Positions 1 through 64,000 of a stretch of 64,000 nt of DNA are shown one piece after another. Origin of the DNA: Anseranas semipalmata (Eukaryota > Chordata > Aves > Anseriformes > Anseranatidae); contig VXAA01000904.1 in the NCBI GenBank assembly GCA_013399115.1, positions 389,979 through 453,978 on the forward strand, in the 5' to 3' direction. Every line of letters begins with the position of its first letter. The stretch's first letter is position 1. Made by a program: the position numbers and the translations under genes. The notes under the pieces are model-generated. The model was not told where the DNA came from. It ran no database searches and worked only from the letters and a program-made list of their open reading frames with translations.

Positions 1-1194
1 ACTGTAATGGACTAATTCAGCTGTTTTCTAGGCTAGGCACTTTTCTGTGAAGGACTCCTGTGGTGCTTGATGTTGAGGATGGTGCTGAGGTGACACACAG
101 CAGCACCTTCTTCAGTGACTTCTCCCTGCACTGCCTCAGTCACATCTGCCTGCGTTCCTGGTGTTAAATAACTCTAATTCCTTTCTAGAACAGTGGTGGC
201 TTCAATGCTGTATTTTTTTTTTCCAACCTAGTATTGACAAAGAAATGAGCTAAATCAGCCCAAATTCAGCTCAGGATATAATGGTGGCATCTATACTACC
301 TGGGGTGGATACTTTAGACCACCAGGCTGCAGTACAGGGCTGGCAGTGTCAAGATCACCAGTGATGGGAGGCCTTCACAGACCTCTGAATGCCTGTTGCT
401 TCAAAGCTAGAGCTTGAAGCTCCGAAGACCTACCTGATGAGCAAAAATCTCTGTACTGTGTTTCTCTTGGTACTACACTCCCACGTTCCCAGCAGCACAA
501 CTGCTCACCTGGCAGCAGTGAGGCTAGTACACAAAGCTAACTACGTGCTTAAATGCTTGATGGATTTAGGGCTTATTTTGTCTCCTTTCATTTGGGCCTT
601 ACTGCTCAAAGTAATGCTTGCACATTCAATATTATGGAAAATAATCTAAGCAGACATCAGTAAGGACAGAACACTAAAAAGCAACCCTTAAAAAGCCCAT
701 CTGCACTGACCTGGTGATGTGGATTGGATTTTCCATACTTTAATAATTAACCCATATTTCATTCAACATAATTTTAATTACCTCACTGACACTCAATATT
801 CTATTATTCTACCAAATTATGCTGAAAATAACTTAAATTTTTAACAATGGTAAAAATGTACTTTTTACCTAAAGAGGTAGCAAGCACAGCAGTGTTGTTT
901 TCTCTCGTTATGTTATTCTTGTGGTCTTTTCCACAAATGTCTGGGTGTCTCTTAGGTATTACTTTTTAATCATCCACCCTCATTACATGTAGTGTTTTCT
1001 CCTTTTCCATTTTATAGCACAAAGCCAGAAAGAAGGCAATTAAAATTCAATAATGGTGCAGTGCTTAGACACTCATTAAGTAGTCATTAGGTAGTCTGGA
1101 GACTCATTGTCTTCATGAGAGTTCGTTTTCTTGCTCTCCATGAATCTCGACAGCACACTATTAGCTCAAAACAGCAAGCACACCATGAATGTGA

Positions 1195-1440
1195 ATCCAG
1201 AAGGGCTCGCGAGCCTCCGGGCCCACCACAAGTGCTCCGCTGCCTCCGGGACGCCCACCCAACTCAGATGCAGCAAGCCCCTGGGCTATTCCAGCGGCAC
1301 CTTGGAGGTGTCCAGGCCTGGAGCTGGGGCTGCCCTGCTCCCTGGCTGGGGCTGGGGCACCGTGGCAGTGATTCCTGTCCTCCCCAAAAGGTGATCTAAT
1401 GCCCACTTCCACATCCCCGCTGAAGCCTGGCTAGAGTAAC
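1195..1440. other. GC-rich patch in AT-rich intergenic DNA
   Basis: A block rich in CCTCCGGG, GCTGGGGCT and similar motifs, clearly richer in G and C than its flanks, open in several frames for 60-95 codons on both strands. None of the translations resembles a known family to me (Pro/Gly/Ala-rich, low complexity). It could be a repeat remnant or a small CpG-poor island. Confidence 0.4.
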
Positions 1441-2047
1441 ACCCTCTCCCAGAAACACAGCCCCTGCTTACCAAGAGAGCTTGTAGAAGGATGTGCTTCT
1501 CAGCATGAGTAATTGGCAAAATCGGGTCACCAGGGAGTCAGGAGCAGTCACTGTCAGAATCAGGAGCCAAGCTCATGCCAAAAGAGCATTCAGAACAAGC
1601 AGACTCCATTCTGAGGTGGGAAAAAACGTGCTGGCAGAGATAGGATGGTGACAGAGTACCACTGATTGTCAGATGCGCAAAGGCATCAATAAAATAATGC
1701 TCACTCTCAAAAACTGTGTTACAAAATGAGAGAAGCAGCCTCTCTCAATAATAAGGATTGCCCCTGGACACTAAACAACAGCTTCTGTTCTCCAGACTCT
1801 GAGCATCTTGAGTTTGCTTTGCTCTCTGTCCTTGAGGTGTGGGGGGAGCAGAGGACAAGACAAGCCAGCAGAGACAGCTCCAGCTAGGAAGGCTCCACCA
1901 CAGCTTTATGGAAGGGTCCACTGGAGCTCACAGAGAGCAGCAGGAACAAACTCCAGTGCATTATTTAGGACTACCCTCACACTGCTGACCCTTGTTAGAT
2001 GTGGATCAATATAGCAGCCTCTGTCAGAAAAAGGAGGCTGCAATATG

Positions 2048-2068
2048 AAAAAAAAAAAAAAAAAAAAA
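2048..2068 (+). repeat. Poly(A) run
   Basis: An uninterrupted run of 21 A. It could be the tail of a decayed retrotransposed sequence, but nothing recognisable precedes it. Confidence 0.9.
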
Positions 2069-2699
2069 CTAAAATTAAATTCGTATTAGAGATGCTGAGG
2101 GAAAATAATACAGCCCAAGGGACTATCTGGGTGCAATGGCACAATAAGACAAACCCTGAGGGTCAGCAGGGAGCAATTGAGGGAGCAGAGTGATCCAGAT
2201 TCCCAGCTTGTTTGTCATACCTAGTCACCTCTGGGGCATAAAGCTCTGGCACAGAATCACTTCATCGATAGTCTGTCACCTAAACACTTGCTTGCACAGC
2301 CACAGAGTCATATTTCATGAAATAACAGATTTCCATATTAAAACTTATTTCACCTCTCACTAAACATTGCACCGTTCCTAAGCCTTGCCTTCCCATGACA
2401 CTGGCACCATGTCAGGTGCAGAGCAAGAGCAATGGGTCACTTTGCAGGCTGCCTTTTGCATTTTACTGCATGTACTCAAGCTATTTCTCTGTGCCGTCCA
2501 AACATGCAAAGGCCAAGATGACAATCAGGGATAGCATAAATTTACCAAGGACAAAACACATATGACCCATCTTCTATGGTGAGATAACTGGCTATGTGGA
2601 GGAAGGGAGAAAGGTGGGTGTTATATATACCCTGACTTTAATAAGACTTTTTTATTCTCTGTCAGTGTTGCTTATTTAGAAGTTGCAGTGGTAAGGAAC

Positions 2700-3290
2700 A
2701 GATGAATGGACACTTAAGTGAGCTGAAAATTGCCAGTCTCAAAGCATAGCAGTCAGTGGCAGCCAGCAGCAAGTGGGATACCCCAGAGTTGGCCCAGGGG
2801 CCTGTATTGTTCAACATCTTGTCAGCGACTTCAATAATGACACAGACAAACTCAGCAAATCTGTGGATTATACTAAATTAGAGGGGATGGATGAGAAGAC
2901 AAATGGCAGGACCTCAGTCCAGAGGGACCTCGTGAAACCTGAGGACTGAGCCAACAGAAATGTCATGAAGTTCAACAGAAGAATGCAGAGTCCTGCACCT
3001 GGGTGGGAATAACCCCATGATACAGCTGAGCAGCACATCTGCAAAGAAGGACTTACAACCTGCAGTGGCTGCTAGACTGAATATAAGCTAGAAATCCATT
3101 CTCTTTATCATTCTCAAATGATATATATTAGGATGAACATGGCCACCAGACAGAGTGAAGTTAGTATTCATAACTGAGGTCTGCTGAAGCAGCACCTGGA
3201 ATAGTGTCCAGTTTTGGGGCCCCTTAAGCTCTTTCTCCCAAATAACACAGTATTCAGAGGAGACTGACTAAAGGGTTTTCAGTTTATGAT
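2700..3290 (+). mobile_element. CR1 LINE fragment, old and diverged, plus strand
   Basis: Corresponds to the end of the CR1 reverse-transcriptase ORF and the start of the 3' region. Landmarks in order are GGGGCCTGTATTGTTCAACATCTT, split here as GGGGCCTG and GTTCAACATCTT; CAGAGGGACCTCGTGAAACC; GTCCTGCACCTGGGTGGGAA; and GTGTCCAGTTTTGGGGCCCC. Many substitutions and small indels interrupt the ORF, so it is long dead. The terminal part with the ATTCTATG tail is missing. Confidence 0.85.
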
Positions 3291-3482
3291 GTGATGTGAA
3301 CACGTTATGAACAAAATATGAAATCAAGTATGTCTACATGCCTGTTGCTCTTGTCTCCAAATGAATCTCTGCCTTTCTTCTCTTGTATAATACATTCTTT
3401 CAGATAACACTGGTCATACCTATAGTGCACCAAAAAGTCAGTCTTAGACGTAACTGTAAGCATACTTTGCTGTCTCCTACCT

Positions 3483-3494
3483 TTTTTTTTTTTC
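3483..3494. repeat. Poly(T) run
   Basis: A short T homopolymer in intergenic DNA next to no recognisable element. Confidence 0.7.
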
Positions 3495-4385
3495 ATCTGT
3501 GTGTTTGCTCAATGCTCAATCACTCCAGTTTTGTGTAGGCTTGGAGAGCCAGCAGTGGTCAGGGGTGAGCTGGTCGTCACAAGGCAGCATGCATAGAGCC
3601 ATGTCCTGTAGGAAGGATGGTCCCTTCCTGCAGACAGGATTTTCAGACGCTGGAAACCTCTCACAATTCATCTTATAGAGAGATGCCTTCTGGTGCCTTC
3701 TGAGGGATTATCTGGCAAGCCAGTCACCCCTAAGAAAGAACTTACTTATTGTTTACTGTGACAAATATAATTGGTCTGCCTCCTAATCCAGCTGTGGACA
3801 AGATGTTGAAAGCTCTACTTATCAAAAAACTCAAATGTTCTTTTTCCCTTTATAGTCCAAGCACTCTTTTACCAGGCTCAAAGCCCCAAACCATTAAATA
3901 ATTACTCACCTCACTTCCTTTGTTTGCAATGTCTCTGCATCAAGTAATACAGCTTGTAGCATCTTTAGGAGAGTCAATAAAAAAGCAGCGAGGTTGCCTG
4001 ACGCTTGTGAAGCTTTTGGTACAAATATGTAGGTCAAATGAGACCTTTTATGAATCCCTATCCACAGCAATCTAATGTCTTTGCATTTATTTTCTCACAT
4101 TTACTTCCAGCTGCTCTTCTGTTGCTTTTTATTACTGAAGATCCATGATACTAACCATCCTCCTCCTTCCTTTTAGAGGTCTACTGCTGACTACCAACAG
4201 TGGGATTTTGCTGGAAGTGAACTTGCTTTTATTTTGTGTATGTTTTCATGAATGAAATGCATTTCATATATAAAAGATAGGGACTCACTCTTTTCTTCAT
4301 CGTAAGCCCTTTTCTCCAGCAAGCGGAATAAACCTGAAAATTAAAATGTATCTTGTACAAGATCTGATCTTTTAAGAAGAGCATG

Positions 4386-4436
4386 CTTTTTTTTCTTTTT
4401 TCTTTTTCTTTTTCTTTTTCTTTTTCTTTTTTTTTT
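4386..4436. repeat. (CTTTTT)n microsatellite
   Basis: About seven imperfect copies of a CTTTTT unit bounded by T runs; a pure pyrimidine strand of about 50 bases. Confidence 0.95.
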
Positions 4437-7254
4437 CATGGTGATTCATTGTGTTTGTCTAATAAATCCTAATAAAATGTGATTAATTTAATTTATTTCT
4501 ACCCCTCCATCAATGTTTTATTAGGTTAGAAAAGGACTCTGCACTTCCCACTTTATACCTGTCTGTGGAAGAGTGAGGCCTGCTAACAGCCTGATGGGGT
4601 AAGTCCGTTGCTTAATAGACTTTATGATGCAGTAGCCATTTTGTCAGCTCCTGCTTTCTTGAGACTTTTTGCATTTCTAAGCACCTACTGATCTCTAAGG
4701 ATTTAGTTCCCCACTTCTTTTGTTAATTCAAAATTCACTACTCTCCTTTTCTGGTAAACTTGATTACAGAAGAATAATTAATCTGATAACCATATACAGA
4801 GATTATCAGCTTGGCATCAAATGCAGCTTCACTAAGGTCAACAGACACAGTCTCTCTGGCACTGTGGCACCAACTGTTCTAACCCAGGATGTGTAAATTG
4901 TTCTCTGTCACAATATTTGACTCATGTGCCCATCTCTGCAATCTTGGGGAGCACACAAAATCCCCACTGACAGCTACTTACTGTGCAGATTCATAAATGC
5001 AGGAGAATACTCAAAGGCCTTTAAACACCACTAAAAGCAAACAAAAACCCAGCTACAGAACAGGGTTGATAAGCTGCAGAATCAAGTTGAACTCCTGATG
5101 TATATCTTCCCCCCAGAGTACCAAAGCCAGAATGACAGAAGACATTCAATGAGTTTTATGAAGTTCTAGTGGGGATAGACCTCACTGTCTCTGACAACTG
5201 GTCATGGTCTGGATGATCCAATTTCAGGGCTCTTTGCAAAGTCCAACAGTTTGCTGAGAACTTTGGAACAGATGCAATCTGAAAAGGGCAGGCATTTATT
5301 GGAAGATGAGAGTAGTTTTGTCTTTTTTTTTCAATTCCTTGATTACTTTGAGTATGTTTACATATTGATTCAAGATTTTGCTTCTGTTTTCCAGGCTTGT
5401 ACTGTTAGCAACTGTAGAAGTACCCAGATTCTCAGGACTGAAAACTTTTGTTTTCAAGAGAATAAAAAAAAATATTATAATGCCACATTTTCAAAGGGAC
5501 TTCAAGACTGTTTTCAAGTGTGCATATAATCATTACGTATGACATTTTGCACAAAATGATTCTATTACAATAAGATAGCAGCAAGCATGCTATTCAAAAC
5601 ACTCCAGGATGTATTAAGCAGACAGTTTGGACTCTTTGTGAGCAACAAATTATGGAAATTATTAAAAATGAAACACACCCCAAACTATGTTACCTGTAAA
5701 TTTGATCCATGAGCAAACCCTGGATTAAAGACAAAGGCATATAATGCCACCTAGTGTTTTTCTAAAGTGACCCTCAACAGAAACAGGGATGTAAGAATCT
5801 CTGTCAAACCCATGGGACAAAAAGAAAAGTCTCCTGCTGAGTTTAACATGCATACCATGTTGCATAATTGTCATATGATTGACAGAAAAAAAAAACCAAC
5901 ACCCAAAACAAAGCGTAGTTTGAAGCATATAACCAGTAAAGCAGTAACCTCCAGCTCCTCACATGATTTGAAGGTCATATCCTGCAGAGAGAAGAAAGCA
6001 ACTGAAGTAACCATAAAAGATGCTGTGATTCCTTCCTTGTGTGCAACAAGCAAAAGTACTGCTCATCAGAGAGCAACCACTTCCCTGAGGGTAATCTGCA
6101 TGGCTAAACCATGTTTTCCAGGCTTTAAAGGTTGCCCTTTAATGATCTCCTTAGTGCCTGACTGCTCTAGAGAGCTTGACCCATTCCTGTGCAGCTCTTT
6201 TTTCTTGATTGCTGTGGGAAAAAGTGTGATGAGGTATTCCTCATTAATAAAAAGCAACTGATTGCTTATAGAGTTTGTTTTTGAAGTTTTTTGTGATAAA
6301 TCAGTCTGAATCACAGCCAGACGTAAGTGCAGTAGTCAAGACTGTATCTCCCTGACATTATTTCCACCATAGTTACTTACTGTTTGCTTTTTGAACTTTT
6401 TAGTTCCTGCAAAATCCAAGCATTCCTCTTCTTTTTTTAAATGGCCTTAAATGAAGTTGTGTGTAAAAAACATGGAACCAAGTACACAGACACAATATTA
6501 AGAAGGATGGGAACTGAAGCCTGACTGAGAATCTGTTGTTCAAACTGCCTCTCTTGTGGGATCTGGACCACCACATAGAATAAAAAAAGGTTTCCTTTCC
6601 TCAGTGAACATCACATTGGATTTCAGCCTCCAGTTTGTTACCATGTATTCCCAACAGAAGCTGAAGTCAGACATGCCAAGATCTCCTATTATTTGGGTTG
6701 GAAGTATAATGCCACATCTTCCTTAGCTGGGCATGTGCTTTGCTTCTGCAGTTTGTGTTGCTGCTGAGATAGACTAAGATGACTACTTGCCTTTCCTTTG
6801 GGTGTCTTAAAGCACGTCACAAAGATGGATCAGTACTACTGCTTAATGTATTATCAATCACAGTATCCTTAGTTGTAGTCCAAGTCAAGTAGCAACATTT
6901 TTTGATATTCACATTATGAATCTACTTTCATTTATTTAATTCAGTTCCTGAGTACTTGAAGAGTTGTGGCACAAAAACAGAAAACATAGGGATTATGGTA
7001 ATGGCTAGATGCCAGAAATTAACTTGGTCCAAAATTCACTTGAGATTTCTTCTACAGGCCATACCAATTTGTTATCCATTAGTGTTTTACATGGATGAAG
7101 GAGCTCAGAATGCAGAGTAAAGAAGGAACGGGGAGAAGGAAAACATTAGGTATATTATCAGAGCATGATATATACTTGAAATTAGCAAAAGTGTGATACA
7201 TATGAAGAAGGAAACTTAAATGCTATGAAAAAAACCACCACCACAGTATCCATG

Positions 7255-8068
7255 TGCAAGCCCCCCAAAAATTAGTTTATTATTAGTTTATTGTTCCATC
7301 TGTGTACAGTGAATTTGGTCTAAAACTCTCAGAAGCTGTAATAAGAATTTCTAGAAACCATAGTCATCTACAGCTCAGGCTGTCTCTGTCTCTATACACA
7401 TAAACATATACGACGATGTGGCCAAATATCTTTCTGTCTCTATGCATATACATACCTATCTCTATGTAGGTGAATATGCATATATTTATATAAATATACA
7501 TGTATGCATGTAGTTGCACAGTTCCTTTGAAAGGCACATGTACTAAATGCAGTCCTTTGAACAATCAATGATAACAAGACAATTTGTGGCTGATTAGCCA
7601 TACATATATATATGTGTGTTCAAGGGTAAGTCTGTCAAAGTACAAAAAGATGTGCTTAAATGCCATGAGGACCAGTTAGCACAGGAATCAACAGCAGCTG
7701 GAGTCTAATCCTGCACCATTTCCATCAGAGGCAGCTTCACCAGAGACTCTGAGAGCAGGATTGACGCCTGGCCAGCGCCCAGGAGAATACCTTTCTTTAT
7801 GCCCTAACTGGTGAAAAGGAGACACGGATAACTGCGAATCCTCCCCTCCACTGCCGCAAACATCTTTTTTTCTTCCTGCCCCTGCAATCTATACCGTATT
7901 TACCCACTTCTCACTACACAGACTGGACTCTCCAAGAGTCTGCCCACCTGTTTATGTACTTCAGTAGCTTCCTCCAAATACCTCCAGGATTTGCTTGCTG
8001 GCCTGAAGAAGGCAGCTCAGCAATTTCAGTCCTCTTTTCCACTTCCCGTGCTGCTACTGACACACATT
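7255..8068 (-). other. NEK11: NEK11 3' untranslated region
   Basis: Contiguous sequence after the stop codon, about 810 nt long, with no other AATAAA on this strand before the pair at 7292-7276. It holds a pyrimidine/ATA-rich microsatellite-like stretch (about 7380-7520, and TATATA at 7602-7613). The end is inferred from the poly(A) signals and has not been seen in a transcript. Confidence 0.65.
7276..7292 (-). terminator. Paired AATAAA polyadenylation signals of NEK11
   Basis: Two exact AATAAA hexamers on the minus strand (7292-7287 and 7281-7276) lie about 780 nt after the NEK11 stop. They are followed 20-45 nt further on by a GU-rich stretch (TGTGGTGGTGG then a T run, about 7245-7228), the usual downstream element. 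Cleavage is expected near 7255. Confidence 0.7.
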
Positions 8069-8273
8069 TTACAGCTGAAGACATGCTTCTGAATCCTGTA
8101 GCTGCTCCTCAAAGTAGAGAAGCTGATCCACCTCAAAGCAATCACTTGCTCTAGAAACCAGTTTCTCCAGGTGTCTCCTGATCTCCTCCTCACTGGCCTT
8201 CTGCTGTCTCGCTTGCTTGAGATAGGTGTACACCTTCTCAAATACCTCTGCTCCCAGCTTCTGGATGGCAGAT
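8069..8273 (-). CDS. NEK11: NEK11 terminal coding exon with stop codon
   Basis: The exon starts after a TTTGTCCTTAG acceptor. One base completes Glu, then 67 codons run to a TAA stop at 8071-8069. It reads [38 protein letters not shown] and [20 protein letters not shown], ending QDSEACLQL. Human has SAMQKLGTEVFEEVYNYLKRAR and [17 protein letters not shown] at the same positions and a longer, unrelated last dozen residues. The exon is the most conserved part of the visible tail and is predicted to be mostly helical. Confidence 0.95.
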
Positions 8274-11200
8274 CTAAGGACAAATATTACATAAAGGTCA
8301 AGCCAAAGTTAACTCACATTATATATTAACACAAGCAATTGCAAGAACTGATTTTTTTTTTTTTAATGTTGTAGCTACTTTTTATTAAAATGATATAATG
8401 ATACATCTTATTGTCTGACAGAACAAGGAACTAAAATTTCCTGTGGAATTTCTCTATGGTTGTGTTATACAAAAAGCCCAGGAGTAAAAACCTGGCCATA
8501 GTAAAGTCACGGGACATGCAGACATCATCACTGCTACAAACCAAAACCATTTGCACACCGAATCTGACACGCTGTTTTATCCACAGCAAGTCCAGTATAC
8601 ACACATATATTATTGCCTTTGGATTTCATCAAAACCAAGAGAAGCAACCCCATTCAGCCATACGACAGGGGAATTTTATGAGAACAAACACATTTCAGAA
8701 TTCATTGCTTTATTTTAGCTTCTGTCAAATAACAAGGCAACTGTTGTACCAGATCAGCATGAACTAACTGACACTTCTGTCTTTTCCTACAGCACTATCC
8801 TTTTATCAGTAGACAGATCTGTAATTCAGTGACAAAGAGTACACTCGCAGGAACTTAATGTTGATTTATAAAGATTCAATTGAAAACTGCAAGATAATGA
8901 ACAGAACTTCTTTTTCCAAAGGCAAACATCTTTAAATTCATGTGTCACAAGCCATGATTAATGTAAAATATTCCAATGAGTGGCACATTCATAATATTTT
9001 GATGAAAATATTGGAGTAATTTTCATTCAGCGTATCAGAAAGTCTATCTGCCCGCTCTGCACAAGTCTGCTGCAGGAATTGTGTTCGCTTCATTGTTTAA
9101 ACAAACCTGCTTTGTCACACACACACCAAGCCAGTTTTCCTCCAGTTTCCTGCTGGACCTCAACTGTGCCCATCCATACAAAGCCCACGGCAGGACTGGG
9201 AACCTGAATGGCACCAAGCAAGAGGGCTTGCTGGCAAATGTGCTGTGTACTGCTATACAGACCTGACAGTGCTCATCTGGAAGAATTTCTAGAATTCAGT
9301 GGGTGAGAGAATTTTGGGGTGAAGGTGTTTCAAAAACAGCTCCTTGAGTGTGATTTATCAAAGAAGTTCAAGGATATGAGCTCATTACTGGAGCAGGCGG
9401 ATGTGATGGCACCGCACTGCAGTGTAATGCTGACACACAAAAGGGCATGGCTGGCTGTGCAGCCTCATCCCTCTTTTTCTCTCACTGATTTTTTATGTTA
9501 GGGCAGTTGAGATTTGATTTTCTTTTACTGTCAAACTTGCATGTTCCAGAAGTAATGATGCCCTTCACTTAGTCAGGAAGTGAGCTGGACTTATTGGGAT
9601 CACCTTACAAAGACATCAGCAATTTGTATTGAAAAACATCTAGTTTTGGGTACGTAAAGTAAGCAGCCTTTCCTTCCACCAGCATTTTGCTAGGATTTCA
9701 AGAGTATTTGGGTGGGGCAATCATTTATTTTTCAGGAGATGCATTGTGACATGGAGACGTCTTCAACAAAGCTTCTTAGCATAGCTGAACAAGGTTTCTC
9801 TGAAAAATGACTCTTACCTACTAAAATAAATTAACAATATCTGAGATTCTAATGCTCTAGCATATTTCTCAAGCACTACACATATTGTGTCTCCAGCATG
9901 TGAAAATATTCGATGCCTTAACTCTTTGCTTGGTGGAAATTCTTTTAGACAAAAGGGATTTACTAGGAAGTTAACTGTATAGTATTATGACATTTCAGCC
10001 TGAATATCTGTGCTTATGTTTCCCTTCCACTGACTTTCTGTCACATGCTGTTTTTTATAAATTGAGACTACAGTAAACTGGGAGGATGGACCCCAGCGTT
10101 GTCCTAGGATGGGAACTGTCACATTTACCACCCCAGCAGTGAGCTACCTACTACTTATAAGGGGTTAGCAAGGCTCCTGAAAAATCCTAACACTAAGAAC
10201 AGTAGGACCTGCAGCTGATAAAATGGACAATATACCTAACAAGTTTTCTTGCCTGAAGGAGAGCCTTGATGACTGCTCTGATCTCAGAAGGAGGAAGCAC
10301 TTCTCCTCACATCCCGCCTGCTGTCACTGTTTTGCAGGTTGGTCATGCCCCGCTGTGGTTCACCCTTTGGCTATACACTACACATACATCCTGCTGGCTG
10401 CTGACAGGTCGGGAACTGGCAGCAGAGGCAGCTGAGATCCAGTGTAAGAAGCCATGGGGTCAGACTGGACTCTCTGCAATTCCAGATGTGACTCAGACCC
10501 ACTTCCATAACTAGAAACTGCCTTTTTTTTTTTTTNCAGTGCCATCTAGGGAAAACAAAAACTGCTGGAAGTGATCAATTGCCAGACTCTGGCAATCTCG
10601 GGATTAGATTAGTACAGAAAGCTAAATAGGGATTTGTTTGGCAAATGATGTACATTTCTTCACCAAACCTCAACATAAATATTATATTTCTCTTCAGTGG
10701 TTAAAAATCAATACCTGAGAAGCTATTTTGAAATCACTACTGCTTCATCAATGCCTTTACTGAACCCACCCTCCCCCCTAAACAAATAAGTTTTTTGTCA
10801 GTCCTTTCTACTTAAAGATGAAAAATTAAGCAAACACATACCTCAGGAGTATTGCTTCTGCTAATAAATATGACCTGCAGACTGGAATCTTTTCAGTTTA
10901 GTTTGGCAGAGCATGCAAATTAGCTAATCTGTATAACTGCTGATACAATAAAATTAGGGAAAAAGTGTTCATAGGTTGAAAATTAAGCGGTAGGTAACAA
11001 AAATTATAACCTCCTTTTACAAAAGAACACATCAGTCTCTGTTTGGGCTTGAAAGCTACATTAATGTGAGTCTGCTACCACATAACACATTTTCTGTGAT
11101 GGGGACAGAAATGTGGGATCTAAGACAGTAAATGTCAAAGAGATACTACTGACTGAATCTTCTATTATACCAATGGGTAGGGGTGGTAAATGACTTCCTA

Positions 11201-14200
11201 GAAAACAAGGTTTGCACATTACAGCCCTGATCCTGTGCTAGTGGATATTCTTCCATCCATGTGAAGGCCTACAGAGGCATAATTATGGATTTTGCACTAC
11301 CTTTCTATTCACAGTTACTATTTCACATGAGGTGTGACATACCTGCATTTACACGTCTGAAATAGCTAAAAGCCTCACTTCTGAATGCACTGTGAGAACC
11401 ACTACAGAGATCCCATTTACATTCCCATGTTTTCTGATTATCTGGTATTTACTCTCGTGCTATCTTATAGCTCACACACCTGCAAACTCACTATTTTCCC
11501 CCAGAAATGAGCCATCATCCCCTTCTCAGCCCAGATACACAAGCAAAGGGGATACCTGACTTCTGGGGTTTCACCACTAAGACAAGTTTTGTTGGCCAGA
11601 ACCCCATCCCACAATGGCCTAAATTGCTTTTCACTATGCTGAAATCAAAGCAGTTATGTCAGCCTTTACCATCCAAGGGTCTGATGTACGCTAACATGCT
11701 TAAATGTGGTATCTCAGATTGTTCTTGTGCAAACAAGCTGATGAGCAACTTTTGTGTTACTTCACTGCGTTGCAAAGGCTTAGCTATACCAAGGGATTCT
11801 TTGCTGGCATTTGAGTGCTGCAATTCCTAACTTTCAGGCACCATGTTCATGCAATAGCATTCACAGCTCTGTGGCTGAACCCTAAGCTCCCTGTACAATG
11901 CAGACACCCCAGAAAAGCATCCACGCAAAACATCAGCCCACCACAACTGAAGAAAGGCAAATCCCAAATGTGATGCCTGTCTGGCTTTAGTAAAGTTTAG
12001 AAGCACCTCTGCCCATGCAGGACTTGTAGCAATTCAACATGACCACATAGGTACCCACTCATCCCCTTTTATTCCAGGTTAGAGTTTTCACCCACAGACC
12101 TAGAAACCTGGGGGTAGGAGATTTAAACCCACATCTCCCAGAGCAGTACCATAATCACCAGAGGTACTGCGGGATGAAGGACTCTCCTTCACCTTCACTT
12201 TGATTTGTATAAAAGCAGATGTATTGGGCCAGAAAAGAATGAGCAATGAGGGAGGATAACTCTGGATAGATTGAGGACCAAGGACAACACTGGAGGTGTG
12301 TGCAAATGTTGTCATCTGCATGAACCAGTCCCTAGATAAAATAGTGCATTTCAGTCCTTGGGACTGAAATCCAGGTTACCACATGTAAGTGAGTGCCCAG
12401 AGTGTCTGCTTTCTCACTGCAAACTGCAAGAAATTCAACAGTGAGCCCGTCTTCCCCCACTCCTCCTGGCTGCAGAGGGCAGCCCCAATGCTCCAGGCGG
12501 AGAAGGCACAGGGTGGGGAATTCCATAGCCTGGAGGCACGTTCTGACCACCAACTGCTGGCTGGATAGCAGATATTGCCAGTCCCCACACTGTCATCCTT
12601 GGAAGCTGTGGCTTGGAATAAAAAGCTTCATGCTGCCAGCTTCTGTCCAGCACAAAATCCAAGCCTAGAGAAAATTAACTGGAACAAGCCACAGAGGCAG
12701 ACAGATATCTCATTTGTGGCTAATGATAGGGTTTGGGCATGAGACAGGGAGTTGGCTCTATCCAGGATAAGGTGCGTCTGAGCATGTGAGAAGCAGTATT
12801 AATATCAGCTAAATCATAGGCACTTAGCGCTTTGACTCACTGCCAGTGTTAGAGGGGAGCTAAATAGGAGCCTTCAGAACTGCAATTTTATGCTCAGGGT
12901 GTCTAACTGTGCCTAAAAATGTGCCAAGTCATTTAGTAGATCTGGGCCCAAATGAATTTATCAGAATATCTGGTGATTTTCTACACATCAGTGCAAAATT
13001 ACTAAAATTTGACAATATAATAATGTTGTGTTCTCAAGTGGCTGATGAAGTTGTAAATCTTTCCCTGGGTGAACAAAGAATTTTCTATTATCCCGTGTGC
13101 CTTTATTTTGACTGTACTGCTACTAGCTATGTATTAACGTTTCTTTTCTGGTCCGGAGATCAATTACAACACACCTACCTTTATGCAGTGCCGACAAAAG
13201 CCACAAAACAAGATTAATGCTCGAGTTTGCACTCTTCCATGTGCGTTAGCAGCTGGGTTAATATCTCTCAACAGCTTGTCATTGCCTGCCTTGAAGGATA
13301 ACTATGACACAAATCAGCAGCTAAGGGGGTTTTCAGCTTCTCACTTGCGAATGTCATTCAGCATGATAGCAACTATCATTTAAAACCATTCTGCTCTCCC
13401 TCCTCCATCCCCAAAGGGAAGCAGCACTTTTCACCGATGCTTCAGGAAGCTGTGGTGTGAGTTATTCCTGGGAGCACGGGGGCTCAGCAGGTGCTGAGCC
13501 ACCAGGCTCTGCACAAGTCACAACCTAGCACACCAGAATGATACCATGGCAGTCCCCCTGGATCAGACATCAGCAATAACATCTCACCTCTGCCATAGCG
13601 GACAACAAACATGCAGCCCCTAAGTAAACCATTGAAAATTTAGTTATTTCAAAATACTCACAGCTACCTCAATATCAACCTTAAAAAGGAAGCTTTCTGT
13701 ACATGGAATATCCATCCAAGTAGGCATTTATTTATCCTTTCAGATGCTGCTTGCATCCTACACTGACAAGCATATTGTAAAGTAGGAGACAAATCTCTCA
13801 TGATTAGGGCTCACGGGGCATAAAAGCCTGTGCAGGGATCTTTGAAAGAATAATTTCAGCAGATTTCACAAAATTCCGTTCTCCCTAAGTCAAGGGTACC
13901 CCCACAGAGTCCAGCAGTGTTATTTAGGATTCCCATCAAAGCATCCAACTCTGATTTGTCCCTGAACATGTTATTTCTAAACATTCATTTATTAACCTTA
14001 TATTTCTCTTTACAACAGAGTGCAATCTTGCCACTTTGCAGCTAAACATTAGCAACACGAACCTTGGTGAAAATGATTGTTATATTTATCTCCTGAAATA
14101 ACTTTTTGAAAAATAATCAGGAAATCACATGTCTTTGGTCTCACACAAAATACTGTTTTCTAACTGTACCAGAAAATCTTAGAGTATCTGCTACAGCATC

Positions 14201-17200
14201 TCATGGCTCAGTGAACAAACAGATTTAACTCAATTACAACACAAAAGGTCCTTGTTCTCTCAAGTTATCTTCCCATCATTCAGTATGTTGACATTACTGA
14301 CTACGAAACACTAAAACTTCTCTGGAACTTGAAAGAAACTGCTCTGGGTTCTAAACTGCACTTGCAGCAAAGTTCATTGGTTGTTTTGTAAAGAGCCCTG
14401 GAGATCTGCTAAGAGAGGTGCATTGTAAGCTTCGTGATTTATTTTTTAGGAACTTACTTCCAAAGGTAGGGCACTTTCTAGTTCTAGTTCTGACGTCTGT
14501 TCAGTCTTGGGAATGTGACAAGTATGACAAAGTCTAAGAAAGGGGCATATTAAAAAAAAAAAAGCAATGGAAACAATTATTATATAAAAGGTAGTAAAAT
14601 AAAATCTGAATTGTTAAGATTAGCCCCTACCTTCACCTTCAAGCCTCAGTGGACTTTGACTTTCATCATATTACTGCTGAATAAAAGTTTCTCCACTTGA
14701 AGACACAATGATAATTTTCATAATTCATCCTTAATTACTTTATAATTCCTGAATTAAAGCATCTTAATTTGATTGCAAACAAAACTCTCTGATGTCCTAC
14801 TTCAAAGACTTGCAAAATCTAAAGCATATTTAGGACATGTTTTCCCATGAGATAAGAAGAATCTTATTATTTAAAGCTGTAGACACAGCTGAAGAAATAT
14901 CAACAATAATATTCTCCATGCATTTCATTTTCCGAGATAAATGAATTTGTAAAATAGTAATTGAAGCTGACATCGGCTCTTGGAAGAACTGTGAATTAGA
15001 ATTTAGAGCTGTTAGTTGAATTCTAACTACTAAAATCAGAATAGAGTTTGTGAGAAGGGGAAATGTTTTTTTGCTTTGTTCTTTATGTACAATACATAAG
15101 CCAAAACCCCCAAGCAACTTGCCCCATGAATTAAATTACATTGAGCATTTAAATCTTCCTTGAATATGAATGATTCAGCAAGTGGAATACTATCATAAAC
15201 CAATCACTTAGGGACAAAACTTCTCTTCTGGGAGGAACTGGTAGAAATTATAGGCCAAATCTTTATTCCTTTAAAATAGACTTCATGACCTCTACTGGGA
15301 GACAGCAGGAGTTTCAGCAGAGTATTCCCCTCCCTCTGGAGCTGTGTGCTTAACCAATTTCCCACAGGAAACAACAACAACAACAACAACAAAAAACGCA
15401 AACACACACACACACACACAAAAACACAACACATGGTGTTGTGTTCAACATTGCTCTGAAAAAAAGGCTTTGATTTTCCAGTGAAAAAAGAAGCAAAAAA
15501 AAGCAAATTTCATGATGAATAAAGAAGTACTCTTTGAGCCTATGCAAACTATTTCAGCATTCCCCATTTTCCGTACCAATCCTTTCCTCACCAGACTTGC
15601 TGTTTTTAGTGGGTAAATACACAAAATTATTTTAAACAATATCCTGTTTTTTACAGCATCACAACATCCAAAGAGTCTCTGGCAGAGCCATGTAAGTCAA
15701 TGAGTATGTAATACTACAGAGAAAATAAGAAAAACAATTTCCTACTATGGACAATAGGCCTATGATTTTCAGAAAGGCCTAGGAAGGTTTATGCATTCAG
15801 TTTCCTCCAGCTATTCATCAGGACAAGACAAGCTCTGTAAAGCAATTGAGGCATTTAAAGAGGCAGATAGAGGTCTAGTCCTTTTTTTTTTTTTTTTTTT
15901 TTTCTCCACAAATAATAAACATGTGATGCCTAAGCACTTTACAAAATAGTACCCTGGTCATTCCTCTGTCTCAAATCTCTCGGAAAATCAAATAATACCA
16001 CATCTAACTGCCTGAAAATATGGCTTATAAAAGACTAATGAAGATTTCTGTTAGTATTTACAGAAACAGAAGAATCATAATATAGTATCTAAATAACTTG
16101 TTTCAGCTAGTAGACTCACAGAGCTAAAACCCAAACCCGCTCTGAAACACGACTGAACCAGAACAATTACCATTAGGTTAACATGCATTTTTGCAATACT
16201 CAGCTCCTCTCTTCACGATCAAAATCATTTTTCTGTAGAAAAAAAGTTAATGGAGATATATGTGTTACATTAAAACTAAGACCAAGTTTCAGCTTTGGAA
16301 GTCTTAGTATCCTCTATTTTTGTCATAACTTTTGGCCATGTCTGGTTAACGATTCCACTGCAAATGGTTTGGTATCTCTAAATCCTGAAGCCACACAGCT
16401 CAGGAAAACAAGCCCCTCAGGGAGCTTCACTGCAGAAGGAGATGGAGCTGTGATAACCCCCCCCCCCAAATGCTACTGCACCCTCAGATGTGGTGGCTGC
16501 TTCCTTTGGAGCGACGGGAAATGTGGCGTTTCAGGTCTGCTAACCTCTGCTAACCTGTGTGAAACTGGATGATTTGTACATTGCCCCGCTCTCTGGTAGT
16601 TTACCCCATGAGCTATTTTTTATATTATACCAGCTCTGCATTGTCACCTCCTTCCACGTGGGAATATAAGACTTATACCTAAACGACTTAAAGATGCATA
16701 AGAAAGAAATCGCTGTATGTTGATTGAGGAAAAACCTGGTGAAGGAAAGAAGGAAAAGGACTGATTTTTCTTTGAGATAATTACTGTATTGCAGTAGCAA
16801 GCAGATGAAGACAGAAACAATACAGGGAATAGTAAACATCAGCAGTCCTAGCAAGGGTTTGCTGAATGCCATTTGTGTATTCACTACCTATATTACTTCC
16901 AAGTGCCTCTGTGAACCTCCCAAGGTCACTATGCTGCATCTAGCAAACACTGCCAAGATTCTTCAAGTGTTTCTATATTGAAAACAGACTATAATTAATG
17001 CCACGTGAGACCATTCTCACATTTGGAAACTATTGACGAAATCAAGGCATTAGAAAACTGAACAGCTCAATCTATGTATTATGTATGCACAGCATGAGAA
17101 ACTAGGGAAATCATGCTTTTTGTGCAAAACAAAAAGATGTATTAGTCTAATTGTAATGTTTTGAGTGTTTGGGGCTACTTGACATTTTAAAATGAATGAG

Positions 17201-20200
17201 TCTATACTTATAATTATGTGTTTTGTAACTGGAATACAATTTTCAGACTGGATGAAAACTCTGTACTGCTAAAGCAATTATGACATTACTCTCCACTTAA
17301 AAAAAAATCCTTAAAAATTCAGGATAACAGAATGGCTCATGGATCTATGAAATGCAGCTCAGTAAAGAAGCTGAAAACGTCTGAGTTTTTTTTTACATAC
17401 CCAAGTAAATTCACAAAATCTTACACTTCATTTTAAGGGTTGGACCTGAGGCTCATTAACATGTAAAATGAGCACCAGGATGAGCATCCCAAGAAAATAC
17501 ATCACAGTTTAATTTTGCCCTTTTGTATATTAGTTAATAAATCCACTACCAAGTTCATTCTCTTTATTTAATCCAAGTGCATTATAACAAATGTAAAGCT
17601 GCTAAGAACAGCTGACGTGATAGTGCTGGCAAGTGGCATGCTCTTCCCATCCTCAGATGCAGGATGGAGAGGAGCAGTATAAGCTTCTCAAAGAATAATC
17701 TGTGTCACCTTAGTTGGCTACCATGTTAGGCACCAGCATGAGAGAAACGAGATTTTTCTTGTGAGGAAATTCAGAATAGGAGCCTACAACATATGTCTTG
17801 AACTACCCTGTGTCCTTCCACACACAGAGCCCAGAGACATTTGCAGGCTCCCAGGAAAGGTTTCTAAAACTGGGCTGTGTGAATATCCTCCTGTGTGGCT
17901 ACTCTGTTCAATGCCTGATAAAGCCAGGCAGTTGAATATTTGCATAATCTTAGGCACCTGCTGCCCTTCTGAAGACAAAGGACTGCTTGTATTTAACATC
18001 ATGCACACGCTGACGTACTTTGTTGAACTGGGACCTTAATCTTTGGCACTTTTACAACAAATGAAGCAACTAAACATCAACATTTGTGGCCAGTTTTATA
18101 CTGTTATATAGCAAATAGTGCTACAAAGATGGTGAAGAGTCTAGAGAGCACGATGTATGAGGAACGGCTGAGGTCACTTGCTTTGTTCAGCCCTGAGAAG
18201 AGGAGACTGAGGGGAGGCCTCATGGCGGCCTGCAGCTTCCTCACGAGGGGAGCGGAGGGGCAGGCGCTGATCTCTGCTCTCTGGTGACAGCGACAGGACC
18301 CGAGGGAACGGCATGGAGCTGTGACAGGGGAGGTTCAGGCTGGGTGTTAGGAAAAGGTTCTTCACCGAGAGGGTGGTCGGGCACTGGAACAGGCTCCCCA
18401 GGGCAGTGGTCATGGCACTAAGCCTGCCGGAGTTCAAAAAGCGTTTGGACAATGCTCTCGGACATATGGCTTGATTTTGGGGTGATCCTGTGTGGACCCA
18501 GGAGCTGGACTTGATCCTTGTGGGTCCCTTTGAACTCAGGATATTCTATGATTCTAAATAACCTAGTATTGATGTAATTTAGGCTACATGGCTGAGGGCT
18601 CTGTACTGGAGACAACTTCAGAGAAGCCAACACATGTCCTATTCTATAGACTGGGTAAAAAATCCAAGACCATTTGCATTAGTGACCTGGGATTTCAAAA
18701 TGTAATCCCATTTTCCAAAATCATCAGGCTGGAGCAATACACACACACTATCTTCGAAAGCAAACTACAACAACAAAAAAATGGTAAAAACACACTGTTC
18801 TTGCCAAATACTTTTCAGTAGCATCTGTTCAATCCCCACATTGATTGTAGCTGGCAGGGCTGCACATTAAGATCTATACAATCAGTACATCCCCATCTAA
18901 CAATTAAATTATGGATCACTTGCAATTTTTGCTGAGCTCAGATGTATTGGAGAACCAACACAATTTCTGCTTCAGCCCTCTCTTCCTTCCAACTTAACAC
19001 ACCTCCAGGGTGAAAACTTCTTAAGAATAATAACAGAGGCCCTAAAGCTGAACAGCCACTAAAATTGAAAGCAAAGAGCTATAATATTCTGGGCATGTGG
19101 GATGAATGCTCTTGACAATTTTAAAGATGCCATCACTTCCAACTCTACAGTACAGAACTTCTTCTGTCCCATTACAACACAGAAACACAGATTCAATCTG
19201 CAGGTGTGAAATCTGAGGCTTGCTAATTCTTTTGCCATTGCTCTCTGCATGACTCTGCATGTACTAGGCAGAAAAGGAGAAGCCACTAGTAATGAACTAT
19301 TTCTAGAGAAAATTGGATCTAATCAAGTATTTTGATTTATTTCTTTTATTGAAGCTAGTCAAGGTCTAAATGAACACAATGGATTTTCCAAGATTTACAC
19401 AATTTCATCTCTCTCCTGACTTACCACTCTAATCTTGAAGATGTAACTTGATGCATCTGGATACCAGGTATCACACTGTTCTAGCTGTAAGGATAAAATG
19501 CTATGTGCATGCAGTCTGAATAAGAACCAGGATAGTACCCTAGAGGAGTCCTGGAGATTAGGACCCCTACCAGGCCCTAAACACTTAAAAGATGGAGACT
19601 GGCCTTTGAAAATGAGGTGTGAGAAAAACAAGGAGGATGGATATGCAACTAATATTTTGGCTTAGCTCATGGGAAGCAAAAAGCTACAATTATACTGTAA
19701 GCTGTCTTGGGATCACCACACAGAAATTACTACCAGACAACAGAGCGTTGAACAGAGTAAGCAAAGTATGTATAAGAGGAAATCTCACGCTCAAAAACAT
19801 TACAGGATCAGTATCTTCAAGAATAATGTCCTCTACCTGGCTGCAAAAATCAGTCATAGCTCAGACAGTGACAAAACCAAATATGTCTCTTGTCTGCAAG
19901 AAAACATCTTAGTCCTCATGCATATTTATATCATGATTCCTTCAATATGACAGTCAATGGCAATCAAGGTCTCTGTGATTTTTTTCTTTTAGTCTAAAAC
20001 CCAACTAGCTTTTCTATATTTACTGCATTTGGCTTCACCTAAAGATGTCTTCAGTGATGTCAATAACAAATCCACTTTCCGTAGGCTTAGAGTTGACCCT
20101 AAGGAAGGTCCACCCAATATCTAATAAAACATTAAATCAAATAGTCAGTTTCTTTACAGCAACATTTCAAAAATGTGCAGAAATAAATGTACATAAAGTC

Positions 20201-23200
20201 TTCTATGCTTTAGGCATTTTTAGGACTACTAATCTTACAGAATATCCAGTGCCCATTCAATCACTTCAGTATGACCTTTCTTTCTGAATTTTTAAGATGA
20301 ATGATATATTTTGATGCCAATGTCACATGCAAAAGAAGTATATATGCATACTGCTCATGAGTCTAAACCAATAGTGTTATAAGCATTCACAGGAACAGAA
20401 TAAAAATATCACTAAATGCCTTTTCTCCATGACTTCTGAAAAACAACTTTACTTACACTCAGCGGGTGATGATGAAGTCTTTTGCCTGATCGTGGTATGC
20501 TGCTGTGTGTAAGACTTCAGGGACTGACTAAGAGGTGCTTACTGCTGTGCTAAAGCATTTTAATTTACTTAAAAATTGGGGCATAAAAGACTTTTCCTTT
20601 TACTGACATGCATTTTATTGAATTCTAAATTGCATATTAAAGTTCACTGTTATTAAAATGACTCGTATGTATTCATGGATACCTCCACAAAGGAGCACAA
20701 AGTACCCTGTACTAACATTTTTTTTCTACATTTTCTTCATTTTTATTTCTTTTTATATTTTCAGGACAGAGAGAACAAGATATAAATTCTATTCCATAGA
20801 TATGCAATTATGCAAAAAACGGACTTACTCTGTAAAACACAAATCCTCATTTCACAAAGCCCAAGGAATGAATTTTTACTATAGTGCTGAGAAGGCTTCA
20901 AAGGGAAGCCTCTACTCACTGGACACCTGGGATACAAATACTACATAATAAAGGGAGGTGCAATTGTGAATATAAGCAACTGCACCAAAAACTGAAATAA
21001 GGTTTTTTCTTTTCCACAAATTTCTGCACAACTTGTCTGATTTCTCACCTTCTCTTTTCCATTTTAGATCATAAAACCCTGCAGTCAGATCTCAAGCATG
21101 CATCGTAAGACTTTCCACAGGTTTGTGAAGAGCTGTCTGAGGTCGTCATATACTTGGAAAGAAGGGCCTCATAATAAGATACAGCAAGATGAAAAGAAGC
21201 AGAGAAGCTTTTCCAGTTGCACATCTAAACATGCTTGGTCTGTCTCTTTTAATGTAGATTTTGACCTCTTTAGCCTCTTACAAGCCACAACAGCTATCAG
21301 TGCTGTTAGTCCATACCTGAAGAAAGCATTTAGTGTTGTCTACTAAGCTTTTCAGAAGCTAGCTAGAAAACAAGCCAGTGTTTGCTACAATGACTCTTCT
21401 AGATTTTCCCTAGGGACAAAGCCCATCTTTCAGGCAATGAGTACTAACAAAGCTTCTCATGTCTTGTAAAGAAGGCTTCGACAAGCTTTAAGGACCTCAA
21501 TGAAAAAAAAAAAAAAGAAAAAAAGGAATTGACGGTATAACAATTTGATCTGATAGAAAAAAATGCTTTGGTTTCAAGTGCTGTTTCTGAAGAACAATGT
21601 GGCTCTCTTCTAAGATGCATAGCTGGAAATTCTCTGTAAGGGAGCATCAGTGGAACTGCCACTAGTTCTTCCTCATTTATCTCTCTCTGGTGAAGACAAT
21701 TTGGCTCTAGATAGCATGTGAGAGTACAGCGTCTTAGACTGCAGCATGCAGTACCATCGGGGGTAGGAATGACCATGAGAACGAGATGGTGGCCAGGACA
21801 GAAAATACTCCTCCTGTTTCCTGCATCTAACAAGATTCCTAAACCTAGAAACCCAATATGAGGAATATGAGTCACAGAACTCTGATTTATATACTTGGCT
21901 GACTTCCCACCACTAGCATGCAAAGCTGGGAAGGAGGATAATAAGAAAAAGCTCAGATAACCTTTGCAGGAGCTAGTTCAAAAAATTGAGATTTCTCATC
22001 AACGCTGCAGAAGGTCCTAATATTGAAATTGTTAGCATTGAAGTAGAAATTTTTGCTGAATGAATTCCACTTGAAAGGTAAAGTTAAATCTCTGCTGCTA
22101 TAAACTTGATAATGAATACTGATACCAAGTATAACAAACTAGAAATTGTTGTCACTGGAGTAAGTGATTTTATCATGAGTTTTACTGAGAGGGCAGCAAT
22201 TCAAAATGCTGGAACAGGGTGTGCAATACGGATTGGAAAGAAGATGTTGGAGAAAACATTCAGGGACTGCTGTGAAGGAAGCTGGTGACTGAATCATAAA
22301 CACTATCAGGCTGCCTATAGGTTAAGCCCTGAGCAATTTTTTAATTTAAAATAGGAGACAAAGGACACCTACCTACCATGTTCAAGAACATCAGTGGCTT
22401 CTTTCTACACTCCTGTAAAGGCTTTTAGCACAACTTCCTGATACCCTCTCACATGAAAATATGTATGAAGCCCTGCACAAGAATACAGTAGAAGCTACCT
22501 AAACTGGCACTCTGAAATACAGCAATTCTCTGCACTGTCAAAGAACACATTCAGTGCAACACACTGCGATGACTCAAGCAACGAGCACATCACACCTTGT
22601 CAGGAGAATGTCTTGCTGCAGCTGTTTGCAAGCCCACATCATTCACATGTGTCAAAAATAGTTAAAGGCCCTTTTGCTGTTAGACCTTGTGTTCATTTTA
22701 CATGAATCTACCATTTTATCAGAGCTAATGAAAGAGCTTTTTTCATTATTGTTATTTGTAATATTTAGGCATAATGCTTACTTTCTGAGCAATTCATGAT
22801 ATAAAGGAGAGTCTCCCTTATCAGTCTATTGCTGTTGGCACCAATCCCAAATTTTCATATTTCTGTTTCTGCACTTCCACATTGTTTCCACTGCTTTTCT
22901 TCTCCTTTTCCTCACAAGAACTCCAGCTACTCATTTTCTATGAAACAAAAAAAACATATTCTCTCTTTCATTAGAAGCTGTCAACTGAAGACCCCACCAT
23001 AAGTCTATGGTTTCCTGAGTAAAACCGAATAGCACAAGTCTAAATTATTTGAGCCTTGCCTAAGTGGCCCTGCTGTGCAGATGAAGTACAACACATCATG
23101 TGAAGTTTGCTGAGGGATGAGCAGAGCAGCTGAGGCTACATGCATCATTCTGCAGTCAAATGTACTCCCTTCTCACCACTGAAAACTCCTCCACTGTGCT

Positions 23201-26200
23201 CTACATGCAGTTTGGCCATGTGTGAGAATTTGCAGGGATCTCCTTGTGTATGTGTGTGCTGGGTACTGTGCTCATGCACTTGTTCCTTAACACTCTAACT
23301 TTCAAGCAATTAATATGCTAGCTCACCTTTAGATATTTACATATCCAGATATTTAGACATCACGTGGTCATACTATATTTAGGAGAAAGAACAATAACCT
23401 GAGTAGTTATTTTGATAGACTTCTTTAAACTAGCTATTATAGTTCACACGAGGGGATCTATACCCTTATTTTCAAAAAAAAAAAAAAAAAGCAAAAACAA
23501 AATATCCCCCCTTCTCCCCTCTCCTGCCTCCCAGTTTCTCCCTCCATAATGAATATAAATTTAAAATGGTTCACAGGTATTGTTCACAGATACGGTCTGC
23601 TGGATGTTCTCAAGATGCCGGTTGGGTGGGTATTTGGGCCTACAGACCCAGCTGACCGTTCTCATTCATGAATTAAATGACTAGGAAAGCGTTCCAAAAC
23701 TGTGAGGTCTAATGCATTAAATGTGAATTACTGAAGTTAATCAGGCTTTTCATTAGCATATGACTGTTTTATAAATTATGCTGAGACGTGTCATTTCCAA
23801 ATGGCTCATACAACAGCACTTACAATTTTTTCAGCATTTAACTACCGCTACATGCTGATCCTATCAGAACCAACAAACTGTGAAAACCAAGAAACAGCAC
23901 TGAAAAACAGACTTTGAAGAAGTGATTTAATCATACGTCAGCCCTAAAGAAGATGACCATGAAGTTCAAATGGTTAAGGTTTATCCTGTAACTGTGAGAA
24001 CACAACATGAAGGCTGGAAGACTGGTAGGCATTTTGACTAAACAACCTCACCTTGCAACTAGTTGCTGCAACACAATACATTTTTAGGTTTTAAAAGTAT
24101 TTTCTATGAAAAGGGAATGGAAAGGAATCAGACTGGCAGACTGTGAAAATTGCTGACTGGTTTCACAGTAAAGACTAAGCCATGAAGTGAAACCCTAGGG
24201 ACAGCTGCTTCTTGAAATATCATGAAACTGAAAAGCTTCTATCTGGAGTAAATCTGACTGGTATTTCTCTTCAATACATGGTGCATTTTGCACTGTAATG
24301 TGTTTTAAACAGTGACTGGCATCAATGCTGTTACAGTTGTATTAATTTTCTTTAGTGGACTCATTTAAATAACTACCAGCATTAACTGTTTGGACTCACT
24401 TGTATTCTGATAACATGCACCATATAATTGACATTGCCCACCCACACAATAGAAAAATGCCCTTTTTTTAAACAGCTTACTGTCTGAAATCAGTTGAATG
24501 TTGCATCACTGTAAAGAAAATTTGAGTTCAGAAATAACGCATAGCATCATGATTATCAGATCAGTACCTAAATTAGGGTGCAATAAATCTTGGAAGGCCA
24601 GAAATTACTGACTATTTACTGGAAGAAGGTTAAGATACATTAACCAGTACATTATAGAAAGGAAGCACAGATATTTGTTTTAAGACACTGAAATCTTTAT
24701 TAATAAAGTTTGGGCTTTAATGATGGTGAAAGCAATTAGACAATGAGTTTCAAAGGGAGCTGCACATGTAACTTCCTTTGTCTCATTCGAAAATCCAAGG
24801 CAACAGCAATCACATTTGGTTTTAAATATCATATCACCATGGGCAACAAATCTTAGTCTTTCTTTCTATGCAAGAATGAAGTGTGGGTGAGGGAGAGAAG
24901 ATGATGGGAACATGGAGATCAGCAACTGATTTATGGGCATACATTGAGCTAATAAAGAAAGGGATGTTCAGAATGACCCAGACAGCAGTGAAGACAAGCT
25001 AGATCCTGGGAAGGATGGCAGTGATTGTGCAGATTCCAAGAAAACAATCGGACAGTCAACCTTCATCCTCTGTGGAGGCAAGTAGGTATCCAGTTTGTAA
25101 AGACTACCTTAGCATCCACTTTTTTGTTGCAGGGATTTTTTTGGGGTGGGGAGGCAACACATGGTTTTATTTACTGTGTTCTGCTGTTTTTCAAATCCAT
25201 CCTCTTTCCCTAGATATTGTTAACACATAAATATATTACTTACTCCCTCATGCGTTTCAGTTTGGTCTCAGCCATAGTGCTGTTGAGAGCTCTGAATCCC
25301 TGGGGAGTCCCTGGAGCCACTCTGGTGACAGTTCCCGAGCCTACAAATCAATGCACAGACACACAGACTTATTCACCTTCATCCCCTAAGCACTATTGCA
25401 AAGCCAAGGGCAGTCAGGAGGAGGAAGACTATTCCTGTTCCTCACAAGGTAGTGCCACATTAATTAAAGATTAATCAGATTATTAAATGTCCATTAAGGG
25501 CAACTCCTTCCTTAGAGACATGTAGATTTATAGCTCAAAGGCACCAGAACTGTAACACGAATTTTCCTGCTGTGTAGCATACAGGGAATTACATTACAAC
25601 AGAAAGGACAGTTACTCAAGGAAGTGCTGGAACAGATAAATATTCAACAAAATGAAATTTATTTGGACAATATTTATTTTTCTCCATTGTTCTTGCACTT
25701 ATTTGTAAGAGCAAGAACCTTCTTCCTAATAGGCAAGTCTCTCCTTTGGCTTGCTTATAATGTAAAATGACAGTATTTTACCAATCAGACAGTAAACTGA
25801 CTTATGACATCACTTTCCCTTTCAGATGAAGGTAGTCCTTAATATATGTATATATATATATACACAAACATACATGTATATGTAAATACATACATATATA
25901 TATATGAGAAATATAAGAAATATACATATGCATATGTCCCTCCCAACACACACACACTTTCTGCTCACATGCCTCATGGGCTGTTGCAATATTTAATGAC
26001 CTAATACTCATAGAAGACCATGGTATTCATCCACAGGATCCCAGAACTGCTGAATCACAGAAGACTGTCAGGGTTGTCAGATCAAATACCCTGCAATTTT
26101 ATGTTGCTATTGCATCACACAAGCCCCTGCCTAACCTGACCAACCTTCAGGTTCAAGTTAGTGATTTATTTACTTACTGTCCCTACTGCTCCCATTGGAA

Positions 26201-29200
26201 GACAATTCCAGAGCCTCACTGTGACCTGCTGGCTAAAATCCCTCCTCTAACTTCCAGACAAAATTTATTTACTGGCCAGCTTGTGTTCATTTTTCTCCTG
26301 TGTTAGTCCTTTTCTTTGGCTTACTCAGTTCTTCCCTTCTCTTTGGCATACTCCTTTAATTTATCTGTAATTGAAAAAAATAAAGATCCTGCTTTCACTT
26401 TTCTAAGCCCAGAAAAGCAGATATTTTAGTTTTTTCTTGCAAAATCGTTGGTATTAGGATTCCACTTCCCAAAAGAGAAGAATGCATATCATTGTGGAAC
26501 TCATCCTGGGTAAACATGTGGCACACAGCACCCAAGTTCTGAACAGACACCGCAGGGCTCTGCATAGGATATGAATAAGCCACAAGTCAAACAAACAAGT
26601 TAATGCAATGCCTTGTGTACATGAACACACTCCTCCCCGCTGGCAGGGGTTTTTAGCTTGGACTCAGCTGGGTTTAAGCTTGGATTGCATTAGCATTGAT
26701 CTTGTACAGCCAGAAGGAGCTTACAGCTACCTTTCTGTTATGAGCAGTACAGACACCCCAGCAGAGTTTGAATTTCAGATCATGACTTTCCCAGGAGTCA
26801 AGCTTCTATATCCTACATGATTATAGATCCCGATCACAGAAGTTTGAATACTGAGAGTAAACTTTCTATCATGAAGGATCCGACTGAATCACCCACAGTG
26901 AGCATCTGCTGGATTCAGAGCTTTGCAAGCGAACATAGGAAGCAGGCACGGAGCGAGCCCACAGAAGAAATGGATTCCTGACTCCACTGTCTGGCTATGG
27001 GAAAACCATTTGACTTTTTAAAATATTTTCTTAACTTCTCTGTTCACTTAATGGCTAGCAGTTGTCTGGTGCCTAAGTATTAGAACTGAGGTATAGTTAA
27101 CATAGTTTATAAGATGAAAAATGACAAGCTTAGTTCTTACTAGCAACCAATAACTTCACACATTGAACAAAAAAACATTTCCTGATGATTTACTCTAACA
27201 CTACACATGTATATCCACACATTTTAACATGTGGTCTGTAAGCATTCAAATACTTTAGCAGCACTGAAGCATTCAGATATCCACAGAGTGGCCCTGAGGA
27301 AGCTCCAAATGCTGCAAAGCAATACTCATGACTTTCTGGGTGGCTCACTCCTCTTTGAGTTGGCAGAGAATTAGGGTCCAGATGTGGGGATTTGGGCTTC
27401 AATATCATTGTCTAACTTCAAAAGCAATAAAAAAATTTTTGCCCTGAGCACCAATGGTCTAAGGAAAATGTAATCTTTGTATTTTTTTCAAGACAGAGTA
27501 CATTTAATGATGGGCCGTAGCTAAATTCTGGTATTACTATTATTACAGGATATATCATTGTGGTAAGAGCTCAGCATACTCTCTCTGCTTAGTGGGTTCA
27601 GTCTATTTATTGCCACAATACTTTATCTCCCTCTCCTCCGACATTTCATTATTAAAGACATCCTTCTTGGTTTTTTTTCTGGGATTCCAGGCTAAATAAT
27701 TCTTACTTTGTCTACTCTCCACATTGGCAGTTGGCCAAGCAAAACTTCCTCTCTAAACACAAACTAATATCTATCTTCTTCTCCATTCAATATGATCTTC
27801 TGGGTACCGTGAAGCAGCTGCAAGGACTACAGATTGTAGGATGCTGCAAAGGTGTGTTTAGTCATAAAAAATGAGTTCTCAGTGAAAACTGCTCAAAGCT
27901 TTTCACATTGTTGCTATGAAAAGCCTCAAAACTTTTCCTGGGGTGATTCATAACCCACACGAACTTCTGTATCACAGGCATTTTCTTAGAAGCATTTACT
28001 TGATTAATAATATATTTTGCACTCAGCTTTCAGCAGTTTGCCTAACCATACATCAACACAGAACAAGTAACTATGCTTCTTCGAAAAGTGGCCAAGTAAC
28101 TATTTGCATTTTTAAGCAATTTATCATTCTTGATTCGTTAAACAAAATCAAATGAAACAACAAGAACGCTGACTTTTCAAAACCAGGTACTGGCACTTTC
28201 TAAATATATTTAAAAGATGAATACTCTCCCAGTCTCTAGCCTAATACTGCAGGGAACAACATAGGGCAAAAGGGCAAAATTGTCCTCTTGGGTCATGGAG
28301 TGTCAGTTTTGAGGCTCTCACTGCATCCTCCCCACTGCGTCAAAGCACAGAAAGAAGAAAGGATCTGTAGAGAAAGAAATACTCTATCTCACATTTATTC
28401 ATAGATACTTACAGTTAAAGAGGATGATTATGATCAGCTGATGAGACTTCTGTACATTATGTCCCAAAGGAATTCCTACCTACATTTCTGCTAACAACCC
28501 AATAATTGGTGATAGACATCTCTTGGTAAGTCATTATGAGTTAAGAAACTATTATCTCCACTGAATCACAGACTTCTGGTTTGGATTTGCTTTTTCAGAT
28601 TTCACTTCTACAGAGGAGATCCTCCAATGCCTTTTTCCTACATGATTGAAAAGCTCCTTAGAAACAGATGTATTTTCCTGAGTTTAAAATATATATAATA
28701 ATACAAAGTGACCAAATTGCCTCTCACCTTCTCCTCCTTTAAGCTAAGCAAACTAAGTACATTTTAAAGCCAGTATTTCAAACTTTTTTTCATTTTGAAG
28801 CTCTTTTTTGGGATCTCCCCAATTTTTCAAACTTTATCAGTATGGACTGTCATATTTCAAATCTACCCCACACAGAGCTGTATAGCTAACCCCAGATGAA
28901 CCCTGTACTGCACTGAAGTGCTGGTATTCACAGTGATTCAGTGGGAACTCCTGGGGAGAAAACTCAGTTACTTCAAAAAGTCCCAGGCTTTTACCTTCAC
29001 TGAGCTTTTATACAAAAGAAACTTGTGGAAAAACAACGCATATTTATTGCATTCTCTTTATCACAGCCCTTGCTGACATTAAAAAGTTCTAGTTTTATTC
29101 TACTCAGATGTTCTCTAAGATCTGCTAAAAATGGCACATAATTTTTTTCACCATTCTTTTAACAATGAAAAAAGCTATGAGAAATTCTGGCCAGGCCAAA

Positions 29201-32200
29201 CTTCTACATACATCTTACTGCCATGAAATCCATACTGTTTTCAGGAGTAGCCTTTACAATGATGTTGTGGGTCTGTAGCCCAGCAATGTGGTATTGCCAC
29301 TGCTAGTACCAGGCCACAGGCCTGGGCCTGGATTTGCAAGAGCTCAGCACTGAGGTCTGTCAGACTTTGTCTGACCTTGTCTTGGCCCAGTGGGAGCTTT
29401 GATTTAATTGCTTAAACTGTAACACCAGTTCTTCTAATGACCTTGTGGTTATTTTGTTTCATTTCCACTTATCTTTGTATTGTACAAGCAGAGCTTTTAG
29501 ATGGATAACGAGCAGTTACTCATGCAGAATGACATATTTTTAGCTAACATTATTTAAGAAGTAAGGTAGAGGAATATATGCCTGATACATCAGCAGAAAC
29601 CGTGAAAAGTGGAGACACAGGATGAGGCTATGGGTATGGGATTGTAAGAGGTGAGGCACAAGCTGGCACTGGGGACCCCATGGCTATAAACAACTCACTA
29701 GTTGTTAAAGAAATGCAGACCTAGAAACGGACAAAACTAGCTTTAGGGTTAACAAAGATAACACCTCAACTATGTAAAATGCACGTAACTTTTTTGAGGT
29801 GGCATGAATTTGCAGGCCAGTGAAGGAAAAGCAAGGTATAAATGCATGTTGGCAAACACACAGAAATGACCCCAAGTGGATCCTACAGTGAGGAAGAAGC
29901 AACCATGAACATCACCATTACTGGTGAAGGACTGCAGGTGCTGAGGGCTCATCACATCCCCTGACACACCAGGCTGAAGCTACCAGCATTAGGACCAGTG
30001 GGAAGGTGAGCATAGCACCAGGCAAAGTGAGAGTTATGAGGAAATGCGTGTATTAAAAATTTACCTTAAGACCCTTCTTTATAGTAGTAGTCATTCACTT
30101 ATTTCCTTTTCCTTCCTTTTCTGCAATTATCAATTCTGAGCTAACAACAATTTTTTGATTAGACTGTTAAGATTTCAATGAGACTAATATAAAGTTCTTG
30201 GCTTTACATGTAAGATGAATTTTCTTTTTGACCATAACAAGACTTTGAGACTAATCTCCCTAAATTCATGACAAATACATATGTTATGTGAAAACTAATA
30301 CAAGCTAAGATCAAGGAGACAATTAGCCTTATGAATTTCATATAAAATGTGTGGAAAACATTCAAATAATCTATAAACACAAAAATAATAGGGAAAGAAG
30401 CAAACAGTATGTACACAATCTCACATTCAATTACGTATTTTTTGGTTACTAAAAGATGAAGATATTTGTAATTTTTTTTACGTATATGTTTTTAAATATT
30501 TTTCAGAACTGTAGCTAGGAATTCGTCCACGAAGTTTAAACTTCAAGGGATGTTCTCTCTTCAGTGAAATGTTCACAAATATGTCACAAATATGAAACAG
30601 AAATCTTTAATACAGAAAGATGTAATACAAAAGATGTCCCACAAAGAACAAAAAAATTAAGATGTTCTCCTTGTATTTTGCAGAGTTCCCTAGAACTATG
30701 CAACAGAAATATCTTTTCATATCATAAATGGATTTTTTAAATGAAAAATGGGTAAATTATTCTCACTTAAAAAACAAAAACAACTCTTTTCTTTATGATA
30801 CAAGCATTGCTAGTTGATAAACATATTTCTAGGTCTTACATCTTGACTCAAAAAAAAAATACTGTTTTATAGGGCTCTTCTAATTAAGATGCACATCAAT
30901 AAGATGGGAAATCCATTAAGTTGATTTTAAAGATAGTTTGTACTCTGTTCAGTTTTGTAGATAGATGTTGGAAGAAGTTAAAACAGTAAATTTTTAAAGC
31001 TCCTCAGTGATACTGGGCATACAAAGATAAAAGAGACCCTTGCAGATTTCTCTCATTATCATCACATGTATTTGTTTGGAACAGATCACACAAGCCTAAT
31101 TACTAGCTCAGCTTGGAGAAAGGCTTTAAGTTTCAGTACAAAGTGGTCAGATGTTTTTTAAATAATTAAAGTATAATTTAATTCTTTAATATAATAATTT
31201 TAAAAGGCATCTTCTTGTTCTTTGTATTGAAAGAAAAAGAGGAAGCTAAAGTCTCTTTAATACTATGATTTATTTTTAAAAAATTACACTGGTTTTGGCT
31301 AATACCCTGGAATAATCCAGAGTATTATTCGCTTACATTAAGATAATAAAACATTAAAGAGTAGAGCTAAATTTTGTCCCCATTTCCACTTCTGCAAACC
31401 CACTGCAGACAACAGTGCTGCAAATTTATAAAGAATTACAGAATTTGAAGACTATGGGATCTCTGTTAGTATGAAGACAAAGCACACATGAATAGGCCTT
31501 TGTTCAGTCATAAGAATCACCCCGACACGGGACTCAGAAGGTGACCAGAGAGTGGCTATGAGTGTGACGGCCACAGCTTCGACTACTCCCTTTCATCCTT
31601 TTTCTTCTTTAGTTTTCCCTGCCCATCGGTCTAGGCTTATGAGCAGGGGTGAAACAGAGCTCAGCACTGGAGGAACCTCTGCAAGGAGGATGTCCCAGGC
31701 TTCCCTTACATTCTCATTTCAAAGCCACAGGGTAATACCGAGTCAGGTTTATTATGACTGAATAAGTGTAAATAAGGCACCAAAACAAGAAGCAACAAGG
31801 TTGCTTTCATGCAACTCAGGTGCAGACTGCTGTTGGCACAACTCAGCCTGGTAGTCTTCAAGGACAGCGACATCAGCCTCAGTAAATAGCCTTCTTTCAT
31901 TTATGCTTTCTTTTTAGCTTTTAAGTGGAACATGAGAAACTAGAGTTTGAAACTCTACATTTATAGAGAGAATTTGCAGGATACTTTAGGATTAAATTGC
32001 AAACTTAAATTCTCAGTGATTTTTCTATGCCTGTAATGAAATACCTTAAGGTAAAATAAATATTATCCAAATCTGGATCATCAGTAAAAAAAAAAAAAAA
32101 AAAAATCTTTTTATTCATTTTATCTTATTGTTACCAATACTAGAAACTATAAAATAACTTACATATTCTTAAATATTTTTCTCTGGAGAAAAAATGGCAA

Positions 32201-35200
32201 AAGCCAAATTTTAAAAAGCTTTTATTTTAACTTTCCACAACTCTGGCCATCATGTTTTATGACTCCATTATTTTCAACAAAAACAATTAATTGTGTATGC
32301 CTGTGTATTTGGCATATTTATAATTCTGTGCAGTAGATTAAGGAAGCAATTTTCAAGATCACTTTTTTGAGTTGTTCTTTTGCAAAATGGAAATAATTGG
32401 ATTGTGATGAATAAGGACTGTTAATAACTGTTGCTGTTACGTATAGAGAAGAGATATCATCTTACCCAATGAGCTATTATTCAGGACACTCTCCAAATAC
32501 TTGACCATTGCCTCAATATCACTGTCCTGAGGATAAATGAAATAATGAATAGCATTAGTGTGAGCAAAACCTTAAATATTGTGTACCAGAGGTATGATCC
32601 CACAAATCATAAATGATACTGCTTACACCAATGAGTGTCAACATTAGAGTACAATGAGGGGAATACATTGCTCAGGACTTTATACGTTTTATTCTCCTAA
32701 AACAGTACATTTGGCAATGATGTTATATATGAACAATTATTTAAGCTGGATTCCTTGCAGAACACAAGTATGTAGGACAGTTATGCATGGAGCTTAAATA
32801 ATATGTTTATTGTTGAGAGTGCTGTGCAATCTTTGAAAATACAGCAGCTTTTTATCATCAGTTATTCCTGAAATATCTAAAACAATATTAGATTGAAAAA
32901 GGAAAGTATGGGCTTCATAGCTATCCCAAAATTTCTTAGTTATGATATTTGCCACTGCAAATTAACACTTATGTTTCATCTAATTGCATCTCCTGACATA
33001 TCTAGTAACAATGAAAATTAAAATTTTAATTAAGAAAAGATTTGAGCACTTTTCTATTGTAAGCTTTCTGTTACCAGACAGATAATTAACAGTCTTGCCA
33101 TGATATCTTTCATGTGAAATGTTATTCATGTATACCGACGAAATTTATGACCATTTAGCAGAGATTGTGCTCCAGGAAGTACATCAAATTTCATTCAAGT
33201 CTAAGAGAAAAGCCTGAGTTTCTAGAAGCTGCTACCATATCCCATTTGACAATATGGTGAAAACACGGCATTGCTTGACTATTTAAAACTGAAAGTCAAA
33301 ATCTTGACCTTGCTGAAAAATCCACCAAAATTCTGTATTTTTAAAAATATTGACTAGTGTATGGTTTTAAAAGCCCTACAGAATAGGTAAGGGAATTTGA
33401 CAGATGCGCAGAAGAGAGGCACTCTTATGCATAAGAGCCAGCATGGATGAATGCTTGGACGTTTCAAATTCAGAATGAATGAACCCCTTTCTAACAGCAA
33501 CAGGTCATACCAAGGATGCCAAGACAGGCATTAGGAATCTGGTGGAGTAGTTCTTGGGTGATAACACACAGACCACCCACAGCCAGTGATGAGACACAGG
33601 GGCTATAATTCACTAAAGCTATGATAATTTATGCAATATCACTGGAGCTATGAAAATTTATACCAGCTGATTATCTGGCTTGACAATCTCAGAAACGACC
33701 TGGAAATTGAAAATAGGGAGCTAATGTACCGTATTACTAGACTTTGTCATAATGAAGAGGGCTAATTTGCTATTATTATTGTCACTAAAAGAAAACACAA
33801 AGAGCAAGGTGATAAACTGAGGTAAAAAGCATCCATTAGCATCTCAGCTAAATCAAAGCCAATGTGAAACCTTCACTGTTCACTAACTTTTCAAGATGAA
33901 ACCTCTTCTAAGCTTCATATTTTCTAATTTATTTTTAGAAACAGTTTCTTACTCTCTTTCATGTTTTCCCCCTATTTAGCTCTCATGCAATTAGAAATCA
34001 GTGTTCCTAAAAATAAATAAATAAATAAGAAAGAGCCATTGGCCCAAAAAGCTAGAAGTCCAGAAAAGTAACTGACAAATTCCTGCTTGAAATCTGGCAA
34101 TCTGTTTATGTACTGTAAAAAAGGAGGGAAAAGGGGACAGAACTCAAACTCTACAACCAATACAAGCAAGATTAGAGATTCAGATGTGCTTAGGGTCTAA
34201 AACTGGTGATAATTCCACATCTACAAGTGGTCATTGTAGCTGAGAGCACACAGGCTGTATTGAAAGTTATTAACAAAGGGAAAGTAGCTGTGTCGACTCC
34301 CATCCTAAAGCTTTAAATTATACTAATGGAGTGCCTGAATCTACCTTCTTAACTGAAGAAGTGTTGACTCCCAAGTAAGACCACTACTTCTCTGTCTGTC
34401 TTGACATCTGTGGGAGTCCAACATAGCTGGAATAAATAGCTCAGAGCCCTTTCTACATTATGCATCCAATGTGTAGTTCAATTAGATGACTTTTTCTGAC
34501 TCCATGCTACTGCATATCAGAGTTTTTATTTATTTTTTGTTTGAAGTAATGGGGTCACCATGGAGTACCGCTATAGGTAGCATTTCTGCACTGACTCTGT
34601 GCAAAAGTAACTAGTAATGCAATCTTGGCATTGGAATATTGAGGTTTGCACAGATTAGGATGGTAAATACCTTACAAGTCTTTATCCTGCAATGCAGTGG
34701 AATGACTTCTTTATTCACACAGTCCTCCAAAAGCTTGATTTGTAGAGGTATTTTTCAAGAAAGAGTTAAAGAGTATGACTCCTATCATAGAAATAGGAGT
34801 AGGAGTTTTGGTATTAAGTAGATGACTGCTGAAGCAATCCCCTGCTATATACTAGCAAGATCAAATCTATTCTGGTAGGATTTGAAGCTTATTATTAATG
34901 TTGAGCATGATACCACCTACCTTTGAGTGGGATTCATCTCACATAACTGTTGACACCCAGAATGAAGATGTCCCATGCATGCTAATAACTCTAGATTCCT
35001 TTACAATCACCAAAGAGGTACCTCTCAGCATACTCCATCTGACCCATACATTAGATGTTTTTGCCAAGATAATATTTTTCCCTAAAAATGCTTATTTCCC
35101 CTAACTGTACAGAGTTTATATTCAGCTAGGTCAGATGTAGGTGCACAGCTAAGTCCAGCTTGCTTCGGCTTCACACTCACTGCAGAATTTTTCCCCTCAA

Positions 35201-38200
35201 GAAAGGGAAAATTGAAAATTCTGCTCACTTACCAAGAAAAAGAAAAGGTGATTGTGTCAATACCCACAAACACAGTCCTGTCTTATCTCAGGTGTTGGTC
35301 AACATGAGTGAAAACAAAGACAGACTACTTACTTCTTTGACAGAGGAAGTCCTGAAAGGTGAATGCTCAGAGAGGGTGTGCTTTCCAGTCAGTCTGTGCA
35401 GGCCAATTCGCAGAGGGGTAATGCATGGTGTGCACATGGACTGCTGGTAAAGCAAAGCCACCCAGCCCACAGGGGCTGGATCCTGACAAGAGTTATCAGT
35501 GGGACAGCTCTTCCAACCCACAGTGTCAGTTCTTGTCACCACCGAATTCTGAATCACTACAAAATGACTGAGTGTCGTTGTTCAAATCTGGCTGCCAACA
35601 CCTAATTTAGTCTGCATTATTGAGAAATCTATTTTTATCTTCTGCCCTTCGTTAATTCTAAGCAGCAGTCTGCCTGTTCAAAAACAGTATTGATTGACAC
35701 TTAATGATACCGTCAATGAAAGCTGAATGAAAATTTTAAAAGGGATTCTAAAAAAGAAATAAATAAAAAAAACACAAAGTCTGATAAAAGTGAGCAATAA
35801 TTTATTTTCAGGAGTACATTGTGGTAGGTTTTTCAGGCAACAGAGTGTTTGCATGTCTATGTGTTGTGAGTAAACACAGACCCAGCAAATTGCAACAAAG
35901 CATTGCCTTAAATATTCCACTGATTTACAACTGACTATTTGTTTATATCACTACTGTATTAACTGTTAAAGCATGCTATGTGCTTAGTTTGAAAGCTTGG
36001 AGGACATTTTTAGATTGAATGAAGCTGTTTACGAGTAAACTTCAAGTTTAACTCGTTGAAAGAATTTCAGGATTCCCTGCTACTGTGGTAAAAGTAGCGT
36101 TCTTATTTCTCATTAAAGCATTTAACTTCTGCTTTAAAAACTACAAGAAACTTAAAGAAACTATTAGCTCAAACTTTTCAAAGAATATTACAAGTTATTT
36201 ATAATTTAATGAAGAGTTTTCAGCAAACCTGGTTGGTTCCCTAAGATGTAAACAACATCATACTCTATTCTGCACTTTTCACACATGAACTCAGAATAAC
36301 ATTTATGATCCTAGGCAAAAACAGACAGTACTGTTCAGAAGCGCTGTAACACAATGCCTTAAGTTGATGGCTCAGGGTAGAAATTAATTGTTCCTGAATG
36401 CCTTAGGAAGATCCATTTTCAGAACTGACTTGGGCATTTTGGTTCATTGATTTTTCTGAGACTTGATCACTTAAGACAAGATTCATCTCAGCTCATTCTG
36501 ATCAGATCTAAATTAGGTGCCTTTTCCAATCATCTTCAACCTTCTACAAACCGCAATCCCTAAGACTTTCTTGTGGCAGCATCACCTGGTAAAGCTACTT
36601 TAAGCCTTTCGATAACAACTTTTCTTTTTATTGACACTTTCTGAGATTCTTGGGAAAGTCTACAGATACTCTGGTGAAGACTTACAGTTGTTTAGGCTCA
36701 TAGTTCATCATACTATGCTAGAAAATATGTCTAACACAGGCAGGAAGAAGTGGCATATAGATGTGCCTATCTTTCCCCAGGAATTAGATCTGGAATTTAG
36801 GTCTTAAGCTTGAAGTATTCTTTCAGTGTTAACTTATCTTACACATAGCTAACATCACTTGAGAGAACCCCACTCAGAGCGTGTTATGGCCACAAGGAAG
36901 TTTACTGACAACTATCCACCCTAACGGATTCACAGGAATATTATTGCTAATCTTGAAGGAATGCAAGAATCTTTGTCAAGAATCTTTGTCAAGAATCAAT
37001 GACAAGAATGCAAGAACCAATGTCTCATATGAATTATACATATGCATACTTACATAATTAATTCATGATATTGATATACACACATTCTTGAAAAAAGCAA
37101 ATTTCAGTAATGTCAGTAGGACAAAAGCTTGGAAGGAGTTTAATTTTCCCTCAGAAAATGAGCATCAAATGTGTACTGTTTTCCCAAAGGTCACACATAC
37201 CTGGTGATTTGTCTTAGAGACAGTCTGTGATGCTTCCATATCCTCCTCCTCTTCACTGCCTTCTGAACAGGATTCAAACTCATCATTATAATATTCTTCA
37301 GCAATTTGTGGGTCTTCAGGGATCTCTAAAGGCAATTAAGAGTTTATAGTATATAGGCAGACAATATGCATGATCTTAGAAAGATGCAATGGATTTTATA
37401 TCACCCATGTTATGTCACTAACAATGCATTCTGTAATTGAAATCATTGGATAGATTCTCAGATTAAAATGTTCATCTGATGACATGATAAGCAATGCTAA
37501 AGCTGTCTCTGACAAAAGGTCAGACCCTCATATGTAAATTAAGGACCTCAAGGGATCTATATTGATTTTGGCCTGAAATCACTGAACCATAGAAAAATTC
37601 AGGCTGGAAAGGACCTCAGAGGATCCTCTAGTACAACCTCACTCAAAGCAGGGTCAGCATTCAATTGAATCTGGCTTTCATGGGCTGAAATTGTGCCTCA
37701 TTTTGGTTTTATCTAACATGCATGTCCTGTGACAAATATAATAACTAAGTTGAAATGGGAAATAATATATACCACAGAAATGTTTAAATATACAAGAGAG
37801 AAAATCTGTATGTCTTGCCAAACTCTCCCAAAACAAAAATGTAACAAAACAAAAGTAGTGCAAAGTCAAGCTACTTATCCTTAGCTGTCATGCTCACTCA
37901 GTTCATTACTATTACTTGAGAAGTTATAGAAATAGCAGTGAGTGCAACATTAAAATAGCCAATGAGCCTCTGAAGCCCAAGAACTGTTATTCAAACTCAA
38001 CATATTCATCACAGCATGAAAGACACCACAGCTTCTCTGCTCCAAGAGAAATCTTTGAGCATCCCTGACTCAATAAGCAATGAGTTAGCAAAGTAGCTGG
38101 AGGTCTGATTGCACCTGCTTCAGTGAGCTGCCCTTTCTCAGCAAAAGCCCTTAAGCACTTGTTCAATTTTAAGCAGAGGCTGGACTGTGGTGACTATCAA

Positions 38201-41200
38201 TAACTTGTGTTTCCAGAAGAGCCCCCCAACCCAAAAAAACTTTTCCCATAAAAGAAAGCATTTACTATTGTGTCTAATTGTTTGAGTTTTCCAGAGTGCC
38301 ATTTGACAGAAAAGCCTGACACTTCAGCTTAGAAAAGAAACAAACCTCAAATATCTTTCTTAGCATGGGAAGAACAAAACTAAATGAAGGTATGTCTCCA
38401 TTTCCAAACAGAGTGAACATTTTGTTTTTCTTTCTTTCAGGGAGGCTGTCATTCCTGTGATTGCGATAATTTTATTAGGTTCATCTGCATGCTGTGTGTA
38501 TATAAGCATTCACATGCATATGAATCAGCTTATTATATTATAATGAAAGCATTGGACTACACTATTGTTTTCTGTGTTGTTTTCTCCTCCCACGTTCTGG
38601 ATTTTTTTTTACTGTTGTACTAAAAAACATAATCCTCTCCTTTCCGCCTGAACAAGGTAGAAAAATCTGTTCTTTTACTCACAGCTGTAACTTCAAAATA
38701 CATGCTCTGGCTACAATAAAGCTCTATACCTTGTGACTAGCCCATGACCAGGCCGAACTGAGGCTGATGCATCTGAACTACGTGGAGGGGCTGGCACTGG
38801 CCGAATGCCACTTCCACACCAGCTTTTGCATCCTTTCCAGAATTTCTCACTTCACCATTTGTGGTATTGTTTTGACAGCTGCACATAGATGGCCAGTTAA
38901 TCCGAGCTCAGTAACACGATTTTAAATGCTAGTTCAGACATGAGAGATATTCCAGGATACAGATGTTTACTGGCCCCAATTCAGAAGCTGTTCCAAGTGA
39001 CATTTCTCCAAAGAAGACAGCGTGTCCAGTGGATGGGAGCTTGGGAGTTAACTACAATGAGTCTTTAGAACTTCTTTTTGTTATGACAAGCATCTTCTAA
39101 GCAGGCACTTTCAAAACATCAACACATTGATTTAGAATACATGGTTCAATGTAACAGTTTCTACCAAATAGAGCCAATTCCCCATCGCTCATATGCTACA
39201 GATGCAGAGACACAGCTCTGGTTCTCTGCCAAACGAATTTGGGTTCAGAAGAGCTTATTTAGCTGAGACACAGGATCAGCTGAATTTCAAGAACACATAA
39301 GCTGGCTTTAGCACAGCAGATATCGTAAGTCATCACGGTGAGCTGTGCCCATGCTGGCTGCCCACAGAGCCCGTCTGAATAGTGTAGCATGGTGCAGCGT
39401 AGCTCCACAGAGTGAGACACTGAAGGAACAGCTGGTACTGATTCACCTCCACTACAGACAGAGCGAACAAACCTAGTGAAATCCAAGTTCACCCCTTGAT
39501 AATTGCTTGCTTGTCTCACTCCTTTAGTGCAGTGCAGATAACTTGAGTGAGCTGGGGTTTGGGGCTCAGGGAAGACCCTGTTAGGGGAGGTCAGGCCCCA
39601 TATGCTGCCATTTGCACATCTGCAGTCCCTCCTCTAAGACATTTTCTACCTGAGTTTTCCCACGATCCTTGGTATTTCAACTCTTCCCCTTTCCGCTAGC
39701 CAAACAGCAAAGAGCTGGTTACTGCCACCATCTCCTTAATGTTCTCGGCGCAGTTCCACATCTCAGCAATGTAGCACAGAAGGAAACTCCGTGGTTTGTA
39801 CTTTCATGTGACCAGCTTTAATAACAATGTTGTTCTTTGGGCTAGGTCTGTTTGACTCATTTATGCACCTTTGCAAAGCCTAGCATGGACTCCAACACCA
39901 GGACCTTGACTGTCCTTTGCTCTGACACAAAACAGAAATTAAGTCTATGTGTGCCTGGAAGGTACTTTGGAGAAAGAAAAAAAAAAAAAAAAGTGATGCT
40001 AGTGAGGTGAATGTCAATTCTACTATATTGAAAAAAGGAAACCAAACTGCTGCTGCAGAACACAGGATACACCGTCTCTGTTTCAACAGCTGGACCGGGA
40101 GAAGAACAGCATTGTATCTCAGAAGGTCCTGACACATCTGCAGCCCGTTGGACCCACTTGGTCCCACAGCCTGATCTGCCCAAGAACAGCGGGTCCAAAT
40201 CCCCCCATTCCTTGCATGCAAGAAAGTCACCCTGTGCAGCATACATGTGGTAGGCAGGGATTCTGCCTTCTTCGCAGAGCCTTAGAAAATAAACATTATG
40301 GTAACATCCAGTATAAAGTTTTGTAATACTGTGTCAGATGATAAAACATGCAGCCTGATGGCCACACCACGACTGTAATATATTTGTCCCTCATTTGCCT
40401 GTTCTTCCTCTGATACAGCACACTTATACACTCCTGATGGAGCACAAAGCAAGGTCTCTACTGCAGTTTCCTCACATTCATGACCCCAATCTGTCAGCTG
40501 ATATCTGAAAATACATTACGTTTTATCTAGCTTTGTGTATTTCACTAGGGACAGTCACATCACCTTTTCTTTGCTCACAAAGAACTTCATTCAGAACAAA
40601 CTCAGCTATTGCTTACATATTGCACAGCAGCTTAGGTATAGCATTGAGAGACTCAATATTTGTAAAATGTATTATATATTCAAAAGAAAAAGAGTCAAAA
40701 GAAAAAGAGCTCTGGATAATAACCTTCCCCTTTAGATTTCTTTCTATGTATTACCATGACGTTAATAGTAGAAAGGGTAAAACCCCATTATCTAAAAAAA
40801 AAAAAAATCATAAAAGCCTGGTTATTTCCTAAGAAGACAAGCTATGCAGAAAACAAGGGAATGCAATACTTGTAATATTTTGTTTAAATCCATCAAGAGC
40901 TTTTTCCAGGTAGCATAGTATTTGGTGACAACAATAATTTTCTCCACAGAGATTAAAATACTTTGATGCATATCTTTAATTTTCTCTTGCCTTGAAGTCA
41001 TACTTATAATTGGTGTACTAATGCAGCACTCTCACGTTGCAGTGCATGTAGAAGCCAATGAGTAAGGCCCCTTTTATTTTATTTTATTTTTTAAAGAAGA
41101 AGAAAAAGAAAACAGAACTGTATAATATATGTTCATTTTCACCACTCGTATTCACAATAATGAAGGTGCATTTAAGGAGTATTGCACTTGTTTTTTTTTA

Positions 41201-44200
41201 ATCCCAAGGCTTCAACACGTCTCTGGAAAAAATGAGATTATCTCAGCTGTCACTTTCTGATCTTAAGGAAAAATTAGTTCTGGTTCCATGCACCACACTC
41301 CTCTGCCTGCACAGTACTACAGACAGCAAAGCAAGGAGCAAAGCATTCAACTGCTCTGACACACGTACTGCCATGAGATATAACGCACTCTTAATGTTAT
41401 GGTGACTTGAACCAAAACACTGCAGAGTGGTGCTATATAGCAGCTATTATCGAAATATTACGGTAGTGGGGCGGTCAGGACACCGGCTCTTGCACTGTTC
41501 CCTTGCAAGTCTTTCTACAGGAGCCATGCTGGCAACTGCCATCAATAACGCAGAGGTGCCCTTGGTCTTTTGTGGAGAAATTCATCAGTGAATTCCAGTT
41601 TGATCCCATCTGAGCGGGTGTAACATACCACAGTGGATGCCACAGTGGACCCCAAGCTGGGCTGGAGCATCTGGCATGCAAGGAGGGGCTGGTAGAGTTG
41701 GGTCCATTCACCCCTAGGAATGGAAGGTAAAGGGGAAACCTTAATGCTGTCTACAACTATCTGACCAGAAGATGAAAGGAAAATGGAGCCCAACTCTTCT
41801 CAGAGGTGCACGGCAATAATAAGAGAAGCAATGAACATCAGCTGGAACATCATAAATTCCAATTTGATATTAGGAAAAAAAAATTACAATAAGAGTGGTC
41901 AAATACCAGAACAGCACTTAGAGAAGCAGTGGGATCTCCATCCTTGGAGGTGTTCAAGACTTGACCAAACACAGCCATGAACAACCTGATCTGATTAGAC
42001 CTGCTTTGAACAGGGGATTAGACTAGAGACTGCCCGAGAGGTCTCTTCCAACCTAAATTATTGTATGATTCTGTGGTCACACAAAGCTCCACAAACAAAT
42101 TTTTCTGAATTACTACAGATGTATTTGTATCTGCGCACATATTTAACAGATACACTCACAAGACGAGCAGAACTATGCTCATTTCTGTATGCCCTTGCAA
42201 CATGTGCACATTCTCAGAAATCACTGGCAAAAGGAGATGGTGAACAGGGCTAGCCAACACTTTTCAGAGTAGTGCATCATTTATCGCAGAGCTTACTTCA
42301 AGAGAGAAAACAGAAAGAGCTGAGGCACTGTCACGAGGAGAGAGGTTTGAAACACACAGATATATGCCCCTGAGTTTCATAATCCCGAATGAGAGCAAGG
42401 GCTCTGTGCCCCCCTGTGGTTCAAGGCAATACTCATTTGATTAGGAAAAATAAGATAACTCTATTATAATTTAAGATCACACAGATGGGTTTTCTTCCTT
42501 CCTTTCTTTCTTTCCTTCCTTCCTTCTTTCTTTCTTTCATCCACTGCAGGACAACTTAAACAGTTTCTATCAAACAGAATTGCAATCCATTGGTCAGCTA
42601 TAAATGAGATATACATTATTAAGCTCTGAAGCTTCATTGCTCAGAAAGTCAATTGAAGCTTTTGTCCAACTTCTAAACTAGGCTGACAAAGACTCTTGGA
42701 AAATGCATTGTTTAGGAAATGAACTAAGGGATGTAACAGGACTTTTGTGTCCCAGAATGTCTTGTATGATCCTCTTGCCTAAACACAAAAGGACTACTTT
42801 TTAACGACAAAAGTCATTAAAAGAACTAACTTCTGACACAACCATGTACAACATAGATGTTAAAGAAAAATTATTTGTTCTAAATGAGCCAGAAATATAA
42901 ACAAAGTTAAACATTAATATTTTATAATTCTGTTTTTAGCATTATAAAAAGGAAAAAAGCTATGATTTACTTGTGGACTTCACTGAATAAATTTACTTAT
43001 TGTGAAATGTCTAGGAAAAATGGAGATAAAGAGAATATAAATCATAGTAGCATTATGGGAGTCAACTATTACTTGATGTTAGAAATGAAGTAGTTACTTC
43101 AAAGTGTTTTTCTGAGGAAGAAATACATTTTTTTAAAACTCAAATGAGATTTCTAGGAAAAATGTTTTATTTCAAGAACACAGTTCTTTTCTTTGAACCT
43201 TCCACCTCCTACCATTTTATCTGTATATCCACAGGCAGAGCATGAGAGAAAGAAAGGAGTTGCTAAAAGGAGTTGTTAACAAAAAAGAACAGCAAGCAGG
43301 CACACTTTTATCACATTTTTTCCCTTAATTTTCTGAGTGTTTTTTTTTTCTTCTGATTTTCTAATGGTCACGCATACAGAAATGGGAGCTCTGACAGGCA
43401 GTGACAATGACATGATCCTATGCTGCCTTTCAAGCACAGTTTAAATTTCATCAAATCTAGAAGTCTTCCAAATATTCAGAAATCCTTTTAGTTCTGATGG
43501 GTGAATGAAGAGAAAAAACAATATAGCAATGTAGTCAATAACAGGGAGCCTGTAGTAAGTCCTGGAAGCCATTTCCTTTATGCACAAAGAGGCACTATTA
43601 CTGTAAAGATTGCCCTATTACTTGCACAACGTCCTGCGGAAACAGAGCAAGAGCTGTACATTAGAGGAAAAATGACCATGAAACTACCTTACAACATCAG
43701 TTTAAAACTACCTTAGCCCTTGCTTTATTTTACTTTTTGATCAGTCAAAGCATACTTTCAAATAAAAATTCAGTTTTCCTGTTGAATCTGGCAGAGACTG
43801 CCTGATATTTTCCCTCTCAGTGAGATGAGAGTCCCATGTATTAACACAAAAAGCTGCCCCTTAGGAAAGGCACTTCCTTCTTTCCAAGATTCAGTTCAAG
43901 AATGCCATTTTCAAGACATAAAATGGGGCTATTTTCACAATGAGAGTGGAAAACAGTGTAAGCAGTGTGCACACGAGAGTCCGGATGTAGTAAAGATCCA
44001 TGTAAAATACATTTAATTTGGGTATAAGCAGTAATGTAAGTAATATGTTGGACATGTACAAAAACAAGTAAATGACTGCAGCCAAGCAAATCTATGAATA
44101 AAGTATTGAGACCTCCAACATCCACATGTAATTAACTGGTGAAACTCAATGTATTTTCCTAGATTGCAGGGGCACAGTTTGCTCCATGTAGCAGATGAAA

Positions 44201-47200
44201 TAGCAAGAGAACATAAACTAAGCGTCTTTATTGCTGTCACTTCTCATTTCCTCCAGCTAGTCATTTGACAGACACACACACTCAAAGATAAACTGGTAGA
44301 AACTGCAAACTAATTCAGTATTTACAGCTCCTTTCAGAGCAAATTCTCACTCACTTGGAATTGGCTCCAACTTCTTATGTCACCATATAATTTGGCCCAA
44401 CTTCCCAGAAATGTTGTTTAGTTTGATAAATGAGCCAGAACACTACAACTGGGAGCAGACTGGGATTCCTTATGCAGTGTTTTTCAATACCATCCTGTTC
44501 ACAGATGCTTTATTTGCAAGTAAATGCCTGGTGTGTCTTCATTTACATCAGTTTAACCTCGAGTCTGAAGTACAGTGTAAAGTTATATTGCCCAGTAAGT
44601 AAAACAACTTGGAATAAAAACTAATATCTTTCTAACAAAGATTTACAATACTGAAATTGTAAAAATATCTGCCATAGGATCTAGTATAAAATGTTCTGCA
44701 CATATACAAACGTGGTGCATTTGCCTCTAACTGCTTCCTAAATATATACAGTGTTTTGTAAACACTTTTTAACATAAGGCTTTGGAATGAGAGAAGGGGC
44801 TTCCAGTGCAGGCTTTAAAAAGACTTGGACAGAATCATTTTAACTGCAATCATTGACCAAGGTGAATTTGGAGCTAGGTTCTATTTATCAATGCCAAACT
44901 AAATCAATATGAAAAATAAATCATAAAAAAAAGTAGAAGCTATAGAGTAACATGATTTGCTCTCCCCAAACTTTCAGTTTTCGGGGTTTTTTACATAACA
45001 GCTGTTTAAAGACTACATTTATGCTATTCTGCAAGCTCCCTCAGAGAAGCTGCAAGAGCAAGACTTCTTGTAAGAAGCAAGCAAAATTTTTTGAAGCCAT
45101 GAAAAGATTTAAGTATCTAGGCATACCAAACAGTGCATAGCTTTGGAAAAGGTTCCCTGGGGGGTTTATGAGTTCAATTCCTGACAGCCTTCAAAGATGC
45201 TAAAGCATTTGATTAAAAACTTGAAGATAAAGGACAATGCTACTCTACACAGAGGCTTCTAAATTACCCTCAGAGCTAAACATTCTGAAACCACAAAATT
45301 TCCAAGAATATCTCTTCAATTCTATGGCTGCCCTCATGGAAGAAGGGTTTAAATAGGGAGCAATAACCAAAGCAAGAAATCAGCTCTCCAAAGGCAATAC
45401 TTCTAGGGAAGAACGACTTAGACACGAAGAATAACACTTCAGTCAATAAAAATAAATAAATACATTAAAAAAAAACATTAAAAATAATAAAAAGTATGGA
45501 TTCCTTTTCCTCTTTGTGCCTAAAACTTGCAAATTTTGTTAAACCTTGCTACTGTTAGAATAAATCAGATTTACTATTCCTTTAATTGAATCTGGGACAA
45601 AGTGGGATCTCAATGTGAAACCAAGCAATGAAAACCAAGAGACAGATGAGCATGCTCCCAGCGTGCCTACACTCTAAAACCCTGTGAGAGCGGCAGGAGT
45701 TTTGGCACCCCATGTGCAAAGGACAAGTGAAGGACGGGTAGCAAATACCAGAACTAAACAGGCAAGTTTCTCTCAGCAAGCATCCCATAGCATCATTTCA
45801 GCAAGTAGCAAGTTGGGGAATACACCTTATGATTCTGGAAATATTCCTGCTTATAACACAGACCTGTATTTTTACAGCTACTATGACATTATTCTTGTGT
45901 GCTAATGTACTCACTTGCTAGTGGTTATGGTCCTCACCCTCCTACTGAAGTAACAGCAATGTAAATCAATGCGCACATATTATCTCTCAAGAATAAATAC
46001 ACTTTGCTGTGACTCCAATAAAGATATACGTTATGTCTCAGATGAGTTTCTCCAATCATTTTTATTTTTATTTTCCCATTCCTAATTTGCATAATTTAAT
46101 TTGGACATGCAAAATCTAGCTTTCTGGCCCAGCTACTTCAAGTGTGGTTCTGAGCAAGTATTACACAAGAATTTGTTATCTTTCTCCACAGAAGTGATCC
46201 ATGGCAGAAACTCATCCAAGCATTAATGCTTACCTCAGGAAAAGCTGTGTTTCCTCTAAACAAGGGCTACCGAGGGTTTACTGGTTTTGCGCAAAGTAGG
46301 GTAACCACATGAAAGAGAAGACCAATGGATAACCCACAGCAGAAATCACTGCAATGTTATCTTCTTAATTGAGACAAGTCTGGTTACAAAGGATACTATA
46401 ATAATGATAATAATGCAAAAAGGTGCTTAATGCTACTTATTATCAGTGTTATTCCATTCTATTTTGACTTGCCAGACTGAAAAACAAAAGACATGATTTT
46501 CCTAAAAGCCTTTGAGCTGTGTGATTGGATTGCCTCAGTGATGATATTTTGGAGCTATCAGTTACCCAATCAGCATGCATAAGTACTGTTTTACAGGCAC
46601 TATGCAAAACATGCATGTGCAGAGATGTTTAAAAATGCATTCAGAAATATTTCATGGTTTTTACCTTCCAGGATTAAAAAGAAAAAAATCTTCAAAATTA
46701 TTCAAAAAAGCTTGTAAAAATAACAGTAGAAACACTCTACAATGTTTTATAATGAGTGAACATTTCTTATTTGAGAGACAGTTGAACTTTACCCACTTGA
46801 AATTCAAAGCAATATGTCCATAACTCACAATTAGCAATGGAAATATAGAAATAATGCACTCAATTACTGTAATGTACTTAGCTATTTTAGAACTGTAATG
46901 AAATCAGGGGGTTGCCAGATGTAACGTATTGCAACATATTAAGGTCAGGAATTTAACATGATGATAATCTCTGGAGTATAAAGAAAGAAAAAGGAATGGA
47001 ACACAAATGAGAAGGATCGTGTAATATGCCCCTTTAATTTATGTCTTTAGTTTTTATATTCTTTTTCTGTACAAATAATTTAAATACAGCAAGTAGTTAG
47101 TTCAAGCTATTTTGCTCCTTCAACTTGACCCCTTCCCCCATGCAAACAAGTCTAGTAAGAGCAGAAGAGTAGTTTATGCAGAGTTAGTGCTCTTAGAGAA

Positions 47201-50200
47201 AGGGAATGAAATGGATGCGAATGCAGGTGAAGCCCCAACTAGTAATGTAGTGGCAATCCAAAAATGCAAGATACTATATTTTATTGTTGACCCTTAGGTC
47301 CAGTGTTGTTTTGTTGCATGGTCTTTTTCATTATAGTCACTTAAGTGCAATGAGGACAAGCCCTTAGAAATATGGTTGCATTTGCATATATAATTTCTTG
47401 AATACTTAAAATATATATTTTTTTCTCACTCTAGTTTACTATGTATTATCAGCTGTGAAGTTGATATGAATATAAAGTGGTACTTTTAGCCACAAATGCC
47501 AGTGTGTGGCTTTGAGTTTTCATGCCTGTTAGACTGTAGCCTGTTGAATTTAATACTCTTTATGGCCCCTGTAAAAAGTGTGGGATTTTGGTAACTTTCA
47601 ACACAGTATCTTTCAACTGCAAAAACTGATCCAAATCAGAAGGATCAAAGATGATGGTAAAGAAATGGTAGTTTTTGTTGCACCTGTAATTGTACTGAGC
47701 TGTCTGGAAGCATTTTTAGATACAGTTTGTGATTTTGCAGCCAATTTCAAGGTAACTTCTACTGTAGAAATTGAATCAGAAACCTTGAACAGTTAGCTAT
47801 TACGGTTGTATAACAGGATTATACCTTGTTCTTCACAGTTTATACCACTGCAAAGACTGAGCTTCTCTACCTAGAGGATTTTCTGCGTAGTAAACTAAGA
47901 AACTTCAGATATTCCACACTAATTTCCCACATGGATAAGTACAGTGCATGCTCTGACAAAGACTTCTCTGATTTCATTAAAAATAAATCCCCATAACTAG
48001 TCTTTCCTATTTATTAAATACATCTGCAAACTTAGAGCCAGTCAGTGGGAATCAAGTTGTATACAGAGTTGAATTATGCTGTAAAATCTGGCTTCATTAG
48101 ATAATCCTGTAACTGAAGAAAAAGGTATTGCACACAAATAATGTGATGTAGTGACAGAGCTGCAATTTTCCATCCTAGCCCAGTATGTGGTAGACCACAG
48201 AGAAAAGCTGCAGTGATCTACCAATACAACAAAAATCCATGGAAAAGATGACCCTCAGCATCAGAACTTCTCTCAATATCCAGTTCTCTGGGAAAATGGA
48301 CATCTGCTCTTCTGATTACATTTTTTGTATAATCAGAAAAGTAGACTATGAGCTCAATAAAGTTAATTAGTAGATGATCATGAGCTCTATTGCTACATTA
48401 GAAAGTAATGCATGATGAGGCATGATGTTACATGATGCTTCCAATAGCTCTTCAAAAGAAGGACACATCAGAAGGAACATTAAACATCTAATGAACCCTA
48501 CCTAGCTGGAACAGACTTGTTCTAGCTGGCATAGGAGGGCATTGACCATATTCATCCATAACATCAAGGCTGGGTGTAGCTCATGGATACTTTTATCTTT
48601 TGGATGATAATTTTTGCTCATGTTTCAGAAAATAAATCATTTATTCCACCTGCACTCATTATCATTCATGGAAATGAGCCATTTAATATGGACAGTCCTT
48701 CTTTTTTATAGCATTTTTTTTCTAACAGATAAGTGACCTCTAGTTGCCCAGCCCTATGATATAATTTGCCTTGTCATTATTCTCACATAACCACTACTGA
48801 AAACAAAGTATATGTACTCACTCACGCAAGATAGCCAGTGATCTTCAGAGAAAAACGTGTACATTGGTGTATCTACCCTAGTCCAAATGCAGATATTTTC
48901 TATAAAGAAACAGGTCAAAAGATGGGAAAACAAACAAAACAAACAAATAAATGTGCAGTTACCTAATTCTTTGCAAGGTGACTTTTCTCTTTGATGATGA
49001 TCAGAGAGGATGAGTGACTTATTTCCTAGGTAAGTGTTAACAAAAGACAGGAAATATAGATACAGGTTTATCCTGACACATTTTCATTGCCCATTTCCAG
49101 TTAATTGCCATGATTTGCAGACTGTGTTTTTTAATATTCAGAAAAATATATATATAATTGATAAAATGAGCTAGAGAAATGTAGCAGAAAAGAAAAAAAA
49201 AATCAAAGCACAGAGGGAATTCCGTTATTAAGCATTAGCAATTTTATCCTATTCCTTGAAAATAAATGAAGGAATATCTGTAAACAGATACACATATATT
49301 TTTGACACTTGTATTTGTATTTAATACTGACAATGACTCAGTGTCTCTGAGTACAATCTCAACATGAGATTTACTTCAGCTCCCTTATGTGCCTTGCTTG
49401 TACTTGGAGAACAGGAGATGGAAAAGACAGGAAGATATCTGTAGAAAAGGAAAACTGTTCCCAGTGGTTCAATATATTCTTAACTGCTCTGTCCACCCTA
49501 CTTTCAAATTATTTGTATGATGAAAGTTCCATAACTTGCTGGATAAATAAGATGTAGATGTCAACATTCTTCAATTAATATAAACACACCTATAAAGTAT
49601 CTTTCCATAAATATCTCTAGTTATCAAATACAATTTCTTGTAAGTTCGGTTCCCAATTAACAAACTTAAAAAAAGTAAAGCAGATTAAAACTTATATAGA
49701 AGTCTCAAATGAGGAAAACCATTTTCCATTGGTTTGTACTTACTTAATGGTTTACATTTCTGAGGAATGGGGCAGTGCTCTAATTAGCTGAAACAATATA
49801 GGAAGAGTATATACTATTCTAATGATATACTCAACACACGACTTCAGCCATTTACTCAGCATGGTTAGTTATAAGTAGAAAAGCAATTTTCCTAGGTGAC
49901 CCTTCACAACTCTGTTGCCTGCCTTTCTACAAATAAAGGGAACATTTCTTCCTCCAGATTGTCTGAGTAAAGATGCAATACTTAAGAAGATTACAGTAAT
50001 GTAAGAGAAACAGAAAGCACACATTTAAACTTTTGCAAGAAATGTTATCTACCCACCTGCCACAACTCTTTGAAGCTCTGCGATGTGCAGAAGAGTAATT
50101 ACCCAAACTAGAACAATCCTTTTCTCTAGCGTGCATGTAAAATGCAGCAAAACCTAGGACCAGGAGAGACTTGGTCCTCCTAAGTCCCAGAACCTGAAGG

Positions 50201-53200
50201 TTTACAGAGATATTTCTTAATAACCCAGTGTGGCTACCTACTCACCTTGCTGGCAGTGCATGCTAAAAGGATGCCCCATGCTTGTGTGATTATGAGTTCT
50301 CCTAACATATAGGCTGATGTTTTATGAAAGGAGACTTAATTTCCCTGCAAGCTCAGCCAGCACTGCACAGCAGCACTTCAAATGCTTCCCAGTGCTGCCA
50401 AGAAGCTGACGAGAAGGGTGGGAAGGGCACAGAAGCAATGCGCCACTGCTTAACCGAGAACGCAGCACAGCTGGCAAGGGAGAGGTCTGCTCTGCTGGAG
50501 TCGATATGCACAGGACTGCTTTCCATAAGCTAAGCTGGAGTGCATCACCAATACAAAGAAGCACCAGGATATTATAACAACATACACTGGATGACCCTGA
50601 GAACAGGAATCATGGAAAAAGAAAATTCAAAGAACAGAGTCCTAAGTGCAAGCATTAAAACCAAAATAATCTATTGTAAATTCAGAGATGACAACTTGGA
50701 AGCATCTTAATGAAGGAGGATTCAGGTATGCTGTGAGTGGCCAGTGTTAAAAGGTATGAAAAATACAGAAGTATTTTATTGAAGTATTATGCAGAAGGAT
50801 ATTAATGTTGCCATGTTGCCTATGAAATCATGAGGACAGTAAGCAAAGGAAGGAAAATAACTATTTAAGCTGCAAGTCAATAGGGCAATGCATCCTGCAA
50901 ATGTTGGCGTGAAACAGCCAGAAGTAAATCTAAGGCAGAAATAAGAAGGTTCACAAGCACTGCAGTATTTTGGCCCAGAAACAACTTTCTACCCAGAGAA
51001 GAACAGTGATCTTTCCAGAATGTACCGAACAGGCCAACTCCTGTTCTTACCCCTGCCATCAGAGTGGTTCCAAAGAGTGTTTATCAATATGGTGATAGGC
51101 ACTTTATAAAGCAGATACCTTATCTATCTATCTATCTATATATAAAGCAGATACCTTTGGCAGCCACAAGCTGGACTCAGTGGACAAACAGAAGCTTGTA
51201 CTTTTTCCACAGAACAGAAGCAAACGGTGGGGAAGTGGTGCCACTGGGGACAGCACATCCTCTCTAGCAGAGCACCGACAGCAGCCAAGATAATGGCTCT
51301 GAAAATGCGTGTTCTTAATGCACAGCTTCCTCTCTTGGGTCATTGAAACAAAAATAGCATAACTTGCTATTCACATAATTTTTCACAGTTGCCCACTCCC
51401 AGGTTAAAACCGGATCCCTTTCTTCTTGAGTTCAAGTAATGCAAGTGCAGAAGATTTCTGTCAGCAAAAGCTCGTGTTTCTTTGATCTCACCCACCCTCC
51501 AAGTTCTTCATTTCCTGCTGAACCATGGCAGGTTGTGCAGAACAGGTGCCCAGAATCCTGGAAGTGAACAGGGAGACAGAAGACAGCATGGCAAGTGCAC
51601 TGGCCATTGCAAGCTGGTTTGCCTTAGCAAATGACACCTGAACAGTCAGATTTTAAAATGACCCTCCGAATCAGTCCCACAAGATTCAGCTCCTGTCCAC
51701 ATGGAGCAGCCATTTCACGTCAGCATTTTCTCACAACAGTCAGGTTACCTCCGTGCTGCCATCAGGGGAGCCCTGGGAGCCTTGTGATGTCACCAGAGAG
51801 TCACTGTCACACTATGACCTCACAAAAGGTGGCTGGCCGTAAGTGCCCTGAGCGTCCGGCCTGCATCGACGCCTGCTGGTGGCACTTGAGAGATTGAGGT
51901 CCTGCTGGTAGGATGCAAGAGGTGGATGAGTCTTGCTGGTGGCGGGTGAGGTGTCGAAGTCCTTCTGGTGGAACACGAGACGTTGAGGTCCTGCCAGCGA
52001 CATGCGAGATGTCAAAGTCCTACCGGTGACATGCGAGGGAGGCACTGAGGACTGGAGGCTGCTGATAGCTGCCTGGCACCAGGACAGCATCCCACAGGGG
52101 ACGAGCATCTCCACGCCAGGCTGGCCACAGGCAACATGAACCAGCCACCCCAGGCGCTGCCAGCACAGGCCCCCAGGGACGAGACGTGTCCCATCTGCCT
52201 GGGCCTGCTGGCTGATGCATCCTGCCTGGACCCCTGCAGGCACAGCTTCTGCGCAGAGTGCATCCAGCGCTGGGCCGCCGCCAGAGCTGACTGCCCAATC
52301 TGCCGGCAGCCCGTTGTAGCCATCGTGTGCTGGGCACTGTGCTCCCCGGATGACGCCTCAGCCTGCTGGCCCTGGCACAGGTTCCAGCCCAACGCAGGGC
52401 CGGGGCCACACCGTCAGCGGCAGCGGCAGGGGAGCCCCTCCAGCTACTGGTCCCACAGCGGCTCACCGAGGCACAGGGAGCGCAGCCCCTCCACGCCCTG
52501 CCAGCGCGTCCGCAGCCTCTCCTGGAGCCGGGAGCAGGACAGGCAAAGACAGCTCCGGTCCCTGTGGGATGTCGACCCCGAGGTTGCGCAGGGCCCAATA
52601 GGAGGAGCCAGGTGCTGGTGATCATGCGCGCCACCATGCTGGGCCCCGCTTCTGAGCAGGCGGCCGGGCCGTGCCTGGGGACGGCAGCCACAATTACTGC
52701 ATGATTAAATTATTGGTTTCCACCATTCATGGTCATTCGTGTGGCAGCATGAGGAGAGGGCTGAAGGCAGCCCGCTCCCACTGCCTGTGCCCGCCCCACC
52801 AATTGGGGATGTCCGCTGCGGATGGGAGAGGACGGATGGATGGGAAATGGCTGCGGGTGGCAGCCGCCCATGGGAGACTCGGGGATGGGAATTTTGGGGA
52901 TGGGAAATCATCATGGGAATGGGAAACTGTTGGTGATGGAAGCAGCCATAAAGGTGACCTGGCCCTACTGGGAAAAAGGCTGCCAGAAAAAGTCTCCTAA
53001 AAGCCTGGAAGAAGAAAATGCCTGCTAGCCTGGGAACCAGGCCTGGGAACGTGGAGCATCCTCGGAAGGCACTGCTGGCCTCTTGGAAGTACCTGCTGGG
53101 TATCTAAGATCCAGAGACTTCCCGAAGATACCTCCAACAAGGGCAAAAGCAAGAGCAACTGACTGTCTGAAAAGGAGAAAATAATCTGGGAAAGGGACAA

Positions 53201-56200
53201 TTTTGAGAGACTAGCAAACGTCATCGTCTGTTGGTTGTCTCAAGTGAAACACAGAAATTAGCAGCATCTTTTGGCTGCTCTAAGGAGGTGGTATCCTATG
53301 CCCTCTTATGTCTCTTTTGAAAGAAAAAGGAGTCCTTGTCTATGCAAAATGGAGCCCATCTCTCTCCCTCAGAACTTCCTATGCTGCACAATTTTTTCTT
53401 TCCTACAGGATTTCCTAAACCAATTGAACCTTTGCTGGGGACACCTGGCTGACTCTGAACTCCGTGATGTGGATCGTCTTCGAAGTGTGACTTTGTTCTT
53501 TATTCATTTGGGCCCACTCCTGGGCCTACTTCTGGGGTTCAGTCTCTTCTGAGATTGGCTTTCTTACTTAGACCCTTTGAGGTCAGTTTGACACCCCACT
53601 TCTGGGATTGGTTTGATGCACTTGGTAACGGTAATTTAATGAAATATATGTACATGTATGTCCATAATCTGTCATAAGTGTAGTACTGATAAGTATAACC
53701 TATCATAAGCATATTTGCTGTTATAGTATTGACAATTGTAATCCATAATATTTACTGTTACAGTATTATACATAAGTTTGTTGAACCTAGAATACTAATT
53801 TAGATTTGCTGCTAGAATACTGATTTTCCTGCGTCTAGTTGCCTTCCTAATTGCTGCTACTATTAATTAGTGCTATTCATTCAATTTCCGCAACATATAT
53901 GTATATATATATATATATATATTTGCTTCCTGGTAATATTGAATTACAAATAGCTTGATATCTCTATCCATGTTCGCCGTTAATCACAGAATATTTGCTA
54001 GTGGTGATTTGTGGTCATCTGTAATAAAGAGAAGTTTTTAGAACATAAAGCCTCCGCGACCTTTTGTATTATGGAATCCTACCAACTCCCAGTTGTGATC
54101 TCTGTATACCCGCAGGCTGGTTAACCCTGAAGGGCAAATCATGAACTTCATAGGTGTCAGAAGTAAGATTCTGTAAAATACAGTCATGGATGCTTTCAAG
54201 GAGTTGGTAGAAGAACACTGAAAAGTGCACAAGGCTGTCCTGGTTTCAGCTGGGATAAAGTTAATTTTCTTCCCAGAAGCTGGTAGGGTGCTGTGTTCTG
54301 GATTTAGGATGAGAATAATGCTGATAACACACTGATCTTTTAGTTGTTGCAGAGCAGTGCTTACACTAAGTCAAGGCCATTTCAGCTCCTCGTGCTGCCC
54401 TGCCAGCGAGGAGGCTGGGGGTGCACCAGGAGCTGGGAGGGGACACAGCCAGGACAGCTGACTCAGACTGGCCAGAGGGATGTCCCATACCACGTGGCAT
54501 CATGCTGACGAATAAGACGGGGGGAAATTGATGGGGGAGGGGGACAGCGCTTTTGGGGGTCTGGCTGGGCATCAGTTGGTGAGTAGTGAGCAATTGCATT
54601 GTGCATCACTTGTTTTGGGTATTCTTTTATCATTACTATTATTATTATTGTTTTTCCCTTGCTTTTCTGTCCTATTAAACTGTCTTTGTCTCAACCCATG
54701 CGTTTTACCTTTTTTCTGATTCTCTCCCCCATCCCGCTGCGGGGGAGTGAGAGAACGGCTATGTGGTGCTTAGCTGCCTTCTGGCTTAAACCATAATAAA
54801 AATACAGCTGGATGGTATAATAAGGAACATAATGTTGAAGAACTAATAATTTTCTTGTTTAAAAATAGTATTTATATTGCCCGCAGCCTTTCTATGTAAG
54901 TACTACAACAATCAGATTGTTTAAGTTTCTGAAGAAGAAGCCATACAACCTGTGAACAGTCCGAATGGGCCTGCTCTGTAATAGACTGAGTTCTTCTCAA
55001 CATCAAGAGCACAGGGTCTGCTTAGATCTCTTTCATATCCCGAAAAAGAAAACCTGCTTGAAGACTAACAGATTGGTCAGCTATTTGTGATTTCAGACAA
55101 CTCTTTTAAATGTCGCTCAAGTGCACAGAGGTGCTAATTAGAATGAAAAATGTTCAAAAGATCATTGCTGATTACATTAAACAAACATGGAGAGAAGCTT
55201 AAACTTCCCAGGGAACTCTTCAGCAGTTAAATGTTTTTGACTTTGCTGAAACTTGTCCGCCATAAAGTCCAAAACCCCAAACTGCCATCTTGATTTTTGT
55301 TTATCTAACTACACTGTCTTGTTCTTCCCAGCCTTCAATAAATGTATATACTACTGTTAAAATTGGATCAAGATGCTATGGTTTTTAAATCTACTTACTA
55401 AAACTAAACCTTGAGGTTTGTATTTGACACCTTCCCCAACCACATATGTGTTTCATGATGCTTTAGATAATTTTCAGTGAAAGCATAGTGTAAGGTGTTT
55501 TATTTTCTACACTCTCCCTAACCCTTTAAGAGCCTTGTCCTTCTGTCCTCCAAGCCCTATCCTTCTCTTCTCTTCATGTTGCAAATTTTTCAAGGACTTC
55601 AGGATACGAGCCAAAGATAACTTGAACTTTCCTCCCTACTTGTTGGGATTGGGGTTACAATCCTTAGCTGTTCCTCACCAGCTTTTCCCATTCCTGAGAG
55701 GATTTTTACGTTTGCCCTGAAATAGCTTAAAGTCTGCTACTGCTGAGCCTCCTCGGTATTCATGTACAGACCCCCTCCCCTGCCTTTTTGCCCCTTCCTC
55801 AACTGCTGTTAGTTCTTAGTTATAACTAGGGAGCTTGTTTGTCTGGCATTCATCTAACTTCTTCTGCTAACCTGGTATAGATTAGCCAAATTTATTCACA
55901 CATAAGAAATTTTATTAAACCATTTTATAGCCTTGCTTATAGTTTTCTTGTTTTTCTATTGTATAGCCCATTGATTGAGAACCAAATTCTATTGAAAATC
56001 AATAGCTGGAACTGTTTCTACATTATCAGATACAAAGACTCCATTAATAACTTAATTAATAGCATGTAGGACATGCATGGTTGTGCTGAAATGTTTAATG
56101 AAAAGAAGAGAATGAATACTGAATAGAGTAAGTAACAGCTTTGACATCAGCTTCAGGTATAACAAGGTATTCACAAAGCAAAGAAGAGAAACCATGTAAT

Positions 56201-59200
56201 TTCCTTTGCCTATCCATAAGCCCTTTTTCTCATGAATCCGCCACTTCAGAGAATCTGACAAAAGCAGTGTCATTAAACACACATTCAGCTTTGTATAGCT
56301 TTGGATTGACCAAACTTTTGCATCACAGATATAAATGCATCTTATTTCCATCATTATAGTTTAACAACTAAATGACCTCTAAAGACAGAAACATCAGTTT
56401 CTTTCCTTTTTTGCATGTTCTTCTGTTTCTATTTATATTTCTTTGTATGCTTCCTCCGGTACATCTCCCACCCACATTTACTGCTTTCTCTCAGTCTCCT
56501 ACTTGCAAGCTTCTCCACCCTCCCCCCAGGACGTATTTCTAGCAGCTGGGTTCTCTCCTACACAGATCATCCCTCCTTGTACTGTGAAACAGCAAGCCAA
56601 CCACAAAGACATAAATGAGGCTACACTGAAAGAAAAAAGCCATTTGCTATTAAAAAAAAAATCACCTCTACCACAAACAAATTGATTTTGGTGCCTTTGA
56701 TTTAATGACATATCCCTTTACAGACATACATAAAACAACACTAAAAGGCAGAGCTATCAGTTTCTATATTTTAAAGTATATTAATGTATACTTGCAAGAT
56801 TGTAATCTGATTAAAAATCTACCACCATAATAGTGCTCACACAATGATTCTTAAATATTGAAGAGTAAGACACTACTCCAGAACACTGTAGAAACAAAAC
56901 ATACATATGTGCTCTGAGAAATATTTTCCTCATTAAGTACATTTCGACAGTCTGACCGTTTTTCAAAAGCTTGACTATTCATTCATCTATCTACAGTTAA
57001 GTAGATGTTACATAGTACTCCATATCCTCTAGACAGTAGCTAAGTATCTGAGGACAGTACAGGTAAGCACAGTTTGAAGAGTTTCCATCTGCTTCTCTCA
57101 TTGTTATAGGTAATGAAAATGGTATCAAAGTGTACCAAAGGTGCAAAACATTCTGTATTCCTGTACTTGTTTTTGCACTAGAGAGGTAATTTACGAAATG
57201 CTTTTCTAATACATGTCATTTCATACGTGCAAAGGTTAAAGCTATTTCCTTCTAACACTGCATCTCTTTTGGAGGTGTGTTCACCTCCTTTGCTGCTTAA
57301 AGGTCACTCAAACTCTGGGCACCCAGCCCTCCTGCCACATAACCCTGCTGTACATCCAGACTACATACATCCACCTAGATTATTTTCCTTCTCTCATTGT
57401 AGATTTTTTGACTGCTTTACAAATCTGACTGCTTTTTATACTGCAGGTTCATCACCATAGATTAAATACAAGGGACAAAATCAGATCTGGCTTTGTTTAT
57501 TGGAAGTTTCAATTCAATGTAAGATTTTTAATTCTTACCATGGTCTGTAAGTTCAGATATGCAGAGTTGACTTGATCTCTCATTTCCACTTGATTCATCA
57601 CATCCTATGGACACAGAGTCGCATGTAGTGACTGGCTGAGAATGAATTAGCGGTTTGGAAGTCTGTTCATCAGATTCCTTAGTCAAACAAAGCAGCATGG
57701 AGAAACAGGTACAGTTAGAGCTTTCAGCAGGACCACAATACAATGGCTGCCCTGATCCACAAAACTGCTGGGACTCATATTCAGCAAATACCAAAAAAAA
57801 ACAACCCTCCTAACTCTTTTATAAATGATCAGCAGTGACTCAGCCACAAGTTAAGACAGATTTAACATGATTTTTTTTCTCCAGAGACAATGAGAAATAG
57901 AAACTAGAGTACATGCTAAAGAAAAGGTAGAGAACAAAGCACTAAACCAAACCTTGTTATTTCTGTGATGATTTCACTATTTCCAAACCGACACTGTTCA
58001 CTGTATGACAAAACATAGTGCTAGTTCTGTTGCAGATACCTTAAAAGCTGGGAGTCATTCCAAGACTTCATTCTTACTAAGACAGTTGAAATGTTAATAT
58101 TCTTAACCAATCAAATGAAAAGAATCCACAGCCATGCCAAGTAAGAGTGTTTGAAGGATTACAAATCTTGAAAATGAATGTATTTTGAACTCTGATATCA
58201 CATAGAAGATCAGTAAGTCCAGATTTAGATTTAAGGGCGTCCAAATAGAAGAAAATTTTTCAATAAATAGTTTGTTGAACTATGTCTGAATATCTGAATG
58301 TACTTGCTCTCATCAAAGATCCACAGGGTTCGGCTAAGTGGTCCGGACTTCGATGCACTTCCAAATTATTAATCTCAGGGCAGGACTATGTATCAAGTCC
58401 TAAAGAAAGTGTGTGGAGAACAGAAGAGGTATACACTGAAAGTGTGTAAATGAGGCCTCCAAGACAACAGCCCATACTTACATGTAGGACATTGACATTC
58501 AGCTGCTGAAAATTACGGGACCTGAATTCTTGCATTCTTTTGATATTTTCTTGATATTTTTCTTCTGCCAGCTGTCTGTAAATACAGAATACTTGCAATT
58601 AGGCTGTGATATCAGGGATTGCACAAAGAGATCTTCTAACGGTAGATGTGGAAAATCAAATGCCATAATCAGAATGCTATGGTGCCAAACGTTCATGGTA
58701 TCTACTCAAGGTGAGGTTAGTTTTAGTGAACTCACAAATAGATCTCAGGCTTTATTTCCAAACAGTGATCATACTTATCTTTCACAACCTGCATAATATT
58801 ATTGAGAAACAGTAAATTATTAGCCCCAGTCTCTTTTCTCTCTTCCAAAGATCTTAAACATGTCAGACTTTATTCCACTATGTAGTCCAGGGACCTTTCA
58901 GGTAAAGACAGGCACACAACACTTGTGTGCTATGAACACTTCCCCTGGGGTAGAGTTGGAAATGGTATTTTTTCTGTACGGGACTACTTATGCCAGGTGC
59001 TACACTAAGCAAATCCTCCAGCTTCCATCACTAAATTCCCTTCTCATCTATGACTAGATTTGCACTGCTGAAAGCAGATCTCTAGTGTGAGAAGCTACTA
59101 TGTTTTTGCACTGTTTCAAATATTTTCAGGCAGAATCAGCTGGCAATAACCCAGAGCTTAATATAGATCAGGGTAAAACCATCACAATTTTGAAGATTGA

Positions 59201-60840
59201 TGATTGAGAATAAGATTGGCAGATTAATATGTTGCCTTTATATTACAAAATACATATATTTACTTTTGTTGCTGGGGAAAAAAACATGAAAATCTAAATA
59301 GAAAACGCTAAAATGCAAGAAAGAAAAGAAAATGAAAAGCAAACTAGAAATAGACTGCAATTAGCATTATTTCCTAATTTCCATCCATTTAAAAAAAATG
59401 AAAGAGACAGACTTCCTATTTATAAATTTCCTATGAGAATGGGCCTACCATACTGTTGAGAACACCATGCAGAAAAGGTGTTAACTTTTATATAGTGGTT
59501 TCATTTCAAGGAGGTTTGTTTTTTTTTTTTTTTTTTTTTTGTTAATTTGTATAAATTTACATACCATCTCCAGTCTCAAATGCAATGGTTGGTGTCAGAC
59601 AGACATAAATGCTGATCAGACATATTTTCCAAAAGGAAATAAAGGCCTTTAAATTTTTATTTCTAGCTTTTGGGTACAGGCACAACAGGCTGGCACAAGT
59701 AACACTAGGATGTGATTTTACAGAGAATTTTTGTAAAGCTGTAATTAGCATTCATTTGCAGGTATGTGCAACAGCTGCAAAGTTACTGAGGCCAAAAATT
59801 CAGACTTCATGTTACTTTCCAATATTTCTCTGAAGTAAGACATCATTGCCTTACTGAACTGCTAGCTTGTTTTGGCATGACAGGGCTAAGATGCCGATTC
59901 TTATGATCAAAAATAATCATTCCTATTTTACCCTCTATAAATAACTGAGTAAACATTTGTTAATTTATATTGTACTTTGCAAAATGCTTTTAAGAAAATA
60001 TTAAAAACGAATGTGGAGCTTTTCTGATTTACATTCACATCACTTGGAACACTGAACATTTTTAACTGGGAAAAACTCAAGTGTGTCATCAAAACAGTAT
60101 TTTCTTTCTATTTAAAAATGGAATCCATGCATACAAACATAGCCTTCAAGCTGCTTCTCATATGCCACTCAGAAGTGGTACTTCAAATCACCCCTTTCAT
60201 TATGTCTTTCGTACTTAATAAAAAACTATAAACTGTAAAGCCCTTACAATGTGTCGATCACCCCATTATTTGATCATTTGATAAGACTATTTTCTCTGAG
60301 CTATTAACTTCCATTGGCAAATCTCTTAGGACAAAACAATTGACAAAAGCTGTATTGTAACTAAACATCCAACTCCTCAGAATATGCAATCCTTAAAATG
60401 ACAAGTCATTAACAAAATCCCCTATTGTAATGAATCTGAAAATCTCTCATATAGTTATTTAAACAGAAATACTGTGCTCAAAGTACCAGTTTTGGGCTAA
60501 TGCTCTGACTTTTTTTTCTACATAAATAATTACCATGATTTAACTCATCCAAAATCCCCATTTACTTTGAGTTAGTTGAAGACCCTTTTTTTAAATTTTA
60601 GTTTATTTTAAATTTTATTTTTTTTTATTTCTATCTTGACTGTTCCAGTTCTCTAGTTAGACTGCTGAAAAGGGAAAATTGCATGGTTAGGGCAAAATAA
60701 TAGTGTTATGCACAACTTACTTCAACTTCTTTGCTTTCTCATCTGCAGCATTTAACTTCCTCAGCCTCATTCTTTCCCGTGGTGTCATTTTCTGAACTTC
60801 AGACAGTTCCTGTAGAGTTTGCAAATGAACTTTCCTTTGC
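8069..60840 (-). CDS. NEK11: NEK11 spliced coding region, C-terminal part (seven exons; 5' exons outside window)
   Basis: NEK11 is a NIMA-related Ser/Thr kinase of the DNA-damage response. In human it acts downstream of CHK1, phosphorylates CDC25A to mark it for degradation (G2/M arrest), and is also linked to NEK2A in the nucleolus. The visible exons encode about 280 residues of the non-catalytic half: the basic/coiled-coil segment after the kinase ([15 protein letters not shown], then [12 protein letters not shown] and RSRNFQQL), an acidic stretch ([12 protein letters not shown], then [10 protein letters not shown]), a DSDIEAM segment, and the conserved end ([15 protein letters not shown] and [16 protein letters not shown]). 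These follow human NEK11 as I remember it, in the same order. Phases join exactly at all six junctions, with GT donors and AG acceptors. The kinase domain is not in the window. There is no frameshift or internal stop, so the gene looks functional. Family identification is very secure; one acceptor (third visible exon) has an alternative. Confidence 0.95.
10536..10536. other. Single ambiguous base (N)
   Basis: An N directly at the end of a T homopolymer; most likely an assembly or polishing uncertainty in homopolymer length. Confidence 0.9.
12060..12950. repeat. Probable ancient interspersed repeat (unnamed, amniote-wide type)
   Basis: Blocks such as AGATTTAAACCCACATCTCCC, given here as TTTAAACCCACATCTCCC, then TGATTTGTATAAAAG, CATAGGCACTTAG and GTGCCTAAAAATG, recall a degenerate repeat seen in bird, turtle and crocodile DNA (parts reading like 'TTTAAACCCAGGTCTCCCA' and 'TAGGCACCTAA'). 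The resemblance is from memory, and both boundaries and class are uncertain. Confidence 0.35.
15369..15432. repeat. Compound (ACA)n / (CA)n microsatellite
   Basis: About seven ACA units (15371-15390), an A-rich spacer, then about nine CA units (15402-15420) and a CA-rich tail. Located in the NEK11 last intron. Confidence 0.95.
15882..15903. repeat. Poly(T) run (22 bases)
   Basis: A perfect T homopolymer; on the minus strand a poly(A). No recognisable retroposed body is attached. Confidence 0.9.
18119..18557 (+). mobile_element. CR1 LINE, 5'-truncated, with intact 3' end, plus strand
   Basis: Typical CR1 3' region: GAGGAACGGCTGAGGTCACT, CCTGAGAAGAGGAGACTGAG, GGGTGTTAGGAAAAGGTTCT, GGGCACTGGAACAGGCTCCC and a CR1 tail ending ATTCTATGATTCT. 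No poly(A), as expected for CR1. It is less diverged and more GC-rich than the other copies here, so probably the youngest CR1 in the window. It holds no complete ORF and sits sense-opposed to NEK11. Confidence 0.95.
23476..23490. repeat. Poly(A) run
   Basis: A homopolymer followed by an A-rich, then C-rich stretch; no element attached. Confidence 0.7.
25244..25340 (-). CDS. NEK11: NEK11 exon F
   Basis: This 97-nt exon lies between a TTTGTAG acceptor and a strong GTAAGTAA donor. It completes Gly and encodes [20 protein letters not shown], then [11 protein letters not shown], ending two bases into a Glu codon. Human ends the same exon with VMARTKMKRMRE. The first half is poorly conserved and Pro/Gly/Thr-rich. 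The basic end leads into the conserved C-terminal domain in the last exon. Confidence 0.93.
25841..25908. repeat. TA/TATG-rich microsatellite
   Basis: Alternating TA with TATG and CATA interruptions; strongly self-complementary and likely variable in length. Confidence 0.9.
26030..26345 (-). mobile_element. Probable CR1 LINE fragment, old, minus strand
   Basis: Reads like the reverse complement of a CR1 3' region: a CACAGAA-type start (AATCACAGAAGACTG), ACAATTCCAGAGCCTCACTG, and AAATTTATTTACTGGCCAGC followed by a TTTTTCTCCTGTGTTAGTCC end. Highly diverged, so the family call is moderate. Confidence 0.5.
32086..32105. repeat. Poly(A) run (20 bases)
   Basis: A perfect A homopolymer about 360 bases from exon E on its downstream side; no element attached. 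Confidence 0.85.
32466..32526 (-). CDS. NEK11: NEK11 exon E
   Basis: This small 61-nt exon has a TTTATCCTCAG acceptor and a GTAAGATG donor. It encodes [20 protein letters not shown] plus the first base of Gly. The human counterpart is DSDIEALARCLENVLGCTSL. The predicted helix has a regular hydrophobic pattern. It is too short to stand out as an ORF and was found from its splice sites and its homology. Confidence 0.93.
32527..37200 (-). other. NEK11: NEK11 intron between exons D and E (about 4.7 kb)
   Basis: Bounded by GTATGTG and CCTCAG. It holds an AATA run (34012-34027) and a 13-bp tandem repeat (36964-37018) about 180 bases from exon D. Nothing else is recognised. Confidence 0.85.
36964..37018. 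repeat. 13-bp tandem repeat (CAAGAATCTTTGT)
   Basis: Two exact copies of CAAGAATCTTTGT (36964-36989), then a third variant (CAAGAATCAATGA) and two decayed partial units starting CAAGAA. Confidence 0.9.
37201..37325 (-). CDS. NEK11: NEK11 exon D (acidic segment)
   Basis: This 125-nt exon runs from a GCCTTTAG acceptor to a GTATGTG donor. It completes Glu and reads [18 protein letters not shown], then [20 protein letters not shown] and NHQ. Human has IPEDPLVAEEYYADAFDSY followed by an acidic run, so both the motif and the acidic character are kept. It ends in phase 0, and the next exon starts DSDIE, as in the human QQDSDIEAL junction. The Glu/Ser-rich composition suggests a disordered, PEST-like regulatory segment; that role is an inference. 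Confidence 0.95.
37583..37675 (-). mobile_element. CR1 LINE 3'-end fragment, minus strand
   Basis: About 90 bases matching the reverse complement of the CR1 3' end: CATAGAAAAATTCAGGCTGG, AAAGGACCTCAGAGGATCCT and CTCACTCAAAGCAGGGTCAG. Short and truncated. It lies 260 bases from exon D, inside the large intron. Confidence 0.85.
40681..40710. repeat. 15-bp direct duplication
   Basis: CAAAAGAAAAAGAGT is followed immediately by CAAAAGAAAAAGAGC; a perfect tandem pair apart from the last base. Confidence 0.9.
41661..42077 (+). mobile_element. CR1 LINE, 5'-truncated, with 3' end, plus strand
   Basis: CR1 landmarks in order: CTGGAGCATCTGG, TGTCTACAACTATCTGA, AATGGAGCCCAACTCTTCTC, CATCCTTGGAGGTGTTCAAG, CTGCCCGAGAGGTCTCTTCC, and a tail ATTGTATGATTCTGTG. 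Moderately diverged, with no ORF. Confidence 0.92.
42491..42538. repeat. (TTTC)n/(TTCC)n microsatellite
   Basis: A pure pyrimidine tract of mixed TTCC and TTTC tetramers, about twelve units. Confidence 0.95.
51105..51156. repeat. (TATC)n microsatellite inside a 16-bp direct repeat
   Basis: TATAAAGCAGATACCT occurs at 51105-51120 and again at 51141-51156, separated by five TATC/TCTA units and TATA. The pattern suggests slippage or a local duplication that captured the microsatellite. Confidence 0.9.
51785..51822 (+). promoter_or_regulatory. Two near-CRE sites upstream of the RING ORF (candidate promoter)
   Basis: TGATGTCA (51785-51792) and TGACCTCA (51815-51822) each differ by one base from the palindromic CRE TGACGTCA and lie 30 bp apart, about 315-350 bp before the RING start codon. 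CREB/CREM binding, possibly testis-specific, is an inference. No TATA box is obvious. Confidence 0.3.
51872..52049 (+). repeat. 29-31 bp minisatellite (about six units) upstream of the RING ORF
   Basis: Units begin at 51872, 51901, 51932, 51961, 51990 and 52019, each starting CCTGCTGGT or a variant (CTTGCTGGT, CCTTCTGGT, CCTGCCAGC, CCTACCGGT) and ending GAGGT, GAAGT or AAAGT. The period is 29 bp except one 31-bp unit; the last unit decays. It probably lies in the 5' UTR of the RING transcript. Its antisense frame is also open, but that reading is just the repeat. Confidence 0.88.
52136..52621 (+). CDS. TOPORS-like C3HC4 RING-finger protein (161 aa, single exon)
   Basis: A probable E3 ubiquitin (or SUMO) ligase. 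The RING is complete: Cys18 and Cys21 (CPIC), Cys34 and His36 (CRH), Cys39 and Cys42 (CAEC), then Cys53 and Cys56 (CPIC), spaced x2-x12-x1-x2-x2-x10-x2. The block [19 protein letters not shown] and the following [13 protein letters not shown] resemble TOPORS, and TOPORS also has an Asp-Asp pair about 10 residues after the RING (SPDD here). The tail, residues 85-150, is Arg/Ser/Gln-rich ([24 protein letters not shown]), echoing the RS-rich part of TOPORS, but the protein is far shorter than TOPORS (about 1000 residues). The start codon has A at -3, and an ATTAAA signal lies 80 bases after the stop. No intron is needed, which fits a retrocopy or a member of an avian multicopy family. It lies antisense within a NEK11 intron in GC-rich DNA unlike its surroundings. 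The domain is certain; expression and the orthologous name are not. Confidence 0.75.
52704..52709 (+). terminator. ATTAAA polyadenylation signal after the RING ORF
   Basis: An ATTAAA variant signal in GCATGATTAAATTATTGG, about 80 bases after the RING stop codon, followed by a T/G-rich stretch (TTATTGGTTTCC and GGTCATTCGTGTGG). It would give a compact transcript of under 1 kb. Confidence 0.45.
52805..52945 (+). repeat. Degenerate GGGATGGGAA-type repeat
   Basis: Scattered copies of GGATGGGA, GGGAATGGGAAA, GGATGGGAATTT and GGATGGGAAATC over 140 bases. G-rich on the plus strand; it opens overlapping ORFs that are only the repeat. Confidence 0.7.
53230..54075 (+). other. Stretch of uncertain origin, possibly an LTR or exon remnant
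   Basis: The stretch has a strong splice-acceptor-like motif (ATTTTTTCTTTCCTACAG, ending 53408). It also has an open frame to 53552 ending in a hydrophobic run ([19 protein letters not shown]), a TA microsatellite, and AATAAA at 54023-54028 followed by AAGCCTCCGCGACC. This could be internal or LTR sequence of an endogenous retrovirus or a 3' exon of the RING transcript; I cannot decide. Confidence 0.3.
53894..53922. repeat. (TA)n microsatellite
   Basis: Alternating TA with one G interruption, about fourteen units. Confidence 0.95.
54236..54798 (+). mobile_element. Solo LTR of an avian ERVL-type endogenous retrovirus
   Basis: Starts TGTCCTGGTTTCAGCTGGGA and runs about 560 bases to GGCTTAAACCATAATA. 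It holds the landmarks I recall for this common neoavian family: GGATTTAGGATGAGAATAAT, GAGCAATTGCATTGTGCATC, an ATT-repeat tract, a poly(A) signal in CTATTAAACTGT, and TCTCCCCCATCCCGCTG. No second copy, polypurine tract or gag-pol sequence is visible, so it looks like a solo LTR. The expected terminal CA is degraded and no target-site duplication is clear. Confidence 0.85.
54799..57538. other. NEK11: Intronic sequence between the LTR and NEK11 exon C
   Basis: Mostly AT-rich, with C/T-rich stretches (about 55.5-55.8 and 56.4-56.6 kb). No exon, RNA gene or named repeat recognised. Confidence 0.6.
57539..57677 (-). CDS. NEK11: NEK11 exon C (variable linker; acceptor choice uncertain)
   Basis: This 139-nt exon encodes 46 residues beginning [10 protein letters not shown] and ending SELTDH, plus the first base of the Glu codon that starts EIPEDP in the next exon. 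Human NEK11 has ESDEPT and GYHEIPEDP at the same points. The donor is GTAAGAAT. The chosen acceptor (GACTAAG) has a textbook layout: a CTAAC branch-point motif about 36 nt upstream and a pyrimidine-rich tract. The frame stays open upstream, and a second phase-0 acceptor (TCCCAG, exon start 57767) would add 30 Cys-rich residues with little likeness to human. The middle of the exon is poorly conserved, as expected for a disordered Ser/Thr-rich linker. Confidence 0.85.
57678..58481 (-). other. NEK11: NEK11 intron between exons B and C (about 0.8 kb)
   Basis: Begins GTAAGTATG and ends GACTAAG with a CTAAC branch-point motif. Human NEK11 has roughly 35 extra residues at this junction; I looked for an exon encoding them here and found none that stays in frame between good splice sites. 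Confidence 0.8.
58482..58575 (-). CDS. NEK11: NEK11 exon B
   Basis: This 94-nt exon lies between a TTTACAG acceptor and a GTAAGTATG donor. One base completes the Lys codon from the previous exon, then 31 codons read [17 protein letters not shown] and [14 protein letters not shown]. This matches the human coiled-coil segment [22 protein letters not shown]. It ends in phase 0 after His. The sequence is Lys/Glu-rich and helical. An alternative acceptor four bases further in (TTTACAGACAG) would break the frame with the previous exon, so the first AG is preferred. Confidence 0.95.
58576..60720 (-). other. NEK11: NEK11 intron between exons A and B (about 2.1 kb)
   Basis: Bounded by GTAAGTT and TTTACAG. 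It contains a 22-base T run (59519-59540) and is otherwise unremarkable AT-rich sequence. Confidence 0.85.
59519..59540. repeat. Poly(T) run (22 bases)
   Basis: A perfect T homopolymer in a NEK11 intron, with no attached retroposed body. Confidence 0.9.
60721..60840 (-). CDS. NEK11: NEK11 exon A (first visible coding exon)
   Basis: This 120-nt exon runs from a CAATTTCAG acceptor to a GTAAGTT donor. It encodes [30 protein letters not shown] and then AADEKAKKL, almost identical to the human segment just after the kinase domain. It starts with the third base of a Met codon (ATG split as AT|G) and ends two bases into a Lys codon. The protein segment is highly charged and likely helical, forming the start of the NEK11 coiled-coil region. 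Open reading continues through both splice sites into the introns, but that part shows no homology. Confidence 0.95.
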
Positions 60841-63800
60841 CTGAAATTGAATGCATGCAAACCTATCTTCATATAAAGATGTAAATATTGGTATTTTGAT
60901 TTGATATTGAAACATACTGACATTTCAAATTGAATAATTAGAAAGTCACAGGTAATATAACAGATTAAATAGACCTTAGTCTGGAAAACAAATGCTTCTT
61001 TTAAATTGAAATATTTAAACTTAGACTGAGATTCATGAAGAACATGAATCATTTCAGGCATTTCATGTGAGAACAGAAAAAGGTAAACTCTGCTCCTTGA
61101 AAGAATAAATGTTGAAGCACAGTGAAATATTTATCCTGTCAGGATTTATTATTGAGCATATTACAAATCCAATGGCAGTTTTTAAATGGGAAACACAGAA
61201 AACAGAAATACCACTTATATGTTTTGCTTTGATTGTTACAAGTTGGCTGCAATAAAAGACAGCATTAATGTATATTTAATGAAAGTCATAATTATCATGT
61301 TGTCCTCTTGAGTTTCTGGTCCTAATCGATAATAACAACTCACTGGTAAAATGGTCTCTGTGGACCATCCTTGAATGCTAAGCATCTATTATTAACATTT
61401 GTATCTCAGCTGTATTTATCAACACAGGAGAGCAATACTAGTCCTATATCAGAAAAAGGATATTAATCTTGTATTTTACCTCATATCATATAGCAATTAC
61501 AAAAATTGAGCCATAGTTTGCAACGATATGGCATTCATATTTCACTCACACCAAAGTTTTGCATTCTTTGTATTCATGATACCAAGTTCTCATTTCAAAT
61601 GGCTATTTTTTCTCTTATGAGATAAATTCACTTATCATCTAAGAGCCCATTTTTTTAAGCATATAAATTTCAACACTCCTTGCGGACTATCATTTTGAAA
61701 TCAGGATTTCAATAACTGACAAGCTTTCATTATGGTTTTCAAATGTTGACTATAGAGGGAAATAGTGTAAAGATATGAAAATTACTGTGAAATACGAAAG
61801 ACTAAGGACAAAGACAAGAAGACTTTAATTATTAATAAGAATGGAACTAACTCCTCAACTATGAATAATGCAGACATATTTCTTGTCCCCTGTAAAAAAA
61901 AACCTCAAATTTAAATTATAAGAACCTCATGGGAAAAAAAGTCATTTTTCATCCAAGTCGAAACTGAACTCATACAGCTTTTTTCTTACTTTAAATATTT
62001 AAAATTTATGACTTGCATGGGACTGGAATAAACTAAGCCATTAGAAGCTTTTACTAGAAGAAACTAGACTCAACTATACATAGCAAAAATAATTCCTAGT
62101 GAGGAAAAAAATCATAAAAATAAAGTAGCAATGTCTGGGGAGGACACCATAACAAGCAGCTCCCTGTACACGCACACAGACTACAGCAGATGTGGGAAAC
62201 TCACTATGTTTAAATTATTTCTCCTCTGCTTTCTTTTTGCATGCCACCATTTTTCAGGTATTTTTACTTCATTTTACCTACCTCTTTAGATCTGGGATTG
62301 AAAAGAATATTTGGCATTTTGCTTACCAGTAGCAATAGAGACAGCTAACATTCTCATAAATGCAATAAAAGTCATAATATACTTATGAATTTATATGTAT
62401 TCTAAACATTTAATCAAAAAGAATCAGACTATAGCACATTTGAATATAATTTATACTGAAGCTTCTCATAGGACTTTTTTGTTTTGTTTTGTTTTGTTTT
62501 CCCAATTGATGCTCTGAAAAGTTCAAGGTCAATTTCCATGCTCTCACAAAAACAGCTGTTATCCATCCCTGCACAGCTTTTAGGAGTCTGGACCTCAGCA
62601 CAGAGAAGCTGACTTTCTATTGCTTTTAAAAGAAGTATAAGAACATGATGCTTGCATTTAGAACTTGCTCTTCATCTTAAACACTTGAGACTTGCTTTTG
62701 AACAAGAATAGTTATAGACTCTGGGATATGCAATCATGTTCTCACTGTGTGCTAGCTCTGTCAATATGTGATGTCCATTTGGAAAGTGATGAGATCTGAT
62801 ATATTCAAACTAATGACAATGGAACATAGTATATATTACAGATAATAGAAAATGGTTTTATCAGTCTGTTCTAGAAACATAGGGATGTTTGAAGTCTAGG
62901 TATATATTTTGCAGGTAAAAATATTGCTTTCTAAAAGCTTCTATAATCTTTTGATGCATATAGATAGTTTGAAGTCCTGTACAAAATATAAGTGAAAACC
63001 CATAAAATAAAGGTTTGGATTAAAAGTTTTTTGAAGATTCTCATAGTACATGTTTTAATAAGCATTTAACACTCAATATAATTTATATAGAGTTGGCATA
63101 ATATTTGGGCAAGATTTCAGTGCCTCAAAACTAGTTAAGGTATATCTCTGAGGAGCATCTCTGCAGTTAACTGTATTTCATTTGAACAAACAGGAATCCA
63201 CTCAGAGTTAATTAAATCAACCTGAACACAGCAGCAATACACAAAAAATATGTCTAACACTTCCTGAGTACAGCACATCTGCCTGTGTGACTGTTGTGCT
63301 TCCAGTATACTAGCAAAGGGCTATTTCTAGCAGAAGCAATAATAGCAGAAGAGCAAGAATGCCAAAAACTAGACAATGCAGGCATCATTTGTTACTGCCT
63401 CTTACAGCTATGCTTGCAAAGTTCAACAATGTGTTTAAACTAAAGTGGAAACCAAAGCAGAGAACTCTGGTCTGATAAGAGGACAGAGACTCATCTGACA
63501 ACAAGAGAGAGCAAGAACAGAAATGACAGGGTGGAAAACCTGACCGCAATTTCTAGCTATGAGAGCTTTACAGATATACTCCAAGTAGTCGCACTGGGTA
63601 ACAAAAATGTACAGAAGATTTTTCTGTGCTGAATCCAATGTCTTTATTCCACATTCTTCCTATCACTGGTTGTATTAAATAACCCTTTCTTTTGCAAAAT
63701 TGTAGTTGGTCACCTCTCCTGAAGGAATGCTTGCAAGCAGTAGAATTGGTAGCATCTGCAAAGTGACCACAGCTGAAAAACTGCAGGTCTACCCTGAGAA

Positions 63801-64000
63801 CAGAGGTCACAAAAAGAACGAAGGAACAGGCAAATTGCCTCGAAGCTACTGTTAATTCTGAATTGTTGCATGGGCTTATTTATTGCTGCTATTTATTCAT
63901 TCAAAAGAAATTTCAGATAGCTATTGAAGTCTTGACAGTTATTTAGAGGAAACAAGAAGTGGGGATGACTGCTACGTCTGCACAGGATCACAAACTCCTG
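60841..64000 (-). other. NEK11: NEK11 intron upstream of exon A (reaches the window edge)
   Basis: Ends in the CAATTTCAG acceptor of exon A. I searched the minus strand for the exon encoding the end of the kinase domain and did not find it, so the intron is at least 3.1 kb. It contains a TTTTG microsatellite. Confidence 0.75.
62475..62500. repeat. (TTTTG)n microsatellite
   Basis: About five units of TTTTG preceded by a short T run. Confidence 0.95.

What the first reader, a model, noticed from the sequence alone, without database searches (positions are those of the whole stretch)
51780..52730. Small TOPORS-like RING gene nested antisense in a NEK11 intron
Seen: an intact 161-codon single-exon ORF with all eight zinc ligands, a Kozak-compatible start, a nearby ATTAAA signal, and GC-rich composition sharply different from the AT-rich intron. 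Known: TOPORS has a RING of this type followed by an Arg/Ser-rich region, and RING genes related to TOPORS occur in multiple copies in some bird genomes (from memory). Inference: a retrocopy or lineage-specific duplicate that kept or gained its own promoter, possibly germline-expressed. The truncation to RING plus a short RS tail would make it an unusually small ligase.
Basis: partly seen in the sequence, partly recalled or inferred. Interest (0 to 1): 0.75.

Follow-up and report, generated by a model that had tools for sequence, protein, structure and literature searches.

The report
Small TOPORS-like RING gene in NEK11 intron
A short, intact stretch of protein code for a small zinc-binding protein of the ubiquitin-tagging kind, resembling part of a known protein called TOPORS, sits backwards inside an intron of another gene; it looks like a fairly ordinary diverged gene copy whose expression is untested.

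Summary
The ORF exists as described: 52136-52621, + strand, 161 aa, inside an intron of a NEK11-like gene on the - strand. Its length is not evidence of a gene: 208 of 500 shuffles of the GC-rich segment hold an ATG ORF at least as long, and the antisense ORF is longer, 205 aa. Other evidence does show coding ancestry: a complete C3HC4 RING (Pfam E 1.3e-10), a third-position GC excess in this frame (1 of 2000 shuffles; after the RING 2 of 2000), and an Arg/Ser-rich tail (24 of 55 residues; 3 of 2000).

Of the sequences compared, the single RING closest is human TOPORS (48.5 bits, recalled sequence); the best single-RING PDB chain scored 40.7. Only the RING aligns. No target-site duplication or poly-A tract was found, so a retrocopy is not shown.

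Best reading: a diverged, truncated TOPORS-like RING gene, probably able to bind an E2, with unknown substrate. Expression, copy number, synteny and dN/dS could not be tested: the genome search did not answer and no vertebrate collection was at hand. A new member of a known kind, of modest interest.

The parts
52136..52621 (+). 161-aa ORF: RING plus Arg/Ser-rich tail
52187..52303 (+). RING finger proper, residues 18-56, eight zinc ligands; I20, W46, P54 in E2-contact places and R57 just after the last Cys (roles recalled)
52406..52570 (+). Arg/Ser-rich tail, residues 91-145 (12 R, 12 S of 55)
52704..52709 (+). ATTAAA, possible polyadenylation signal
51872..52037 (+). degenerate tandem array, unit about 29-30 bases, upstream of the ORF
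51785..51822 (+). two CRE-like octamers (TGATGTCA at 51785, TGACCTCA at 51815); pattern match only, no chance control
51700..53100 (.). GC-rich segment with raised CpG in the AT-rich intron (approximate limits)
60708..60869 (-). NEK11-like coding match (recalled human residues 312-365; the match overruns the exon ends)
58482..58577 (-). NEK11-like coding exon (recalled human residues 361-392), donor gtaagt
37282..37326 (-). next significant NEK11-like match downstream (recalled human residues 467-481)
8099..8272 (-). NEK11-like coding exon (recalled human residues 574-631)

Best explanation
A small, diverged TOPORS-like RING gene with an uninterrupted frame, lying antisense in a NEK11 intron. 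Shown: the frame, the eight zinc ligands, the codon signal of this frame and the Arg/Ser-rich tail. Inferred: the RING binds two zincs and recruits a UBE2D-type E2 (I20, W46 and P54 in the usual E2-contact places, R57 as linchpin), so the protein would transfer ubiquitin, while the basic Arg/Ser tail would send it to the nucleus, RNA or chromatin and help to choose targets. Nothing beyond the RING aligns with TOPORS, so it should not copy TOPORS's known dealings with p53 and SUMO in full. Whether it arose as a DNA-level duplicate or an old retrocopy is open. Whether it is transcribed is unknown.
For: Pfam RING, six models above their cutoffs, best E 1.3e-10. Third-position GC excess 0.19 in the ORF frame: 1 of 2000 shuffles (whole), 2 of 2000 (after the RING); high in the three sliding windows covering 52161-52580. 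R+S 24 of 55, 3 of 2000 shuffles (stretch chosen after seeing it). phmmer 48.5 bits to recalled human TOPORS, 22 of 50 RING positions identical; 40.7 for the best single-RING PDB chain, 1chc. Recalled TOPORS also has 1chc as its best PDB match, 57.8 bits. None of the 28 differences from recalled TOPORS falls on the 11 ligand and E2-contact sites (P about 2e-5 if placed at random). Substitution-only neutral simulation, 4000 runs each: frame open with all 12 sites kept in 6.75% at 5% divergence, 0.475% at 10%.
Against: ORF length is within chance. In other frames the third-position signal reaches 0.11-0.14 in windows outside the ORF, and in the ORF frame it is gone (0.03) in 52521-52700, so the last residues may not be ancestral coding. 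Seven upstream ATGs lie in 51780-52135; that at 52002 opens a 45-codon frame overlapping the start codon out of frame. No relative in the protein database, phages or viral contigs, though none is a vertebrate collection. The single-sequence fold was poor (mean pLDDT 55.7) and matched no PDB chain. A RING2/BMI-1 chimera with two RINGs scores 52.4 in sum, above TOPORS, though its best stretch scores 30.0. The ligand pattern could have been laid down in a functional ancestor before a recent death of this copy.
Confidence: 0.55

Rival explanations
1. A recently dead or dying copy: a TOPORS-like paralogue was inserted or duplicated into the intron, makes no protein, and keeps its frame only because it is young.
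For: In the substitution-only neutral simulation 24% of frames stay open at 5% divergence and 56% at 2%. Upstream ATGs disfavour translation and the codon signal fades at the 3' end. No expression data were available.
Against: The RING differs from recalled TOPORS at 28 of 50 positions with no loss at the 11 ligand and E2-contact sites, so much of the divergence accrued under constraint, in this copy or in its source.
Confidence: 0.33
2. A RING gene not descended from TOPORS but from another RING family with the same spacing, whose Arg/Ser-rich tail arose on its own.
For: Only residues 15-64 align to recalled TOPORS. The viral RING of 1chc scores 8-10 bits lower but at the same identity (45% over 49 against 44% over 50). 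The comparison set was the PDB plus two recalled sequences, not the vertebrate RING repertoire. A recalled avian Topors-like RING scored only 39.0.
Against: Recalled TOPORS outscored each single-RING PDB chain, and an Arg/Ser-rich tail follows the RING, as in TOPORS (its plan recalled).
Confidence: 0.1
3. A chance ORF in a GC-rich segment.
For: Length is within chance and the antisense ORF is longer.
Against: The RING match, third-position GC and Arg/Ser content are each beyond chance.
Confidence: 0.02

Closest known systems
[quoted passage not shown]
   Same: Same RING spacing, 22 of 50 positions identical without gaps to the recalled human RING; an Arg/Ser-rich stretch follows.
   Different: 161 aa only; no alignment beyond residue 64 to the recalled N-terminal part of TOPORS; Arg instead of Lys after the last RING Cys.
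Avian genes annotated 'E3 ubiquitin-protein ligase Topors-like'
   Same: The annotation exists in chicken (PMC7563548, one table passage seen). A recalled example of such a RING scored 39.0 bits.
   Different: Scores below recalled human TOPORS in the same comparison; length and tail could not be compared, as no such sequence was at hand.
RING of equine herpesvirus 1 (PDB 1chc)
   Same: Best single-RING PDB match, 40.7 bits; also the best PDB match of recalled TOPORS.
   Different: The surroundings are a vertebrate intron; no viral relative was found in the viral contigs scanned.

Membership tests
C3HC4 RING finger | Eight zinc ligands with RING spacing | tested here: met
C3HC4 RING finger | Ubiquitin transfer with an E2 | not testable with these tools
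   needs protein; only E2-contact-type residues seen
TOPORS | RING closest to TOPORS among RINGs | tested here: inconclusive
   best single RING of the set compared, but TOPORS was recalled and the set is not the vertebrate RING repertoire
TOPORS | Arg/Ser-rich region after the RING | tested here: met
   24 of 55 residues are R or S, 3 of 2000 shuffles
TOPORS | Long central region, full length about 1000 aa (size recalled) | tested here: not met
   161 aa; alignment to recalled TOPORS ends at residue 64
Retrocopy | Target-site duplication and poly-A remnant | tested here: not met
   no exact repeat of 10-13 bases between 51300-52136 and 52621-53700, no A-run of 8 or more in 52601-53800; imperfect flank pairs of 16-19 bases at 74-81% exist and look like chance; an old copy could have lost both marks
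Bird multicopy Topors-like family | Close copies elsewhere in the genome | not testable with these tools
   The genome search 'own' unanswered six times; no second copy in the window at E 1

The most novel reading that the evidence does not exclude
A lineage-specific, germline-expressed minimal ligase, just a TOPORS-type RING and an Arg/Ser tail, that competes with or redirects full-length TOPORS at its nuclear targets and belongs to a family of such mini-ligases spread through the genome.
Probability: 0.1. Interest if true: 0.55.

Novelty: new member of a known kind. Interest (0 to 1): 0.27.

Why it matters
If expressed and constrained, it would be a natural minimal RING plus Arg/Ser ligase and could show what the RING end of TOPORS does without the rest. 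It would also be a clean case of a GC-rich gene kept inside an AT-rich intron on the opposite strand. Nested genes as such are common: one survey counts 474 in chicken (PMC2151771, table passage).

Tried and rejected
Length as evidence: rejected, because 208 of 500 dinucleotide shuffles of 51801-53000 hold an ATG ORF of 161 codons or more, and 232 of 500 a stop-free frame of 190 or more.

Antisense ORF 52020-52637 (205 aa) as the true gene: rejected. The two long antisense frames scanned had no Pfam match at E 0.1 (proteins 5 and 6), and the codon signal sits in the sense frame. A weak antisense match to recalled NEK11 inside the ORF (52542-52489, E 2.5; 18.9 bits) was checked as a possible NEK11 exon: at least 7 of 60 shuffles of the intron reach more (19.2 bits or above), so it counts as chance.

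Relatives: protein searches gave 32 candidates, none at E 0.001, and for the RING alone 5 candidates, none at E 1; phages none; viral contigs 2 pattern matches, neither confirmed, and none for two DNA patterns. None of these is a vertebrate collection. Structure: poor single-sequence model, 0 Foldseek matches in the PDB; nothing concluded. Rfam: 0 matches in the window at gathering score. The bacterial promoter scan does not apply to a vertebrate window and is not used.

Literature: eight searches. 'Topors-like' with 'birds' gave 1 paper; 'topors' with 'passerine' 1 (TOPORS in gene lists, two passages); 'topors' with 'zebra finch' 0; 'ubiquitin-protein ligase topors' with 'chicken' 1, the same paper. 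Loose searches listed 20 of 1,061 papers and 15 of 2,229; no listed title is about a bird TOPORS family. Searches (6 papers; 2 papers) served for TOPORS function and nested genes. Seen as passages: PMC7563548, PMC11439032, PMC7916862 (12 of 17 places), PMC2151771. PMC12751080: reference list only, not used.

Full report
What is there. At 52136-52621 on the + strand an ATG opens a 161-codon frame. Residues 18-56 form a C3HC4 RING with all eight ligands; Pfam lists 12 families at E 1 or less, six of them RING models above their cutoffs, best E 1.3e-10. Residues 91-145 hold 12 Arg and 12 Ser of 55. The segment is GC-rich (up to 0.72 in 200-base windows) in a window of 38.9% GC, and its CpG ratio is about 2 to 3.4 times the window's.

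Chance. The length does not prove a gene: in 500 dinucleotide shuffles of 51801-53000, 208 held an ATG ORF of 161 codons or more, and the real antisense strand holds one of 205. Composition by codon position does speak for coding. Third-position GC exceeds the mean of the other two by 0.19 in this frame; 1 of 2000 shuffles reaches this with the best of three registers taken, and for the part after the RING (52331-52618) 2 of 2000. In sliding windows the ORF frame stands at 0.18-0.26 in the three windows covering 52161-52580 and near zero or below elsewhere. Against this, other frames reach 0.11-0.14 in four windows outside or at the edge of the ORF, and the ORF frame falls to 0.03 in 52521-52700, which leaves the last residues in doubt. 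Arg plus Ser content of the tail is reached by 3 of 2000 shuffles, for a stretch chosen after seeing it.

Setting. A gtaag donor lies at the 3' end of four of the six, read by eye. The ORF lies between 58482 and 37326, so it is antisense in a NEK11 intron. Recalled residues 393-466 were not placed with confidence: the two best candidates, 57680-57618 (19.6 bits) and 52542-52489 (18.9 bits, antisense to the ORF itself), do not exceed shuffles of the intron (5 of 60 reach 19.6, 7 of 60 reach 19.2). The species is not known to me; one match to a CR1-type 3' end (18543; motif recalled) hints at a bird or reptile.

Kinship. phmmer of the ORF gives 48.5 bits to a recalled human TOPORS and 39.0 to a recalled avian Topors-like RING. 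In the PDB 105 distinct sequences match at E 0.01 (best 60 shown): first a RING2/BMI-1 chimera with two RINGs (52.4 bits in sum, best stretch 30.0), then 1chc, a herpesvirus RING, at 40.7. Recalled TOPORS has 1chc as its best PDB match too (57.8 bits). So the RING is of the type shared by TOPORS and that viral RING, with TOPORS the nearest host RING compared. The alignment stops at residue 64.

Constraint. Of 50 aligned RING positions 28 differ from recalled TOPORS; none is one of the eight ligands or I20, W46, P54, with a chance of about 2e-5 if differences fell at random; R57 is Lys in recalled TOPORS. The roles of these residues are recalled. This suggests that the lineage diverged while functional; it does not show that this copy still is. 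In a substitution-only neutral simulation (4000 runs each, indels left out) the frame stays open with all 12 sites kept in 33.6% of runs at 2% divergence, 6.75% at 5%, 0.475% at 10% and none at 20%. The copy is therefore probably young or constrained.

Origin. No exact repeat of 10 to 13 bases joins the flanks (51300-52136 and 52621-53700) and no A-run of 8 or more lies in 52601-53800; a few imperfect flank pairs of 16-19 bases at 74-81% identity look like chance. The GC-rich segment reaches some 430 bases upstream, with a degenerate tandem array of about 29-30 bases, and 400-480 bases downstream. A retrocopy is not shown; a DNA-level duplicate with its own flanks is at least as likely.

Function. 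TOPORS ubiquitinates p53 with UbcH5a, UbcH5c and UbcH6 and needs its RING for this, while the RING is optional for sumoylation (PMC7916862, passages seen). By inference the ORF product would be a small ubiquitin ligase with a basic, nuclear-type tail; its substrate is unknown. ATTAAA at 52704, two CRE-like octamers at 51785 and 51815, and a half-site at 51717 are only pattern matches. Seven upstream ATGs, one frame overlapping the start codon, count against translation if transcription starts far upstream.

Not tested. Copies, synteny, dN/dS and expression: the genome search did not complete, and the other tools hold no vertebrate genomes by their descriptions.

Noticed in passing
52020-52637 (-): A 205-aa antisense ORF overlaps the RING ORF; most likely a mirror of GC-rich coding; the longer stop-to-stop frame has no Pfam match.
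   Followed up: yes
51872-52037: Degenerate tandem array with a unit of about 29-30 bases just upstream of the ORF.
   Followed up: partly
52817-52947: Repeated ATGGGAA-type units downstream of the ORF within the GC-rich segment.
   Followed up: no
57618-57680 (-): Weak candidate for a further NEK11 exon with a gtaag donor some 80 bases on; not above shuffles (5 of 60).
   Followed up: partly
18543 (+): Single CR1-type 3' end motif (recalled), a hint of a bird or reptile genome.
   Followed up: no
54300-54600: A second, smaller GC-rich island in the same intron (GC 0.55-0.61).
   Followed up: no
21447-21977 (-): 177-codon stop-to-stop frame with a weak p31comet match below the Pfam cutoff (E 5e-4); probably chance.
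   Followed up: no
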